Assembly: GCF_900142415.1 (NCBI RefSeq)
Contig: NZ_FRAU01000004.1
Coordinates: 1-64,000, forward strand
Length of the DNA stretch: 64,000 bases
From: Rhodothermus profundi
GTDB taxonomy: Bacteria > Bacteroidota > Rhodothermia > Rhodothermales > Rhodothermaceae
Reading direction: 5' to 3'
The translations under genes and the position numbers were made by a program. Shown piece after piece: positions 1 through 64,000 of this stretch; position 1 is the first letter of the stretch; every line of letters starts with the position of its first letter. The notes beneath the pieces were generated by a model. The model did not search any database and was not told the origin of the DNA. It worked only from the letters and a program-made list of their open reading frames with translations.

Positions 1-1195
1 AGTCGAGGATTTTCGTGACGACGCCGGCACCGACCGTCCGCCCCCCCTCGCGAATCGCAAAACGCAACCCCTCCTCCATCGCCACCGGATAAATCAACTT
101 CACCCGAAACCGCGCATTGTCCCCCGGCATCACCATCTCCACCCCCTCCGGCAAACTAATATCCCCCGTCACATCCGTCGTCCGAAAATAAAACTGCGGC
201 CGATACCCGTTGAAAAACGGCGTGTGACGACCCCCCTCCTCCTTCGACAACACGTACACCTCACACTCAAACTCCCGATGCGGCGTCACACTACCCGGCG
301 CACACACCACCATCCCTCGCTCCACATCATCCTTCCCAATACCCCGCAACAACAACCCCACATTGTCACCCGCCTCCCCCTGATCCAACTGCTTCCGAAA
401 CATCTCCACCCCCGTCACCACCGACGTCAACTTGTCCTCCCGCAACCCAATAATCTCCACCGAATCCCCCACCTTCACCACACCCCGCTCAATCCGACCC
501 GTCACCACCGTCCCACGACCCGTAATCGAAAACACATCCTCTATCGGCATCAAAAACGGCTTGTCCTTCTCCCGTACCGGCGTCGGAATGTACTCATCCA
601 CCGCCTCCATCAACTCCATAATCCGATCCTCCCACTCCGGCTCCCCCTGCAACGCCAACAACGCACTCCCCCGAATCACCGGCACCTCATCCCCAGGAAA
701 CTCATACTGACTCAACAACTCCCGTACCTCCATCTCCACCAACTCCAACAACTCCTCATCATCCACCAAATCCACCTTGTTCAAAAACACCACAATGTAC
801 GGAACCCCAACCTGACGCGCCAACAAAATGTGCTCCCGCGTCTGAGGCATCGGACCATCCGTCGCCGCCACCACCAAAATCGCCCCGTCCATCTGGGCCG
901 CTCCCGTAATCATGTTCTTCACATAATCCGCATGACCCGGACAATCCACATGCGCATAGTGCCGCTTCTCCGTCGCATACTCCACATGCGCCGTCGCTAT
1001 CGTAATCCCTCGCTCCCGCTCCTCCGGCGCATTGTCTATCGAATCAAACGTCCGCGGCTGATTCACCGGATCCGACACCCGCTTCGACAACACCTGCGTA
1101 ATGGCCGCCGTCAACGTCGTCTTCCCATGATCCACATGACCTATCGTCCCTATGTTCACATGCGGCTTCGTCCGCTGAAATACCTCCTTCGCCAT
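1..1195 (-). CDS. tuf: elongation factor Tu (stop codon cut by window edge)
   Basis: EF-Tu, the GTPase that delivers aminoacyl-tRNA to the ribosome. The ATG is at 1195 and 398 sense codons can be read; the last is Asp at 4-2 and base 1 gives the T of a probable stop, so the protein is essentially complete. Visible motifs are GHVDHGKT (residues 19-26), the switch I RGITI, DCPGH (84-88) and NKVD (139-142), followed by domains 2 and 3. It is the last gene seen of rpsL-rpsG-fusA-tuf, 40 bp behind fusA. Codon use is extreme: 27 of 28 leucines are TTG, valines are nearly all GTG, and ATA isoleucines occur, while the final dozen or so codons revert to C-ending forms. The coding strand is therefore very G-rich, and the opposite strand holds a long spurious open frame. 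Confidence 0.97.
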
Positions 1196-1235
1196 GGCTC
1201 TATAGGGTCTTGCGTGATGGTTCGTTTCCAATCAT

Positions 1236-3356
1236 TCAGGCAGTCGTGGCACCCGTTGCCGTTGCGATAATCTCATCGGCAATGCTCTTGGGCACCTCCT
1301 CATAGGTTTCAAACTGCATCGTATAAATAGCGCGGCCCTGCGTTAGCGAGCGCAGGTCGGTCGAGTACCCAAACATTTCAGCCAGCGGAACCAGCGCCCG
1401 CACCACCTGGGCCTCCTGTCGCTGCTCCATGCTCAGAATGCGACCGCGCCGGCTGTTCAGGTCACCGATCACATCGCCCAGATATTCCTCCGGGGTGATC
1501 ACTTCTACGCGCATAATGGGCTCCATAAGCACCGGATTTGCCCGGCGCGCCGCATTGCGGAAGGCCATGCGTCCCGCAATTTCAAAGGAAATGGAATCGG
1601 AGTCAACCGGGTGTGTCTTTCCATCGTAGAGCCGCGCCCGAACGCCTTCAACCGGATAGCCCGCCAGCGGCCCGCGGTTCATGGCATCCCGGATCCCTTT
1701 CTCTACCGCCGGGATAAACTCGCGTGGAATAACGCCGCCGTGGATATCGTTGATAAACTCCAGGCCTGTACCCGACTCATTCGGGCCGAATTCAATGTAC
1801 ACTTCTGCAAATTGACCGCGACCACCGGTCTGCTTCTTGTGCACGTAGTGCTCATCAACCGTTGCCCGAATGGCTTCGCGGTAGGCCACCTGCGGCCGCC
1901 CTACGTTCGCCTCCACCTTAAACTCACGGCGCAGCCGGTCCACGATGATCTCCAGGTGCAGCTCCCCCATCCCGGCAATGATCGTCTGACCGGTCTCCGG
2001 ATCAATGGACACCTGAAACGTGGGGTCCTCTTCGGCCAGCTTTTGCAACCCGGTGGCCAGCTTGTCGCTGTCCGCTTTTGTCTTCGGCTCAATAGCAATC
2101 CGGATCACCGGCTCCGGAAAGTCCATTTTTTCGAGCTGAATAGGATGTGCCGGATCGCAGAGCGTGTCGCCTGTGCGCACCTCTTTGAGCCCCACGGCCG
2201 CCGCAATATCACCCGCCATCACCTCGTCCACATCCTCCCGATGATTGGCATGCATAAAGAGCAGACGGCCAATGCGCTCCTTCTTGCCGGTCGTCGTATT
2301 GAGCACCTGCTGGCCCTTCTTCAACCGCCCACTGTAGACCCGGAAGAAGGTCAGCTTCCCGACATAGGGATCAGTCATGATCTTGAAGGCCAGCGCACTA
2401 AACGGCTCATCTGGACTTGGATGACGCTCCAGCTCTTCGTGCGTGTCCGGATGATGGCCTTTAATCGCCGGAATATCGACCGGAGACGGAAGATAGTCGA
2501 GAATTCCGTCCAGCAAGCGCTGAATGCCCTTGTTCTTAAACGCACTGCCGCAGAAGACCGGCGTAATGTCGAGACTCAGCGTTGCCTTACGGATTGTCGC
2601 CCGAATTTCTTCAGGCGTGATGGGCTCCCCTTCCAGATATTTCATGAGGAGCTCATCGTTATGCTCGGCAATGGATTCAAGCATCAGAATGCGCCAGTGG
2701 CGCGCCTCTTTTTTCAGATCATCTGGAATGTCAATTTCATCCCAGGTAGCCCCCTGCGTTTCGTCGTGCCAGATAATGGCTTTGTTAAGCACCAGGTCGA
2801 TGACCCCCCGAAACATCTCTCCGGTGCCAATCGGGATCTGTACGGGGACCGGATGAGCCTTCAGACGCTGCTTCATTTGTTCAATGGTCCCCTCAAAATT
2901 GGCCCCGGTGCGGTCCATTTTATTAATAAAGGCAATGCGGGGCACCCGGTATTTGTTGGCCTGACGCCACACCGTTTCGGACTGTGGCTCTACGCCCCCC
3001 ACTGCGCAGAAAAGAGCCACCGCCCCGTCAAGCACGCGCAGCGAACGCTCTACCTCTACGGTGAAGTCTACGTGACCCGGCGTGTCAATAATGTTGATCC
3101 GATGCACCGGACGGTCTTTCTTAGAACCGGACCAGAAGCAGGTGGTCGCTGCTGCGGTAATCGTAATCCCCCGCTCCTTTTCCTGCTCCATCCAGTCCAT
3201 CGTGGCCGCTCCTTCGTGCACCTCGCCCATCCGGTGCACCCGGCCTGTGTAAAACAGGATCCGCTCCGTGGTCGTCGTCTTACCGGCATCAATGTGGGCC
3301 ATGATGCCGATGTTGCGGATCCGCTCTAGCGGTATGTCGTGATACTTGACTTCCAT
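1236..3356 (-). CDS. fusA: elongation factor G
   Basis: EF-G, the ribosomal translocase GTPase, which also works with RRF in recycling. The 706-residue length is normal for the family. P-loop AHIDAGKT lies at residues 20-27, switch I ERGITI follows near residue 60, then DTPGHVDF and NKMD, then domains II to V with the typical GRGQF segment in domain IV. It sits between rpsG (42 bp upstream) and tuf (40 bp downstream), the standard str operon order. Codon use is mixed with many C-ending codons, in sharp contrast to tuf next door. The ATG at 3356 gives the expected N-terminus just ahead of the G domain. Confidence 0.98.
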
Positions 3357-3398
3357 TGTACGCCTATTCGTTTAGCTCAACCCCACACCACATCTCCA

Positions 3399-3866
3399 TT
3401 AGAAGCGGAAGTGGGCAAATGCCCGGTTCGCCTCCGCCATGCGATGCATGTCATCTTTCTTTTTGATGGCACCCCCTTCACCCTGCGCGGCCGCCATTAG
3501 CTCGTTGGCCAGCCGGATGGCCATGCTTTTGTCCTTCCGCGCACGGGCACTCTGGATAATCCAGCGAAAGGCAAGCGACATGCGGCGCTCCGGCCGCACT
3601 TCCATAGGAACCTGGTAGGTAGCACCGCCCACGCGGCGGCTACGCACCTCCAACAGCGGCGCGGCATTGTTTACCGCCCGCTTGAACACATCAATCCCTG
3701 GCTCGCCCGTGCGCTCCTCAATAATCCGGAAGGCCTCGTACACAATTTTTTGCGCGATGCTCTTCTTCCCATCGCGCATCACGTAGTTGATAAAGCGCGC
3801 CACCAGTTCGTCGTTGTAAACCGGATCAGGCGCTACGGGTCGTCTTTCTGCTCGTTTTCTACGCAT
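3399..3866 (-). CDS. rpsG: 30S ribosomal protein S7
   Basis: S7 nucleates assembly of the 30S head by binding the 3' major domain of 16S rRNA near the mRNA exit channel. The protein has 155 residues, close to the usual 156, with the expected basic N-terminus, the [22 protein letters not shown]-type beta-hairpin region (residues about 64-86) and a C-terminal helix ending in HFRF. It lies 50 bp after rpsL and 42 bp before fusA in the same operon. Confidence 0.98.
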
Positions 3867-3916
3867 GGTTGTCAGCCAACAGCTTCACACTGCGGTGCCC
3901 CGTGGCAACGCTTCCG

Positions 3917-4291
3917 TTACTGTTTCGGTCGCTTGGTACCGTACTTGGAGCGCGACTTGCGCCGGTCCGCCACACCCGCTGCGTCCAACGCCCCGCGCAC
4001 AATATGATACTTCACTCCGGGCAGGTCCTTCACGCGGCCACCACGCACCAGCACAATGGAGTGCTCCTGCAGGTTATGTCCCTCGCCCGGAATGTATGCA
4101 ATCACCTCCTCTCCATTTGTCAGACGCACCTTGGCCACCTTACGCAACGCCGAATTTGGCTTCTTCGGCGTCGTGGTATACACGCGCGTGCACACCCCAC
4201 GGCGCTGCGGACAACCATGCAGCGCCACCGACTTGCTCTTTTTCACTTTGGGCTTCCGCCCAAACCGAATCAACTGCTGAATCGTAGGCAC
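3917..4291 (-). CDS. rpsL: 30S ribosomal protein S12
   Basis: S12 is part of the decoding centre. The start is GTG (4291-4289) and the length of 124 residues is typical. The highly conserved [13 protein letters not shown] and [11 protein letters not shown] loops are intact. The lysines equivalent to E. coli K42 and K87 (mature numbering; K43 and K88 here) are both present, so nothing predicts streptomycin resistance. It is the first gene of rpsL-rpsG-fusA-tuf. Confidence 0.98.
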
Positions 4292-4527
4292 GGCTTCTCT
4301 ATCTCGTCTGGTTGGGCACTTTCACAATCATTTACAACAATCACAGTCTTTTAATTTAAAACACTACAATCCCTACTCCCAAACTATTCCCCTCATTCCC
4401 TCGATTCTTTGCTGTTTTTACACCGATGTTCCCCCTTTGAAGAGGTCTACACTGGTATAGTGATCTATATCAGATGATCGATTATACAATTACCCTCCTA
4501 TTCCCTCTCCGAACATCTCCCCGCCCT
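4292..4527 (-). promoter_or_regulatory. A+T-rich leader/promoter region of the str operon
   Basis: These 236 bp separate ftsH from rpsL, both on the minus strand, and are clearly richer in A+T than the flanking genes. The promoter of rpsL-rpsG-fusA-tuf must lie here. I see several A/T blocks read on the minus strand (for example around 4455-4492 and 4330-4370) but no clean -35/-10 pair, so I do not fix a start site. No hairpin followed by a T-run marks the end of ftsH. Confidence 0.45.
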
Positions 4528-6624
4528 TTATGTCGCAGAGGGGTGTTCTGGCCGCTCTGCCGGCGGAGCGGACCCTTCAACGGCAGATGGCAAGGTGGGG
4601 TCGCCTTTTTGCAAATCTTTCAACTCCGCCGACTCTTTACCATTGGGCGAGGGATAATCTCCATAAGGACGAGGTCCTAAAATTTCTACTAAATCACGGG
4701 GCCCCAGCACTTCTTTCTCAAGCAGCCGGCGAGCCAGCGCCTCCAGTTTATCTCGCTTCTCCTCCAGGATCTGCCGGGCTCGCTTTCGCACGTCGTTAAT
4801 GATCCGACGCACCTCTTCATCAATCAGCCGCGCCGTCTCTTCCGAATACGGCTTGTCAAAGAAGGCCTGCTGCTCGCCGTACTGCCCAGATAGGTTGAAG
4901 CTGACGTACCCCACGCGCTCGCTCATGCCATAATCCACCACCATGGCATAGGCCATGCGGGTGATGCGCTCCAGATCGTTCTGCGCGCCCGTTGAGATGC
5001 GCCCAAAAACCAGCTCTTCGGCCACCCGCCCGCCAATCGCCATGGTCATCTGATCAAGCAACGCTTCCTTGGTATAGAGATAGCGCTCTTCGGGCAGGTA
5101 CTGCGCATACCCCAGCGCAGCCAGTCCACGCGGCACAATGGAGACCTTAACCACTGGATCCGTATAGCGCAGGAACCATCCCACAATCGCGTGGCCAGCC
5201 TCATGATAGGCAACAATCTCCCGCTCTTCCGGCGAAATGATTTTGTTTTTCTTTTCCAGACCGGCAATTACGCGATCAATCGCCTGCTCGAAATCTTCCA
5301 TCTCAACGGCTTCCTTGCCCTTTCGGGCCGCCAGCAAAGCAGCCTCATTGCAGACGTTGGCAATTTCGGCGCCGGCAAAGCCAGGCGTCTGCCCTGCCAG
5401 CACCTCCAGATCCACATCGTCAGCCAGAATCAGGTCGCGTGTATGCACCTTGAAGATTTCTAACCGCTCACGGCGATCCGGCTTGTCAATGAGAATCTGC
5501 CGGTCAAAACGGCCAGGCCGTAGCAACGCTGGATCCAGCACGTCCGGACGGTTCGTGGCCGCCATGATGATGACGCCCTTATCGGTGTTAAAGCCGTCCA
5601 TCTCGACGAGCAACTGGTTCAATGTGTTTTCCCGCTCGTCGTTGGCGCCCATCATAATGCCGCGGCCCCGCGAGCGTCCAATGGCGTCAATCTCATCAAT
5701 AAAAATGATACAGGGTGCTTTCTCTTTGGCCTGCCGGAACAGGTCACGCACGCGCGCAGCGCCTACTCCCACAAACATCTCGACAAAGTCACTACCTGAA
5801 ATCGAGAAGAACGGAACGCCCGCCTCGCCAGCTACCGCTTTTGCCAGCAAGGTCTTTCCTGTCCCCGGCGGGCCTACCAGCAAAACGCCCTTCGGCAGCT
5901 TGCCACCCAGCCGCGTGAATTTCTTCGGGTTTTTCAGAAACTCTACAATTTCAGCCACCTCCTCCTTGGCCTCATCCAACCCGGCCACGTCCTTAAACGT
6001 GACCCGCTGATTCCCCATCGCATCGTACAGAATGGCGCGATTCTTCCCTATGTTGAGCACCTGAGAGCTGGGACTCATGCGACGCAGCAAAAACACCCAG
6101 AGCGCGATGATAAGAAGGAGCGGGAAAATCCAGGTGAGCAGCCCCCCAAACCAGTTTTCTTCAATGCGCGCTGTAAATTGTACCGTCGGCCGCCCTTCAG
6201 CCCGCGCTCGGTCGTTGTACGCCAGAAGAAAGCTCGTCAGGTCATGATCGGCCGGCTTGGTCGTGGTAAAACGACGCAATAGCTCAGGGGTCTGCGGCCC
6301 CCGCAGCAAATCGGTGCGGCGCATCGGCACTGGCACAACCCCTTCCCGCACCGCCGCCTCGGTAAAGCGCCCCTGCACCCGCGTGTCATTGACAATCTCA
6401 ACCCGCTCTACGTAGCCCTTTTCTACATATTCCAGAAACTGGCTGTATTCAATCGTTCGCGTATCGGTGCTGCTCCAGAACAAGAAAAAGTGCACCAGCA
6501 AGGCCATAAAAATGGCCAGGTAAATCCAGACAGAGAAACGCGGCCGTCGTTCGGGCAAACGCGGGCCCCCTGACGGCATCTCTTTCCGCTCCAGCTCCAA
6601 GCTGTCGCGCTCGTTTTGCGACAT
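4528..6624 (-). CDS. ftsH: ATP-dependent zinc metalloprotease FtsH
   Basis: FtsH is a membrane-anchored AAA+ protease that degrades misfolded membrane proteins and short-lived regulators. At 698 residues it is slightly longer than E. coli FtsH (644). It shows a cytosolic tail, TM1 (about 31-51), an extracytoplasmic domain, TM2 (about 159-180), Walker A GPPGTGKT (251-258), Walker B IIFIDEID (306-313), the second region of homology around 352-374, and the zinc site HEAGH (H474, H478). The last 60 or so residues are a polar, Pro/Glu-rich tail of no obvious function. It is a single gene with its own leader. Confidence 0.97.
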
Positions 6625-6716
6625 AGTTTTCCGCTACACGATCGTCTACGGAATCATACCTTTCAGACGGGGAATCCCCCCGCTGGGTTCAAAGGCCAAA
6701 CCGTCAAGAAATTGCT

Positions 6717-9512
6717 TTAGTTCCTGTTTTCCTGGCCTGTGGGCTCTAGCAGCAAAGGGCGCGCCCCGCCCTGCAACACGGGATGCAGTTGTTCAATGGC
6801 AGCCCGCGTTTCTTCCTCACTTCGGTAACGTCCCAGAATTAATCGGTAATGCAGCCGCTCTCCCACGCGAACAGGTCGCACATCAATCACGCGTCCCTGC
6901 GCAAGCGCGCGGTATTGCGGCAACACCTGTCCGATTTCCTCTTCCTTATCTGTCTCTAGCAGGAGAATGGTCCATACCGCGCGCATCGGCTCTGGCTCGC
7001 GCAACGGCCCCGGACCATCTGGCCGACGCTGGGGCAAGGCGCGTGCCGCACCTCTCGTTGCTTCCTTATCTCCCGTGTCGCTGACAGCGGCTTGCAGCGC
7101 CGTCAGCAACTGCCGAGCGCGCCGGGCTTCAGGCGCCTGAGGATAACGATTGACCAGATAGGTATAAAGAACCTCCAGCGTTAGCAGCGTATCAAGCAAA
7201 GATTTTTCTGCACGCAACGTGTCAGGTCCCATTGCTTGCCCGGCGCGAGCCGCTACCGCGTTGGCCTCTCCGCTGGTATCGATCTCAGCGGACGTTTGTG
7301 AAAGCAGGGCCCGGCGTAGTGATTCTGGCATGATCACGGGAGGTAGGCGGGCACTGTCGGCCAGCAAACCGCGATCCAGCATATCACGCCACAGATAGCC
7401 AACGGCCAGCAACGCGCGCGGAGCTACGGGCGTTTCGGGATAACGGGCTGCGATCTCCAGCAGTTGCTGAAGTCCTTTCTGATAGGCTCCCTGTTGCCAG
7501 GCTTTAACGGCGGCGGCATAAGCGGCTTCCGCCCGGGCCAGGGTATCCGAAGCGGTTGGTTGCGGCTGCGATGGCATTCCCAGCAATCCCCGGATTCGAC
7601 TGGCCAGGGGGGTATCGGGATAGCGCGACAGCAACGCTTCAAGCAGGGCCTGCGCGGCCAGCGTATCTCCCAGGGCACGCTGCACCTCAGCCAACGCATA
7701 GTAGGCCCTCGGCGCCACCGGCTGGTCGGCATCCTCCAGAATTACCAGGCGGTACCAATAGGCAGCCGAGTCGGGCTGCTGCATGGACAGAAACAGCACG
7801 TTGCCCAGCTCATAGCGCAGGCGTGCCCGTTCCGCCCGCATCTGGGCCTGCCGCAGGGAATCCCGCGGCACCTCCGAGACATCGACGGGTGGCAACGTTT
7901 CTTCGTCGTCTCTGTCCGGCAACCCTTCGAACGGGGCTCCGGTTTGCGTGCGGGCGGTTACGGCAGTCCCCTGAATGGCTGCCCGTCGGCGCCAGTTCGG
8001 AACCAGAGGCCGCCGTCCCCAGCGTTCAAAGAAGCGCGCCCGGTTTTCCTGAACGCGGACTGGATCGCGGTGAAACAGAAATCCGGCCTCGCCTCCTTCA
8101 AAGGCCGCTTCGGCTGCACCCGCACGCGCAGACTGGCTCAAACGATTTTGCAGAAATTGTCGCTCTGCTGCTCGCTGCCCGGCGCGTCGGCGCTGCGCTT
8201 GCAGCTCGCGCGCCCGCTGACGCCGCAGCTCCAGGACAAAGGCAGCAAATGCCTTGTCGTCCAGCGATCCCAGGTAGAGCAATGAGTCCAGCCGCTGAAT
8301 TTCCTGGCGAATTTGAGCAAATTGCTTGAACACACGGGCCTGCTCCTGCACATCGATCAGCGCCAGCGGGGTTGCCGGAGCTTCGGTGCCTGCGCGGGCC
8401 TGACGGCTCCGCAGCACAGCAGCGGCTGTATCGAAGTGGGCGGCCGCCGACAGGTAATCCTGAAAGGCATCGCGGTAAAGCTGTCCCAGCGCATAGTGGG
8501 CGCGCGCGCGGATCCGGCCCGGGTTGGCCTCGCTTTCGTAAAGCAGTTGGTAGTAGAGAGCGCGGGCTTCTCGGACCGCTCCCATCGCCTGATAAATGCG
8601 CGCGCGCAGATAGGCCAGCTCGGCGCGCCGAGCAAAGTGCTTGTCATCGCGCTCCATGCGGCGCAGTTGCACCAGCGCCGCCTCAGGATCAAGATAAAGT
8701 CCCTGAATCCGAATGGCCTGCCAGGCAGCAGCATACGCCAGCTCATAATCGGGCCGGTAACGTTGCACGCGCGCAAAGGCTGCATAGGCGCACGCGTAGT
8801 CTTGAAGCGTCTCGCACACCTGCCCAAGCAGAAAGTATCCCCGCGCCCCCAGGGAGCGGTCGGGCACGCGACGCAACCCGGCCTCCAACGCTTCACGCGC
8901 CAACTCCCAGCGCGCCTGTTGCACGTAGAGGTCCGCCTGCAAAAGCCAGAAACGCGACCGCCAATCATCAGGCACCTGGTCGCTGGCCAGCGTTTCCTGC
9001 AATACGCGGTGCGCTTCGTCATAGGAGCGGGCCGCTACCAGCGCGCGAGCCAGCCAGAAACGAGCTGCTAACGCCTGCGTCCCTCCCAGCGCGATTACTT
9101 CGCGAAATTTCTGGGCAGCTCCTGCATAATTGCCCAGATAATAATAGGACTTCCCAATCAACATCAGCGCGTCGTCGGCCCACTTCGACTGAGGATGCCG
9201 CCGCACAACTTCAGCGCTTTTTTCAATCGCCTTGTTAAAGGAGGCTGCGTTCGCCGTGCGCTGCGGAGGGCCAAACAGGGTCAAGTAGGTAGTCAAATCA
9301 ACTGGTTGGGCCTGCTGAGCCTTCAGGCTGCGAACGCCTTCGTTAAATGCTTTTTGTGCATTGTAAAAGGTGTTATAGTAAGCCCGAAAGTTCTCGAATT
9401 GCCGTCCCAGAAATGAGCTGGAGCTGCAGCCAGCCAGAAGGCCTCCTCCCATCAGAAGGGCAAGCAAAAGGTGCGGGGCAGGTATGCCCGGGCTTTGCCC
9501 TGCGCGGTGCAT
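6717..9512 (-). CDS. large TPR lipoprotein with C-terminal SPOR-like domain (PorW/SprE-like)
   Basis: A 931-residue exported lipoprotein built mainly of tetratricopeptide repeats, with a C-terminal stretch of about 80 residues that looks like a SPOR (septal peptidoglycan-binding) domain. I chose the ATG at 9512 rather than the frame's first start at 9581 because it gives a compact signal peptide ending in lipobox LLAGC. The segment right after the Cys (FRAYYNTFYNAQKAF) resembles the start of PorW/SprE lipoproteins of Bacteroidota, which support type IX secretion and gliding. That link is inference from resemblance alone; no other por or gld secretion gene is nearby. Multiple Ala/Arg/Gln-rich helical repeats fill residues 70-800. 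It is divergent from the phosphatidyltransferase gene. Confidence 0.8.
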   Translation of the reverse strand: MHRAGQSPGIPAPHLLLALLMGGGLLAGCSSSSFLGRQFENFRAYYNTFYNAQKAFNEGVRSLKAQQAQPVDLTTYLTLFGPPQRTANAASFNKAIEKSAEVVRRHPQSKWADDALMLIGKSYYYLGNYAGAAQKFREVIALGGTQALAARFWLARALVAARSYDEAHRVLQETLASDQVPDDWRSRFWLLQADLYVQQARWELAREALEAGLRRVPDRSLGARGYFLLGQVCETLQDYACAYAAFARVQRYRPDYELAYAAAWQAIRIQGLYLDPEAALVQLRRMERDDKHFARRAELAYLRARIYQAMGAVREARALYYQLLYESEANPGRIRARAHYALGQLYRDAFQDYLSAAAHFDTAAAVLRSRQARAGTEAPATPLALIDVQEQARVFKQFAQIRQEIQRLDSLLYLGSLDDKAFAAFVLELRRQRARELQAQRRRAGQRAAERQFLQNRLSQSARAGAAEAAFEGGEAGFLFHRDPVRVQENRARFFERWGRRPLVPNWRRRAAIQGTAVTARTQTGAPFEGLPDRDDEETLPPVDVSEVPRDSLRQAQMRAERARLRYELGNVLFLSMQQPDSAAYWYRLVILEDADQPVAPRAYYALAEVQRALGDTLAAQALLEALLSRYPDTPLASRIRGLLGMPSQPQPTASDTLARAEAAYAAAVKAWQQGAYQKGLQQLLEIAARYPETPVAPRALLAVGYLWRDMLDRGLLADSARLPPVIMPESLRRALLSQTSAEIDTSGEANAVAARAGQAMGPDTLRAEKSLLDTLLTLEVLYTYLVNRYPQAPEARRARQLLTALQAAVSDTGDKEATRGAARALPQRRPDGPGPLREPEPMRAVWTILLLETDKEEEIGQVLPQYRALAQGRVIDVRPVRVGERLHYRLILGRYRSEEETRAAIEQLHPVLQGGARPLLLEPTGQENRN

Positions 9513-9647
9513 GGCGGGTACAGGCTGGTCGCGCTCTTGAAATCTGGCCGGCAGCAGAAAGCGAACGCCTGCCTGCGGCAATGGTTCAGCTACGGAACGT
9601 GCGCAGCTCAGGAAACGTTCAGCGGCCCACCTACCCTGCAGGCACCA

Positions 9648-10463
9648 ATGGCAACGCCGACTAAATTATCTGACCCGCTTTTTCGGGACCTCAGTGCGTT
9701 TGGGCTGGGCATAATGCATCGGGTGGCGCGTCGCCTGGCGCCCACCCGAATACGTCCGGTCCATATCACCTGGCTTTTTCTGCTGAACGGACTCCTGGCA
9801 GCCTGGCTGATTCGCCGCAAACGGCGCCGCACCGATTGCCTGGCCGCCGCGCTATTAGTGGGCAAGCATTTGCTCGACGGACTCGACGGCGCGCTGGCCC
9901 GCCTGCAGCGCCCCTCTCGACTGGGCCGGTATCTCGATTCTATTTCGGATTTTGCTGTGAATGCCGCGCTATTTGCGGCGGTAGCCTGCCGGCGAGGGGG
10001 ACGCGTGCGCGACTGGGGCCTAGCAGCCGCCGGTCTTCTTGCGCAATTGCTTCAGGGATCGCTTTACAACTTCTACTACGTGCAGTATCGCCATCACCAC
10101 GCCGGCGAGCGCACCAGTCTTCTGGACGAACGCCAGGCGCATCCGTATCCCTGGGATCCGCCCCGCTTAACGCGCGTGCTGCAACAGCTCTACCTGGGTC
10201 TGTACGGATGGCAAGATCGGCTCGTTGCCTGGCTGGACCGTTGGCTAACCGGCACCGCAACGCCCCCCTTACCTGCTCCGGCCTTTATGACGGCCCTGTC
10301 CACGCTGGGATTAGGCGTGCAACTGGCCGTTGCCGCTCTGTTCCTGCTGCTGGGTCAGGCTACTCGGCTCCCTCATGTATTTCTCGGTCCCTATCTGGTG
10401 TGGAGCAGCTTTTTACTCGGCTGGCGCGCTCGCCAGGCCCGACAGCTCACCCGATCCGGCTAA
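9648..10463 (+). CDS. CDP-alcohol phosphatidyltransferase family protein
   Basis: A 271-residue integral membrane enzyme of the family that transfers a phosphatidyl group from CDP-diacylglycerol to an alcohol. The family motif D-x2-D-G-x2-A-R-x7-G-x3-D-x3-D is complete near residues 76-100 (LLDGLDGALARLQRPS and GRYLDSISD), with several hydrophobic segments around it. The spacer after AR is 7 residues, one fewer than in E. coli PgsA. The alcohol acceptor cannot be read from the sequence. The start at 9648 (MATPTKL) is preferred to 9471 because the extra 59 residues are not membrane-like and would overlap the divergent lipoprotein gene. Its 3' end overlaps the convergent pyk by 17 bp. Confidence 0.82.
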   Translation: MATPTKLSDPLFRDLSAFGLGIMHRVARRLAPTRIRPVHITWLFLLNGLLAAWLIRRKRRRTDCLAAALLVGKHLLDGLDGALARLQRPSRLGRYLDSISDFAVNAALFAAVACRRGGRVRDWGLAAAGLLAQLLQGSLYNFYYVQYRHHHAGERTSLLDERQAHPYPWDPPRLTRVLQQLYLGLYGWQDRLVAWLDRWLTGTATPPLPAPAFMTALSTLGLGVQLAVAALFLLLGQATRLPHVFLGPYLVWSSFLLGWRARQARQLTRSG

Positions 10464-11886
10464 CATGCACCATGTTCGTATGCCCTTTGGCGGGCAGAGG
10501 CATTCCGGCCGTTATAACTACCAGATCGCCGGGTTGGACCAGATGCTGCTCCTTGAGCACCTGGTGAACTAACTGGACGCCTCGGTCCGTATCTCGTTGA
10601 AAGGGAATGGCAAAGGCCCGCGTTCCCCAGAGCAAACTGAGCTGAGGGACAACCCGGGGATTGTCGGTAAAGGCGTACACCGGAACCGGTGGGCGATGCC
10701 GGGCAATCATACGGGCTGTACTGCCGGTGGCCGTCAGACAGGCAATGGCCACCGCGCCTACCTGCTCTGCAAGTTGGCAGGCGGTGTATCCAATTGCTTC
10801 TGTTACTGCCTCGGTTTCATCGCCCACGTGCGCCTGACGCAGCCAATGCCCTCCGCTTTCATGAATCTCTCGGCGAAAGCGCTCAGCCTCTCGGATAATT
10901 TCGTCCATGACCTGCACGACCCGTACGGGATACTTACCGGTGGCTGTCTCTCCAGAAAGCATCAGAGCATCGCTGCCGTCCAGCACTGCATTGGCTACGT
11001 CGCTGGCTTCCGCGCGCGTAGGCCGTGGGTTTTCGATCATGCTTTCAAGCATCTGGGTGGCGGTAATGACGGGTTTGGCCGCCGCCAGACACTTGCGAAT
11101 GATCCGCTTTTGCACGGCCGGCACCTCGGCCATGGGCATTTCGATGCCCAAGTCGCCTCGGGCCACCATGATGCCATCCGCCTGCGCCAGAATCTGATCG
11201 ATCTTGGCAACTGCTTCCGGCTTCTCAATTTTAGCAATCACCCGTACCTCTTTGCCGGAGTCTCGCACCCGGCGCATCAGGTCCGCAACGTCTGTTTCGC
11301 TGCGCACAAAGGAAAGGGCGATCAGATCCACTTCCATATGCAACCCGAACTCCAGATCACGCAAATCCTTGTCGGTAAGGGAAGGCGTAGAATTGCGCAG
11401 ATGGGGCAGGTTAACGCCTTTGCGAGAGCGCAGCGGGCCTCCCACCACCACCTCTGTGATCACATCTTCCCCGGCGACATCCACAATTTTCAGCTCCAGC
11501 AGCCCATCATCGAGCAGAATGCGTCCGCCGGGTTCTACATCTTGCCCCAGCGTTGGATAGTTAATGAAAATGCGCGTTCGGCCATCGGCGCGTGCTGGAT
11601 TCACGGTTAAAATGAGCTGCTGGCCTTCATGGATCAGAATACCCCCTTCGGCTACCTCGCCAATGCGGATTTTCGGTCCCTGTAAATCCTGCAAAATGGC
11701 CACGTCGCGCCCCAGCCGGCGCGCTTCCTCCCGTACGATCTCGATACGACGCCGATGATCCTCATGGCTACCATGGGAGAAATTTAAGCGGGCTACGTCC
11801 ATGCCCGCTTTAATGAGCTGTCGAATGGTTTCCCGATCCGACGAAGCTGGTCCAAGCGTACAGACGATTTTGGTTCGACGTCTCAT
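10447..11886 (-). CDS. pyk: pyruvate kinase
   Basis: Pyruvate kinase converts phosphoenolpyruvate and ADP to pyruvate and ATP, the last step of glycolysis. The 479 residues match the bacterial type. The barrel begins with RRTKIVCTLGPAS and carries NFSHG (35-39), LQDLQGPKIR (66-75), the signature IAKIEKPEAV with catalytic K219 and metal ligand E221, and ARGDLG with D245. The B domain occupies roughly residues 73-170. There is no extra C-terminal PEP-utiliser domain. It is transcribed alone and converges on the phosphatidyltransferase gene. Confidence 0.97.
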   Translation of the reverse strand: MRRRTKIVCTLGPASSDRETIRQLIKAGMDVARLNFSHGSHEDHRRRIEIVREEARRLGRDVAILQDLQGPKIRIGEVAEGGILIHEGQQLILTVNPARADGRTRIFINYPTLGQDVEPGGRILLDDGLLELKIVDVAGEDVITEVVVGGPLRSRKGVNLPHLRNSTPSLTDKDLRDLEFGLHMEVDLIALSFVRSETDVADLMRRVRDSGKEVRVIAKIEKPEAVAKIDQILAQADGIMVARGDLGIEMPMAEVPAVQKRIIRKCLAAAKPVITATQMLESMIENPRPTRAEASDVANAVLDGSDALMLSGETATGKYPVRVVQVMDEIIREAERFRREIHESGGHWLRQAHVGDETEAVTEAIGYTACQLAEQVGAVAIACLTATGSTARMIARHRPPVPVYAFTDNPRVVPQLSLLWGTRAFAIPFQRDTDRGVQLVHQVLKEQHLVQPGDLVVITAGMPLPAKGHTNMVHVSRIG

Positions 11887-12011
11887 AGGTTCATTTCCGG
11901 CGCAGCTTTGCCTGGTAATCTATGAATCCGGGAAGCTACTACGCAGCGCGCCCTGGCTTCAAACGAAGCCGCGTCAACGGCAGCTTTTCGGTTACTTCCA
12001 TTCCCTGAGAT

Positions 12012-13124
12012 TCAGGGCTGCGGCACGTGCATTCGAGCCGCCTCGGCCTGCCGAAGCGCTGAAGCGATCATCATCAGCTCGCCCACGTTTTCCAGGGTCA
12101 ATAACCCGACGAGCTGCCCGTTATGCACCACGGGCAGGGCTTCACACCCAGACTCTTGCATGCGCAAAAAGGCCTCTTCAAGCATGACCGTATCTTCAAT
12201 CGGCTGACAACTCGGACGCATGGCATCCCGCACCTTGCCCGCCTGTCCTTCTCGCGCCAGTGCGTGCAGCAGTGCCTTACGCGTCAGCACACCCACCACC
12301 TGACCGTTCGCAACTACGGGGAAGTCGTGCTCGGCACCGGCCAGCAGGGCTTCAACAGCCCGCCCCAGACTGTCGTCCGGATGCAATACCTGAAAGCGTG
12401 TCATCATGGCCTGCCGCACGGGGATGCCCTGCGTAAGGGACCGGAACATAGCCTGCTGCGCTTCCTGCTGCGCCCCCACGTACACAAACAGCGCAATGAA
12501 CAGCAGAATCGGATTGAAACTAATCAGTCCAAAAAGGCCAAACAGCACCGCCATCCCCTGCCCAATGCTGGCCGCGATCTGGGTGGCGCGCACGTAGTTC
12601 ATCCGCAAGGCCAACAGGGCCCGAAGCACGCGGCCCCCATCCATGGGGAAGGCGGGCAGCATGTTAAAGCCGACCAGCAACAGATTAATCCACATCAGCG
12701 AAGTCAGAAAGTGCAGCCGCGGCTGCACCAGCGCATTCGGATCAAAGGTGCCTCCAATGCCCCAGAGAACCAATGCCAGAGCCGTGGCAATAAACAGATT
12801 GACAGCCGGACCGGCAACAGCAATCCAGAACTCCTGGATGGGCTCTTCAGGAATGCGCTGCAGGCGAGCTACACCGCCAATTGGATAAAGCGTAATATCG
12901 CGTGTGGGGACGCCAAAACGCCGCGCCATAAGCGCGTGCCCCAGTTCATGCAGCACCACACATCCGAACACCACCAGCACCAGCAGCACACCGCCAAGCG
13001 CCGCTTGCACGTCCACACCATGCAGCAGGTGAAAGGCAAAAATGCCTGCGATGAGCAACCCGAAGGTCCAGTGCAGATAGATGTCAATGCCGGCTACCCG
13101 GCCAATCCGTAACGCCCCTTTCAT
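12012..13124 (-). CDS. site-2 protease family membrane metalloprotease with CBS pair
   Basis: An M50-family intramembrane zinc protease of 370 residues. HExxH (H59-H63, HELGH) lies inside a hydrophobic segment, and the second metal-binding region FPMDGGR (D162) lies in another. About six transmembrane segments occupy residues 20-225, followed by a tandem CBS pair (about 245-355) that may bind adenosyl ligands. This SpoIVFB/Rip3-like arrangement cuts membrane substrates, often anti-sigma factors or signal-peptide remnants; the substrate here is unknown. It is the last gene of the long minus-strand run after nadD, set apart by 210 bp of non-coding DNA. Confidence 0.9.
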   Translation of the reverse strand: MKGALRIGRVAGIDIYLHWTFGLLIAGIFAFHLLHGVDVQAALGGVLLVLVVFGCVVLHELGHALMARRFGVPTRDITLYPIGGVARLQRIPEEPIQEFWIAVAGPAVNLFIATALALVLWGIGGTFDPNALVQPRLHFLTSLMWINLLLVGFNMLPAFPMDGGRVLRALLALRMNYVRATQIAASIGQGMAVLFGLFGLISFNPILLFIALFVYVGAQQEAQQAMFRSLTQGIPVRQAMMTRFQVLHPDDSLGRAVEALLAGAEHDFPVVANGQVVGVLTRKALLHALAREGQAGKVRDAMRPSCQPIEDTVMLEEAFLRMQESGCEALPVVHNGQLVGLLTLENVGELMMIASALRQAEAARMHVPQP

Positions 13125-13334
13125 TGAGCTTTGTGCTTTAGTCCTTATTCAGACGTAGGAGGGCTTAACCCCTTACGCCTGGTATTCCAGTAATGGATCA
13201 GCTCGTCTCAGGAAAAATAGGGGCACAACCTGCTCAATGCAAAACAGCCACCGCTGGTGCGTTCGATTTGCGAAGCTCTCCGGGCTGCCCTCTCCAACAG
13301 TCTCCTGACCTTCTGAGAGTCCTTTCAGCACTCT
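13125..13334. other. non-coding gap
   Basis: These 210 bp lie between the small unknown gene and the site-2 protease gene, both on the minus strand. I found no convincing gene, terminator or paired promoter boxes. Short hyphenated palindromes such as CTGG-TATT-CCAG (about 13179-13190) are present but not distinctive. Confidence 0.4.
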
Positions 13335-13580
13335 CTACTCCACAGAGCTGCGCCGTCCATTTGAAGGGCTACTTTTTCTCTGTCCTTTGTGCATGCGTAG
13401 AAAAGCATTCAGGGCCGCTTCAATCCATCGGCGCGTCTGCTGCTCGGTCAGCTCAATTTGGAGAGAAGCGATTTCAATGTAAAAGCGATCTTCGCCCCGT
13501 CGTTCATAGTAGTCAATAAGTCCAAGTTCCAGAGCGCGTCGCAGCAACTGCTCAGTGGAGCCGGAGTAAGCGTTCGGCAT
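13335..13580 (-). CDS. small hypothetical protein
   Basis: An 81-residue protein I do not recognise. It is predicted to be mostly helical (LRRALELGLIDYYERR, RRWIEAALNAFLRMH), with a short possible beta segment in the middle (RFYIEIASLQIEL) and a basic, Ser-rich tail. Charge pattern and composition look like a real protein rather than chance translation, and no other frame here is better. It starts 138 bp after nadD. Its ATG lies inside the 3' arm of a perfect 9-bp inverted repeat (see the separate entry). No signal peptide or membrane segment is visible. Confidence 0.6.
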   Translation of the reverse strand: MPNAYSGSTEQLLRRALELGLIDYYERRGEDRFYIEIASLQIELTEQQTRRWIEAALNAFLRMHKGQRKSSPSNGRRSSVE

Positions 13581-13618
13581 ACGACGTCCGTGTTCTCGCT
13601 GGGATGACCATGCCGAAC
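13572..13618 (-). promoter_or_regulatory. inverted repeat covering the start codon of the small gene
   Basis: GTTCGGCAT (13572-13580) pairs perfectly with ATGCCGAAC (13610-13618) across a 29-nt loop. Read on the minus strand, the 3' arm begins with the ATG of the 81-residue gene, so the folded leader would mask that start codon. The 5' arm contains another ATG that opens a 19-codon frame overlapping the start. A translational control role is inference. Confidence 0.45.
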
Positions 13619-13627
13619 CCCTCCTTC

Positions 13628-13643
13628 GTTCAGTTCTGAACGA
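13628..13643. promoter_or_regulatory. palindromic site in the nadD/small-gene gap
   Basis: CGTTCAG and CTGAACG form 7-bp arms around two bases, close upstream of the small gene and downstream of nadD. The shape suits a dimeric repressor site, but no regulator can be named. Confidence 0.3.
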
Positions 13644-13718
13644 TTCGCGCGCACGCGCCCAATTAATAGCGGCCCCCCTTCGGTCGGTATCGCTTTTGGC
13701 GCATCCAGGCGTACGTCT

Positions 13719-14318
13719 TTAGCGCACCAGGGCGCCATAGAGATGGTTTTCGAGAATGTATTGCCGGACAGCCTCCGGCACGAGATAGCGGATCGAACGC
13801 CCCTGGCGACAGCGCTGCCGCACCTCGGTAGCCGAGATCTCCAACAGCGGGGCCTCTACAAAGGTTGTGCGCGCCAGAAAGCGTGGGGCCACAGGATAAG
13901 CAGACACGCCAGGCCGACGATAGACAAGGAGAGGCACGCGCTGCACAATTTCTTCCGGGGCCCGCCACGTGTGGAAAGTGCGCAGACTATCCTCTCCTAG
14001 GATGAGCAGAAACTCCCAGTCGGGATGTTGCGCTTGCAGCTCGCGGATTGTATCAATGGTGTACGAACGCCCTCCTCGACGAATCTCTACGTCAGAGACC
14101 GCAAAGAATGGGTTCCCTTCGATTGCCAACCGGACCATGGCCAACCGATGATGCGGCGCGGCCAGTTCTCGTTCATCTTTGTGCGGTGGACTGTAGCAAG
14201 GGATCCAGAGGACCTGGTCCAGGTGGGCCTGTTCGCATACCAGTTCTGCGATGATTAAATGAGCCAGGTGGGGCGGATTGAAGGAGCCACCGAAAAGGCC
14301 AACGCGTCGGCGTGCCAT
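13719..14318 (-). CDS. nadD: nicotinate-nucleotide adenylyltransferase
   Basis: NadD joins nicotinate mononucleotide and ATP to give nicotinate adenine dinucleotide, the step before NAD synthetase. The 199 residues carry the nucleotidyltransferase motif GGSFNPPHLAHL (10-21) and the C-terminal ISATEVR form of the ISSTxxR motif (about 161-167), with the family's PPHK segment near residue 45. It starts 3 bp after the bamD-like gene and is probably cotranscribed with it. Confidence 0.96.
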   Translation of the reverse strand: MARRRVGLFGGSFNPPHLAHLIIAELVCEQAHLDQVLWIPCYSPPHKDERELAAPHHRLAMVRLAIEGNPFFAVSDVEIRRGGRSYTIDTIRELQAQHPDWEFLLILGEDSLRTFHTWRAPEEIVQRVPLLVYRRPGVSAYPVAPRFLARTTFVEAPLLEISATEVRQRCRQGRSIRYLVPEAVRQYILENHLYGALVR

Positions 14319-14321
14319 GTT

Positions 14322-15164
14322 TCAGTTCTGGAGCTGCCCGCGAGCAAGTGAGGTGTTGGCTTCCAGCTTTTCTAGCTGCTGCCGCGCCTGTGCGTAAAGT
14401 GCTTCTGCCGTTCGGAGCAACGGACTATCCGGGAAGATCTGCAGCATTCGTTCATAAAGTTCGATTACCTTCCGGTAGCGTTCAGGTTGGCGCGCGCGGA
14501 TGCTCTGCCGGGCGTAGGCTGCGTAAGCGCGCATGGCCCCGAGCAGCGCATCATCCGCCCACGGCGTGTCGGGATACGTGTCGAAAACCGCTTCATAGGT
14601 AACGGCTGCAGCCTCGTACAGCTCGCGCCGCTCATAGAGCCGGCCCGCTTCATACTGCTTTCGGGCTAGCTTCGCGCGCAGTTCGCGAATCTTCTGGGTT
14701 GCGTCGTCAACCAGTTCGTGGTTGGGGTAGCGATCAATGAAAAGCTGAAAGGCCTCAATGGCTTTGCGCGTATCGGTCTGATCGAGCTCGTAAGGAGGCG
14801 ATAGCTTGTAATAGCACATGGCCCGTTCGTATTCGGCCTCCGGCACCCGCGGATCGATTTGATAGATCTGGATGAAGCGTTCATACTCGCTGGCGGCCAG
14901 CAGATACTCTTTGTTGTGGTAGTAGGCGCGCGCCAGGTAGAACTGGGCATCGGCTGCCCATTCGTGCATACTGCCGTAGGTAAATACAGCTTTGAAGTAG
15001 GCAATGGCCCGGTCATACTTACCCTGATTATAGAAGGCCATGGCCCGTTCAAAGGCCTCCTGAGGAGAGCTGTGCTGCAGTCGTCCACTGCCGGCACAGC
15101 CGGCCACCAGCAACCCGACAACCAGCAGTCCCCTACCTACAATCTGTTGCGTGCGCTGCCGCAT
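14322..15164 (-). CDS. bamD: outer membrane protein assembly factor BamD-like lipoprotein
   Basis: A 280-residue lipoprotein with lipobox LVAGC (Cys23) and about five TPR-like repeats (residues 35-265), matching BamD/YfiO of the beta-barrel assembly machine, which holds BamA at the periplasmic face of the outer membrane. The regular pairing of helices ([39 protein letters not shown]) and the length fit the family. It sits between an LpoA-like lipoprotein gene (58 bp upstream) and nadD (3 bp downstream); no other bam gene is in the window. A generic TPR lipoprotein is the alternative. Confidence 0.85.
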
Positions 15165-15222
15165 ATCTGCTTATTTTAGAAGGCCGCGACTGGTACGAAG
15201 CGTCTGGGGCCCTGTTCCAGAG

Positions 15223-16653
15223 TTATCGCAGCAGTTCGAGACGCCCGTCGCGATAGCGGTGCACATAAAGCGCGCGGTTGACCTGGCCGCCGTCGAAGTG
15301 CAGCCGTATGCTCAGCCCCTGATACAGAGGAGCCGATCGAATGCGGTCGGCCAATTTGTTCAGCGCCGACCGATCCGGCAGTTGCTTCAGCAGAAAGCGG
15401 GTCACATCATAGCCTGTATAGACCAGTCGATCCGGTGTTTCGGAACGGCCCAGGGAGTGATAGCGGTGCATGAAGACTTTTACGTCGGCTCGACTGGTAT
15501 CGACGTAGAAATCGTTACTGAACGTTACCCGGTATCGGCTTGCCTGCAGCGCGGCCTGCACGTCGCGCCATACCGCATTGCCCAGAACGCGCGGCGTCAG
15601 GCCGGCGCGGTCCAGGCTGCTTAGCGCCGCCCGGGCCAGCATCGGGGCATTGCTGCCGGAGAGAGGCAGATAGAGCGCTTGCACCTGTGCCAGCGTATCG
15701 CGTCCAATGTAGCGCGTTAGCTGCGCCCAGGCCTGCGGACTGGGAAGCCGCTTATAGAACAGGACAGCCGCCTTCAGTCGAAGCACTTCCATCTGGAACG
15801 CCTCGGCCATGCGCTGTGCGGTTAGATCGTCGGCCTGCGCCACAATGCCGATACTGTCCAGGCGCAGTCCGTAGACGGCCATGCGCGCCATGAGCTGCCC
15901 TCGCACCGCCAGCGTCGGATTGGCCTGAAATACGAAGGAGCGTCCGGCCGAAACCGCTTCGTCCGTTGCCAGGGGAGCGACCAGTACAATGCCCTGCTGC
16001 TCCGCTACCTCCGCGGCTGCGCGCGCTTGCTCGCTGTAAAGGGGGCCAATGACCAGATCGGCCTGTTGTTCATTAATCAGTTGCTGCAGGGCTTCCTGCA
16101 CCTGGTCTGGTGTGGTGCCGGCGTCTCGAAACACCATACGCACCGGTGCAGCCAGGCTATCGGCATTGCGCGCCTCAACGGCCAGCCGAATACCGTCGAA
16201 CAGCGCCTGCGTCAGCGGCGCGTTGTCTGGATCCATGGGCAGCAAAATGCCCAGTGTGATCATACGGGCTTGCTGCTGCCGTCGGTGCAACGCTGCCTCA
16301 GCCAGTTGGCGCAACCGACGTGCTTCGCGCTGGTACCGGCTGGTCGGATACCGAACAGCAAACGTTTCAGTCCACGCAATCACATGGTCGTACTCGCCCA
16401 GGCGATAGAGCGTCTTGGCGGCCATAATCCAGGCGGCCGTCGTCCGGCGATGGGGCGGGTAGGCATCAATGACGCGTCGAAACTGTCGATAAGCCAGTCC
16501 ATAATCTCCCCGCTCAAACGCCTGTAATGCCTGAGCAAACTCAGTCTCTGCTGCCTCAATGCGGGGTATGGAGACGGGCTGTGCCAGTCCTTTGCAGGCC
16601 CACAGGCCCAGCACCACCAGCAGCATCTGTAGGGCGCGCCGGCTCATTCCCAT
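15223..16653 (-). CDS. TPR plus periplasmic-binding fold protein (LpoA-like penicillin-binding protein activator)
   Basis: A 476-residue exported protein. The N-terminus is a signal sequence ending near LWAC or GLAQ; the former is a weak lipobox, so lipidation is uncertain. TPR-like helices follow (about 30-125), then a type I periplasmic-binding fold from about residue 130 ([40 protein letters not shown]). This combination resembles LpoA, which activates class A penicillin-binding proteins, and also ABC-type ligand-binding proteins. With no permease or ATPase gene beside it, the envelope role is more likely. Its start overlaps the end of guaA by 10 bp. Confidence 0.75.
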
Positions 16654-18212
16654 TCGATGGTTGCCGGAGGTTTCGAGCTGATATCGTAGACCGCCCGGTT
16701 GATTCCGCGCACTTCATTGACAATCCGGTTGGACACGTGCGCCAGAAAATCATGGGGAAGCCGGGCCCAGTCGGCCGTCATGCCATCAACGCTTGTAACC
16801 GCCCGCAATGCACACACATATTCGTAGGTGCGTTCATCTCCCATGACGCCCACCGTTTGCACAGGCAGTAGCACTGCAAAAGCCTGCCACACCTGGTCGT
16901 AGAGGCCGTGCCGTTGCAGCTCTTCGATAAAGATGGCATCAGCTTCTCGCAGCAGATCCAGACGTTCTCTGGTTACAGGCCCAATTACTCGAACGGCCAG
17001 CCCTGGCCCCGGGAACGGATGGCGGTGCAGAATAACCTCGGGAACCTGAAGGAGTCGGCCAATGGCCCGCACCTCGTCTTTGAACAGCTCACGGAACGGC
17101 TCAATGATTTCAAATTGCAGTTTTTCCGGTAAGCCGCCGACATTGTGGTGGGTTTTAATAGTGGCCGAAGGTCCGCGGAAGGAGACGCTTTCGATCACGT
17201 CCGGATAGAGCGTACCCTGCGCCAGAAAGCGCGGTCGACGTCCGAGTTCACGGGTCAGCTCTTCGGTAGCCTGCTCGAACACCTCAATAAAAGTGGCCCC
17301 GATAATTTTGCGTTTTTGTTCGGGGTCAACTACATCTCTGAGGCGCGTTAGAAACAACTGGCTGGCATCGATGGCTTTCAGGCGAATGTGAAAATGATCC
17401 CGGAAGGTCGTGATCACCTGGGCCGCCTCTCCCTTACGCAGCAGGCCATTATCGACAAAAATGCACGTAAGTTGACCGCCTAACGCCCGGTGCAGCAGTA
17501 CAGCCGCTACCGATGAATCAACGCCGCCGGAGAGGCCCAGGATCACATGCTCATTTCCCACGCGCGCCCGCACTTCCGCAATTTTCTCTTCAATAAACGA
17601 AGCCGGCGTCCAGTCTCCCTTACAGCCGCAGATTTTCAGGGCAAAGTTTTGCAGAATCTGGCGACCGTAGTCGGTATGAACCACCTCCGGATGGAATTGT
17701 ACGCCATAGAGGGGGCGATCGACTGCTCGTACGGCGGCTATGGGAGCATTTTCAGTATGGGCGATCACTTCAAATCCTTCCGGCAGACGCGTCAGGTGGT
17801 CGCCATGACTCATCCAGACGGTGGTGCCAGAAGGCACGCCGGCAAACAGGTCGGAATCGTCGTCTATCTGAAGATGCGCGCGGCCAAATTCTCGACGCTC
17901 GGCTCGTTCAACCGCCCCTCCCAGCGTTTGCGCCATAGCCTGCAATCCATAGCAAATGCCCAGAACCGGCAGGGGCGAACCATCATCTCGGCGCAGCGCC
18001 AGCATCTCACGGGGCAGTTGCGGAGCGCCCGGATCATAGACCGAACAGGGGCCTCCCGAGAGAATCAACCCTTTTGGACGCAGGGCAGCCACTTCTGCCG
18101 GCGACAGGGTGCACGGATAAATCTCCGAGAAGACCCCTGCCTCCCGCACGCGCCGGGCAATTAACTGGGTGTACTGAGAGCCAAAGTCCAGGATAACGAT
18201 CTTTTCGTGCAT
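16644..18212 (-). CDS. guaA: GMP synthase (glutamine-hydrolysing)
   Basis: GuaA aminates XMP to GMP using glutamine and ATP. The 522 residues comprise a class I glutamine amidotransferase domain (nucleophile C87 in GICYGLQ, with a downstream His-x-Glu in QFHPEV), the ATP pyrophosphatase P-loop LSGGVDSS near residue 230, and the C-terminal dimerisation domain ending KPPATIEWE, the usual GuaA end. It lies 21 bp after gcvH and overlaps the next gene by 10 bp, so it is probably part of the efp-to-nadD run. guaB is not in the window. Confidence 0.98.
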
Positions 18213-18233
18213 GGTTGCCTGCCTACCTTCCTG

Positions 18234-18617
18234 CTACCCCACCATGGCCGCGTAGTCGTCGGCCGTTAGCAGCGCCTCCACTTCGGAAGGATCCTTCAGC
18301 GCGATGCGAATCATCCAGCCGTCTCCATAAGGCGACTGGTTGACCAGCTCTGGCCGATCTTGAAGCGCTTCGTTAACAGCGATGATTGTACCAGAGACCG
18401 GCATGTACAGCTCGGAAACAGTCTTGACCGCTTCCACGGTTCCGAACACTTCGTCTTTTGTTAGCTCTGTCCCGACGGGCTGCAGCTCCACGTAGACAAT
18501 ATCGCCCAGTTCTCGTTGGGCGAAGTCGGTAATGCCAACCGTCGCTTCCTTACCATTGGCGTCGAGCCGCAGCCATTCATGCTCTTTCGTGTAGCGCAGG
18601 TCGCCGGGGAATTCCAT
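18234..18617 (-). CDS. gcvH: glycine cleavage system H protein
   Basis: GcvH carries the lipoyl arm that shuttles the aminomethyl group between the P, T and L proteins. The 127 residues are typical, and the lipoylated lysine is K65 in [10 protein letters not shown]. The fold is the usual lipoyl beta-sandwich with YTKEHEWL at the N-terminus. No other gcv gene is adjacent. It lies 44 bp after accC and 21 bp before guaA. Confidence 0.97.
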
Positions 18618-18661
18618 GGTACTTTCCGGTTTGGCTTTTATGCTTTAGGGGCTGTGCTTCA

Positions 18662-20020
18662 TCAGGATGCTGTCGGTTCAGGCTCCAGGCGAAACGATTC
18701 CAGAAACCGGGTATCGAACCGTCCTTCCTGAAAATCCGGGTGTTCCAGAAGCTGGCGGTGGAACGGGATCGTTGTGCGCACGCCTTCAATAATGAACTCA
18801 TCCAGCGCGCGCTGCATGCGACGAATAGCCAACTGGCGCGAGGGAGCCCGCACGATCAGCTTGGCAATCATCGAATCGTAGTGCGGTGGAATCATATAAC
18901 CAGCATACACATGCGTATCAAGGCGCACGCCAGGTCCACCGGGGGGATGAAATACCGTGATCTTGCCCGGAGACGGACTGAAGTTCCTGAACGGGTCCTC
19001 CGCGTTAATTCGGCATTCAATGGCGTGCCCTTCTATCCGGACGGCCTCCTGAGGCGGCAGCGGCTCTCCCATCGCAATGCGCAGTTGCTGCTCTATCAGA
19101 TCAAACCCTGTCACCTCTTCGGTTACGGGATGCTCGACCTGAATGCGCGTATTCATTTCCATGAAGTAGAAATTGCGGTCGGCATCCACCAGAAACTCAA
19201 TGGTGCCTGCCCCTTCATAGTTAACCGCCTGCGCACCTCGCACGGCGGCTTCTCCCATGCGCCGCCGCAGCTCTTCATCTACGATGGGAGAGGGGGCCTC
19301 TTCCAATAGCTTTTGATGGCGCCGCTGAATCGAACACTCGCGCTCGCCGAGATGAATAACGTTCCCTTTACCGTCGCCCAGCACCTGGATTTCGATGTGA
19401 CGTGGCTGAACAATAAACTTTTCCAGGTAAACATCAGGCCGACCAAACGCTGCTTCAGCCTCGGTGCGGGCGGCATTAAACTGACGCTCAAAGTCCTCTT
19501 CTCGCAACACCACCCGCATGCCGCGCCCGCCCCCACCGGCTGCTGCTTTGATCATAACCGGATAGCCGATTTCAGCGGCGACCCGGAGGCCTTCCCGGAC
19601 ATCTTCAATGACGCCGTCCGATCCGGGCACCACCGGCACTCCGGCCTTGCGCATGGTTTCCTTGGCCAGGCTTTTGTCGCCCATGAGCCGGATGGCTTCG
19701 GGCGAGGGGCCAATAAACTTCAGGCCGTTATCGGCGCAAATAGCACTGAAATCGGCGTTTTCAGACAGAAAGCCATAGCCCGGATGAATGGCGTCAGCGC
19801 CGGTAACTTCGGCCGCCGCAATGATGCGGTCAATGCGCAGATAGCTTTCCGCAGAAGGCGGCGGTCCAATGCAGACCGCTTCATCTGCAAAGCGCACGGG
19901 GAGCGAGTCGCGGTCGGCCGTCGAATAGACCACGACCGTCTTGATACCCAGTTCGCGGCAGGTGCGAATCACCCGCAGCGCAATTTCTCCTCGGTTGGCA
20001 ATCAGAACCTTGCGGATCAC
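18662..20020 (-). CDS. accC: acetyl-CoA carboxylase, biotin carboxylase subunit
   Basis: AccC carboxylates the biotin on AccB with bicarbonate and ATP at the start of fatty acid synthesis. I chose GTG at 20020 ([16 protein letters not shown]), giving 452 residues as in other AccC proteins and a 7-bp gap after accB. The frame is open back to 20068, but that start would overlap accB by 41 bp and add a non-conserved Ser/Thr-rich leader. Visible features are [10 protein letters not shown], the glycine-rich ATP loop [10 protein letters not shown], and the active-site stretch [14 protein letters not shown]. Confidence 0.96.
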
Positions 20021-20027
20021 GGCTGGC

Positions 20028-20591
20028 TCAGTCGAGGGCAATGACAAAGAGGGGCTGGTCGTACTCAACCGGCTGTGCGTTTTCGACCAGGATCTCTTTA
20101 ACGACGCCGGCTACTTCGCTTTCGATCTCATTCATCAACTTCATGGCCTCGATAATGCAAAGCACATCTCCCGGTTTTACCCGATCCCCGACTTCGACAA
20201 AGGGATCCGCATCAGGAGCCGGCGCGCGGTAGAAGGTGCCCACAATGGGCGCCCGCACGACATGTGTTTTTTCTTTTTCCTGCACGGCGGCCGGTGCTCC
20301 ATCGGCGCGTTGATCCGCTGCGGCCGTCGGCACCTCAGACGTTGCGCCCGGACTGGATCCTGCACCGGCCGGTGCGGCCGCGGGCTGAGCGGCTGGCACC
20401 GGCGTTGGGGCCGGCATCATTTGCGGTGCCCCGTAGGGCAGGGCGTAGGCCGGCATCGACGCCGGCTGCATAAAAATCGTGGGAGTACTTTTGCGAACGA
20501 CCAGCTTGAAATCCTCTTCCTCAATCTCTACCTCGGCCACGTCACTTTCTGCAACAATCTTCAGCAGCTCGCGAATGCGTTCCAGATCCAT
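20028..20591 (-). CDS. accB: acetyl-CoA carboxylase biotin carboxyl carrier protein
   Basis: AccB carries the covalently bound biotin. The 187 residues show an N-terminal helical segment ([13 protein letters not shown]), a long Pro/Ala-rich linker (about 41-105), and a C-terminal biotinyl domain with the biotin attachment site EAMKLMNE, K151. The linker is longer than in E. coli AccB (156 residues total). It directly precedes accC and follows efp by 32 bp, a common order in this broad group. Confidence 0.97.
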
Positions 20592-20623
20592 GGTAGGGCT
20601 GGGATAGTTCTCGGGGGGAAGCG

Positions 20624-21202
20624 TTATCCGGTCTCGGCGGTGGCCACGCGCGTGATGTACTCACCGGTTTCGGTATTCACGCGCACAACGTCGCCTTCGT
20701 TGATGAAGAGCGGCACTTGAATGACGGCACCGCTTTCCAGCTTAGCCGGCTTGGATCCGCCGGTAGCCGTGTCGCCTCGAAGACCGGGATCGGTCTCGGC
20801 CACGCGCAGTTCTACATGCTTGGGGACTTCGACCGTAACGGGCGTTTCTGTTTCCGCGTGCACCAGCACATCGGCCTCAGCCCCTTCTTTCAGAAACTCC
20901 CGGCGCGGGACCAACTCAGGGGAGACCGTAATCTGTTCGTAGGTTTCCAGATTCATGAAGTGAAGGCCCAGTTCATCCTCATAGAGGAACTGGTGCGGGC
21001 GCCGTTCGATGCGAGCCGTTTCAACGCGCTCACCTGCCCGGAACGTATTGTCCACCACCTGACCGGTACGCACGTTCTTCAGCTTCGTGCGCACAAACGC
21101 TCCACCCTTGCCGGGTTTGACATGCAAAAATTCTACAATTTGCCACAGATCGCCCTTCCAGACGATCACCAGTCCATTTCGGAAATCGCTCGTATCGGCC
21201 AT
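20624..21202 (-). CDS. efp: elongation factor P
   Basis: EF-P relieves ribosome stalling at polyproline sequences. It has 192 residues in three beta domains, with the conserved loop [12 protein letters not shown]32 is the position modified in other bacteria (E. coli K34). No genes for the EpmA/EpmB modification enzymes are seen here. It is the first gene of a run through accB, accC, gcvH and guaA, with a clear promoter about 50 bp upstream. Confidence 0.97.
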
Positions 21203-21253
21203 CGGTGTAGCAGGTTTCAGTTACCCATCTGCAAGACGTCACCTGGCGAAATC

Positions 21254-21283
21254 AATATAGGCAGCCGGTTACACTGGTGTCAA
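21254..21283 (-). promoter_or_regulatory. sigma70-type promoter upstream of efp
   Basis: On the minus strand, TTGACA (21283-21278) is followed after 18 bases by TATATT (21259-21254), about 50 bp ahead of the efp ATG. Both boxes are at or near the classical consensus. It probably drives efp-accB-accC and perhaps the genes that follow to nadD. Confidence 0.6.
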
Positions 21284-21375
21284 TCAAGCTACCAGCCACC
21301 GCGGAGCAAACCGTTAAGGCAGGACTTCGTCTCCCGAATCATGGATATTTCACGCAAACTATCGCCTTTTCCTGC

Positions 21376-22176
21376 TCACCGGTATGGTTTCTCATGGCGG
21401 AGCACTGCCATCAAATCTTTGACCCCTACCGGACCATGTCGATACAGGAACGGCTCACCGTACGTAGCACCGACCTGGTAGCCATAAGTACGGGCGCGCG
21501 CTTCAATCCACTGGAAGAAAGCAGGATTGGACACGAACGTTTCTGGCTCGTCTTCCGCAGGTTCATATTCGGGATGATAAAACTGGGAGCGAAACGCGCG
21601 GAGCGCCTCGATGCGTTGGGACCACACCTCGGTTACGTCTACTACAAACGTAGGTTCAAAAGGCACCGCTTGCATGTAGTGGAGCACGTGGTGCGGGCGC
21701 CAGGGTTCTTGAGGCGTTCCGTCGGGCTCAAAGGTTTCGATGCGGCGCAGCCCTGCCAGAAATAAGGCAGACGCAGCCAGCCGGGCCGCCGCCCCATGAT
21801 CGGGATGGCGACATTCCGGCGCGTTGAGCAACACGAGGTGGGGCCGGTAGCGTCGAATCACCTGTACAACGGCCAGTCGCTGCATCCAGGTATCTTCCAG
21901 ACGTCCATCAGGCAGGCCTAAGTTTTCGCGCACGGACAGGCCGATAATGCGCCCCGCCTCTGCAGCTTCCTTCAGCCGGCCTTCTGGCGTGCCGCGCGAC
22001 CCCAACTCACCGCGCGTGAAATCCACAATACCTACCCGGTAGCCCTGACGGGCCAGCAAACACATAGTGCCGCCTGCGCACAGCTCTACGTCGTCGGGAT
22101 GAGCGGCCAGTGCCAGCACATCGAGCGGCCGACCGGGCTCCGCGTCCTCGATAAGCACTACTCGTCGCTCTTCCAT
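21376..22176 (-). CDS. bshB1: bacillithiol biosynthesis deacetylase BshB1
   Basis: A PIG-L/LmbE-family zinc deacetylase that removes acetyl from GlcNAc-malate in bacillithiol synthesis. I chose ATG 22176 (MEERRVVLIED), 16 bp after the leuS stop, giving 266 residues; the frame extends to 22356 but that part lies inside leuS and is not conserved in kind. The zinc motif AHPDDVE is near residue 27, followed by the family segments DFTRGELGSRGTPEGR, LGLPDG and CRHPDHGA, the last with the third zinc His. With bshC at 26451 the pathway is partly present; bshA is not in the window. Confidence 0.93.
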   Translation of the reverse strand: MEERRVVLIEDAEPGRPLDVLALAAHPDDVELCAGGTMCLLARQGYRVGIVDFTRGELGSRGTPEGRLKEAAEAGRIIGLSVRENLGLPDGRLEDTWMQRLAVVQVIRRYRPHLVLLNAPECRHPDHGAAARLAASALFLAGLRRIETFEPDGTPQEPWRPHHVLHYMQAVPFEPTFVVDVTEVWSQRIEALRAFRSQFYHPEYEPAEDEPETFVSNPAFFQWIEARARTYGYQVGATYGEPFLYRHGPVGVKDLMAVLRHEKPYR

Positions 22177-22192
22177 GGGCGTCTCAGGCCGG

Positions 22193-24913
22193 TTAGCCCA
22201 CAACAAAGTTGATAATACGCCCCGGCACGTAGATGGCCCGCCGAATGGTCTTTCCGTCAAGGTGGCGGGCAACGTTTGCATGCTGGCGAGCGATGGCCAG
22301 AGCGGTCTCCTTATCAGCTTCCGCGGGAATTCGAACCGTTGCCCGCACCTTGCCATTCACCTGCACGGCAATCTCTATCTCCTCCACTTTCAGATACGCC
22401 TCGTTTACTTCTGGCCATGGCTCATAGGCCAGCGACTGCGTATGGCCCAGCCGCTCCCAGAGCTCTTCTGCAATGTGCGGAGCAAACGGGCTGAGCATTA
22501 GCACGAAGGGTTCAGCCACAGCGCGCGGAAACGTATCCCAGCGGTTGGCTTCGTTGACAAATTCCATCATGGCCGCGATGGCCGTGTTGAAGCGCATCGC
22601 CTCAATATCGTCAGTCACCTTGCGAAGGGTCTGATGAAGTGCGCGAAGCTGCTCGCGCGTGGGTTCGGCTTCAACCACGCGCAGCGAACCATCCGTCTCG
22701 TTCACATACAGGCGCCAGACCCGGTTCAGGAACCGGTGAACCCCTTCTACCCCCCGCGTACTCCACGGTTTGACCTGTTCTAACGGCCCCATGAACATCT
22801 CATAGAGTCGAAGGGAATCCGCGCCGTACCGTTCAATCACCTCGTCGGGGTTGACCACATTGCCCCGACTCTTGCTCATCTTGTAGGCCCGAGCCTCCAG
22901 GCGAACTTCAGGATGCGTCTTGAGCACGAAAAATTCACCCTGCTTTTCAACTTCATCCTCTTTTAGCCGGACAGCTTCCAGCTTCGCACCGGTGCGTACG
23001 TCTACGCCATCCTCCACATGCTCGGCTGATACCCAGCGCCCCTGGGCGTCCCGGAAGGCCGTGTATTCCATCTCGCCCAGGATGAGCCCCTGATTGACCA
23101 GCTTCATAAAGGGCTCGGGGGTGGAAACCAATCCCAGGTCGTACAGCACTTTGTGCCAGAAACGCGCATAGAGCAGATGCAACACGGCATGCTCGGCCCC
23201 GCCCACATAAAGATCGACGGGCATCCAGTAGCGTTCTTTTTCCGGATCCACAAAGCGCTCGTCGTTGTGCGGATCAATATAGCGCAGGTAGTACCAGCAG
23301 GAGCCTGCCCACTGGGGCATGGTATTCGTCTCTCGATGGAACCGCTTGATTTCCACACCGGGCGGAGGCTCCACCCCGGGCTTAAGGAGCCGCACGGTTC
23401 CTTCAGGCGTTACCCAGCCCTGGACGCGCACCCAGTCGACAGCGCGGGCCAGGGGCGGCTGGGGTTCTGCTTCCGGATCTGGTGCTGGCTGTGGCCGGAA
23501 GTCCTCCAGATCCGGCAGTTCAACGGGCAACTCGGACTCGTCCAGGGGATAGGTACGACCCGTTCGACGGCCTTCTTCATCTACTTCGTGCACGATCGGG
23601 AAGGGTTCACCCCAGTAGCGTTGGCGGCTGAAGAGCCAGTCGCGCAGCCGGTACTGCACGGAGCGCTTCCCCCACCCTTTACGTTCTAACCATTCAACGA
23701 TGACGCGCTTGGCTGCTTCATTGTCAAGTCCGTTGAGCGATACCTCCTCATTAGCGGAGTTGACGTGGGGACCATCACCTTCAAATGCCCCTTCTTCCAG
23801 GTTGCCCCCCTGCACAACCTCCACGATAGGCAACTTGTACTTGCGGGCGAACTCCCAGTCGCGCTGGTCATGGCCAGGCACGGCCATAATAGCGCCGGTG
23901 CCATAATGCCCCAGTACGTAATCGGCAATCCAGATCGGAATTCGCTGCCCTGTGGCGGGATTGATGGCATACCCTCCGGTGAACACCCCAGTTTTTTCGC
24001 GGGCCAGCTCTGTGCGTTCCAGATCCGACTTCTGCTGCGCTTGCTGCCGGTAAGCTTCCACTTCGGCCCGATGCGCCTCCGTTGTTATCTGATCCACCAG
24101 CGGATGCTCAGGGGCCAGCACCATGTAGGTAGCCCCAAAGAGCGTATCGGGCCGCGTGGTAAAGACGCGAATGCGGGCCTCCAGCCCTACCACCGGAAAC
24201 TCAATCTCCGCTCCTTCCGACCGCCCGATCCAGTTGCGCTGCATTTCTTTAATGCTCTCGGGCCAGTCGAGCAGCTTCAGATCTTCCAGGAGCCGATCTG
24301 CATAGGCGGTGATGCGCAGCATCCACTGGCGCATGGGCCGGCGATATACAGGATGCCCCCCTCGCTCCGATCTGCCATCGATCACCTCTTCATTGGCCAG
24401 CACCGTGCCAAGCGCCGGGCACCAGTTGACCGGTACCTCTGCCTCGTAGGCCAGCCCCTTTTTGTAAAGCTGCAGAAAAATCCACTGGGTCCACTTGTAA
24501 TAGCGAGGATCGGTCGTATTGATTTCGCGATCCCAATCGTACGAAAAACCCAGGCTTTTAAGCTGGGCGCGAAAGCGCGCGATGTTGCGTTCGGTCGTTA
24601 TGCGCGGATGCGTATTGGTTTCAATCGCGTACTGCTCGGCCGGCAACCCGAAGGCATCCCATCCCATCGGGTGAAGCACGTTGTAGCCTTTCATGCGCCG
24701 GTAGCGGGCCATGATATCGGTGGCCGTGTAGCCTTCGGGATGCCCTACGTGCAATCCTGCCCCACTGGGGTAGGGAAACATGTCGAGCACGTAGTACTTA
24801 GGCTTGCTCGGATCAAAGCCAGGTTCACCCGGTCCCGGCGTCCGAAATGTCTTGTGCTCGTCCCAGTAGCGCTGCCACTTCTTTTCTATGGCGCGAAAAG
24901 GGTATCCGGCCAT
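22193..24913 (-). CDS. leuS: leucyl-tRNA synthetase
   Basis: Class Ia aminoacyl-tRNA synthetase charging tRNA-Leu. The 906 residues include the HIGH-type motif HVGH (55-58), a CP1 editing domain with [12 protein letters not shown] (252-263) and [16 protein letters not shown] (337-352), and KMSKS (678-682), then the anticodon-binding and C-terminal domains. An insert around 440-530 (Pro/Glu-rich, [10 protein letters not shown]) precedes the catalytic core continuation. It is followed after 16 bp by bshB1 and is probably cotranscribed with it. Confidence 0.97.
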
Positions 24914-24992
24914 GGCCTATGCTCACTTGCGCTTTTTGAAGTAGGGGCAATAATACGCCATGAATCGAGAGATTGTTTGTAAGGAAAACGCA

Positions 24993-25017
24993 CAAAAAAG
25001 GCCCCGTCCGGGGCCTT
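24993..25017 (-). terminator. rho-independent terminator of the PorT-like gene
   Basis: AAGGCCCC (24998-25005) and GGGGCCTT (25010-25017) form an 8-bp GC-rich stem with a 4-nt loop. On the minus strand it is followed directly by a T-run (24999-24994), placing it 40 bp past the stop of the gene ending at 25057. Confidence 0.85.
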
Positions 25018-25056
25018 CTGCGTGATTGTCTGCGCTATGATGCACCGCGCTGTCTT

Positions 25057-25665
25057 TTACCGGAAGGCTACGCCCAGCGTCAGGGAAAAGCTCCGGTTCT
25101 TTACATCATCAGCCCGTGGACCGCTGTGGTCAATCTTTGTAAGTCCCAGATAGTAACGTCCGGCGATAAACACTTCCTGCATGAGCCCGCGCTGCACCGG
25201 AAGCCCTACCTCCAGACCACCTACGCCACCCACATCAAACGCCTGAAAGAACATGTCGGCATCTTCCCCTTCCACTTCGGTGTTGAGGCGCACCGAAAAC
25301 TGCGGTCCCAGAAGCAGGCGAACCCGACCGGTTCCAGGAGCCACCTGCAGCAGGAGGGGCAGGCTGGTATAGGTAATGCGGACGCTGGCTCCATCGGGAG
25401 CGAACGGGGCACCGGCTAATTGCTTACCACCTTTCATTTCATACCAGAACTCAGGCCGAATCGCCAGCCAGTTCGCCAGCGGGTAGCTCAGAAACACACC
25501 GGCCGAAAAACCTGCTCGATAAGCAGCACGGCCCAGGTCTTTCCCGGAAAAGGTGGCCTGCACCCACCCGGCTGCGAATCCAACGGTCGGCGCAGGCTGC
25601 GCGTAAAGGGAGGGGATCCCAACGAAGGCCATCCACAGGCTCAGCATCCATAGACGGTTCCGCAT
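25057..25665 (-). CDS. outer membrane beta-barrel protein, PorT-like
   Basis: A 202-residue exported protein with a clean signal peptide (cleavage probably after SLYAQ, near residue 23). The remainder alternates hydrophobic and polar residues and ends in an aromatic-rich strand (SFSLTLGVAFR), the pattern of an 8-stranded outer membrane barrel of the PorT/OmpW-like type common in Bacteroidota. The ligand or role cannot be told. It is transcribed alone, with a terminator at 24993-25017. PorT proper is linked to type IX secretion, but this fold is shared by many unrelated barrels. Confidence 0.8.
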   Translation of the reverse strand: MRNRLWMLSLWMAFVGIPSLYAQPAPTVGFAAGWVQATFSGKDLGRAAYRAGFSAGVFLSYPLANWLAIRPEFWYEMKGGKQLAGAPFAPDGASVRITYTSLPLLLQVAPGTGRVRLLLGPQFSVRLNTEVEGEDADMFFQAFDVGGVGGLEVGLPVQRGLMQEVFIAGRYYLGLTKIDHSGPRADDVKNRSFSLTLGVAFR

Positions 25666-25755
25666 GGCTGCACCAGGGTTGGTGAAGCACTGAATAATCG
25701 CCGGATTGATCGACCAAGCGATTGGAAGCGTTTCCGAGAGGTTTTAACGGAATTG

Positions 25756-26448
25756 TTAAAATGCAGCGCGTGCCGCCATCCACTGCGCAAAGCGGGCAAT
25801 TTCTTGCGCCAAACGTTGCTTCAGCGGAACCAGGCGCGGTTCGTCATGCTGCTGAGCCAGCTCAAGCAGGGCCTGGTGGAAGCGCAGTTGGGCTTCCGGT
25901 CCGGCGCTGAGTGCACGCCGGCCGGGTCCTTCGGTGAACACGTCCATGCCGGCCTGCAGGCTCTGGTTGATAGTCCACAGGTTATGTAGTTTATCGGCCA
26001 GACTGATAGCGACAGCGGCCGGCGTTGCCGTTCGCAGGTGGGCCAGATAGTCAGCCTTGCGGGCTTCCCAGCTTCGCAAGCGGCCCTGGGCATCAAACTT
26101 TTGCTCGGTCACATCACGCACCAGGCGCGCTACGGCCTCCCCCATACGCTCCCGCAGCACGTCATAGCGGAGTTGCTGGCCATATCGGTTTGCGTCTTCC
26201 AGGGCATCGTGCAGGAAGGCAGCAGCTACCGTTACATCGTCCCATCCTGCCCGGTCCACCAGCAGCGCAACGGCAGTCAGATGCGCCATAACCGGCACGG
26301 GTACCAGATCCTCTGGGTCAGGTGCAGGCATAAGCGGTGGCCGCCACTGGCTTTTTCGGTAGGTGCCATCATGCCAGCGTGCGGCCAATTCAATAGCCTG
26401 CTCTACCAGGGGGCTGAACAATACGCGGTCGACGCTTTTGTCTGCCAT
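25756..26448 (-). CDS. HD-domain hydrolase, RelA/SpoT-hydrolase-like (candidate small alarmone hydrolase)
   Basis: A 230-residue soluble HD-domain protein. Its motifs follow the (p)ppGpp hydrolase half of Rel/SpoT: H26 in ARWHDGTYRKS, H56 in MAHLTAVA, H80-D81 in FLHDALED with E84-D85, and D152 in SLADKLHNL. No synthetase, TGS or ACT domain follows, so it would be a stand-alone hydrolase like MESH1/SAH enzymes. Substrate is inferred from motifs; another nucleotide pyrophosphate is possible. It begins 2 bp after bshC and is surely cotranscribed with it. Confidence 0.8.
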   Translation of the reverse strand: MADKSVDRVLFSPLVEQAIELAARWHDGTYRKSQWRPPLMPAPDPEDLVPVPVMAHLTAVALLVDRAGWDDVTVAAAFLHDALEDANRYGQQLRYDVLRERMGEAVARLVRDVTEQKFDAQGRLRSWEARKADYLAHLRTATPAAVAISLADKLHNLWTINQSLQAGMDVFTEGPGRRALSAGPEAQLRFHQALLELAQQHDEPRLVPLKQRLAQEIARFAQWMAARAAF

Positions 26449-26450
26449 GC

Positions 26451-28094
26451 CTACAGATAGACCACCTGCAAGGCCGAAGTATCCAGCGAAAGTACCTGGA
26501 GCAAACGCGGTACCAGTGCGGGTCCGTATTTGTTTAAAAAGTACACAGGGGCAAGCACGCGCTCCTGGAGCATTCCATTAGGAAAGAGGCTGTTTCGCGC
26601 GCGTTCCAGTTGATTCCGAAGCGTCGCTTCTCGGCGTTTTTCTGCCTTTAGCACGCGCGCCCAGAATCGATCCAATTCATGCTCCAGGCCTGTTGTCCAG
26701 GCTTCCGTGGCCGGTCCAAGTGATGGATCTACCCGCTCAACAAGTGGCCGAAGGCGCGCGCCCATTGCTCGAAGCTGTTGCCGGGCTTCCTTAAAGGCTG
26801 CTTCCAGCTCCCCATCAAGCTGAGCCCGCACCAACTGGTGAAAGAGCCGGTCCGGATCCTCCTGCAGAGCTTCCGGGCGCATGTGGTAGCGCTGGAGCCA
26901 TCGGGCAATGCGGGGTTCTACTAGCAACAGCAGGGCGCGTGGATACACAAGCGGCATTGGCAATCCAGCCCACTCGTACAGCGGTTTGAGCTGGGCCCAG
27001 TACGCGATTTCGGCCGGACCTGCCACGTAAGCGAGCGTGGGTAACAGCCAGTCCTGGTAAAGCGGACGCAACAATACCCCCGGACTGAAACGCTCCGGCG
27101 CTCTGGCAAGCAGTTGCAGGGCCTCGGTGCGGGAAAGGCCCCGTCCTTCTCCGCGCAGCCGGAACCCGTCGGGTGTAGCGTCAAGTGGGATGCGGCGATG
27201 ATCGTCTAGAAGAAACAACTGAACAGGTCGCGCCTGCACCTGCACGTGATAGGAAGCGGCCAGCTTCTGGCTTACCGATTCAAGCTGCGCATAGGCGCTT
27301 TCCCAGTCGGTCAGCTCCTTTTCGAAGAGTGGTTGTGCCAATGCCTTCAGGCGGGGATCGTCCGGGTCAATAAACACCAGCCCGAGGTCTTGCGGTACCC
27401 ATTGTTTCAACAGGCGCGCAAAAGCATCGAGCAAAGAAACGCCTGGCCGGTAGGTTTCGCGAAGCAGTTGCAGAAGGGGCGCCTGATAGGTAGTAGGCGG
27501 CAATAGCTCAGCCAGTGTGTCCAGCAGCGTTTGGATTGTCTCAGGTAGTAAAAGACGGCCTACAGGTCCTGCATAGGATGCATCCGGCCGCTCCAGCCGA
27601 AGCGTGACGGGCTCGCTCCCCTTGAGCACCGTGAGAGCTGCCACTTCTTCATAGTCATGATCTTCTCCGGCCAACCAGAAGACAGGTACCACAGGACGCC
27701 CCAGCTCACTGGTCAGCCTGCGGGCCAGCTTTCCCAGCGTCAATGCTTTGTACAGCGTAAAGAGCGGTCCTCCCAGCAGACCTACTTGCTGCCCGGCAAC
27801 GACCGCTACACTGTTCGGCTCACGTAATGCGTCAATGTGCTGCTGCGTGGCCTCGTCCAGTCCCCACCGGGCATTCTGCTCCTGTAATACCTGTACCAGG
27901 GTGCTTCTATCCCGCGGATGGTTTGCAACGCGCTCTGCTAGCTGGCGGTGCCTTGCAGGATCGCGGTAGTCGCCGCTATAAAACGTCGCCAGCGATTCGT
28001 ATTCTGTAGCATACGTGATGAACAGTGACGTAAGGCTTCGGAGAGCCTTTAGAGGGACCCGCTCGCTTTGCAAAGCTTGAAGATTGGTCTCCAT
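26451..28094 (-). CDS. bshC: putative cysteine ligase BshC (bacillithiol synthesis)
   Basis: BshC is the enzyme credited with adding cysteine to GlcN-malate, the last step of bacillithiol synthesis. The 547 residues match the family length, and the family stretches VAVVAGQQVGLLGGPLFTLYK, FWLAGEDHDYEE and YVAGPAEIAYWAQL are present. The C-terminal half contains the expected coiled-coil (about 430-510). It is followed by the HD hydrolase gene 2 bp later. bshB1 is 4 kb away in the same direction. Confidence 0.95.
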   Translation of the reverse strand: METNLQALQSERVPLKALRSLTSLFITYATEYESLATFYSGDYRDPARHRQLAERVANHPRDRSTLVQVLQEQNARWGLDEATQQHIDALREPNSVAVVAGQQVGLLGGPLFTLYKALTLGKLARRLTSELGRPVVPVFWLAGEDHDYEEVAALTVLKGSEPVTLRLERPDASYAGPVGRLLLPETIQTLLDTLAELLPPTTYQAPLLQLLRETYRPGVSLLDAFARLLKQWVPQDLGLVFIDPDDPRLKALAQPLFEKELTDWESAYAQLESVSQKLAASYHVQVQARPVQLFLLDDHRRIPLDATPDGFRLRGEGRGLSRTEALQLLARAPERFSPGVLLRPLYQDWLLPTLAYVAGPAEIAYWAQLKPLYEWAGLPMPLVYPRALLLLVEPRIARWLQRYHMRPEALQEDPDRLFHQLVRAQLDGELEAAFKEARQQLRAMGARLRPLVERVDPSLGPATEAWTTGLEHELDRFWARVLKAEKRREATLRNQLERARNSLFPNGMLQERVLAPVYFLNKYGPALVPRLLQVLSLDTSALQVVYL

Positions 28095-28111
28095 AGGTAG
28101 TGGTTCTCTGT

Positions 28112-28158
28112 CAAAGAAAAAAGCGAAGCTTTACGGCAGCCGACCGGAAAGCTTCGCT
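28112..28158 (-). terminator. terminator of the hisD-hisC-bfn operon
   Basis: AGCGAAGCTTT (28122-28132) pairs perfectly with AAAGCTTCGCT (28148-28158) around a 15-nt loop, and on the minus strand a T-rich tract (28121-28112) follows. It lies 31 bp beyond the bfn stop codon. Confidence 0.85.
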
Positions 28159-28189
28159 CCTGTGCACCCCCTAAACACGTGCGGGCGTA

Positions 28190-28780
28190 TCAGTTCTGCC
28201 CCTGTTCTTTTTTCAGGCGGGCGATCTCGTCGCGCAACTGGGCAGCGCGTTCGTAATCCTCCTCCTCAATAGCCTTTTCCAGCATGCGTTGCAGGCGTTC
28301 CAGGCGTGACATCGAGGCTTCCTGCGGTTCTTCTTCCACCGACTCACTGCTTAACGGGAAGCCCGTTCCTTCTTCGGTAGGAATGCCCGCTTCCTCCATG
28401 ACAGCCGGTGCCACGAAGATGGGCGCATCTACCCGCACGGCCAGTGCCACCGCATCGCTCGGGCGCGCATCCAGTTGCCGCTCCCGACCGTTATGCACGA
28501 AGCGAATCTTGGCGTAGAACGTCCCATCACGCAGCTCATCAATCACCACACTGAGCACTTCGGCGCCAACGGCCTCAAACAGGTCGCGCAACAGGTCGTG
28601 CGTCATGGGACGCGGTGGCTGAATCTTTTCAAGTTCCAGCGCGATGGCCTGGGCCTCGAAGGCACCGATGATGATGGGCAGCCGGCGATTGCCTTCGATT
28701 TCGCCTAAGACCAGCGCATACGCGCCTCCACTCGTAGGACTGGTTGAGAGCCCGACAATATCAACCTGGATCAATTCCAT
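28190..28780 (-). CDS. bifunctional nuclease family protein (DUF151) with UVR motif
   Basis: A 196-residue protein: DUF151/bifunctional nuclease domain at about residues 1-135 (MELIQVDIVGLS, LPIIIGAFEAQAIA, LDARPSDAVALAVR) and a C-terminal UvrB/UvrC-type motif (MLEKAIEEEDYERAAQLRDEI). Members of this family show DNase and RNase activity in vitro in plants and mycobacteria; the bacterial role is unclear. I chose ATG 28780 over the open frame to 28849 because conservation begins there and the longer frame abuts hisC. It follows hisC by 69 bp and a terminator follows. Confidence 0.9.
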   Translation of the reverse strand: MELIQVDIVGLSTSPTSGGAYALVLGEIEGNRRLPIIIGAFEAQAIALELEKIQPPRPMTHDLLRDLFEAVGAEVLSVVIDELRDGTFYAKIRFVHNGRERQLDARPSDAVALAVRVDAPIFVAPAVMEEAGIPTEEGTGFPLSSESVEEEPQEASMSRLERLQRMLEKAIEEEDYERAAQLRDEIARLKKEQGQN

Positions 28781-28849
28781 CGCGCACGCGCAAACGGTTA
28801 GGTGTCGAACAACCTGCTTCCCAAGGGCCTCCGGCTGCGCGACCTGCAC

Positions 28850-29959
28850 CTACGGGGTCTCGTCACCGGCAAGCGCCTTCTTCAACGCGACCACAAAAGC
28901 CCGGTTCTCCTCTGCCCGTCCTGCGTTTACCCGCACATACCCGCGCAGCTCGGGGTAGCCGCTCATGTTACGAATCAAGATTCCTTTTTTCGCCAGACGA
29001 GCAAGGAGCACATCGGGTTCCAACGGCGTCCGAAAGATTACAAAGTTCGCCTGTGATGGTCTGGGCTCGACGTCTGGCAGCGCGGCCAGTTCCCGATAGA
29101 GCCATTGCACGCCTGCTTTAATTTCAGCAATGCGCGCTTGCACCAGTTCAGGATGGCGGAGCAGGGTCAATGCTACCGTTTCAGCGAGTCTATCTACCAT
29201 GAAAGGAATACGGGCTTTATAGAGCTCCTGCACAACAGCCGGATGGCCGACCAGATAGCCCAACCGTAGTCCAGCCAGCCCAAATGCTTTAGAAAAAGTG
29301 CGCAGCAGCAGAACCCTCGGGTAGCGATCCAGCAAAGGGCGGGCGCCTACGCCGTCGGCAAATTCCACATAAGCTTCATCGATCAGCACCAGTCCCGGCG
29401 CGGCCGCTACCACCGCCTCTATGTCCCGGGGATCCATAGCAAGTCCGGTTGGATTATTGGGCGAGGTCAGGATGACCAGAGCCGGTCGGTGTTGCGCAAT
29501 AGCCTGCAGCAGTCCGGCAACGTCAAACTGCAGGTCCGGGCCCGGCGCCACTGCGTGAATGCGTCCGCCGTGCAGCCGCACTATCATTTCATAGAGTGAA
29601 AACATAGGCCGGGGCATTACCACCGGCGTTCCGTCGTCAATGACGGCAAGCCCCACCGTAAAGGCCAGCTCGTTTGAGCCATTGCCTACGATAATGCCTT
29701 CCGGAGGCCAATCTATGTACTCGGCAAGCGCTCGGCGGAGGCGTTCTGGGTGCTCCGCGGGGTACCGGTTGAACGGCAACGCAAAGAACGCTTCCAGTAG
29801 CTCCCGTTTGAGCGGCTCCGGCAAATCCCAGGGGCTTTCGTTCTGATTCAGTTTGATGGGGGCCTCAGGCGGCGTACCGACCACGTACGGTTTACCCTGG
29901 CGCACAGCCGGTCGGATAGCGGCCAGGGCCTGTTCCAGAGCGTCAGCTACCGAAATCAT
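28850..29959 (-). CDS. hisC: histidinol-phosphate aminotransferase
   Basis: A PLP-dependent fold type I aminotransferase converting imidazole-acetol phosphate to histidinol phosphate. The 369 residues contain N169 in SPNNPTG, D194 and Y197 in DEAY, the Schiff-base lysine K224 in TFSKAFGLAG, and the phosphate-binding Arg in LRLGYL. The gene directly follows hisD (16 bp), which supports the histidine assignment over a generic aspartate-family aminotransferase. Confidence 0.95.
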   Translation of the reverse strand: MISVADALEQALAAIRPAVRQGKPYVVGTPPEAPIKLNQNESPWDLPEPLKRELLEAFFALPFNRYPAEHPERLRRALAEYIDWPPEGIIVGNGSNELAFTVGLAVIDDGTPVVMPRPMFSLYEMIVRLHGGRIHAVAPGPDLQFDVAGLLQAIAQHRPALVILTSPNNPTGLAMDPRDIEAVVAAAPGLVLIDEAYVEFADGVGARPLLDRYPRVLLLRTFSKAFGLAGLRLGYLVGHPAVVQELYKARIPFMVDRLAETVALTLLRHPELVQARIAEIKAGVQWLYRELAALPDVEPRPSQANFVIFRTPLEPDVLLARLAKKGILIRNMSGYPELRGYVRVNAGRAEENRAFVVALKKALAGDETP

Positions 29960-29975
29960 CCACAGCCTTTCGGTT

Positions 29976-31307
29976 TTACTCAGAGGAACGCACCATGGAA
30001 CCTAGTTCTTGTTCCACCAGACGCGCCAGTCGAACGGCTACAGCCTGGGCATGAGCGGGCAGTTCTTCGGCCTCGGCAAAGCGCATGATGCGTGGGCCGG
30101 TCTGCTGCAGCCGCTCTGCCGTATAGGCAATGATCGACTGGCTGCGCACGAAGTCGTCAACGCTCAGCGCTGAAGCGTAGCGGGCCGTGCCTCCAGTAGG
30201 CAACACGTGATTGGGGCCCGCAAAGTAGTCGCCTACCGGTTCGGTGGAGAAAGGCCCCAGGAAAATAGCGCCAGCATGGCGAATGTGCGGCAGCGCTGCC
30301 CAGGGATCACGCACCATCAGTTCCAGATGCTCCGGGGCCAGCTCGTTCACCACGGCATATGCTTCGCGCATTGAGGGCGTTACGATGCAGGCGCCATAGC
30401 GCGCCAGCGAGGCCTCCAGGATGGCTCGGCGAGGGGCCGTGGCCACCATGCGCTGCACCTGTGCGCGAACCGCTTCGGCCAGGAGCGTATGAGGCGTAAC
30501 CAGTACAGCCGAGGCCCGCTCATCATGCTCGGCCTGCGAAAGCAGATCAGCGGCGACAAACTCCGGATCAGCCGTATCATCTGCCAGCACAACAATCTCA
30601 CTGGGACCGGCCACGGCATCAATGTCTACGCGGCCGAAAACCATTTTTTTGGCCAATGCGACGTATACATTTCCCGGTCCAACGATTTTATCGACCGACG
30701 GGATTGTCTCAGTCCCGAAAGCCAGGGCTGCAATCGCCTGGGCTCCTCCCACGGCATATACGTGACGAATGCCCAGGAAATAGGCCGTAGCGAGCACAAG
30801 GGGATGGGGGCGTCCGGAAGGGCCTGGCGGCGACACCAGGTGGAGCTCAGGCACGCCGGCTACCTGCGCCGGAATGGCATTCATCAACAAGCTGGACGGG
30901 TAGCAGGCGCGCCCACCGGGCACATAGAGTCCTACCCGCTCCAGCGGCACGATGCGCTGCCCCAGCACCACCCCGTCCTCCTCTTCGACAAACCACGAGG
31001 TGCGGCGTTGCCGTTCATGGAAACGGCGAATGTTATCGGCGGCCTCGGCCATGATAGCTTTGAGGTCCGCATCCATGGCTGCAAAGGCGGCTGCCAGCTC
31101 CTCCTCCGACACTCGCAGTGCCGCAGGCCGCACGCCATCAAACTGCTCTGTCAGCTCCAGCAGCGCAGCATCGCCCCGTTGCTGCACCTGGTGCAGGATT
31201 TCCTGCACTGCTGACTCAATTTCCGGATCGAACAGACTACCACGTCTCCAGAGCGCAGCAAGACGCTCCTCCCGCTTTTCATAAGAAACAATGGGAAGCA
31301 GCTCCAT
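29976..31307 (-). CDS. hisD: histidinol dehydrogenase
   Basis: A zinc-dependent dehydrogenase that oxidises histidinol to histidine in two NAD-linked steps. The chosen start is ATG 31307 (MELLPIVSY), 443 residues; the frame is open to 31370 but that extension would cross a perfect bidirectional terminator (31331-31359). Features include GPGNVYVALAKK, AGPSEIVVLAD, DLLSQAEHDERA with the zinc/catalytic His region, and NELAPEHLEL. It starts an operon hisD-hisC-bfn; the rest of the his pathway is elsewhere. Confidence 0.96.
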   Translation of the reverse strand: MELLPIVSYEKREERLAALWRRGSLFDPEIESAVQEILHQVQQRGDAALLELTEQFDGVRPAALRVSEEELAAAFAAMDADLKAIMAEAADNIRRFHERQRRTSWFVEEEDGVVLGQRIVPLERVGLYVPGGRACYPSSLLMNAIPAQVAGVPELHLVSPPGPSGRPHPLVLATAYFLGIRHVYAVGGAQAIAALAFGTETIPSVDKIVGPGNVYVALAKKMVFGRVDIDAVAGPSEIVVLADDTADPEFVAADLLSQAEHDERASAVLVTPHTLLAEAVRAQVQRMVATAPRRAILEASLARYGACIVTPSMREAYAVVNELAPEHLELMVRDPWAALPHIRHAGAIFLGPFSTEPVGDYFAGPNHVLPTGGTARYASALSVDDFVRSQSIIAYTAERLQQTGPRIMRFAEAEELPAHAQAVAVRLARLVEQELGSMVRSSE

Positions 31308-31330
31308 AGCCTCCAGCAACTTGCTACAAA

Positions 31331-31359
31331 ACAAAAAGCCGGCAATGCCGGCTTTTTGT
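31331..31359 (-). terminator. bidirectional-type terminator after the DUF3276 gene
   Basis: ACAAAAAGCCGGC (31331-31343) and GCCGGCTTTTTGT (31347-31359) form a perfect stem around AAT, with a T-run in both directions. It lies 25 bp beyond the DUF3276 stop and just upstream of hisD, and so separates these two units. Confidence 0.88.
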
Positions 31360-31384
31360 CTATGATGCACGCAGGTTTTCTACC

Positions 31385-31780
31385 TTAACCGGCTTTCTCG
31401 TTATCCTGGGAGCGCCGCGGTGCCAGCGGCAGTTCAGGTAAATCTTTGAAGTCGTAATCTGGCAGATATTCCTCGCGAATATGCTGCACCACCTCGTGAA
31501 TGGCAGCGATGAACTTGCCGAAATCCTCCTTGTACAGGAAGATTTTGTGCTTCTCGTAACGGTGATCGTCGATGCGCTTGCTCTCGGTAATGGTGATAAA
31601 GTAATCGTCACCGGAGCGCGTGGGCTTCACGTCAAAAAAGTAGGTACGCTTACCGGCCGGCACCCGCTTGGAATACACCTCTTCACGATAATGCCGGCCC
31701 TCCTGCGGCGCACGTTGATCCCGCATGGCGTTGTATTCGTCCGAAGCCGCTCCCTGGTAAGTGTGTTGTTCGTAGCTCAT
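31385..31780 (-). CDS. PUR family DNA/RNA-binding protein (DUF3276)
   Basis: A 131-residue protein with a single PUR-alpha-type domain (about 32-105: EEVYSKRVPAGKRTYFFDVKPT and DDYFITITESKR). The family includes Borrelia BpuR, which binds single-stranded nucleic acids, and DUF3276 is widespread in Bacteroidota. The N- and C-terminal tails are polar and probably disordered. The gene is its own transcription unit: a likely promoter is at 31861-31891 and a strong terminator at 31331-31359. The target is unknown. Confidence 0.88.
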   Translation of the reverse strand: MSYEQHTYQGAASDEYNAMRDQRAPQEGRHYREEVYSKRVPAGKRTYFFDVKPTRSGDDYFITITESKRIDDHRYEKHKIFLYKEDFGKFIAAIHEVVQHIREEYLPDYDFKDLPELPLAPRRSQDNEKAG

Positions 31781-31860
31781 GAACGTCCCTTCGCTGCTTC
31801 ACAGACATACATACTTCCTCCATTTCGGCCCTTCCCCCTGAGGGAAGAACCGATCGGCCC

Positions 31861-31891
31861 TAAATATGCAAAGAAATCCTCAAAAACTCAA
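31861..31891 (-). promoter_or_regulatory. candidate promoter of the DUF3276 gene
   Basis: On the minus strand TTGAGT (31891-31886) is followed by TATTTA (31866-31861) 19 bases later, a spacing that suits the -33/-7 arrangement of Bacteroidota-type promoters. The region is A+T-rich and lies 80 bp ahead of the ATG. A short hairpin (CTTCCC/GGGAAG, near 31829-31845) sits in the leader. Confidence 0.35.
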
Positions 31892-31928
31892 TGCCCTACC
31901 TGATTTTTTGTTTAAGCACAGGGCAATT

Positions 31929-32774
31929 CTAAAATTTCTTTGCAGATTGTTGATACAAGATGCCTCGAATCAATCGTTCCAGTTGATTGCGCACTTGCAG
32001 TCCTACCTGCAGTACTTCTTCATGCGTAAGCGGACCTGAATGCAGGCCGGCTGCCATGTTGGTGATTGTAGAGATGCCCAGCACCTTCATGCCAAGCTTG
32101 CGGGCCTGAAGCACTTCGGGCACCGTACTCATCCCTACTGCATCGGCTCCCATCCGCCGATACATGCGGATCTCTGCTTTTGTCTCATAGCTCGGACCTA
32201 AGGTCCACAGATAAACACCGCGCCGGATGGGTATGCCCAGGCGTAAGGCGACCGCTTCGGCGATTGCAAGCCAGGATAGATCATAGGGTTGGGCCATGTC
32301 GGGCGCACCACGCATGTGCAAACACGAGTCATCAAGCTGGCCTACCAGCGGATTGCGAAAAGCAGCATTGATATGATCAGCAATCAGCATGAGCATGCCG
32401 GGCCGAAAATGTGGATTTAACCCGCCGGCGGCGTTGGTCACAATGAGAGATCGAGCGCCGAGCGCGTGCACCAGACGAACCGGCAGCGTAACTGTCTGAG
32501 GAGGATAGCCCTCATAGCAATGCAACCGGCCCTGTAGCACGACGACCCGGCATCCTTCCAGTCGCCCAAACACCAGTCGACCCGCATGTCCGGATACGGT
32601 TGGCGTCGGATATCCCGGAATCTCCTGCACCGGCACCTCAATCGCCGCGCTTACCGATTCAGCCAACGCGCCCAGACCGGATCCCAGAATCAGCGCGACC
32701 TCAGGGGTTTCCCGCAGCCGCGGTTTCAGCCAGTCCAGCGCCGCCTGCAGCGATACTTCGGAATGCGCCATCAT
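31929..32774 (-). CDS. punA: purine nucleoside phosphorylase
   Basis: A trimeric-type PNP that splits inosine and guanosine with phosphate. The 281 residues start at ATG 32774, which overlaps the TGA of the upstream phosphatase gene (ATGA); a second ATG follows at once. The frame is open much further upstream but only inside that gene. Motifs: LILGSGLG (phosphate loop), VVVLQGRLHCYEGY, NAAGGLNPHFRPGMLMLI, GPSYETKAEIRMYRRMGADAVGMSTVPE. It is the last gene of the tight TonB-receptor-to-PNP chain. Confidence 0.95.
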   Translation of the reverse strand: MMAHSEVSLQAALDWLKPRLRETPEVALILGSGLGALAESVSAAIEVPVQEIPGYPTPTVSGHAGRLVFGRLEGCRVVVLQGRLHCYEGYPPQTVTLPVRLVHALGARSLIVTNAAGGLNPHFRPGMLMLIADHINAAFRNPLVGQLDDSCLHMRGAPDMAQPYDLSWLAIAEAVALRLGIPIRRGVYLWTLGPSYETKAEIRMYRRMGADAVGMSTVPEVLQARKLGMKVLGISTITNMAAGLHSGPLTHEEVLQVGLQVRNQLERLIRGILYQQSAKKF

Positions 32775-35308
32775 GGGTTTGCGTTTATCTCCAGCAGGAT
32801 AGCTGTCAGGTCGTCTGCCAGTTCCCTGGTCTGGGCGAACTGTTGGAGCTGGCTGTGTAAGGAAGCCAGAGCCTGCTCTGGCGTCTGTTGCTGACGGCTG
32901 CTCTGAATCAGCCATTGTTGCAGGCGTTCGGTGCCCCAACGCTCTGCAGGAGCGCCGGCTATTTCTGGAAGCCCATCTGTGTATAGCAATATCCGGTCTC
33001 CTGGCTCCAGGTGCAGCGTGCAGCCTTCTATGGTTGCCTGAAACCATGAGGTGCTGGCCAGCCCGATCCCCATACCAGGAGGCCGATGGCACTGCACCCG
33101 ATCTTTCAGGGCCTGATAGTGCAACACCGGTGGATGTCCGGCCCGCGCCATGGTAAACGTGCGAGCCCGGGGATCCAGCACCCCATAAATCATCGTCACG
33201 AATACTCCTCGAGGCGCCTGTTCGCGAAAAAGTTGATTCAGGTGGGCAAGAATACGAACTGGATCCCGTACAGAAAGACTGAGCGCCCGCACATGTCCCT
33301 TGATAAGGGTCATAAAGAAAGCGGCCTGAATGCCTTTGCCGCTGACATCTCCCACCACAACAGCCAGGCGTCCGTCCGGCAATGCGAACACGTCGTAGTA
33401 GTCCCCTCCCACTTCATAGGCTGGCTGGCAGAGCGCTGCCATCGTAACGCCCGGCACCTCTGGCAATGCCCGAGGCAGCAACGACGCCTGCGCCTGCCGT
33501 GCGATCTCTAGCTCCCGCTCCAGCCGTTCCTGACGGGCCAGCTCTTTCAAATAGGCAGGAATGTAGCGCGGCAGCTCTTTCTCAGAGCGCTGGCTGCGGA
33601 GTCCAACCAACCCGAGGGCAGCGCCGAATCCCAGCACGCCCCAGACCAGCCAGGCATCTCCCATAAACGGTCCTCCCCATCCCATCCACCCGGACGCACT
33701 CTGCCACAACAGCCAGGCGGTGACCACTCCTACGCCACAGCAGACAGGTTCGTAGCGCCAGAACGCCCACCCCAGCACTACGCCCCACAACGCATGCAGC
33801 CCTAGCTCTAGCGCCATTTGCTCCAACTCGACCGTGCTGACGCTCACCAGCAGGAGCAAAAGCGTCAGCATGCCCACGCTTCGGACAAAATCACGCCAGG
33901 GCAGCCACGACCCAACGGCTAATATTACATAGGTCAAGAGCATCCCCAGCCACACAGAAGACCCCAGCCATACGACCGCCTGCCCTCCGGGCCATGGCAT
34001 GGTCCACGCATTCGCTTCCAGGCGCAACGCAGCCCGAGGCCAGAGCCAGAGCAACACAGCCGTTATCCCCAGCAGCATGCCGCCCAGTGCAATACCGCGC
34101 AGCAGGGCTGCTCCAACCACCATGTTTCGGATTTGCCCTCGCCGCAGCAGCGTCAACGCAGCCAGTTTTTCCGGCCAGCGATCCCGGGCCAACGCATCGG
34201 ACGTGCTGCCTGCCAGAAACACGGTAACCGCACTGAACACGCCCACAATCAAGGCTGAAAACAGCAGAATCATCCCCCGCACCCAGGGGTTGGGGATCTG
34301 CATCAGTCCAGGTAACGCAGCCGCCAGCGTAGCCATGGCAAAAGCCAGTCCTCCCACGACTGCATCGCGCAACGGTCCCTGCGTGTCCAGCAGGCGGCGG
34401 TGCAATCGCCGTAAAAACACGACGAGCAACCAGATGCCAAGCAGCACATAGGTCAGCACCGTCAGCAGCTCCTGAATCTCATGCACGGTAAACCCCGCGT
34501 CGCTTCGCGGCGAGGTGCCTTCGCCAAACGGCACAGCCTCAGGCATCCGTAGTCCCGCCCACTGCACCTCCAGCGACCGCAACTGACCGGTTACCGACAC
34601 AACAACTTCCACGGTCACGGTATCGCCTGTAGGCGCCTGCCCCCGGAATCGTACCAGGGCCTGGCGGGATGGTCCTGCTGTTGCTAGCAATCCAACCGAG
34701 TCAGGCTGCAGCGCCAGCGCAGCCCCTATCGTATGGTGCAGGTGATAGCGGGCCAGCGCGACAGCCGCTGCCGGTCCGGGCTGCGCTGGCATCTCAGACG
34801 AGGATGTATCAGACCAACCTGCCTCCTTGAAAGCCGACGGATCAAACGCCGTGGCTTCAATACCGGCTGCGGAGAGGGCATCCGGGTCTGCTCCTGAAGC
34901 TTCCTCGGGCCCTCGGAATGCCCAGATCGTTCCATCTCCGGCCAGCACGACCTGCCAGGACTGGCCGTCTGCTTCATGAGCTGGACGATATACCACCCAC
35001 CGGTAAGCGGGCAGCCAGGGCATGGCATTGAGCTGCTGCACCAGTGCTGGCCGTCCCCATCGCTCCTGCCAGCGGTGCAACAGATCGGTTGCGCGTCGAA
35101 GCGTTGCCACCGCTTGTGTTGTGTCGGCCCGATATCCTCGGCGTTGCAGAAATTGAATCGCCTGGTGCCGGGCGTCCTCGGCCGACAGTACGCGCCCGAG
35201 GACGCTGTCGGGATGCTGGCGCGGCAGCAGCCACACCCCCAGCACCAGCCCGATCAGCCCGGCCAGCGCCAGCCTCCAATCTGCTTTCTCCAGGCCCTGC
35301 TGCGTCAT
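32771..35308 (-). CDS. membrane-bound PP2C/SpoIIE-type serine phosphatase
   Basis: An 845-residue protein: one N-terminal membrane segment (about 11-29), an extracytoplasmic region to about 280, a cluster of membrane segments (about 285-575), a short coiled linker, and a SpoIIE/RsbU-type PP2C domain (about 610-843). Metal-binding residues are present: GGDYYD (D636), GDVSGKG (D654), YTDG (D778) and DD at 832-833. Such phosphatases usually act on an anti-anti-sigma factor; no STAS or RsbW-like gene is nearby. Both ends overlap neighbours by ATGA, with the AI-2E gene upstream and punA downstream. Confidence 0.9.
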   Translation of the reverse strand: MTQQGLEKADWRLALAGLIGLVLGVWLLPRQHPDSVLGRVLSAEDARHQAIQFLQRRGYRADTTQAVATLRRATDLLHRWQERWGRPALVQQLNAMPWLPAYRWVVYRPAHEADGQSWQVVLAGDGTIWAFRGPEEASGADPDALSAAGIEATAFDPSAFKEAGWSDTSSSEMPAQPGPAAAVALARYHLHHTIGAALALQPDSVGLLATAGPSRQALVRFRGQAPTGDTVTVEVVVSVTGQLRSLEVQWAGLRMPEAVPFGEGTSPRSDAGFTVHEIQELLTVLTYVLLGIWLLVVFLRRLHRRLLDTQGPLRDAVVGGLAFAMATLAAALPGLMQIPNPWVRGMILLFSALIVGVFSAVTVFLAGSTSDALARDRWPEKLAALTLLRRGQIRNMVVGAALLRGIALGGMLLGITAVLLWLWPRAALRLEANAWTMPWPGGQAVVWLGSSVWLGMLLTYVILAVGSWLPWRDFVRSVGMLTLLLLLVSVSTVELEQMALELGLHALWGVVLGWAFWRYEPVCCGVGVVTAWLLWQSASGWMGWGGPFMGDAWLVWGVLGFGAALGLVGLRSQRSEKELPRYIPAYLKELARQERLERELEIARQAQASLLPRALPEVPGVTMAALCQPAYEVGGDYYDVFALPDGRLAVVVGDVSGKGIQAAFFMTLIKGHVRALSLSVRDPVRILAHLNQLFREQAPRGVFVTMIYGVLDPRARTFTMARAGHPPVLHYQALKDRVQCHRPPGMGIGLASTSWFQATIEGCTLHLEPGDRILLYTDGLPEIAGAPAERWGTERLQQWLIQSSRQQQTPEQALASLHSQLQQFAQTRELADDLTAILLEINANP

Positions 35309-36423
35309 CGGGCTGATGCGTTTAGAATGCGATAGTTACGTACGCTCCACCGGATTTGCTCTGCCGTCACGCGCAGGATGGTCAGAAGCGGAATAGCCAG
35401 GAGCATACCAATAATGCCAGCGAGTTGCGCCCCTACCAGCACCGCAAACAGGATAATCAGAGGGTGGGCCCGCGCAGCCCGCGAGAAAATCAGTGGCTGA
35501 AACAACACGTTGTCTGCAATCTGCGTCAGCCCCATGGCCACAAGTATTTCGGGTACCAGAGAAAAATCGCCGGTCTGGGCAATGCCTACCAGGGTGCCGG
35601 CTAAAAAGCCCATGAGGGGTCCAAAATAGGGAATGGTGTTGGCAATGCCCGTGAAAAGCCCAACCGCTACTGCAAACCGCAGTCCGACTAGCGAAAGCAA
35701 CACACTGGCCAGTGTCGCTACAGAAAGACTCTGCAAGAGCAACGCCCGAAAGTAACGGCCTACATTGGCACCCAGCTTATCCAGCACGGCCAGGGTCAAC
35801 TCAAAGTAGCGGTTCGGGACAAGCCTGAGCAGAGAGCGCCGCAGCCGCGTGCCATCCTTAAGCGCAAAGAACGTCACAAAAGGAATGACAAGCACGGCAT
35901 AGAACAGATTGGTAAACAGATCAAGCACAGAACCGATGGTGCTGGCTAATTGGCGCTCGCGAATCAGGGTTTCAAAGCCCTGCTGCAATGCATTCATCAA
36001 CGTGCCCGGCTGTATGGGGAAAAAGCGCGCCAACCACTGCTCAAACTGCGTAATCGCTCCCTGCAGCGAGGCCAGCGAGATGAGCTGCGAAAGCTCAGCA
36101 AGCTGACGAGCCAGAAAAGGTACCAGCGACGTGAACGCCAGACTGAGAAGGCCCGTCACCAGCAGGAGCGTCAACAAAATGGCAGGTACCCGCCCCAGCC
36201 CCACCCGCTGCAATAGGTCCACAATGGGACGCAATAAATAAGCCAGTACCAATCCGACCGTTAGATAGACAATCAGATTGGTAAAGTAACTGACCATCCA
36301 GACCGCTACCCCCAGCAATACCAGCCCCATTACCAGCCGTCCCAGCCAGTGACGCGTCAGATATTGCCAGGCCGAGACAGGAGCTGCCTGCTCAATCGGA
36401 GCATCTGATTCTCCCTGGTGCAT
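35305..36423 (-). CDS. AI-2E family (PerM-like) transporter
   Basis: A 372-residue integral membrane protein of the AI-2E/PerM/YdiK superfamily with about eight membrane segments and the usual hydrophilic central section (about 105-170). The family segments GIANTIPYFGPLMG and PLIFSRAARAHPLIILFAVLVG are clear. Members export varied small molecules or serve as Na+/H+ antiporters, so the substrate is open. It starts 3 bp after recX and overlaps the phosphatase start by 4 bp. Confidence 0.92.
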   Translation of the reverse strand: MHQGESDAPIEQAAPVSAWQYLTRHWLGRLVMGLVLLGVAVWMVSYFTNLIVYLTVGLVLAYLLRPIVDLLQRVGLGRVPAILLTLLLVTGLLSLAFTSLVPFLARQLAELSQLISLASLQGAITQFEQWLARFFPIQPGTLMNALQQGFETLIRERQLASTIGSVLDLFTNLFYAVLVIPFVTFFALKDGTRLRRSLLRLVPNRYFELTLAVLDKLGANVGRYFRALLLQSLSVATLASVLLSLVGLRFAVAVGLFTGIANTIPYFGPLMGFLAGTLVGIAQTGDFSLVPEILVAMGLTQIADNVLFQPLIFSRAARAHPLIILFAVLVGAQLAGIIGMLLAIPLLTILRVTAEQIRWSVRNYRILNASAR

Positions 36424-36426
36424 GGC

Positions 36427-37101
36427 TCAGTTCAGCTCGCGTAGCAGCATATAAGCAATTTCGGACGAAAATCCTCTTCGAAGCAAAAAAGCAACGAGCT
36501 TTTGCTGACGCTTCTTTCGGTCGGGCTCTTGCCGGCGCAGCAGTTGCCATCGGCGTTGCGCCAGCGGACGAGCCACTTCCAGGGGACTGGTCCTGGCCAG
36601 CACGGACGCCAGCGCGGTTTCCACCACGGCGGACGGCACGCCGCGGCGATACAGCTCGTGCCGGAGCCAGCGGGGGCCGTACCCCTTCCCGGCCAGCCGT
36701 TCTTCTACATAAGCCTGGGCATAGCGCAGATCGTCCAGATAGCGCTGCGCTTTCAGTTCGGCTATTACCTGCTCGACGATCTCCTCTGAAAAGCCTGCTC
36801 GTTCCAACCGTCGGCGCACTTCCTGAACGGTTCGCTGCCGACGTTCCAGGTAGCGGAGCGCTATACTCCGGGCCTGCCGCGCCAGCTCGGACTGGTAAAT
36901 CGCCCGCTGCACCGTAACCGGTAGTACCTGCCCTTCGCACACAGCATGATGGTGCAGCACGTCGCGATGCACCCCCATCCAGAACATTCCGTCAAGAAAG
37001 ATAGATATGCGCTCCGGATTGTGCGCTTGCGCTTGCAGGCGGGTCACAACGCCCTCTCGAAAAACCGGGGGGTCTGCTGGTTGTAAGGCATGCGTGCTCA
37101 T
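36427..37101 (-). CDS. recX: RecX family regulator of RecA
   Basis: RecX binds and modulates RecA filaments. The 224 residues have an N-terminal beta region followed by repeated three-helix RecX modules (SIALRYLERRQRTVQEVRRRLER, YLDDLRYAQAYVEER, KLVAFLLRRGFSSEIAYMLL). This is longer than the 166 residues of E. coli RecX but normal for Bacteroidota. recA is not in the window. It is tied by ATGA overlap to the DUF4249 gene upstream, an unexpected partner. Confidence 0.92.
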   Translation of the reverse strand: MSTHALQPADPPVFREGVVTRLQAQAHNPERISIFLDGMFWMGVHRDVLHHHAVCEGQVLPVTVQRAIYQSELARQARSIALRYLERRQRTVQEVRRRLERAGFSEEIVEQVIAELKAQRYLDDLRYAQAYVEERLAGKGYGPRWLRHELYRRGVPSAVVETALASVLARTSPLEVARPLAQRRWQLLRRQEPDRKKRQQKLVAFLLRRGFSSEIAYMLLRELN

Positions 37102-37982
37102 GGGGCCACCGTCAATCGAAGCGAGTCCAGTGCAATTCCTGCTACAATCCCCAGCCCTCCTACTACGTTGGAAACGGGCTCTCTACGTTCCGGAGATTCG
37201 CGGGTGGCTGCAAATCGGGCGTAGGCCTGCCCGCTCCGCAGCAGCGCTACCCGCAACGTGTGCGCTGGCAAAGGCGCCTGCGCCGAATCGACCGGCACAG
37301 CATAGACACCAGTCCAGCGCCGGCGTCCATCGGGCTCCCGAGCACTCTGCTGCTCCAACAGCACCTGTTCAGTTCGCAGAAATAAATCCACCACGACGGA
37401 CGAAAAAGGTACGGCCGGCTGCAGGTGAGGCCGAACCCAGTAGCTGCTGTCTGGCGCGTCAGGCGCGTGCCACCAGAGCGTTACCTCGACGGGATACAGA
37501 TAGCCCTTACGGGCACCGATAGCCAGCGAGTCGTTTAAGACCAGCGAATCAAGTAATACAGCAGGCACCGGTACGTCAGGAAAGGATACCTGCACGCTGT
37601 CGATCTGGATTGGCGGAGGAAGGGCATCGCGCGCATAGATCCGCAGGCCGCGCCACTGGATCTCCAGAACAAAGGACATCTGCGGCGGCAAAATTAAATC
37701 CAGGCGTTCGGGCCGGTAATAGCCAGGCGCTGCAGGATCAGGACGGTACGAGATATACAACGTATCGAGCGCCAGGGTTACCCGGGCATCTGTTACGGCC
37801 TGAGCTCCGTCGGGATCGTAGGGGCCTGTCAACGGACCGGTCTGGCGCAGCCGAATGGCCGGGGGAGGGGCTCCTGTCTCCAGAAAAGCTTCTACGACCA
37901 GCACCGGCTCGGCGCCTGGCACTACCGTATCACAGCCTACTGCCCATCCTATTAGGAGAAGCAACCCGATTCGTCCCTTCAT
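37098..37982 (-). CDS. DUF4249 lipoprotein
   Basis: A 294-residue predicted lipoprotein (lipobox WAVGC, Cys17) of the DUF4249 family: an N-terminal beta domain (VVEAFLETGAPPPAIRLRQT) and a longer beta-rich body. In Bacteroidota this family is nearly always encoded beside a TonB-dependent receptor with an N-terminal carboxypeptidase-like domain, as here. The function is not known; a surface partner of the receptor is a fair inference. It overlaps the receptor gene and recX by 4 bp each. Confidence 0.88.
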   Translation of the reverse strand: MKGRIGLLLLIGWAVGCDTVVPGAEPVLVVEAFLETGAPPPAIRLRQTGPLTGPYDPDGAQAVTDARVTLALDTLYISYRPDPAAPGYYRPERLDLILPPQMSFVLEIQWRGLRIYARDALPPPIQIDSVQVSFPDVPVPAVLLDSLVLNDSLAIGARKGYLYPVEVTLWWHAPDAPDSSYWVRPHLQPAVPFSSVVVDLFLRTEQVLLEQQSAREPDGRRRWTGVYAVPVDSAQAPLPAHTLRVALLRSGQAYARFAATRESPERREPVSNVVGGLGIVAGIALDSLRLTVAP

Positions 37983-40648
37983 AACTCCATCTGAAGTTCC
38001 AGCAGTGGAAGCAGCGGGAGGCCCCGTCGGTCGATAACGCGCACGCCTGTGGGCGTTGGTTCATAGCGTCGGTCAATTACATTGCGGTGGTTAAACAGAT
38101 TGTACACGTACAACTCCACCTCCCAACGCGCGCCCAGCCATCCAAAGCGGTACGCTACCCGCGCATCGACGCGCCAGTAGGGGGGCAACCGCCCATTGTT
38201 AATGTCCGGGCGATAGAGATAGCTGATGGGGTCTGGCTCGAGCGGGTCGCTCAGCTCATAGCGGGCTACCGGTACGGTGGTCGGATAGCCGCTGCGCAGC
38301 TCGCCAGCCAGCATTACTTCCCAGCGAGAGCGCGTGTAGCGTATGAAGGCGTTCAGGGCTTTGGGCACGTCGAAACGGGCGGGTCGATCGCGCTGCTCAC
38401 CCAGCGCTGGCGCGCGGTTCAGCGAGCGCCCGCCGCGATAGCTTACCCAGAGCTGCCAGGGATCACGATCGATCCGTACCAACGCTTCAATGCCAAAGGC
38501 ACGAGCTTGCGCGGGCGTGTACTGCCCGAGCAATACGCCAGTCTCAATCCCGGGGCCTTCCAGGCCATCTTTGGTCTGATACACATCCTGAGGCAAGAGC
38601 GTATAGCGCTGTCGTCGGTAGTAAAGCTGCGTGCGCAGCGTCAGCCAGGGATGCGGTCGGGCTTCCAGTTCGGTTGCTCCCTGCCAGGCAACAGCCGGTC
38701 GCACGCCAGCTCCGGCCGGTATCCAGCGCGTTGAGACCACATCATACACGTAGGAAAACCGATCCCGCAACTGGTGTAGATACTGCACGTAGCGTCCAAT
38801 GCTTATGCGCAGCACCACCTGATCGGGACTCAGACTGTACCGCATCGACAGCCGGGGCTCCCATTCTACCGCTAACGCCTCAAATCGGCTGAGCCGCAAG
38901 CCCACCTGTCCTTCCCAGCGCGTTGTAGGACGCCACACGTGCTGCGCGTACAGCGTTGCCTCCAGGGCCTGCTGCCGACTCCGCTGCACCAGGGTATCGA
39001 CGGCGCGGGGCGCTCGTTGCACCCGCGCGTTCAGGGTGCTGCGAAATGTGCGGCGCACCAGTTGCACGCCCAGTTGGGTCTCATGGGTTAGCGTCGCATA
39101 ATGGTTGGCTTCTACTCGAACGCCTACATCTTCCAGATGCACGGTGTAACGCGAGGCTACAGCTGCACTTCCGGTAGGCTTTACGAAAAAGGCTTCGCGT
39201 GCGCGATAACCGGACAGATAAGCCACTGTGCTTACAAAAAAACGCCGTGTGGGTAGATACTGGTAGCGAAAGCTGATCAGTCGATTCCCCCAGCGTTGAT
39301 CCACCTCAAAAAACAGATCGGCCGGTCGCAGCCACGACGAAAAATCCAGGGAGAAATCAAAGGGCAGGCGCAGGTCCAGGTCGTCTCCTCCCTCATAGTA
39401 GCTGAGCGAAAGCCGGTGGCGCACGCCAGGACGATAGGCCAGCTTGGCGCTGACATCATAGAAATAGTAGCCGGTGCGCAGCGTATCGCGCCGGCCATTT
39501 TCATCCTCAACGGGATGCTCGCGTCCGATGAGTTGATCCAGATAAGAGCGTCGCCCGGCCATCATAAACGAGCTGCCCTGCGTGATCGGGCTTTCGATGA
39601 TAAAGCGGGCGCTGAGCGGACTAAGTCCCAGCAACGTCCGAGGCTGTTCCCGGTTACCATCCCGCATTTCGGCTTCCAGCACAGCACTTAGCCGTCCCCC
39701 ATGGCTGGCCGGGAAAGCCCCCTGGTACAAACGGATGCCCTTGAAGGTCTCGGTCTGGAAGGTCGAGATCAGACTGAACGCATGCCAGGGATGGTAGATC
39801 GGTGCCCCATCCAACAGGTAGAGATTCTGATCCGGCGTCCCTCCCTGAACCAGCAGCCCCCCGCTGACTTCACCCGAACGCTGCACGCCTGGCAGCCACT
39901 GCAACACCTGAAAAAGATCCTGTTCTCCGGGAAATGACGGTAAGCGTTCCAGGTAGGGAACGGGCAACGTGAACGTTCCGGTTGTCGCGGCTTGCTCTTC
40001 CAACGGCAACCGGCTGGCATCAATGCGCACCACCCCGATGCCCAGCGTAACCGGCTGAAGCCACAGCGTCTGCGGCTCTCCTCCAGCCCAGAGTATGGTG
40101 TCGAGAGCGGCATATCCCAGGTAAGAGACGCGCACGCGATAAAACGCGCGGGCAAGGGTTGGCAGCGCAAAATAGCCCGCCGCATTGGTGATAGCGCCTC
40201 GCCGCAGATCCGGCAGATATACATGCGCACCGGGCAGCACCTCCCCTGTCTGGGCATCCAGCACAAAGCCTGAGAGCAACCCTGTTGCCGGTCCCCAGCT
40301 TCGCCGAGATGCCCGTGTTGCCACCAGCACATACTGTCCTGCGCGGATGCGTCGCGCCCGAAGACTTGTGCCCTGCAGCAGGCAGGCCAGCGCTTCCTCT
40401 ATTCGGTCACCCTGATACCGGCAAGAGCTGCGTTGATGCGCAATCAGCCGCTGGGCATAAACCAGCCGGATGCCTGTTTGCGCCTCCAGTTGCCGAAGCG
40501 CTTCAGCCAACGGGACGTTCTGCACGTCAATTGTTACCAGAGCGCTCTGGGCACGGGCGGGCAGTCCAATGCCTACCGTGAGCAGCAACCCCAGCAGGCC
40601 GCACTTCTGCCACCGTGAAAGGCGCTGTTTCCAAGCCCGTAGGGACAT
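37979..40648 (-). CDS. TonB-dependent receptor with STN signalling domain
   Basis: An 889-residue outer membrane receptor. The signal peptide ends near ARAQ (34). An STN (secretin/TonB short N-terminal) domain follows at about 38-110, then a carboxypeptidase-like regulatory domain (about 122-200, LSGFVLDAQTGEVLPGAHVYL), the plug (about 230-330, LLVQGGTPDQNLYLLDGAPIYH) and a 22-strand barrel to the C-terminus (LPLLELQMEL). The STN domain and the sigma/FecR pair just upstream point to FecA-like transmembrane signalling. The ligand cannot be deduced; no siderophore or glycan gene is nearby. Confidence 0.95.
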   Translation of the reverse strand: MSLRAWKQRLSRWQKCGLLGLLLTVGIGLPARAQSALVTIDVQNVPLAEALRQLEAQTGIRLVYAQRLIAHQRSSCRYQGDRIEEALACLLQGTSLRARRIRAGQYVLVATRASRRSWGPATGLLSGFVLDAQTGEVLPGAHVYLPDLRRGAITNAAGYFALPTLARAFYRVRVSYLGYAALDTILWAGGEPQTLWLQPVTLGIGVVRIDASRLPLEEQAATTGTFTLPVPYLERLPSFPGEQDLFQVLQWLPGVQRSGEVSGGLLVQGGTPDQNLYLLDGAPIYHPWHAFSLISTFQTETFKGIRLYQGAFPASHGGRLSAVLEAEMRDGNREQPRTLLGLSPLSARFIIESPITQGSSFMMAGRRSYLDQLIGREHPVEDENGRRDTLRTGYYFYDVSAKLAYRPGVRHRLSLSYYEGGDDLDLRLPFDFSLDFSSWLRPADLFFEVDQRWGNRLISFRYQYLPTRRFFVSTVAYLSGYRAREAFFVKPTGSAAVASRYTVHLEDVGVRVEANHYATLTHETQLGVQLVRRTFRSTLNARVQRAPRAVDTLVQRSRQQALEATLYAQHVWRPTTRWEGQVGLRLSRFEALAVEWEPRLSMRYSLSPDQVVLRISIGRYVQYLHQLRDRFSYVYDVVSTRWIPAGAGVRPAVAWQGATELEARPHPWLTLRTQLYYRRQRYTLLPQDVYQTKDGLEGPGIETGVLLGQYTPAQARAFGIEALVRIDRDPWQLWVSYRGGRSLNRAPALGEQRDRPARFDVPKALNAFIRYTRSRWEVMLAGELRSGYPTTVPVARYELSDPLEPDPISYLYRPDINNGRLPPYWRVDARVAYRFGWLGARWEVELYVYNLFNHRNVIDRRYEPTPTGVRVIDRRGLPLLPLLELQMEL

Positions 40649-40723
40649 GCGCAGAACCTTGACGGCGTCGTGGGGGAACGCGCCTATCTTACGCCCGGAG
40701 CGCCCGAGAGTTGTCTTTGTGCC

Positions 40724-41860
40724 TCACCTGAGCGGAAGCAGACGATATCCTTCTGGCATCTGTTCCAGACGAGCCCCCAGCGTAGCCGCCAACGCCTGCA
40801 GGATCTCTGGCAGCGGTTGATCTTGCGTAAACGTTCCGACAATCGGTTCAGCCGCCAGGGAGGGGTCTACATGGATCGTAACTCCGTAGAGCCCTGAGAG
40901 ATAAGAGGCGATTTCTCGCATCGACATGCCATCGAAGATGTGCAGGCCGGTCCATAGCAATGCTTTGGAGACCTGAACCGTCGTCGGTGGTTCTGGAGCC
41001 TGCCCGGCTATCACGCGACTACGCTGTCCCGGCGTCAGGATCACGGGCGCTTCGGTGCGCCCCCGTCCCCTTAGCGCTACCCGCCCCTCTACCAGCACTA
41101 CTTCCGTTTGCCCGGCTGCACTGCGCACGCCAAACCGCGTGCCCAGCACTGTTACGACAGCCTCTGGCGTCTCCACTACAAAGGGTTGATTCCCAGGTTG
41201 CACCTCTAGAAACGCCTGCCCCTCAAGCTGCAATCGTCGATCAAAGCGTTCAGCATAGCGCAATACTGCCGGCCCTACCAGCCGAACCGAAGAGCCATCG
41301 GCGAGCGTGCGCACCGCAACAGCCCCTTCTGCTACTGTCCACACGACCCGTTTCGCTGTCTGGTGCCACCAGAGCACCCCGATCAGGGCCAACACGACAC
41401 TACTCAACGCCACCCGCACCACCCAGCGATAGGCTAGCCGGCGCTGTGCCAGCCGCGGCCGCCGTTCAGAAGCTGGACGTAATGGCTGCTTGCCTGCGAA
41501 GTGTCCGGCCCAGGCCTCTTCAAAGTCTGCGCAGGCAGATGCAATGTCTTCTACGATGATCTCCAGGCCGGAGAGCAGCTTCAGCGCCTGCTCCAGGGCA
41601 GGCCGCGCTGCTTCAAGCTCTGCCCGTTCTTCTGGCGTCAGCAGCGCCTCCCGTCCACTACGTGCCAGTGCGTAGAGCACCAGTAACCGCCGATCCGGCA
41701 CAGCCTTCTCCAGCCGCTCCCGCAGGTGTACCTGCAACGCCTCCCAGCACCCCAGCGCCCGCGCCAGCGTTGGCTCCTGCGCCAGCAGCGCCTGGAGCGC
41801 TTCTCGCTCCGATGGCGTTAGCGCTTCCCAGAAAGGCAGCGATGCAAAATCGGCGGTCAT
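40724..41860 (-). CDS. FecR family anti-sigma regulator
   Basis: A 378-residue inner-membrane regulator: cytoplasmic anti-sigma N-terminus, one membrane helix (about residues 144-168, VVRVALSSVVLALIGVLWW), then the FecR domain (VWTVAEGAVAVRTLADGSSVRL, FVVETPEAVVTVLGTRFGV) and a C-terminal DUF4974/STN-like domain. I prefer ATG 41860 to the TTG at 41935 because the extra residues are Arg-rich and unconserved in type. It follows the ECF sigma gene and precedes the receptor, completing a cell-surface signalling set. Confidence 0.92.
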   Translation of the reverse strand: MTADFASLPFWEALTPSEREALQALLAQEPTLARALGCWEALQVHLRERLEKAVPDRRLLVLYALARSGREALLTPEERAELEAARPALEQALKLLSGLEIIVEDIASACADFEEAWAGHFAGKQPLRPASERRPRLAQRRLAYRWVVRVALSSVVLALIGVLWWHQTAKRVVWTVAEGAVAVRTLADGSSVRLVGPAVLRYAERFDRRLQLEGQAFLEVQPGNQPFVVETPEAVVTVLGTRFGVRSAAGQTEVVLVEGRVALRGRGRTEAPVILTPGQRSRVIAGQAPEPPTTVQVSKALLWTGLHIFDGMSMREIASYLSGLYGVTIHVDPSLAAEPIVGTFTQDQPLPEILQALAATLGARLEQMPEGYRLLPLR

Positions 41861-41954
41861 GTCCGTTGCCACTAACCGTCTAAAAACCTCGGGTATCCTT
41901 CTATACAGCCGCTCCGCGCGTTTTGCAGGTAACAACGATTAGCCTTTCTTTTTT

Positions 41955-42500
41955 TTAAAACATCCACCACCCGCCCGTCAATAGCAGTCGGCGCATTTTT
42001 TCAAAGGCGCGCTTGACCTGCATCTTGACCGCTGCCTCGGTGGTGCCCAGCAGACGGGCAATTTCTTGATAGCGATAGCCGTAGGCCCGCAGCTCTAAGA
42101 TGCGGCGTGCGTGGGGCGTAAGCACTTGCAGCGCCTGCTCCAGATCCAATCGTGGATCGTCGCCTCCTGCTTCGTGCCCAACGGAGGGAGGCTGCTCTGG
42201 ATCGTATAACTGCTCTCGCCCGTGATACCGCCCTCGGTAGAAGTCTTGCAACTCAAAGAGGGCAGCCTTCATGGCAAACGCCTTGAGTCGGGCATTGTCT
42301 TTTAGATCGGTCAATCCGGTATGCACCCGGAGTAACGTGTTCTGAACCAGATCATCAATCTCCGGAACATCCCCCAGTCGTTTCAGAAAGAAAGCCCGCA
42401 GCACCGGCTCTAGTCGGCGCAACAGCAGGTTCTGGGCCTCGGCTTCGCCCTGCCGGGCCCGGGCTACCAGTTGCGTAGAAATGTCCGGCGCACGGGCCAT
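41955..42500 (-). CDS. ECF RNA polymerase sigma factor
   Basis: A 181-residue ECF sigma factor. Region 2 is at about 15-95 (EIDDLVQNTLLRVHTGL, the -10 binding helix near LKAFAMKAALFELQDFYRGR), a short acidic linker follows, and region 4 is at about 120-175, with the helix-turn-helix YQEIARLLGTTEAAVKMQVKRAFEKM. Beside FecR and the STN receptor it is the output of the envelope signal. After its stop the minus strand reads through a run of eight A residues. Confidence 0.92.
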   Translation of the reverse strand: MARAPDISTQLVARARQGEAEAQNLLLRRLEPVLRAFFLKRLGDVPEIDDLVQNTLLRVHTGLTDLKDNARLKAFAMKAALFELQDFYRGRYHGREQLYDPEQPPSVGHEAGGDDPRLDLEQALQVLTPHARRILELRAYGYRYQEIARLLGTTEAAVKMQVKRAFEKMRRLLLTGGWWMF

Positions 42501-42542
42501 TGCACTGCCTCCTGAGCGTTGCCGTCTGAGGGCCCGCGCCCG

Positions 42543-43025
42543 TCAGATCGGCTCAAAGCGGTTTGCCTCTCGATTCTTCCGGACCCGATCTGGATGAAAG
42601 ATACGGCCGTTCATCGCAATGTACACGCCCGGGGGTAGCGTCTGCACCGCCGCCAGCGCAAATCCTATGTTAAACGCTGCATCGCTACTCTTAAAGCGAG
42701 CCGGACTGAGCGACCCGACCAGCACAATCGTTTTTCCTGGAATGCCCTGTAGCGCCTTTGCCGTCTCGATCATGGTGTCGGTGCCATGCGTAATGAGAAT
42801 GCGTGGACATGACGCTTGCTGCACCTTTTCTGCAATAACCGCTCGGTCCGCTTCGGTCAGCTCCAGACTATCCTTGCGGAAGAGCGTCTCCAGTTCCCAG
42901 TTGATGGTAACATTTGCCTCCCGAAGTATATCCACAATCTGCGGATCCCCTACCTCGTAGGTACTCTTTGCATCAAAGTATACCTTGTCGATGGTACCGC
43001 CGGTGGTAAAAATCTTTACGTCCAT
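42543..43025 (-). CDS. short asparaginase-domain protein
   Basis: At 160 residues this corresponds only to the N-terminal catalytic domain of type I/II L-asparaginases (about 330 residues). The two catalytic threonine motifs are intact: TTGGTIDK near residues 7-14 and HGTDTM near 80-85. The family's C-terminal domain is absent, and the stop is followed by the ECF sigma gene, not by a remnant in another frame, so this looks like a natural one-domain form found in other bacteria rather than a broken gene. Whether it hydrolyses asparagine is untested. Confidence 0.85.
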   Translation of the reverse strand: MDVKIFTTGGTIDKVYFDAKSTYEVGDPQIVDILREANVTINWELETLFRKDSLELTEADRAVIAEKVQQASCPRILITHGTDTMIETAKALQGIPGKTIVLVGSLSPARFKSSDAAFNIGFALAAVQTLPPGVYIAMNGRIFHPDRVRKNREANRFEPI

Positions 43026-43079
43026 AGGTCCCGTGCGCTGCTGTCTGCGCCGAAATTTGCAGGCATCTCTCAGGTTCCT

Positions 43080-43529
43080 CTAAAGATCGAAGATGATGCG
43101 GGCATACCACTGCCCGTCCTGGCGCCTGAGCGTCAGGCCGTGGTACGTGATCGCTTTGACCTCGGTGTAGATGGTATGGCGCGCCGGATCAATTGGCTCA
43201 CCCCAGGCCTGTGCGTGCAGACGCTGCTCATCGAACCGCTGAACCTCAAACCGCGAAAAAACCCATCGTCGGGTGATGTGGTAGTAGTTTAGCTCCGACA
43301 GCCAGCGTACCAACAGAGCCTGTACATCAGACGCTTCCAGGTTGAAGGATACTTCTTGTTGGGGGGTTACCGTCTCCGGATCCGTAAGAATAGCAAAAAG
43401 CCCCCAGGCAGCCCGCTCGAAAAGCTCAGGCAGCGACTGTGCCCAGACTTCAATGCCGGTATCGGCTGTGTGATCAAGCTCGCGGAACCACGATGGCCTG
43501 CTTTGTTCCATAGTCAGATCGTTGTACAT
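43080..43529 (-). CDS. archease family protein
   Basis: A 149-residue archease, the small metal-binding protein that activates the RNA ligase RtcB. ELDHTADTGIEVWA near the N-terminus holds the conserved Asp/His pair, and the C-terminus ends in RIIFDL, as in the family. rtcB is not in the window. Start may be ATG 43529 or ATG 43511; neither has a clear ribosome-binding site. It is divergent from the phosphoribosyltransferase gene with only 34 bp between them. Confidence 0.9.
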   Translation of the reverse strand: MYNDLTMEQSRPSWFRELDHTADTGIEVWAQSLPELFERAAWGLFAILTDPETVTPQQEVSFNLEASDVQALLVRWLSELNYYHITRRWVFSRFEVQRFDEQRLHAQAWGEPIDPARHTIYTEVKAITYHGLTLRRQDGQWYARIIFDL

Positions 43530-43563
43530 TGCCTGCTGAAGCTGCCGCTTTCATACGCCGGTT

Positions 43564-44223
43564 ATGACGGCATTTGTTCGCTTTCGCGACCGGCGCGACG
43601 CCGGCCGCCAACTGGCCCACCTGCTGAAGCCTTACCGGGTCGAACGCCCGCTGGTGCTGGGCTTGCCCCGCGGTGGCGTCGTGGTTGCCTACGAGATCGC
43701 TCGCGCGCTAGAGGCGCCCCTTGACGTAATCGTAGCCCGCAAAATCGGCGCCCCTCAGCAACCCGAACTGGCCATTGGGGCTGTAGCCCCCGGAGGCGTG
43801 GTGTTCTTTTACCCGTACGCCCTGCGCGCCCTGGGCATCTCGCCCGAACTTGCCCGGCAGCTAGCCAAACGCGAGCAGCAAGAGCTGGAACGACGCATTC
43901 GCCGCTACCGCGGCGACCAACCGATGCCCGACGTGCAAGGACGCACGGTCATCGTTGTGGACGATGGCCTGGCCACAGGCGCCACAGCCCTGGCAGCCGT
44001 CCGAGCGCTTCGCCAGCAGCAACCCCGACGCATTGTACTGGCAGCCGGCGTATGTGCCCCTGAGACGGCCGAAACCCTGGAACCCGAAGTAGATGATCTG
44101 GTGTGCGTCGCGATGCCAGACGACTTTGTGGCCGTCGGCCAGTGGTACGACGATTTCCGTCCCGTCAGCGACGAAGAAGTGATCGCCCTGCTTGAAGCCG
44201 CACGTCGCCAGCCCCCCAGATAG
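43564..44223 (+). CDS. phosphoribosyltransferase family protein
   Basis: A 219-residue protein with the type I PRTase fold. The PRPP loop [17 protein letters not shown] is near residues 129-145, and the N-terminal segment [19 protein letters not shown] is typical of stand-alone PRTases. The nucleobase, if any, is unknown; members of this group sometimes sit with dienelactone-hydrolase domains, absent here. It is a lone plus-strand gene between archease and the tRNA gene. Confidence 0.88.
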
Positions 44224-44242
44224 CGCAGCCTCCTTCATTACG

Positions 44243-44274
44243 AAAAAGCCCGCCTCTTGGGAAAGAGGCGGGCT
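44243..44274 (-). terminator. terminator after tRNA-Arg
   Basis: AGCCCGCCTCTT (44247-44258) and AAGAGGCGGGCT (44263-44274) pair over 12 bp with a 4-nt loop. On the minus strand the stem runs into a T-run (44247-44243), so it ends tRNA-Arg transcription 4 bp past the encoded CCA. It also lies just after the plus-strand PRTase gene but has no T-run in that direction. Confidence 0.88.
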
Positions 44275-44277
44275 CGC

Positions 44278-44355
<78 letters not shown>

Positions 44356-44363
44356 CATTGTCT

Positions 44364-44411
44364 GGGTCGGTCAAATTACAGGAAAATGATCAGGTGATCA
44401 AGCACCGACCC
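44364..44411. repeat. inverted repeat between thiD and tRNA-Arg
   Basis: GGGTCGGT (44364-44371) pairs with ACCGACCC (44404-44411). The 32-bp interior holds two TGATCA hexamers two bases apart (44387-44400). No T-run follows, so it is not a simple terminator. The minus strand also carries TTGATC and TGTAAT here, which may be the tRNA promoter. Confidence 0.4.
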
Positions 44412-44427
44412 ATGAAAAGTCGCCTCC

Positions 44428-45294
44428 TTATACGCGATCGGATGCGGCCGGTTCTGCTTCTCCTACAGGGAAGCCGTTGAAGTCTTTCAGAAAATAAAAA
44501 TGATGGGTGGGGCCATGACCGTGGCCAATCGGCAATGCGTATCGGATGGCTTCGGTTACGTAGCGTTTGGCGCGGCGCACGGATTCCGAGAGGGAAAAGC
44601 CTCGGGCCAGATTGGCCGCAATGGCCGAAGCATAGGTGCAGCCGGTTCCATGTGTATGCGGGGTATCGATCCGGGGTGCGCGGAATTCTTCAAAGCGCTT
44701 TCCGTCGTAGAGCACATCGACTGCTTCTGCCTCACGGCTCAGGTGCCCTCCTTTCACCAGCACCGCCTGGGGTCCCATGGCTTTTATTCGACGAGCCGCC
44801 TCATACAGATCTTCGACCGTCTCTATGGGGAGCCCGGTCAGGTGCGCGGCTTCATGGGCATTGGGGGTCACCAGGGTAGCGAGCGGTAGCAGTTGCTCCC
44901 GCAGGGTAGCGATAGCATCAGGTTTTAGGAGGGGATACCCGCTTTTGGAAATCATCACCGGATCCACTACGAGCGGCTGCATCCGCCACTGCCTGACTTT
45001 GCGGGCCACCAGTTCAATAATGGTCGCAGACGACAGCATGCCTGTTTTGGTAGCCGCCACAGGGAGATCTTCCCAGACGGCATCAATCTGCGCTTCAATC
45101 AGCTCCAGCGGTAACTCGAAAGCAGCGGTAACGGCCTGCGTGTTTTGCGCGGTTACGGCCGTAATCACTGAAGCGGCAAAGACGCCGTTGGCCTGCATGG
45201 CTTTGATGTCGGCCTGAATGCCGGCTCCTCCGCCCGAATCGCTTCCGGCGATGGTCAAGGCTACGGGCGGTATGCGATGTTCACGCTGCGTCAT
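44428..45294 (-). CDS. thiD: hydroxymethylpyrimidine (phosphate) kinase
   Basis: ThiD phosphorylates HMP and HMP-P to HMP-PP for thiamine synthesis. The 288 residues belong to the ribokinase fold: TIAGSDSGGGAGIQADIK near the N-terminus binds the pyrimidine, and the anion hole DTPHTHGTGCTYASAIA holds the catalytic region. A C-terminal stretch (HGHGPTHHFYFL) is typical of bacterial ThiD. It overlaps thiE by 14 bp and ends the thi operon. Confidence 0.95.
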   Translation of the reverse strand: MTQREHRIPPVALTIAGSDSGGGAGIQADIKAMQANGVFAASVITAVTAQNTQAVTAAFELPLELIEAQIDAVWEDLPVAATKTGMLSSATIIELVARKVRQWRMQPLVVDPVMISKSGYPLLKPDAIATLREQLLPLATLVTPNAHEAAHLTGLPIETVEDLYEAARRIKAMGPQAVLVKGGHLSREAEAVDVLYDGKRFEEFRAPRIDTPHTHGTGCTYASAIAANLARGFSLSESVRRAKRYVTEAIRYALPIGHGHGPTHHFYFLKDFNGFPVGEAEPAASDRV

Positions 45295-45937
45295 GGCTGT
45301 TGCGTTGTGGTTGCTCCTGAAGAGACAGGCTGTGTAAGAACTGCTGAACCGTCCGTTCCGGATCCGAGGCCTCCAGGATAGCCGACACGACAGCTACGCC
45401 ATAGGCCCCCTGGTTCAAGCAGGCTGGTACGCGCCCGGGCGTTATGCCGCCCAGCGCCAGGACAGGAATCGTAACCGTCTGGCAGACAGCCGCCAGTGCC
45501 GCCAGACCGGCAGCCGGCACTGCTGGTTTGCTGATGGGCGCAAAGACCGGGCTAAAGAGCACATAGTCGGCGCCCTGCATAGCCGCCTGTTGGGCTGCTG
45601 CGGGATTGTGCGCCGAATAGCCCAGCAGCGCGTCCGGTCCGAGCTGTTGCCGCGCCTCGGCTACGCCTGGTCCACGCCAGCCCACATGCAACCCGAGGCC
45701 CAGCCGCCGGGCTACCTCCAGGTGCGTATTAATTGAAAGCAGCAGGGCAGGATTTTCCGCCTGCAGGACGGGGACCAGCGCTTCAGCGGCGCGAGCAAAT
45801 GTGCCGGCATCGACCTCGTGATCTCGAAGCTGTACCCAGGGAACGCCGGCGGCTACAGCACGACGCGCGACATCAGCCCGGCGCGGATCGGTAAAGCGAT
45901 CCGCAATTAGCAACAGACGAGGAAGTGGCGGTTTCAT
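45281..45937 (-). CDS. thiamine phosphate synthase-like / TenI-like protein
   Basis: A 218-residue TIM barrel of the ThiE/TenI family, 8 bp after thiG and overlapping thiD. The phosphate-binding end is present (ADYVLFSPVF, ALGGITPGRV). The usual ThiE catalytic signatures are altered: QLREK is QLRD-H (36-40) and NDR is N70-T71-H72. TenI, the thiazole tautomerase, also departs at these places. So either this is TenI with ThiE encoded elsewhere, or an unusual ThiE. The position in thiG-X-thiD is where thiE commonly sits. I leave the symbol blank. Confidence 0.85.
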   Translation of the reverse strand: MKPPLPRLLLIADRFTDPRRADVARRAVAAGVPWVQLRDHEVDAGTFARAAEALVPVLQAENPALLLSINTHLEVARRLGLGLHVGWRGPGVAEARQQLGPDALLGYSAHNPAAAQQAAMQGADYVLFSPVFAPISKPAVPAAGLAALAAVCQTVTIPVLALGGITPGRVPACLNQGAYGVAVVSAILEASDPERTVQQFLHSLSLQEQPQRNSHDAA

Positions 45938-45945
45938 TACCTGCT

Positions 45946-46770
45946 TCAGTGCCCCACCCGTCCTTCCATTGGCGAAGACGGCCGCGCATAGAAACGACGC
46001 GGCATGCGGCCTGCCTTGAACGCCAGCCGACCTGCCTCTACGGCGTGGCGCACTGCACGCGCCATTAAAACCGGGTGCTCTGCCTGCGAAATGGCCGAGT
46101 TGACCAGAACGCCGTCGTAGCCCAGTTCCATGGCCATGGCCGCATCGCTGGCCGTTCCAATGCCCGCATCCACAATGAGCGGCACTTCGTCGATCATCTC
46201 CCGAATCAAGTGGAGGTTGTAGGGATTGACCAGGCCCATGCCGCTACCAATCGGCGAAGCCAGCGGCATAACTGCTGCGCATCCCAGATCGGCCAATTTG
46301 CGACAGGTGATGGGGTCGTCATTCGCGTAGGCCAAAACCACAAAGCCGTCGTTAATCAGCTCTCGAGCAGCTTTGAGCAGTTGCTCTACGTCGGGCAGCA
46401 GCGTCTCATCGTCCCCAATGACCTCCAGCTTGATCAGGTTGGTCTCCAGCGCCTCACGGGCCAGTTGGGCTACCAGAACCGCTTCGCGGGCGGTGTAGCA
46501 GCCTGCCGTGTTCGGCAAGATCTGATAGCCATGCCGCTCCAGCAGGGCCAGCAGGCTTTCTTCGGAACGGTCTCGCAGATTGATGCGCCGGATCGCTACC
46601 GTCACCAGCTCCGCACCGGCTGCTTCCAGCGCATCCAGCATGGTCTGCACGTTTGGATAGCCACTCGACCCCATGAGCAGGCGCGTGTGCAGTTCTAAGG
46701 GACCGATGCGCAGGGGCGCATCTTCCACCTCAACCTGCCACTGGCTGGTATCAATTCCGTGCCCTTTCAT
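45946..46770 (-). CDS. thiG: thiazole synthase
   Basis: ThiG builds the thiazole phosphate ring from deoxyxylulose phosphate, dehydroglycine and ThiS-thiocarboxylate. The 274 residues include the Schiff-base lysine K114 in [10 protein letters not shown] and the ring-closing and phosphate regions [12 protein letters not shown] and [12 protein letters not shown]. It sits 19 bp after thiS and 8 bp before thiE. No thiH is present; the ThiO oxidase upstream supplies dehydroglycine. Confidence 0.97.
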
Positions 46771-46789
46771 GGCCGTTTGTTTACCACGG

Positions 46790-47020
46790 TTATCCTCCCT
46801 GTCGGGCCGTTACCACCTCCACCCGATCGCCCGGTTGCAGGCGCACCTCAGCCCACTGCGTGCGACGCACAACTTCCTCGTTTACGGCAACGGCTATCCC
46901 CCGCGCCGCCTCGGGATCGATGTCCAACTGGCGTAGCAATTCGGCGACCGTGGTGCCTACCGGTACTTCGTAGGGTTCCCCGTTCAGCACAATGGCCAGC
47001 GTCTGGGTTGTTTCGGCCAT
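46790..47020 (-). CDS. thiS: sulfur carrier protein ThiS
   Basis: A 76-residue ubiquitin-like protein ending in Gly-Gly (TARQGG), the end that is adenylated and thiocarboxylated for thiazole synthesis. The beta-grasp start [14 protein letters not shown] and the C-terminal [10 protein letters not shown] are typical. It lies 4 bp after thiO and 19 bp before thiG. ThiF is not in the window. Confidence 0.95.
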
Positions 47021-47024
47021 AGCG

Positions 47025-48149
47025 TCAGGAAGGAGTCGAAGTGGTCAGGAACCGCTCGGGTGAAAACGGGACCAGCCACCTGGAAGTTTCTCCCGTAAGA
47101 ATCAACCGCGCGACTTCCTGGGCCGTAATGGGCGTCAGTAGAATGCCATGGCGATAGTGTCCGGTGGCCAGCACAACCCCGGGGGCGCCATATCCCAGGA
47201 TAGGGCGGTTGTCGCGGGTGCCCGGGCGCAGCCCTGCCCCAATTTCCTGGACCGGTAGCTCGTCTATACCGGGCACGATTTCTCGGGCCCCTTCCAGCAG
47301 TCGGTAGAGTCCGCCGGCCGTTACCCGCGTGTCGAATCCCATTTCCTCCATGGTCGCCCCGACAATCAGGCGTCCGTCGCTCTTGGGAACCAGATAAGCG
47401 TCGGGACCACGCACCACGTAGCGCAAGCCAAACGGCGGCTCCATGGTCAGCAGAATAACCTGTCCCTTGATAGGGCGCATGGGCGGCTTCCAGCCCAACC
47501 CTTCAATCTGTCCGGACCAGGCGCCGGCTGCAATGATCACAACCTCGGCCTCAATGCGTTCGCCTTCAGCCGTGCGCGCAGCCGGATGCGCGGCATCGGG
47601 CTCAACAGCCACAACAGCCACCTGCTCCCGAATTGTCCCCCCCGCTTTTTCGAACGCTACCCGTAACGCCTCAATCAGTCGCCGATTGTCCACCTGGTAG
47701 GTCTCGGGGGCGTGAATGGCTCCCACCAGCCGCGGCGCTAAAAAGGGCTCCAGTTCCAGCGCTTCGTCCCCGGTCAGCCATGCGAGGTTCAGGCCCTGGG
47801 CTTTTGCAAAGCGGTAAATGCGCCGGTAGGCTTCCGCACTGTCGCGATCCGGCGCCACCATGAGTGCCCCTTCAGTACGCAGGTCTACCGAAAGGCCGCT
47901 TGCAGCCTCAAGCGCCCGGGCATAGGCAGGCCAACGGCGCAGGCTTTCTTTACTGAACTGGTAAAGCTCGGGCTCTTCGAACTGAATTTCAGCGTCTGGT
48001 GCCAGCATCCCGGCCGACACCCACGAAGCTGCGCGTCCGATCCGATTGCGTTCAAGCAACACCACCTGCTTGCCGGCACGCGCCAGCTCCCAGCCCAGTG
48101 CCAGTCCGATCACGCCCCCCCCGACAATGCAAACCGGCCGTGTGCTCAT
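47025..48149 (-). CDS. thiO: glycine oxidase ThiO
   Basis: A FAD-dependent amine oxidase that turns glycine into dehydroglycine for ThiG, the oxygen-using alternative to ThiH. The 374 residues start with the dinucleotide motif GGGVIGLALGWELA (residues 10-23) and contain the family segments VSAGMLAP, QVDNRRLIEALR and the C-terminal GHYRHGILLTPIT that contacts FAD. First gene of the thi operon. No TPP riboswitch is recognisable in the 86 bp before it. Confidence 0.94.
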   Translation of the reverse strand: MSTRPVCIVGGGVIGLALGWELARAGKQVVLLERNRIGRAASWVSAGMLAPDAEIQFEEPELYQFSKESLRRWPAYARALEAASGLSVDLRTEGALMVAPDRDSAEAYRRIYRFAKAQGLNLAWLTGDEALELEPFLAPRLVGAIHAPETYQVDNRRLIEALRVAFEKAGGTIREQVAVVAVEPDAAHPAARTAEGERIEAEVVIIAAGAWSGQIEGLGWKPPMRPIKGQVILLTMEPPFGLRYVVRGPDAYLVPKSDGRLIVGATMEEMGFDTRVTAGGLYRLLEGAREIVPGIDELPVQEIGAGLRPGTRDNRPILGYGAPGVVLATGHYRHGILLTPITAQEVARLILTGETSRWLVPFSPERFLTTSTPS

Positions 48150-48177
48150 AGCGTTAGGGGAAGGTTTTACGGATTGA

Positions 48178-48201
48178 GGACGTTTTAAAGCTAAAACGTC
48201 C
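48178..48201. promoter_or_regulatory. palindrome between divergent thiO and MnmC-like genes
   Basis: GGACGTTTTA (48178-48187) and TAAAACGTCC (48192-48201) are perfect 10-bp arms separated by AAGC. It lies 29 bp from the thiO ATG and 35 bp from the ATG of the plus-strand gene. No T-run follows on either strand, so an operator is more likely than a terminator. The cognate regulator is unknown. Confidence 0.5.
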
Positions 48202-48235
48202 CCCTGGAGAAGGGTTCGGCAACCTTAAGAAAATC

Positions 48236-49279
48236 ATGCAACCTTCACCCAGTATTGGTATCGTAGGGGCTGGTCTGGCCGGTGCCTGCGCTGCTTTTGC
48301 GCTTCATCGCCAGGCCCACGTGGAAGTCTTCGAGGCAACCGATGCGACGAACCAGGCTTTTCGGGCGACAGGCGGGCTGTTTCATCCGCTGATGACCCGT
48401 CGGGCGCGCCCCAACTGGCAGCATGAAGCCGCCCTGACCGCTCTGGAACAGCTACTGGCCGAGGTAGGCGACCAGGTACCGGTGCGGCGAGGGCTATTGC
48501 GCGTGGCCTTCGATGAGCGGCAGGCCGCAGACTTTCGCGAAGCCGCCTGTGCTTACCCGCACTGGGTGCAGTGGCTTTCGCCGGAAGCTGTACGCGAACG
48601 CTTCCCTCAGGTTCGAGCGCCTTACGGCGCCCTCTGGATTTCGCAGGGCGGCGCCCTTTCGGCCAACCGGCTCATTGACGTTCTGCTGGCCCGAAGCGGC
48701 GTGCCCGTGCACCGGCCGGTTCGGGTCGTAGACTGGGAAGAAACATCCCGGCAGGTGTTGCTGCACACAGACCGGGGCGACACGCACGCGTTTGACTACG
48801 TCATTCTGGCCCCGGGATATGGCTACCGGCTCCATCCGGAGCTGGCTCGGCTGCCGTTCCAGGCCGTCAAAGGGCAAGTGATTAGCCTCGCGGGCCCGGC
48901 GTCTTTAGCGACGCTTCCGCTGGTACTGGCCACGGTGCACCTGGTACCTTCCGATGGCCTTCTTTTTGTGGGGAGTAGCTATGAGCCAGCGTTTACCGAC
49001 CTGGCTCCTTCGGATGCCCAGACGCACCGGCTGTGGCAAGAAGCAACGCGCTGGGTACCTGAAGTGATGCAGGGGACCGTCGTAGCCGCCCTGACCGGCG
49101 TGCGGGTAATTCGTCCGCGTCGTCCATTGCCTGTGCTGAGTCCGTTACCGGGACGCCAGCGGCTCTGGCTTTTTTCCGGGCTGGGCTCTCGGGGGTTGCT
49201 CTATGCCCCGTTGCTGGCTTCCTGGCTTCCTGAAGCGCTTCGGGAGCCAGAACGGCTGCCTGCGGCGGTGCGTCTGTAA
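48236..49279 (+). CDS. FAD-dependent oxidoreductase, DAO family (MnmC C-domain-like)
   Basis: A 347-residue flavoprotein with dinucleotide-binding motif GIVGAGLAGACAA (8-20). The segments ATGGLFHPLMTR and, near the end, FSGLGSRGLLYAPLLA closely resemble the oxidoreductase half of MnmC, which removes carboxymethyl from cmnm5-uridine in the tRNA wobble position. The methyltransferase half is absent. It could instead be a general D-amino acid or glycine-type oxidase, related to ThiO encoded divergently. It stands alone with a possible operator in front (48178-48201). Confidence 0.8.
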   Translation: MQPSPSIGIVGAGLAGACAAFALHRQAHVEVFEATDATNQAFRATGGLFHPLMTRRARPNWQHEAALTALEQLLAEVGDQVPVRRGLLRVAFDERQAADFREAACAYPHWVQWLSPEAVRERFPQVRAPYGALWISQGGALSANRLIDVLLARSGVPVHRPVRVVDWEETSRQVLLHTDRGDTHAFDYVILAPGYGYRLHPELARLPFQAVKGQVISLAGPASLATLPLVLATVHLVPSDGLLFVGSSYEPAFTDLAPSDAQTHRLWQEATRWVPEVMQGTVVAALTGVRVIRPRRPLPVLSPLPGRQRLWLFSGLGSRGLLYAPLLASWLPEALREPERLPAAVRL

Positions 49280-49283
49280 GGCT

Positions 49284-49330
49284 GCTTCCGGAAGCGTCCT
49301 TCATAACGGATTTGTAAAAAAGCGCTTCCG
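49284..49330. promoter_or_regulatory. repeated GCTTCCG half-sites upstream of fba
   Basis: GCTTCCGGAAGC (49284-49295) is a 12-bp perfect palindrome. A further GCTTCCG stands at 49324-49330, so CGGAAGCG (49289-49296) and CGCTTCCG (49323-49330) also form an inverted repeat. The sites lie between the MnmC-like gene and the fba start, near where its promoter should be. A regulatory role is inference. Confidence 0.4.
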
Positions 49331-49411
49331 AGGAATCGTTTTTAGGTTATCTTACGTATTATGTTTATGCCCATCCTTGAAAACAGCGGAACTAAAAAAG
49401 AGGAGGCGACC

Positions 49412-50491
49412 ATGGCAGAGGTTACCATTTCGCGCATCGCCGACCTGCTGGGCGAGGAAGCTGAATATTTGCTGGAACATAAGTGCACTACGATTCCCAA
49501 AGAGATGTTGCATCTGCCGGGGCCGGATTTTGTCGACCGCGTCTGGAAGGATTCTGATCGAAATCCCCGGGTGTTGCGGGCCATGCAGACCTTGTTCAAT
49601 ACCGGTCGGCTGGCAGGTACAGGCTACCTCTCAATCCTTCCTGTTGATCAGGGAATTGAGCACAGTGGAGGCGCAAGCTTCGCCCCGAATCCGATCTATT
49701 TTGATCCGGAAAACATTGTCAAGTTGGCCATCGAAGGCGGTTGCAATGCCGTTGCCACAACCTTTGGCGTCCTGGGAGCCGTAGCTCGTAAATATGCCCA
49801 CAAAATTCCATTCATTCTCAAGCTCAACCATAACGAACTACTTTCTTATCCCAACACATACGACCAGGTCCTGTTCGCTCGCGTCAAAGACGCCTGGAAC
49901 ATGGGGTGCGTCGGGGTGGGCGCCACCATCTACTGGGGCTCGCCGGAGTCGCGGCGCCAGCTTCAGGAGATCAGCGAAGCGTTCTCCTATGCCCATGAGC
50001 TGGGCATGGTCACGATCCTGTGGTGCTACCTGCGCAACAAAGCGTTCAAGGTGGATGGCGTCAACCATGAAACCGCAGCCGATCTGACCGGCCAGGCCAA
50101 TCATCTGGGCGTCACGCTCGAAGCGGATATCATCAAGCAGAAGCTGCCCACCCACAATGGCGGCTACAAAGCGCTCAATACCAACGGCAGCTACGGCAAA
50201 TTCCACGAGCGCATGTACACCGAGCTGACCACCGACCACCCGATTGACCTAACGCGCTACCAGGTCGCCAACTGCTACATGGGACGGTGTGGTCTGATCA
50301 ACTCGGGGGGCGCTTCCAAGGGCAAAGATGACCTGCGCGAAGCGGTGCGCACGGCGGTCATCAACAAACGAGCGGGTGGCATGGGCCTGATCTCAGGCCG
50401 CAAGGCGTTCCAGCGTCCCATGAAAGAAGGCGTTGAACTCCTGCATGCCATCCAGGATGTGTACCTGAATCCAGAAGTGACGGTTGCCTGA
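49412..50491 (+). CDS. fbaB: class I fructose-bisphosphate aldolase
   Basis: A DhnA/FbaB-type class I aldolase that cleaves or forms fructose 1,6-bisphosphate through a lysine Schiff base. I chose ATG 49412 because a strong Shine-Dalgarno (AGGAGG, 49401-49406) stands five bases before it, rare in this window; the frame opens at 49361. The 359 residues contain [10 protein letters not shown] (78-87), FILKLNHNE (135-142) and ADIIKQKLP (239-246), where K242 or K244 fits the Schiff-base position. A strong terminator follows, so it is a single-gene unit. Confidence 0.95.
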
Positions 50492-50513
50492 GACGCAGCA
50501 TCAGCACGTTGCC

Positions 50514-50548
50514 AGCGGCCCGGCGCTGCAGCGCCGGGCCGCTTTTTT
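50514..50548 (+). terminator. terminator of fba
   Basis: AGCGGCCCGGCGC (50514-50526) and GCGCCGGGCCGCT (50531-50543) form a perfect 13-bp stem with a TGCA loop, followed by six T residues (50543-50548), 23 bp after the fba stop. Confidence 0.92.
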
Positions 50549-50605
50549 GCATCCTCTGCAAGAAAGCAGCGTACCAATCTCCAAAAAACGCAAGCCTGTC
50601 CACCG

Positions 50606-52357
50606 ATGGCGTACGTGCCCCCGGCAACCGATGCGTCGACCATCTACCCGAACTGGGTACGCGAACTGGCCCGCCGTTATTTTACCAAAACCGTCAACCA
50701 GTTCATTCTGCATGGCAATGTGCGGGATCTGGTTCCGCTAGAGGACAGCGGACAGGTGCGCTACGTACCCCTCCGCGACTTTCTGCGGGACGACCTGTTT
50801 GCGCCTCGCGATCTGGTGCTCTTCTACGATCGTTCGGCCGGACTGCAATTTGCACGTCCGGAGATGCGCCAGGACTTCTACCGGGCCCTGGAAGGATTCG
50901 ATCACGTGCAGGGCACCCGCTATGCCCACCAGCTGCCTCGCGATCCGGTGCGCGTTTTCGGCCTGCTCGAACGGTACTTTCGGCTCCGACTGGCCGAGGG
51001 ACGACGCATTGCCTGCGTGATTGATTACGCCGAAACAATCGTCCCTATGGCCGAAGGCGCCTTGTACAGCAGCGAAGACCGCGACGCGCTGGTATTTCTG
51101 CTCAAATGGTCCCATGACCCGCTTTTTCTGAACAGTGACTTTACTATCTGTCTGATCACCGAAAACCTGACCGACCTGCACCGCCAACTGGTCCAGAATC
51201 CGTACACCGCCCCGATCCGGATTCCCCTGCCCGACGAAACCGAACGGCGCCGCTTCACCGAAACCTATCTGGGTAGCCAAGTAGATGCCTTTTGCGCCCG
51301 ATCCGAGATGTCGCCGGCTGTCCTGGCGCACCATACGGCTGGCCTCAACTTGGTACAACTCCAGACGATTCTGGCCGACGTGCTGGAAAACCACACCCGC
51401 CTCACATTTGAACACCTGGTAGCCACCAAGAAAGCTTTTATTGAAGCCGAAGCCTACGGACTGTTGGAGTTCATTGAAACCAACTACAATCTGGACATGG
51501 TAGCGGGGCATCGGCAGGCCAAAGCTTTGCTTCGAGCGGCTGCCGAAGCGCTGCGGCAAGGACGCTACGACGTGTTACCCATGGGCTATCTGGTAACCGG
51601 CCCGGTTGGTACGGGCAAGACGTTTCTCATTACCTGCTTTGCCGGCGAAATTGGTATTCCTATGGTCCGCCTCAAAAACTTCCGCTCGCAGTGGCAGGGG
51701 GTCACCGAAGGCAACCTGGAGAAAATTCTGAACCTGCTGGAGGCGATGACACCCGTAGCGGTTATGATCGACGAAGCCGATGCCGCTTTAGGCCACCGAG
51801 AGGCAGAAGGCGACTCGGGCGTCTCCAAACGCGTGTTTGCCCAGATTGCCGCCTTCATGAGCAATCCAGCCCATCGCGGACGCATTCTGTTCTTTTTGCT
51901 GACCGCTCGCCCGGATCTGATGCCTGTCGATCTGAAGCGACAGGGACGTGCCGAAGAGCACATTGCCCTGTTTTACCCCAGCACCCAGGAGGAGCGAGAC
52001 GAGTTGCTCCAGGTAATGCTGCGACGGACCGGCATTGAGCTGTCGTTGGACGAAGTGCCTGCTGCCCTGCGTACCGGCGAGCGTCCTTTCAGCGGCGCCG
52101 AGCTAGAAGCTTTGCTCACCCGGGCCAAGTTTCGCGCCGCCGCACGCGGCGAAACCCACGTCAGCCCGCACTTACTCCAGGAGGTGGTGGACGACTTTCT
52201 GCCGCCCACCTACCCCCTGGAAATTGAACTGCAGACGCTCGTTGCAGCGCTGGAATGTACCAGCCGCGCCCTTCTCCCCGAATCCCTCCGCCATATGGAT
52301 CGGGAAGCCATGGTCGCGCGCGTAGAAACGCTCAAGCGGCTTTTGCAAACGCGTTGA
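50606..52357 (+). CDS. AAA family ATPase with degenerate N-terminal module
   Basis: A 583-residue cytosolic protein. The second half is a working AAA+ module: Walker A GPVGTGKT (332-339), Walker B VAVMIDEAD (384-392), an arginine-containing segment KRQGRAEEHI where SRH usually sits, and a C-terminal helical lid. The first half (about 20-270) looks like an AAA module without Walker A; RRIACVIDYAETI (133-145) would be its Walker B. This twin layout recalls Ycf46-type ATPases. There is no protease or partner gene beside it, so the function is unknown. It lies 58 bp after the fba terminator. Confidence 0.82.
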   Translation: MAYVPPATDASTIYPNWVRELARRYFTKTVNQFILHGNVRDLVPLEDSGQVRYVPLRDFLRDDLFAPRDLVLFYDRSAGLQFARPEMRQDFYRALEGFDHVQGTRYAHQLPRDPVRVFGLLERYFRLRLAEGRRIACVIDYAETIVPMAEGALYSSEDRDALVFLLKWSHDPLFLNSDFTICLITENLTDLHRQLVQNPYTAPIRIPLPDETERRRFTETYLGSQVDAFCARSEMSPAVLAHHTAGLNLVQLQTILADVLENHTRLTFEHLVATKKAFIEAEAYGLLEFIETNYNLDMVAGHRQAKALLRAAAEALRQGRYDVLPMGYLVTGPVGTGKTFLITCFAGEIGIPMVRLKNFRSQWQGVTEGNLEKILNLLEAMTPVAVMIDEADAALGHREAEGDSGVSKRVFAQIAAFMSNPAHRGRILFFLLTARPDLMPVDLKRQGRAEEHIALFYPSTQEERDELLQVMLRRTGIELSLDEVPAALRTGERPFSGAELEALLTRAKFRAAARGETHVSPHLLQEVVDDFLPPTYPLEIELQTLVAALECTSRALLPESLRHMDREAMVARVETLKRLLQTR

Positions 52358-52367
52358 ACGCCTCCCC

Positions 52368-52622
52368 TTACTGCTGCCCTTCGCTGCCATTGGCCGCCTC
52401 CTTCTTCCGGCTCCGGCGGCGACGCGTCGTCTGCACAGGTGCTGCCTGCTCGCCTAACAGCTTCAGGTACAGATCGTAGCTAATGAGCACCGCATACGGC
52501 TCATTGTTCTTCTGAATTAAAATACCCCGTTCAATATTTTTAGCATGTTCAACCAATTCCGACGTCTTTGAACGCAATTCTGTGATTGTGGCAACTGCTT
52601 CAATTCCTTTTGTGCTATACAT
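52368..52622 (-). CDS. Phd/YefM-type antitoxin-like protein
   Basis: An 84-residue protein whose first 60 residues match the Phd/YefM antitoxin fold (ATITELRSKTSELVEHAKN, then ILIQKNNEPYAVLISYDLYLKLL). The tail is Arg/Lys-rich (RRRRSRKK) and departs from usual toxin-neutralising tails. No Doc-, YoeB- or RelE-like toxin gene is adjacent, on either strand. Translation signals are strong: AGGAGG five bases ahead of the ATG and a TATAAT about 75 bp upstream. It may be an orphan antitoxin or a small DNA-binding regulator. Confidence 0.8.
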   Translation of the reverse strand: MYSTKGIEAVATITELRSKTSELVEHAKNIERGILIQKNNEPYAVLISYDLYLKLLGEQAAPVQTTRRRRSRKKEAANGSEGQQ

Positions 52623-52627
52623 GGCAT

Positions 52628-52701
52628 CCTCCTGGTTGTTTAAAAGCTTAAAGACGCAAGGCTAACGAGCTGAGCATTCAGAAGTTTCGTATCAAATTAT
52701 A
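52628..52701 (-). promoter_or_regulatory. -10 box and ribosome-binding site of the Phd-like gene
   Basis: On the minus strand, AGGAGG (52633-52628) lies five bases before the ATG. TATAAT (52701-52696), continuing as TATAATTTG, also suits a Bacteroidota -7 element. No clear -35 is visible. The gap 52623-52882 is otherwise A+T-rich and contains an imperfect A/T inverted repeat (about 52721-52757) but no further gene. Confidence 0.45.
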
Positions 52702-52882
52702 GGAGTTCATACACCAGAATAGCCTATCTATTTTTCACAACGAAAAAAATAGGCCACCATATTTTCTTCCCTAATCATACCACACGACTCCTTATAGACA
52801 AGCTCACTACTTCATGGTTATGGACAAAAAGAAAAAGGGATGCTATATTGGGACCAACCATGCCTACAGAAAAGCAAGCCCT

Positions 52883-54637
52883 ATGCAACCAGGACGTCTC
52901 TTTTTGATCGGCCTACTTCTGGTAGCGCTTCCCAGGGGCGCTGAAGCGCAGCGGCGTGCGCAGCAACCCGCTGCCAACCTGCGCGATATTCCAACCGTTA
53001 CCCGCACGTATGCCATCACCAATGCACGCATTGTCGTGGCTCCGGGCCGGGAAATCCCGCAGGGTACCGTCGTCCTTCGCAACGGCCTGATCGAAGCTGT
53101 TGGACAGGACGTTTCGGTACCGACCGACGCCTGGATTCTCCCGGGCGACTCACTGGTAGTCTATGCTGGTTTTATTGACGGTCTCTCCCACGTAGGCATC
53201 CCTGCGCCACGCCGTGAAGAAAATCGCACCGAGTCCCAGCGGCGCCGCGTAGAAAATCCGGGCAATCCCCCTCCTGAGCAGGCGGGTCTAACTCCCTATC
53301 GGGACGTGCGCACGCTCCTGAAAGCCAATGACCCTTCCATTGAGAAACTGCGGCGCGTTGGTTTTACCATGGCCCATGTGGTGCCCCGCGGACGCATGCT
53401 GCCTGGCCAGGGCGCTCTGATCTTGCTCCGCGGACAAACCCCGACAGACATGGTCTACCAGGGAGAGGTCTCACTCTTTGCGCAACTTGAACCTGCCCAG
53501 GGCGTCTACCCGGCCACTGATATGGCCGTGCTGGCCCGCTTTCGGCAACTCTACCGAGAGGCAGCCCGCCGCCGGCAACATGCCACCCTGTATGCCAGCA
53601 ATCCCCGCGGGCTCGAACCTCCTCCCTACGACCCGGTTCACGCCGCCTTTTTCCCGGTGCTGGAAAAACGTCAACCCGTCTTCTTCTATACCCAGGATGC
53701 CCTCGACATTCATCGGGTGCTGGCATTGCACCAGCAGCTCAATTTTCCGCTAAAACTGGCCGGCCTTTCGGGGAGCTTTGACGTCCTGGAAAAACTAAAA
53801 GATGCAAATATCCCTCTGTTTCTAACCTTAGATTTACCCGAAGCTCCAAAGGATACAAGCAAGGCAACGCGCACGCTCTCCGATGATTCGCTGGCAGCTC
53901 GGCACAATACGTATTTACACGTATCCAGCTACCAGGATGTGTCAGCCGAAATTGAGAACTTAAAAGCACGCCAGGCAAAAGAACGTATTAAATACTACGC
54001 AACGGCTGCACGGCTGCATGCAGCCGGTCTGCGTTTTGGCTTCAGCACGCGCGATGTCAAACCCGACAAAATTCTGCGCAACCTGCGCACTATGATCAAG
54101 TACGGGCTGCCCGAAGAAGCAGCGCTGGCTGCGTTGACCATCGACGCAGCTCGCCTCCTTGGGATTGACCAGGCCACCGGTACCATAGAGACCGGCAAGC
54201 TTGCCAATCTGGTCGTAACGACCGGGCCGCTTTTTGAAGAAAAAACGCGCATTCGGTATGTCTTCGTAGCAGGCGAGCTGTTTGAAATAAAAGAGCCGGA
54301 GCGGCGGCCGCGTGCTCAGCCAGAGGCCGACACCCCGGTCCGTGCAGACGGCACCTGGTCCTGCACTGTAGATTCCCCCGAAGGCTCGGTCGACGCCACG
54401 CTGCGCGTTGCCGGGCAATCGGGCACGCTCTCCAGCAGCGCGGTCCCCCAGGAACACCCTCTGGAGAACCTGACGCTGGATGGCAACCAGCTCTCTTTCA
54501 GCGTAACGACCAATGCGTACGGACGCATTGAAGCACGCCTGACGCTAAGCGGTGATGCAGCGGAAGGCACGCTTGATGTGCCCGGTATCGGCGTGCTGCC
54601 CATCCGCTGCACGCGTACCTCTGGACCTGACCGTTAA
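52883..54637 (+). CDS. exported amidohydrolase-family protein with altered metal site
   Basis: A 584-residue protein with a signal peptide (cleaved near AEAQ, about residue 23), an amidohydrolase composite domain (AITNARIVVAPGREIPQGTVVLRNG...) and a C-terminal beta-sandwich extension (about 480-575). The first His of the HxH metal motif is replaced: FIDGLSH, with L101 and H103. The ending AALTIDAARLLGIDQATGTIETGKLANLVV is standard for the superfamily. First of three tandem paralogues, 13 bp before the next. ATG 52883 is chosen because the signal peptide starts there; the frame opens at 52814. The substrate is unknown and activity uncertain. Confidence 0.85.
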   Translation: MQPGRLFLIGLLLVALPRGAEAQRRAQQPAANLRDIPTVTRTYAITNARIVVAPGREIPQGTVVLRNGLIEAVGQDVSVPTDAWILPGDSLVVYAGFIDGLSHVGIPAPRREENRTESQRRRVENPGNPPPEQAGLTPYRDVRTLLKANDPSIEKLRRVGFTMAHVVPRGRMLPGQGALILLRGQTPTDMVYQGEVSLFAQLEPAQGVYPATDMAVLARFRQLYREAARRRQHATLYASNPRGLEPPPYDPVHAAFFPVLEKRQPVFFYTQDALDIHRVLALHQQLNFPLKLAGLSGSFDVLEKLKDANIPLFLTLDLPEAPKDTSKATRTLSDDSLAARHNTYLHVSSYQDVSAEIENLKARQAKERIKYYATAARLHAAGLRFGFSTRDVKPDKILRNLRTMIKYGLPEEAALAALTIDAARLLGIDQATGTIETGKLANLVVTTGPLFEEKTRIRYVFVAGELFEIKEPERRPRAQPEADTPVRADGTWSCTVDSPEGSVDATLRVAGQSGTLSSSAVPQEHPLENLTLDGNQLSFSVTTNAYGRIEARLTLSGDAAEGTLDVPGIGVLPIRCTRTSGPDR

Positions 54638-54650
54638 CCTGCCTGAGGCT

Positions 54651-56036
54651 ATGTTTCGCACGTATCTATTTATCTGCTGTCTCCTGCTTGGCTGGCTGGG
54701 CACCATGCAGGCCCAGCCCCGAGGTGATCTGTTTATTCGCAATGGAACGGTACTGACCGTCACCAACGGCACCCTGGAAAACACGGATATTCTGATTCGC
54801 GATGGCAAAATTGTGGCCATCGGGCAAAACCTCAAAGTGCCTGATGGCATTGAGGTTATCGACGCCACCGGCCTGTATGTCATGCCCGGCATTATCGATG
54901 CACATGCGCACATTGCCATCTCCAACGTAAACGAGGCAACCAATCCCGTGACGGCCGAAGTAAGCGTCGGAGATGTGCTCAATCCGTATGACATCCGCAT
55001 TTACCGTGCTCTGGCCGGGGGCGTGACCATCTCGCACGTGATGCATGGTTCGGCTAACGTGATCGGCGGCCAGAATGAAACCATCAAGCATCGCTACGGC
55101 GAAACCGATCCGGAAGCCCTCCGCATGGAAGGAGCTCCCCGCACCATCAAATTTGCGCTCGGCGAAAACCCTACCCGCGTGCACGGACGCGGTCGCAACA
55201 TCCCGCCCCTCTCACGCATGGGCGTCGAGTTTGTCATTCGGGACGCGTTCCATAAAGCGCAGCGCTACATGGAAGCCTGGGAGCGCTACGAGCAGGAACG
55301 CAAACGAAACCCGCGGGCAGTCCCCCCTCCATACGATGAGCGCCTGGAAGTACTGGCCGATATCCTGCGGGGCGAAATTCTCATTCACTGCCACTCGTAT
55401 CGCGCCGACGAGATTCTCATGCTGCTGCGCGTGCTGAAAGACTTTGGCATCCAGCGTGTGGTCTTCCAGCATGCCAACGAAGCCTTCAAGGTAGCGCCCG
55501 AACTGGCCGCCTTTGGAGCGATGGCTTCGGTCTTTGCTGATTGGTGGGCCTATAAGTTTGAAGTCTACTATTCTACCGCCTATAATGCGGCCATCCTGAC
55601 CCGCAACGGGGTAATCACCTCTATCAATTCAGACTCGCCCGAACTCAACCGGCATCTGTACCACGAGGCCGCCAAAGCAATGAAATACGGGGGACTGACC
55701 GAAGACGAAGCCCTGGCGCTCATCACGATCAATCCAGCCCGCCAACTGGGCATTGAAGACCGCGTCGGCTCCATTGAAGTCGGCAAAGATGCTGACCTGG
55801 CAATCTTCAGCGCCCATCCGCTCTCCATCTACGCCGTCTGCAAAAAAACCATTGTCGACGGCATCGTGCGGTTCGACGCCGATCGCGACCCTGACGATAT
55901 GCGACTCCGCGTTGACCCCGAACGCCCCGTAGAACTGGCCATCCGATGGGGCGACCATCAGCACCACCAGCGCTGCCTGGAAGGCATCGACCTGATTGAA
56001 TTTCTCACCCAAACCCTGCAGTCAGCGTGGCAATGA
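54651..56036 (+). CDS. exported amidohydrolase (metal site intact)
   Basis: A 461-residue amidohydrolase with a signal peptide (MQAQ, cleavage near 22). All usual metal and catalytic positions can be seen: H85 and H87 in IIDAHAH, K167 in TIKFALGEN, H246/H248 in LIHCHSY, H274 in FQHANE and D328 in INSDSPE. This resembles imidazolonepropionase-like exported amidohydrolases of Bacteroidota, whose substrates (perhaps cyclic peptides or amides) are not established. It follows the first paralogue after 13 bp and overlaps the third by ATGA. The frame opens at 54552, but the signal peptide places the start at 54651. Confidence 0.88.
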   Translation: MFRTYLFICCLLLGWLGTMQAQPRGDLFIRNGTVLTVTNGTLENTDILIRDGKIVAIGQNLKVPDGIEVIDATGLYVMPGIIDAHAHIAISNVNEATNPVTAEVSVGDVLNPYDIRIYRALAGGVTISHVMHGSANVIGGQNETIKHRYGETDPEALRMEGAPRTIKFALGENPTRVHGRGRNIPPLSRMGVEFVIRDAFHKAQRYMEAWERYEQERKRNPRAVPPPYDERLEVLADILRGEILIHCHSYRADEILMLLRVLKDFGIQRVVFQHANEAFKVAPELAAFGAMASVFADWWAYKFEVYYSTAYNAAILTRNGVITSINSDSPELNRHLYHEAAKAMKYGGLTEDEALALITINPARQLGIEDRVGSIEVGKDADLAIFSAHPLSIYAVCKKTIVDGIVRFDADRDPDDMRLRVDPERPVELAIRWGDHQHHQRCLEGIDLIEFLTQTLQSAWQ

Positions 56037-57364
56037 AACGCTTGCTCTTGTTCTGGATCGTCGGCTGGCTTCTGCACCTGCCAGCCGCGCAGGCTACCGA
56101 TGTACCGAAAGCACGCCGAGGCGTCTTTGCCCTCACCAACGCCCGCATCGTCACTGTTACGCAGGGCATCATCGAGCGCGGCACCCTGATTATCCGAGAG
56201 GACCGCATTGTCGCCATTGGCCAGAACGTCGAAATTCCGCCTGATGCCGAGGTCATTGACTGCACGGGACTGGAGATCTATCCCGGCTTTATTGACAGCG
56301 GTACCCACCTGGGACTGATCGAAATCGGTTCCCTTCCGGAAACGCGGGACTTCCGCGAACTGGGTGATCTTACCCCTCAGGTAGACGCGCTAACGGCCGT
56401 CAACCCGAACTCCGTGCTCATTCCTGTAACCCGTGTCAACGGGGTCACCACCGTGATTACCGAGCCAGAAGGCGGGTTGCTCCCCGGAAAAGCCGCTCTG
56501 ATTAATCTGTTCGGGTACACCCCCGAGCAAATGCATGTCGGCGGCGTGCGCCTCATGGTGCTCGACTTTCCCTCCAAAGGACGACGGGGACGCTGGGATC
56601 GGCGCAAGCCAGAAGAGATCGAAAAGGCCTTCCGGCAGGCCATGGACAAACTCAATGAAGTATGGGACCGCGCCGAACTGTACGCCCGCATCGACTCGGC
56701 TTATCGGGCCAATCCAGAGCAAAACCCTAAACCCCTCTACGTACCGGAAATGCAAGCCCTGCTACCGGTTATCCGGGGCGAAATGCCGCTGATGATCAAG
56801 GTAGACCTGGCTCCGGACATTCTCGAAGCCATTCAATGGGTCAAAAAGCGGGGGCTCAAACGGGTTATCTTCAGTGGGGTAGCAGAAGGATGGCGCGTCG
56901 CCGACAAGATCGCTGAAGCCGGCATTCCCTGTCTGGTAGGCCCTGTGCTCTCACTGCCTACGCGAGAATCCGACCGCTACGACAAAGCCTATGCAAATGC
57001 AGGGCTGCTCCATGCAGCAGGCGTCAAAATCGCCATCCGTACCGGCGAATCCGAAAACGTACGCAACTTACCCTACCATGCGGGTTTTGCGGCTACGTAT
57101 GGGCTGGGCCGCGAAGCTGCCCTCCGAGCAGTTACCATCAATCCAGCCGAAATCTTCGGTGTAGATGACCTGATCGGTTCACTGGAAGTGGGGAAAAAAG
57201 CCAACCTGTTTGTAACCGATGGCGATCCGTTTGAACCCAGAACGCAGGTGCGATACGTGTTTATCGATGGGTATCTGATTCCAATGGACAACCGGCAACT
57301 GCGCCTCTACCAGGAATTTCTGCACCGCCATCCGGGTCTCGAACTCCATCCGACGACCCACTGA
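56033..57364 (+). CDS. exported amidohydrolase-family protein lacking an HxH histidine
   Basis: A 443-residue paralogue of the two genes upstream, with a signal peptide (cleavage near AQA, about 21). The HxH motif reads FIDSGTH: first His replaced by G90, H92 kept. The end (TINPAEIFGVDDLIGSLEVGKKANLFV) is typical. ATG 56033 overlaps the previous stop (ATGA), so translation is coupled; a GTG at 56027 is the alternative. Like the first paralogue it may be catalytically poor or use a different metal set, possibly as a partner of the intact middle enzyme. Confidence 0.85.
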   Translation: MKRLLLFWIVGWLLHLPAAQATDVPKARRGVFALTNARIVTVTQGIIERGTLIIREDRIVAIGQNVEIPPDAEVIDCTGLEIYPGFIDSGTHLGLIEIGSLPETRDFRELGDLTPQVDALTAVNPNSVLIPVTRVNGVTTVITEPEGGLLPGKAALINLFGYTPEQMHVGGVRLMVLDFPSKGRRGRWDRRKPEEIEKAFRQAMDKLNEVWDRAELYARIDSAYRANPEQNPKPLYVPEMQALLPVIRGEMPLMIKVDLAPDILEAIQWVKKRGLKRVIFSGVAEGWRVADKIAEAGIPCLVGPVLSLPTRESDRYDKAYANAGLLHAAGVKIAIRTGESENVRNLPYHAGFAATYGLGREAALRAVTINPAEIFGVDDLIGSLEVGKKANLFVTDGDPFEPRTQVRYVFIDGYLIPMDNRQLRLYQEFLHRHPGLELHPTTH

Positions 57365-57407
57365 CCAACAATTAACCTCACCCCCAGCAGGTGACGTGCA
57401 ACTGCAC

Positions 57408-57500
57408 TCACAGCAGGTGAAAGACCGCATACACCAACAGGCCCACCAGCCCGGCACTGATCGTAAGAAACCGGATGGCCTGATCAATACGGTACCGCAT
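57408..57500 (-). CDS. candidate 30-residue single-pass membrane microprotein
   Basis: In the gap between the amidohydrolases and ggt, the minus strand has a 30-codon frame, ATG 57500 to TGA 57408. The product starts with a charged stretch (MRYRIDQAIR) followed by a continuous hydrophobic helix of about 18 residues, rich in Leu/Val/Ala. AAGGAG stands two bases before the ATG, a close but possible ribosome-binding site. The composition is that of real small membrane proteins. No homologue is known to me. Confidence 0.4.
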   Translation of the reverse strand: MRYRIDQAIRFLTISAGLVGLLVYAVFHLL

Positions 57501-57565
57501 AACTCCTTGTTTTTTCGTCACACATGGCAGAGCAACGCGGGGCAAGGAATATACCGGGATGCGCC

Positions 57566-59419
57566 ATGAAAAATCATCGTTTCAACAGGGAACAAAGGCG
57601 CTTTTATTTTGCGCTTTTGACGCATTTGTTACGTTTTGACTCAGTCAGGGGTAACATTAGATCCCAAATTACCCGTGCTTTTTGTGCAAAGAAAACTTGG
57701 TTGCACTGGCTTTCTGGTCTGCTCCTGCTGATCCACGGGGCGTGGGCCCAGGTTGGCGAGGTGCCGCGCCCCTATCGGGCCTATCACGGATTGGTTGTCT
57801 CGGCCCGCCCCGAAGCCTCTGAAGCAGGCCTGGAGATGCTCCGGCGGGGAGGTAATGCGATAGACGCAGCCGTCGCCACCGGCTTCGCGCTGGCTGTCGT
57901 GCACCCCGTCGCAGGCAACCTGGGCGGAGGCGGCTTTATGGTCATCCGTTTTGCAGACGGCCGCACCACCACAATTGACTTCCGGGAAACGGCCCCGCAG
58001 GCAGCTACCCGCGACATGTTCCTTGACGAGCAGGGCCAGTTCGTACCGGAACGCAGCCAGCAAGGCTACCTGGCCGTGGGCGTACCGGGTTCTGTCGCCG
58101 GCCTGCTGCTGGCTCATGAAAAATACGGCCGGCTTTCACGCGCCGAAGTGCTGGCACCGGCCATCCGGCTTGCCGAAGAAGGCTTTCGCCTTACGCGCGC
58201 GCAGGCTGCGCGCTTCAATTCCTTTCGGGAGGCTTTCTCTCGCTACCCTTCTACGCGTAAATATTTCACAAAAGACACTCCTTTCCGAGAGGGTGAGCTG
58301 TTTGTGCAAAAAGACCTGGCCCGTACGCTCCGGCGCATTCAGCAGTACGGCGCCGAGGACTTCTACCGGGGCAAGACGGCCGATCTAATCGTAGCCGAAA
58401 TGCAACGCGGCGGTGGCCTGATCACGCATGAAGACCTGGCCGCCTATCGGGCCATCGAACGGCCACCGGTTACAGGCACATACCGGGGGTATCGCATCAT
58501 TTCGATGGGTCCCCCTTCCTCCGGGGGCATAGGCCTGATTCAGTTGCTTAATGCCGTCGAGCCCTTTGACATCGCTCAGATGGGATTCGGGAGCAGCGCC
58601 ACCGTTCATCTGATGGCTGAAGCCATGCGCCGCGTCTATGCAGACCGCGCGCACTGGTTGGGGGATCCGGATTTTGTAGAAATCCCGGTGCAAGGCCTGC
58701 TTCGCAAGGAGTACATGCGCCAGCGCATGGCCGATTTCAATCCGTACCGCGCCGATACCAGCCAGCATGTTACGCACGGAGACCCCTGGGCTTTTGAATC
58801 ACAGGAAACCACGCATTACTCCGTGGTAGACAATGAAGGCAACGCCGTCAGCGTAACCACCACGATTAACGGCCCCTACGGCTCGCTTGTGGTCGTCGAT
58901 GGAGCTGGCTTCTTTTTGAACAACGAAATGGACGATTTCAGCGCCGCTCCTGGCGTGCCCAACATGTACGGACTGGTAGGCTCCGAGGCGAATGCAATCG
59001 CGCCGGGCAAACGTATGCTCTCGTCCATGACTCCTACCATTGTTGAAGACCCGGAGGGTCGGCTCTTCCTCATACTGGGCACGCCTGGTGGCTCGACCAT
59101 TATTACAACCGTTTTTCAGCTTATTTTGAACGTCATCGACCACGGCATGAACATCCAGCAGGCCGTTCTGGCCCCCCGCGTTCATCACCAGTGGTTGCCT
59201 GATGTGCTCTACTATGAGCGACGCGGGCTGGCAGCCGACGTTATAGCGAATTTGCGGATGCGTGGCTGGAAGGTGGTCGAGCGACGTGGTACCAGCGGTC
59301 GGGCACACGCTATCCAGGTAGTCTATGGACCGGACGAGCTGGCTCCGCTACCCGGAATAACTCGGGTTTACCTGGCTGGTGTAGATCCCCGAGGTGAAGG
59401 AGGGGCCGCAGGTTATTGA
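57566..59419 (+). CDS. ggt: gamma-glutamyltranspeptidase
   Basis: Ggt cleaves the gamma-glutamyl bond of glutathione and related compounds in the periplasm; it matures by self-cleavage before a threonine. From ATG 57566 the protein has 617 residues. The signal-like helix (WLSGLLLLIHGAWAQ) lies unusually deep, at residues 48-62, so the true start may be a later non-ATG codon; the DNA before 57700 is A+T-rich like a leader. The catalytic Thr is the first of TTHYSVVDNEGN (residue 415). PSSGGIGLIQLLN and the GTPGGSTI loop are conserved. A bacillithiol organism would use it on other gamma-glutamyl peptides. It converges on purF, 2 bp apart. Confidence 0.92.
   Translation: MKNHRFNREQRRFYFALLTHLLRFDSVRGNIRSQITRAFCAKKTWLHWLSGLLLLIHGAWAQVGEVPRPYRAYHGLVVSARPEASEAGLEMLRRGGNAIDAAVATGFALAVVHPVAGNLGGGGFMVIRFADGRTTTIDFRETAPQAATRDMFLDEQGQFVPERSQQGYLAVGVPGSVAGLLLAHEKYGRLSRAEVLAPAIRLAEEGFRLTRAQAARFNSFREAFSRYPSTRKYFTKDTPFREGELFVQKDLARTLRRIQQYGAEDFYRGKTADLIVAEMQRGGGLITHEDLAAYRAIERPPVTGTYRGYRIISMGPPSSGGIGLIQLLNAVEPFDIAQMGFGSSATVHLMAEAMRRVYADRAHWLGDPDFVEIPVQGLLRKEYMRQRMADFNPYRADTSQHVTHGDPWAFESQETTHYSVVDNEGNAVSVTTTINGPYGSLVVVDGAGFFLNNEMDDFSAAPGVPNMYGLVGSEANAIAPGKRMLSSMTPTIVEDPEGRLFLILGTPGGSTIITTVFQLILNVIDHGMNIQQAVLAPRVHHQWLPDVLYYERRGLAADVIANLRMRGWKVVERRGTSGRAHAIQVVYGPDELAPLPGITRVYLAGVDPRGEGGAAGY
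57613..57644 (+). promoter_or_regulatory. candidate promoter inside the proposed ggt 5' region
   Basis: TTTG is followed about 18 bases later by TACGTTTTG, close to the Bacteroidota -33/-7 consensus (TTTG and TAnnTTTG). If used, the ggt start at 57566 would be upstream of the transcript, so translation would start nearer the signal peptide around 57700. Confidence 0.3.
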
Positions 59420-59421
59420 AC

Positions 59422-60915
59422 TTACCATTCGTTTTCTTCCTTGGTTACGCCCATCTCGACCGGCACCGGGTAGTCGGCCGTAAAACAGGCGTTGCAGTAG
59501 TCCAGCCCGTCGGGATGGGCTGCCCGGACCGCAGCCATTAATCCTTCCACCGATAAGTAAGCCAGCGAATCGACCCCCAACCACTGTCGCATTTCTTCAA
59601 TGCTGGCAAATTTGTTGGCCAGCAATTCTTCGGCGCTGGGGAAATCCATTCCGTAGAAACAGGGACTAATGACCGGCGGTGAGGCAATGCGAAGGTGCAC
59701 CTCCCGCGCTCCGGCCTGACGGATCATGTTGACCAAAAAGCGCGAGGTAGTGCCGCGCACGATTGAGTCGTCTACCACCACCACAATGCGGTCGCGCAAT
59801 ACCCCTTCGACCGTGTTAAACTTGCACCGCACGCGCATTTCCCGGCGATCCTGGCCCGGCGCAATGAAGGTGCGCCCTACATAGTGGTTACGGATCAGGC
59901 CAATTTCATAGCGGCAGCGGTACCCTAACTTCTGGCACTCGGTGGTGTATCCTAAAGCAATGGTGTTGGAAGAGTCCGGGACCGAAATCACGATCGGCGG
60001 TTTTTCATCTGCCTCAACCATCGGGACGGGTGCTTCGTGTGCCAGTTGCTTGCCCAGCTTGCGTCGCACTTTATCCACCATTTCGCCGAACACCTTGGAG
60101 TCGGGCCGGGCAAAATAGACGTACTCAAAAATGCACTGGCTCACCCGGTAGCGGCAGGGCAGGAAGTAGTGATCAAACTCGCCCGTTTCACATCCTTTTT
60201 GATCAATAACGAGAATTTCGCCGGGGGCAATGTCGCGCACATACTCGGCGCCGATCATGTCGAACGCGCACGTTTCACTGGCCACGCAGTAGGCCCACGA
60301 GCCCTCTTCATTGCGCAACCGTCCCAGCGCCAGTGGACGAAAGCCATTAGGATCCCGTACGGCGATCAAGCTGGTATCCGTCAGGATTAGCAGCGAAAAA
60401 GCCCCTTCGAGTTGCGTCAGGGCATCAATGATTTGATCGATCTGACGCTGGCGACGGCTCTGGGCAATCAGGTGCAGGATCAGCTCACTATCGCTGGTTG
60501 TCTGAAACAGGGTGCCGCGCTCGCTAAAAGCCTGGCGCAGCTCCCGGGCATTGGACAAGTTGCCATTGTGCGCCAGCGCAATGTTACCCCCTCGGTAATG
60601 CACCACAAACGGTTGGATGTTGGCCGGGTTGGTAGCCGAGCCGCTTGTTGAGTATCGGTTGTGTCCGATGCCCGCTCGCCCCAGCAGCTTGGTTTCAAAG
60701 AGGGAAGGGTCGTCAAACACGTCGAGTACCAGCCCGAAATCTTTGTGCACAGGCATCACAGGACGCTGGCGCACCTCATCGTAGGTAGACGTTACGATAC
60801 CTGCTGATTCCTGACCCCGATGCTGGAGGGCATGCAATCCATAGTAGATCAGACGCGCGGCATTAGGGGCGTTATAGACACCAAAAATGCCACAATATTC
60901 TTTAATTTCGTCCAT
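59422..60915 (-). CDS. purF: amidophosphoribosyltransferase
   Basis: PurF makes phosphoribosylamine from PRPP and glutamine, the first step of purine synthesis. The 497 residues begin with a short propeptide (MDEIKEY) before the catalytic C8, and carry the PRPP loop VVVVDDSIVRGTT (378-390). Cysteines C261, C419, C474 and C477 match the four iron-sulfur ligands of the B. subtilis-type enzyme, so an oxygen-sensitive 4Fe-4S form is likely. It converges on ggt with a 2-bp gap. No other pur gene is adjacent. Confidence 0.96.
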   Translation of the reverse strand: MDEIKEYCGIFGVYNAPNAARLIYYGLHALQHRGQESAGIVTSTYDEVRQRPVMPVHKDFGLVLDVFDDPSLFETKLLGRAGIGHNRYSTSGSATNPANIQPFVVHYRGGNIALAHNGNLSNARELRQAFSERGTLFQTTSDSELILHLIAQSRRQRQIDQIIDALTQLEGAFSLLILTDTSLIAVRDPNGFRPLALGRLRNEEGSWAYCVASETCAFDMIGAEYVRDIAPGEILVIDQKGCETGEFDHYFLPCRYRVSQCIFEYVYFARPDSKVFGEMVDKVRRKLGKQLAHEAPVPMVEADEKPPIVISVPDSSNTIALGYTTECQKLGYRCRYEIGLIRNHYVGRTFIAPGQDRREMRVRCKFNTVEGVLRDRIVVVVDDSIVRGTTSRFLVNMIRQAGAREVHLRIASPPVISPCFYGMDFPSAEELLANKFASIEEMRQWLGVDSLAYLSVEGLMAAVRAAHPDGLDYCNACFTADYPVPVEMGVTKEENEW

Positions 60916-60956
60916 GGTTTAGGCGGCCTTTCTGCCTTGTTTACCAGCGGGTAGGG

Positions 60957-61346
60957 TTACCACATAATAAAGCCAATAGCCAGGACAATCCCCACCCCAT
61001 CTGCCACCAGATCGCGATAGCTGAAGCGCCGTCTTGGACCCACTTTCCAGTCGTACAGTTCCTTGGCAAGTCCAATGGCTGCTGAGGTGCCGGCGGCCAG
61101 CGGCAATGCCCGTCCTGTTGCCCATCCCGCCTTCTGCTCCAGCGCATACTGGCTACTGAGCGTCCAGAGAAAGGAAAAGGTCAGGTGCTGCACCTTATCG
61201 TAGGCAAGCCATGCGTCAGCTTGCGGCTCTTTTTTTGCTTCCGGGCTCCGCAGAACCTGCCAGCGCACTTCCTTGCTCCCCTGCGCCGGAATCTCAGCAG
61301 CCCGCGTGCAGCACCCCAGTCCGACAACCACCAGAAGCCATGTCAT
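60957..61346 (-). CDS. YfiM-like small lipoprotein (DUF2279-like)
   Basis: A 129-residue exported protein. The N-terminus is a short hydrophobic segment with Cys pairs (GLGCC), a possible lipobox. The body shows DKVQHLTFSFLWTLSSQY, AAGTSAAIGLAKELYD and YRDLVADGVGIVLA, as in YfiM/DUF2279 proteins of the envelope, whose function is not known. Its ATG overlaps the stop of the CNNM gene (ATGA), so the two are coupled. purF follows 41 bp downstream. Confidence 0.72.
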   Translation of the reverse strand: MTWLLVVVGLGCCTRAAEIPAQGSKEVRWQVLRSPEAKKEPQADAWLAYDKVQHLTFSFLWTLSSQYALEQKAGWATGRALPLAAGTSAAIGLAKELYDWKVGPRRRFSYRDLVADGVGIVLAIGFIMW

Positions 61347-62758
61347 TTTCCCTGTCCGTTTCCATTTTTTCGGACGGTCACCGGCGTAGGTTCAACCCGC
61401 ACCAGCACCTGGCCGATCCGGTGGTTGTCCACCGTTTCCACGCGCAAATGCAACGGGCCGTATTGCACCGCATCGCCTGGCTCGGGGATCACCCCAAGCA
61501 GGTGGAAAATCAACCCGCCCAGCGTTTCAAAGTCAAACGCCTCCGTGTTCAGATCAACCCCTAACAGCTCCGCCAGGTCATCCAGATTCATGCGGGCATC
61601 CACCCGATAGGTGTGCGCATCGATCTGCTCATACAGAACAGGTTCGCTTTCGTCATGCTCGTCCCGGATATCGCCCACAATTTCTTCCAGCACGTCTTCC
61701 AGGGTTACCAGGCCCGCTGTGCCGCCATATTCATCCACCACAATAGCCATGTGCGTTTTACGACGCTGGAAATCTCGCAGCAGGTCGTCAAGTCGCTTAC
61801 TGAGGGGCACAAACATCGCAGGACGAGCTATTTGTCGCCAGTTTAATGGCCGGTCCAGTTTAGCCCGTCCCAGGTACGGCAACAGATCTTTGGCATAGAC
61901 GATTCCCTGAATATTGTCCAGATGCTCGGCATACAGGGGCAGGCGAGAATGGCCACTGGTACGAATGCATTCAAGCACTTCTCCGAAGGTGGCCGTCTCC
62001 GGGATCGCAACAATGTCGAGCCGGCTCACCATGATTTCGCGAACAGTCGTCTCCCCGAACTCCAGGATTGCTGCCAGCAGCTCCCGCTCGTCTTCGCCCA
62101 GCACACTACCATCGCGCACCACCTCCAGGGCTTTCAGCTCTTCTGCGGAAAGCGGACGCTCCGACACCCGCAACCGTCGCTGCAAGAAAGCCGTCAGCCG
62201 GACCAGTACTTCGGTCACCGGATACAACACGCGTTGCAGCACCCACACAGGCACAGCTATCCACCGCGCGAAGGATTCGGCAAACCGGCCGGCCAGCAAA
62301 CGCGGCGTAATCTCACCTACCACCAGGAGCACAAGGGCCACCACCAGCAACTCCACCAGCAGCGCCAGTCCGGGAGACCATTGCGCTTTCCACGCCAGAT
62401 GCGCTGCCAAAAGCACTGCCATCAGCGCTGCCCCTATGTTGGCGAGCGTGTTGAGCAGTTGGAGCGTAATCACCAGATGGCGCGGACGAGCCAGTAGCTC
62501 CTGCAGACGACGCGCAGTCGGATCTGCCGCTTCACCGGTCGGAAGCTGGCCCATTCGTAACGACATCAGGGCGGCCTCCGAACCTGACAGCAACGCAGAA
62601 ACCAGCAGCAACAGCACAAAGAGCACACCCGCCGTGATAAGCGCTGCCGGCTCCGCGTCCAGCACAAAAGGTAACGCTAACCCGTAAAAAACAACGCGAG
62701 ATGGCGGTGCGTCAGCTTCCAAGGCCGTAGGGGCATCGGGCCCCGGTTGGTTCAACAC
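61343..62758 (-). CDS. CNNM/CorC-family membrane protein (hemolysin family, GldE-like)
   Basis: A 471-residue protein: DUF21/CNNM membrane domain with about four helices (about 38-195), a CBS pair (about 245-365) and a C-terminal CorC/HlyC domain (about 380-460). The layout is that of CorC/YtfL transporters and of GldE in gliding Bacteroidota; magnesium or other cation transport is the general assignment. It is followed by the YfiM-like gene with a 4-bp overlap. The first 35 residues are Pro/Ala-rich and may not all be translated. Confidence 0.9.
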   Translation of the reverse strand: MLNQPGPDAPTALEADAPPSRVVFYGLALPFVLDAEPAALITAGVLFVLLLLVSALLSGSEAALMSLRMGQLPTGEAADPTARRLQELLARPRHLVITLQLLNTLANIGAALMAVLLAAHLAWKAQWSPGLALLVELLVVALVLLVVGEITPRLLAGRFAESFARWIAVPVWVLQRVLYPVTEVLVRLTAFLQRRLRVSERPLSAEELKALEVVRDGSVLGEDERELLAAILEFGETTVREIMVSRLDIVAIPETATFGEVLECIRTSGHSRLPLYAEHLDNIQGIVYAKDLLPYLGRAKLDRPLNWRQIARPAMFVPLSKRLDDLLRDFQRRKTHMAIVVDEYGGTAGLVTLEDVLEEIVGDIRDEHDESEPVLYEQIDAHTYRVDARMNLDDLAELLGVDLNTEAFDFETLGGLIFHLLGVIPEPGDAVQYGPLHLRVETVDNHRIGQVLVRVEPTPVTVRKNGNGQGK

Positions 62759-62870
62759 ACAATTTCTTTACAATTTACCACAAAAAACCCCGATTGCAAG
62801 GGATTGACGACGGTCCGGCCTCCGGGTTCCTCTTCCCTGCTACCCCTCTGGCAACAAGCACCATGCCGCC

Positions 62871-64000
62871 TTATCCCAGGTAGCCCCGGAAGACATTCAT
62901 CAGAATAATAAAGATGACCACCGGACAGATGTAACGCACAAAGAACTGCCACAGCCGCACCAGGCCAGGAGATACCCGACTTCCCAGCCGCAACTCTTCT
63001 GCTGCCCGCTCAACTCCCCAGACCCAGCCCACAAAAATGCTGATCAGCAGCGCTCCCAGGGCCAGGGCCAGATTTCCCCAGATCGCATCCATGATGCTCA
63101 GGAAATCGTGCTGCCCTAGCAGTCCGTCGGGACCGAACAGCCAGTCCATGTTGCTCAGTCCGGCTACCGTCCCCTGCGAAAGCGCTGAAGGCAACCCGAT
63201 CACAAATGTCAGGGCGCCTACGGTCCATACGGACTTCTTTCGACTCCAGCGTCGCTCATCGACAAAATAGGCCACGACCACCTCCAGCAGCGACACCGTA
63301 GAGGTTAACGCGGCAATGGACAGTAGCAGGAAAAACAAGGCGCCAATCAGATTGCCCAGCGGCAATGCCTGAAAAATTTCTGGCAGCACAATAAAGACCA
63401 GCGCCGGACCGCTGGCCGGGTCGTGGCCGGCAGCAAAAACCGCAGGAAAAATCATAAAGCCCGCCATCAATGCGATAAGCGTATCGAAAAGGGCCACGTA
63501 AGAACCGGCCACGACCACATTCTCACGACGCGACAGGTAGGAGCCGTACGTAATCATGGCGCCCATTCCAAGGCTGAGCGAAAAGAAGGCCTGTCCCAGT
63601 GCGGCCACAATGACCTCGCCCGTTACCTTGGAGAAATCTGGTTTCAGATAAAAAGCCAGTCCCTTTTCAGCGCCTGGCAGCGTTACTGCCCGTACAATGA
63701 GCACCACCATCAACAGAATCAGTAACGGCATGAGCACCTTTGACCAGCGCTCAATGCCTTCTTCCACACCGCCAAATACCACCAGCATGGTCAGCCCCAG
63801 AAAAAGTGCAAAAAGTGGCATCACAATCCAGGGGCTGGCAATGAAGTGCCCGAAGTCTAAGTGGGCAAACAGCAAATTCTTGAAGATGTAGCCAAACGTC
63901 CACCCCGCAATCACTGCATAGTAACTCAAAATGAACACGCCGGTTATCACGCAGAGCCCTCCAACCCACACCCAGGGCGAACCTGGCCGAAGCGCACGTA
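62871..64000 (-). CDS. sodium-dependent transporter, NSS/SNF family (5' end beyond window)
   Basis: The C-terminal 376 residues of a neurotransmitter:sodium symporter-family transporter; the frame continues past 64000 without a start. The readable start, RALRPGSPWVWVGGLCVITG, aligns with the region around TM4 and TM5, so about 120 residues are missing. Visible features are FFSLSLGMGAMITYGSYLS (the unwound TM6 substrate/Na+ region) and about nine membrane helices. Bacterial members import amino acids with Na+; the substrate is unknown. The stop is 112 bp from the CNNM start. Confidence 0.93.
   Translation of the reverse strand, partial: RALRPGSPWVWVGGLCVITGVFILSYYAVIAGWTFGYIFKNLLFAHLDFGHFIASPWIVMPLFALFLGLTMLVVFGGVEEGIERWSKVLMPLLILLMVVLIVRAVTLPGAEKGLAFYLKPDFSKVTGEVIVAALGQAFFSLSLGMGAMITYGSYLSRRENVVVAGSYVALFDTLIALMAGFMIFPAVFAAGHDPASGPALVFIVLPEIFQALPLGNLIGALFFLLLSIAALTSTVSLLEVVVAYFVDERRWSRKKSVWTVGALTFVIGLPSALSQGTVAGLSNMDWLFGPDGLLGQHDFLSIMDAIWGNLALALGALLISIFVGWVWGVERAAEELRLGSRVSPGLVRLWQFFVRYICPVVIFIILMNVFRGYLG

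Follow-up and report, generated by a model that had tools for sequence, protein, structure and literature searches.

In the FecI-FecR-FecA system of Escherichia coli, FecI directs RNA polymerase to the fecA promoter, and fecIR is transcribed by sigma-70 and is not autoregulated (PMC9249621). Disruption of either member of the TonB transporter-DUF4249 pair BT2172/BT2173 of Bacteroides thetaiotaomicron has similar consequences (PMC11003636), and in Mycobacterium tuberculosis recX overlaps recA yet has an intragenic promoter (PMC3062782). A literature search found no paper linking recX to a TonB operon, and recX, FecR, TonB and DUF4249 are not mentioned in the main text of a paper on the xylan transcriptome of Roseithermus. 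The locus described here, in which recX follows genes for an ECF sigma factor, a FecR protein, a TonB-dependent receptor and a DUF4249 lipoprotein, lies in a 64,000-nucleotide stretch of the Rhodothermus profundi genome (contig NZ_FRAU01000004.1, positions 1 to 64,000), referred to below as the window.

All genes of the locus are on the minus strand. The ECF sigma factor (41955..42500) was identified by Pfam Sigma70_r2 and r4_2 and by NCBIfam TIGR02937, over its cut-off; against the model of the Bacteroidetes-type sigma subfamily, TIGR02985, it scored 38.9 bits, below the cut-off of 126.4. It is followed by a FecR-type anti-sigma factor (40724..41935; Pfam FecR 8e-15, FecR_C 4e-10), the start of which is uncertain (TTG at 41935 or ATG at 41860). 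The TonB-dependent receptor (37979..40648) contains Pfam CarboxypepD_reg, Plug and barrel regions behind an N-terminal STN signalling domain (2.7e-8), and its N-terminus resembles that of FecA at 4e-9, below the cut-off of the NCBIfam model. Its partner, the DUF4249 lipoprotein (37098..37982; Pfam DUF4249 1.7e-9, over cut-off), has a lipobox cysteine, Cys17, that is invariant in the alignment. RecX (36427..37101) is complete in its three three-helix domains (PF21982, PF02631 and PF21981, each over cut-off), has 3d5l as its best match among solved RecX structures (2e-19), and is encoded by a single copy in the 3.14-Mb genome. Downstream are an AI-2E family transporter (35305..36423; Pfam AI-2E_transport 3e-47), a membrane SpoIIE-type (PP2C) phosphatase (32771..35308; Pfam SpoIIE 5e-45) and a purine nucleoside phosphorylase, PNP (31929..32774; Pfam PNP_UDP_1 7e-57, NCBIfam PNPH over cut-off). 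Four-nucleotide ATGA overlaps join receptor to DUF4249, DUF4249 to recX, AI-2E to SpoIIE and SpoIIE to PNP, and recX and AI-2E are 3 bp apart; these junctions, the gene set and the coordinates given in a first-pass annotation were all exact when compared with the open reading frame listing and Pfam. The sigma factor gene starts 42 bp downstream of an asparaginase-like ORF on the same strand (43025-42543, 160 aa, matching the N-terminal asparaginase domain only), so the co-directional run begins further upstream; family f34 also has asparaginase-related ORFs close upstream of the sigma factor, and in f3 and f36 such ORFs are in its vicinity. A DUF3276 protein (window 31385-31780, minus strand) lies between PNP and hisD/hisC in many Rhodothermales families. 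No Rfam family reached its gathering score in the region.

We consider it fairly likely that the locus is a Fec-type module that drives one promoter, before the receptor gene, and that recX, most likely a passenger, is covered by the transcript induced from there. At the sequence level this reading is supported by the gene families, their order, the gaps between them, a conserved promoter motif and its single genomic target.

The order Rhodothermales consists of heat- and salt-loving bacteria. recX was searched for in 114 of its genomes, 107 of which had a match, and up to 20 kb flanking each match was mapped with the proteins of the window, leaving 103 informative loci that were not cut by a contig end. 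DUF4249 was directly upstream of recX in 79 of these 103, from ten families, and the complete sigma-FecR-receptor-DUF4249-recX order recurs in ten families; genera in the set, found by a receptor-alignment search of named genomes, include Rhodothermus, Roseithermus, Salinibacter, Salinivenus and Longimonas. Ten loci (families f39 and f41) had a receptor directly upstream of recX that is different or strongly diverged and has no DUF4249, and 14 had no module at all. The arrangement is thus more than chance and is not local, and the loss of order in close relatives, which the first-pass annotation had named as grounds for abandoning its proposal, was not what the comparison returned. Outside Rhodothermus the presence of AI-2E and SpoIIE varies. 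The adjacency of recX and AI-2E extends beyond the order and was seen without the module in relatives from the class and the phylum; loci of this kind in other classes of the phylum are L014, L015, L017, L018, L020, L022, L024, L025 and L028-L030.

Conserved order alone is no proof of coupling, since the background retention of neighbours is itself about 75%. As a control, a further 24 pairs of neighbours in the window were located in six genomes from six other families, with best matches tabulated by hand under a 7-kb limit, and 91 of 121 adjacencies (75%) were kept; some of these pairs have a functional link, and some pass over one gene in between. DUF4249-recX retention is therefore not exceptional by itself. 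The module and recX also occur apart. Where recX has no module, a receptor orthologue is often present elsewhere in the genome, and the intact four-gene module was found among other neighbours with no recX behind it in G166, G197, G198, G160, G161, G158 and G179; the receptor/DUF4249 pair remains together when detached. In three of these genomes (G158, G160 and G161, all of f34) no RecX was found by protein or profile search and the receptor module is intact; G161 is a single contig, and recX appears to have been lost from the three. In evolution the four-gene module behaves as the unit, and recX is an attachment that is frequent but dispensable. These observations (the kept control adjacencies, the intact modules away from recX, including those in genomes with no detectable recX, and the 14 module-free recX loci) would suit a neutral neighbourhood, in which the module and recX are independent and adjacent through kept gene order, and recX is served by a promoter of its own, weak or intragenic, that makes read-through irrelevant. 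We regard this as unlikely, on evidence from the gaps and the DUF4249/recX junction.

Another reading is a functional coupling across the order, in which RecX would be a true effector and output of the system: an extracellular ligand, as an envelope signal, would lower or tune RecA activity and with it recombination. In its favour, the only recX gene has over the long term kept a tight place downstream of the receptor promoter in most Rhodothermales, and in f39 and f41 it stays behind the different or diverged receptor, where DUF4249 is missing. Against these stand its detachment in several lineages, the recX-free genomes that keep the module, and a DUF4249-recX retention not above background, and we judge such a coupling quite improbable.

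Gap statistics were based on predicted start codons, and mispredicted starts account for a few outlying values. The median gap was 3 bp between receptor and DUF4249 and 8 bp between DUF4249 and recX (30 bp or less in 53 of 79), which makes receptor, DUF4249 and recX a tight unit order-wide. The median was 110 bp between fecR and the receptor, with no overlap in any locus, and 144 bp between recX and AI-2E, where wide spacing is usual outside Rhodothermus; the overlap-linked continuation to PNP is mainly a feature of that genus.

In the window the fecR-receptor gap is 75 bp and contains a conserved candidate ECF-type promoter motif, ACAACT-N14-GCGTAAGA (40687..40714, minus strand), 64 bp upstream of the receptor start codon. 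Corresponding elements in this gap are ACAACTC with GCGTAAGA in f1, GGAACGC with GTCTATAA in f4, GGAAC with GTGTAA in f34 and TGAACGA with GAGTAGAA in f6, and their common geometry is AAC-N15-GNNTA. This pattern was present upstream of the receptor in 40 of 79 loci compared with 1.1 expected from dinucleotide shuffles, an enrichment that is descriptive because the motif was derived from the same loci as were scored; the independent checks are a spacing control and genome-wide scans. Among 13 spacings only 15 was enriched (the same 40 of 79), every other giving five loci or fewer, and the spacing-15 motif occurred in 13 of 31 genera. It was near chance before sigma, fecR, DUF4249, recX, PNP and DUF3276, and was found before AI-2E in 2 of 47 loci (0.3 expected). 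About half of the loci lack it (families f41, f42 and f39 and parts of f4 and f6), and other promoters must serve there. Another conserved pair, TGTGAC-N15-GGCGGCT, was seen upstream of sigma in L069 and L090 (f39) and in L062, L067, L079, L094 and L097 (f41), and suggests a different promoter arrangement in the families that have a receptor without DUF4249. TATCTTC-like -10 elements, which may represent the order's housekeeping promoter, were seen 12 bp upstream of the receptor start codon, where they look leaderless, in L041, L135 and L141 (f4) and L056 (f37), and about 58 bp upstream of the sigma start in f42 loci.

The exact form ACAACT-N14-GCGTAAGA occurs once per genome, always upstream of the receptor, in all seven Rhodothermus genomes, and allowing one mismatch added a single site in total across the seven. 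The exact f4 motif was present in one copy in each of 11 genomes, and one-mismatch matches were about as numerous as in the reversed control; it was not found in G236, where the recX locus has no module and the genome no receptor orthologue, or in G231, where the receptor gap has no motif. In one genus of f34 the exact motif was single-copy in nine of ten genomes, one of which has an additional one-mismatch site, and in four genomes of f6 exact matches lay only upstream of the receptor. The receptor-promoter motif thus apparently has one genomic target, f1-type Rhodothermus, f4 and f34 agreeing on this and f6 in part, a pattern that by analogy would be that of FecI (PMC9249621). We infer that the sigma factor encoded beside the motif uses it; each Rhodothermus genome has three to five FecR-domain genes, so another sigma factor might do so instead.

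The DUF4249/recX junction showed neither a promoter consensus nor an ECF motif, there was no sign of constraint at its synonymous sites, and no terminator was evident between the two genes. A sigma-70-like scan gave two sites compared with 3.8 in shuffles, none directly before recX, and the housekeeping promoter consensus upstream of recX was at chance. Apparent synonymous-site constraint in the first 28 codons of the receptor was set aside as most likely an artefact: where the signal peptide diverges in the alignment, the count covers close relatives only. A junction without such signals favours co-transcription; an internal recX promoter would be compatible with the overlap, because such a promoter may hide in overlapping genes, as the M. 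tuberculosis precedent shows (PMC3062782). That precedent lends something to the neutral neighbourhood, against which count the near-zero gaps across ten families, the lack of a promoter signal upstream of recX and the absence of synonymous constraint at the junction. The near-zero gaps, the ECF-type motif before the receptor and not before recX, and the conserved order are best read as a single transcript from receptor to recX, and recX is probably within the receptor transcript. The first-pass annotation had proposed a single transcript from the receptor on; from receptor to recX this is plausible from the gaps and the position of the motif, and the stretch onward to PNP would follow from the overlaps in Rhodothermus.

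The same annotation had tied an outer-membrane signal, perhaps nucleoside or DNA uptake, to recombination and purine salvage, and this finds no support in the background retention of 75% or in the modules detached from recX. The downstream position of PNP and recX, linked by overlaps in Rhodothermus, could be taken to mean that nucleosides or DNA are what the receptor detects and that the operon couples their uptake to both processes. PNP, however, keeps its place next to recX in loci that have no module, and no PNP accompanies the modules that are detached; it follows recX and not the receptor module, so there is no indication that the ligand is a nucleoside or DNA. The predicted receptor structure (pLDDT 75; STN, carboxypeptidase-regulatory-like, plug and barrel regions) has siderophore and cobalamin receptors as its PDB neighbours, at fold level only and with a TM of about 0.5 (FoxA and FpvA nearest, with BtuB and FecA also among them), and in the model it is nearest, at that level, to signalling siderophore receptors. 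Nucleoside or DNA sensing is accordingly very improbable. A ligand assignment from the receptor model was set aside, its neighbours being at fold level only. The DUF4249 model (pLDDT 85) had no useful solved neighbour.

In the passenger reading, a ligand would bind the receptor and DUF4249, whose joint function is suggested by analogy with BT2172/BT2173 (PMC11003636). The ligand-bound receptor would signal through its STN domain to FecR, freeing the ECF sigma factor, whose target would be essentially a single promoter, within the 75 bp between fecR and the receptor gene, so that receptor and lipoprotein are amplified by positive feedback. Given the DUF4249/recX overlap and no evident promoter or terminator between the two, transcription once induced would not stop before recX, and in Rhodothermus it would extend over AI-2E, SpoIIE and PNP as well. 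The presence of the ligand would then raise RecX, most likely a mere passenger of the operon, and RecA might be affected in turn.

The observation is real and stronger than first described, being order-wide and accompanied by a candidate dedicated promoter. For a signalling system that is uncharacterised and maintained throughout a bacterial order, it provides a concrete candidate promoter with its set of targets, and the sigma factor, with apparently one target, would be a clear case in nature of a sigma factor and a promoter dedicated to each other. If read-through is real, a RecA modulator would be placed under an outer-membrane sensor rather than under DNA damage. As in the mycobacterial recA-recX operon, recX overlaps the upstream gene and co-transcription is possible; in mycobacteria that gene is recA under DNA-damage control, and recX of M. 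tuberculosis has an additional, intragenic promoter, whereas here the upstream gene is the lipoprotein gene of the module. As with BT2172/BT2173, the receptor adjoins a DUF4249 lipoprotein and the pair moves together, a likeness by family and adjacency; PMC11003636 describes no recX neighbour. The E. coli Fec system shares the ECF sigma factor and FecR upstream of an STN-type receptor, a candidate target promoter in the fecR-receptor gap with apparently one target (PMC9249621), and the lack of a motif before sigma, as expected where there is no autoregulation. It differs in that the receptor is followed by an ABC importer there and by DUF4249 and recX here, and the present sigma factor is not close to FecI in NCBIfam. 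The Rhodothermales module is a variant of the Fec-type module, in which recX would be at most a candidate regulated effector.
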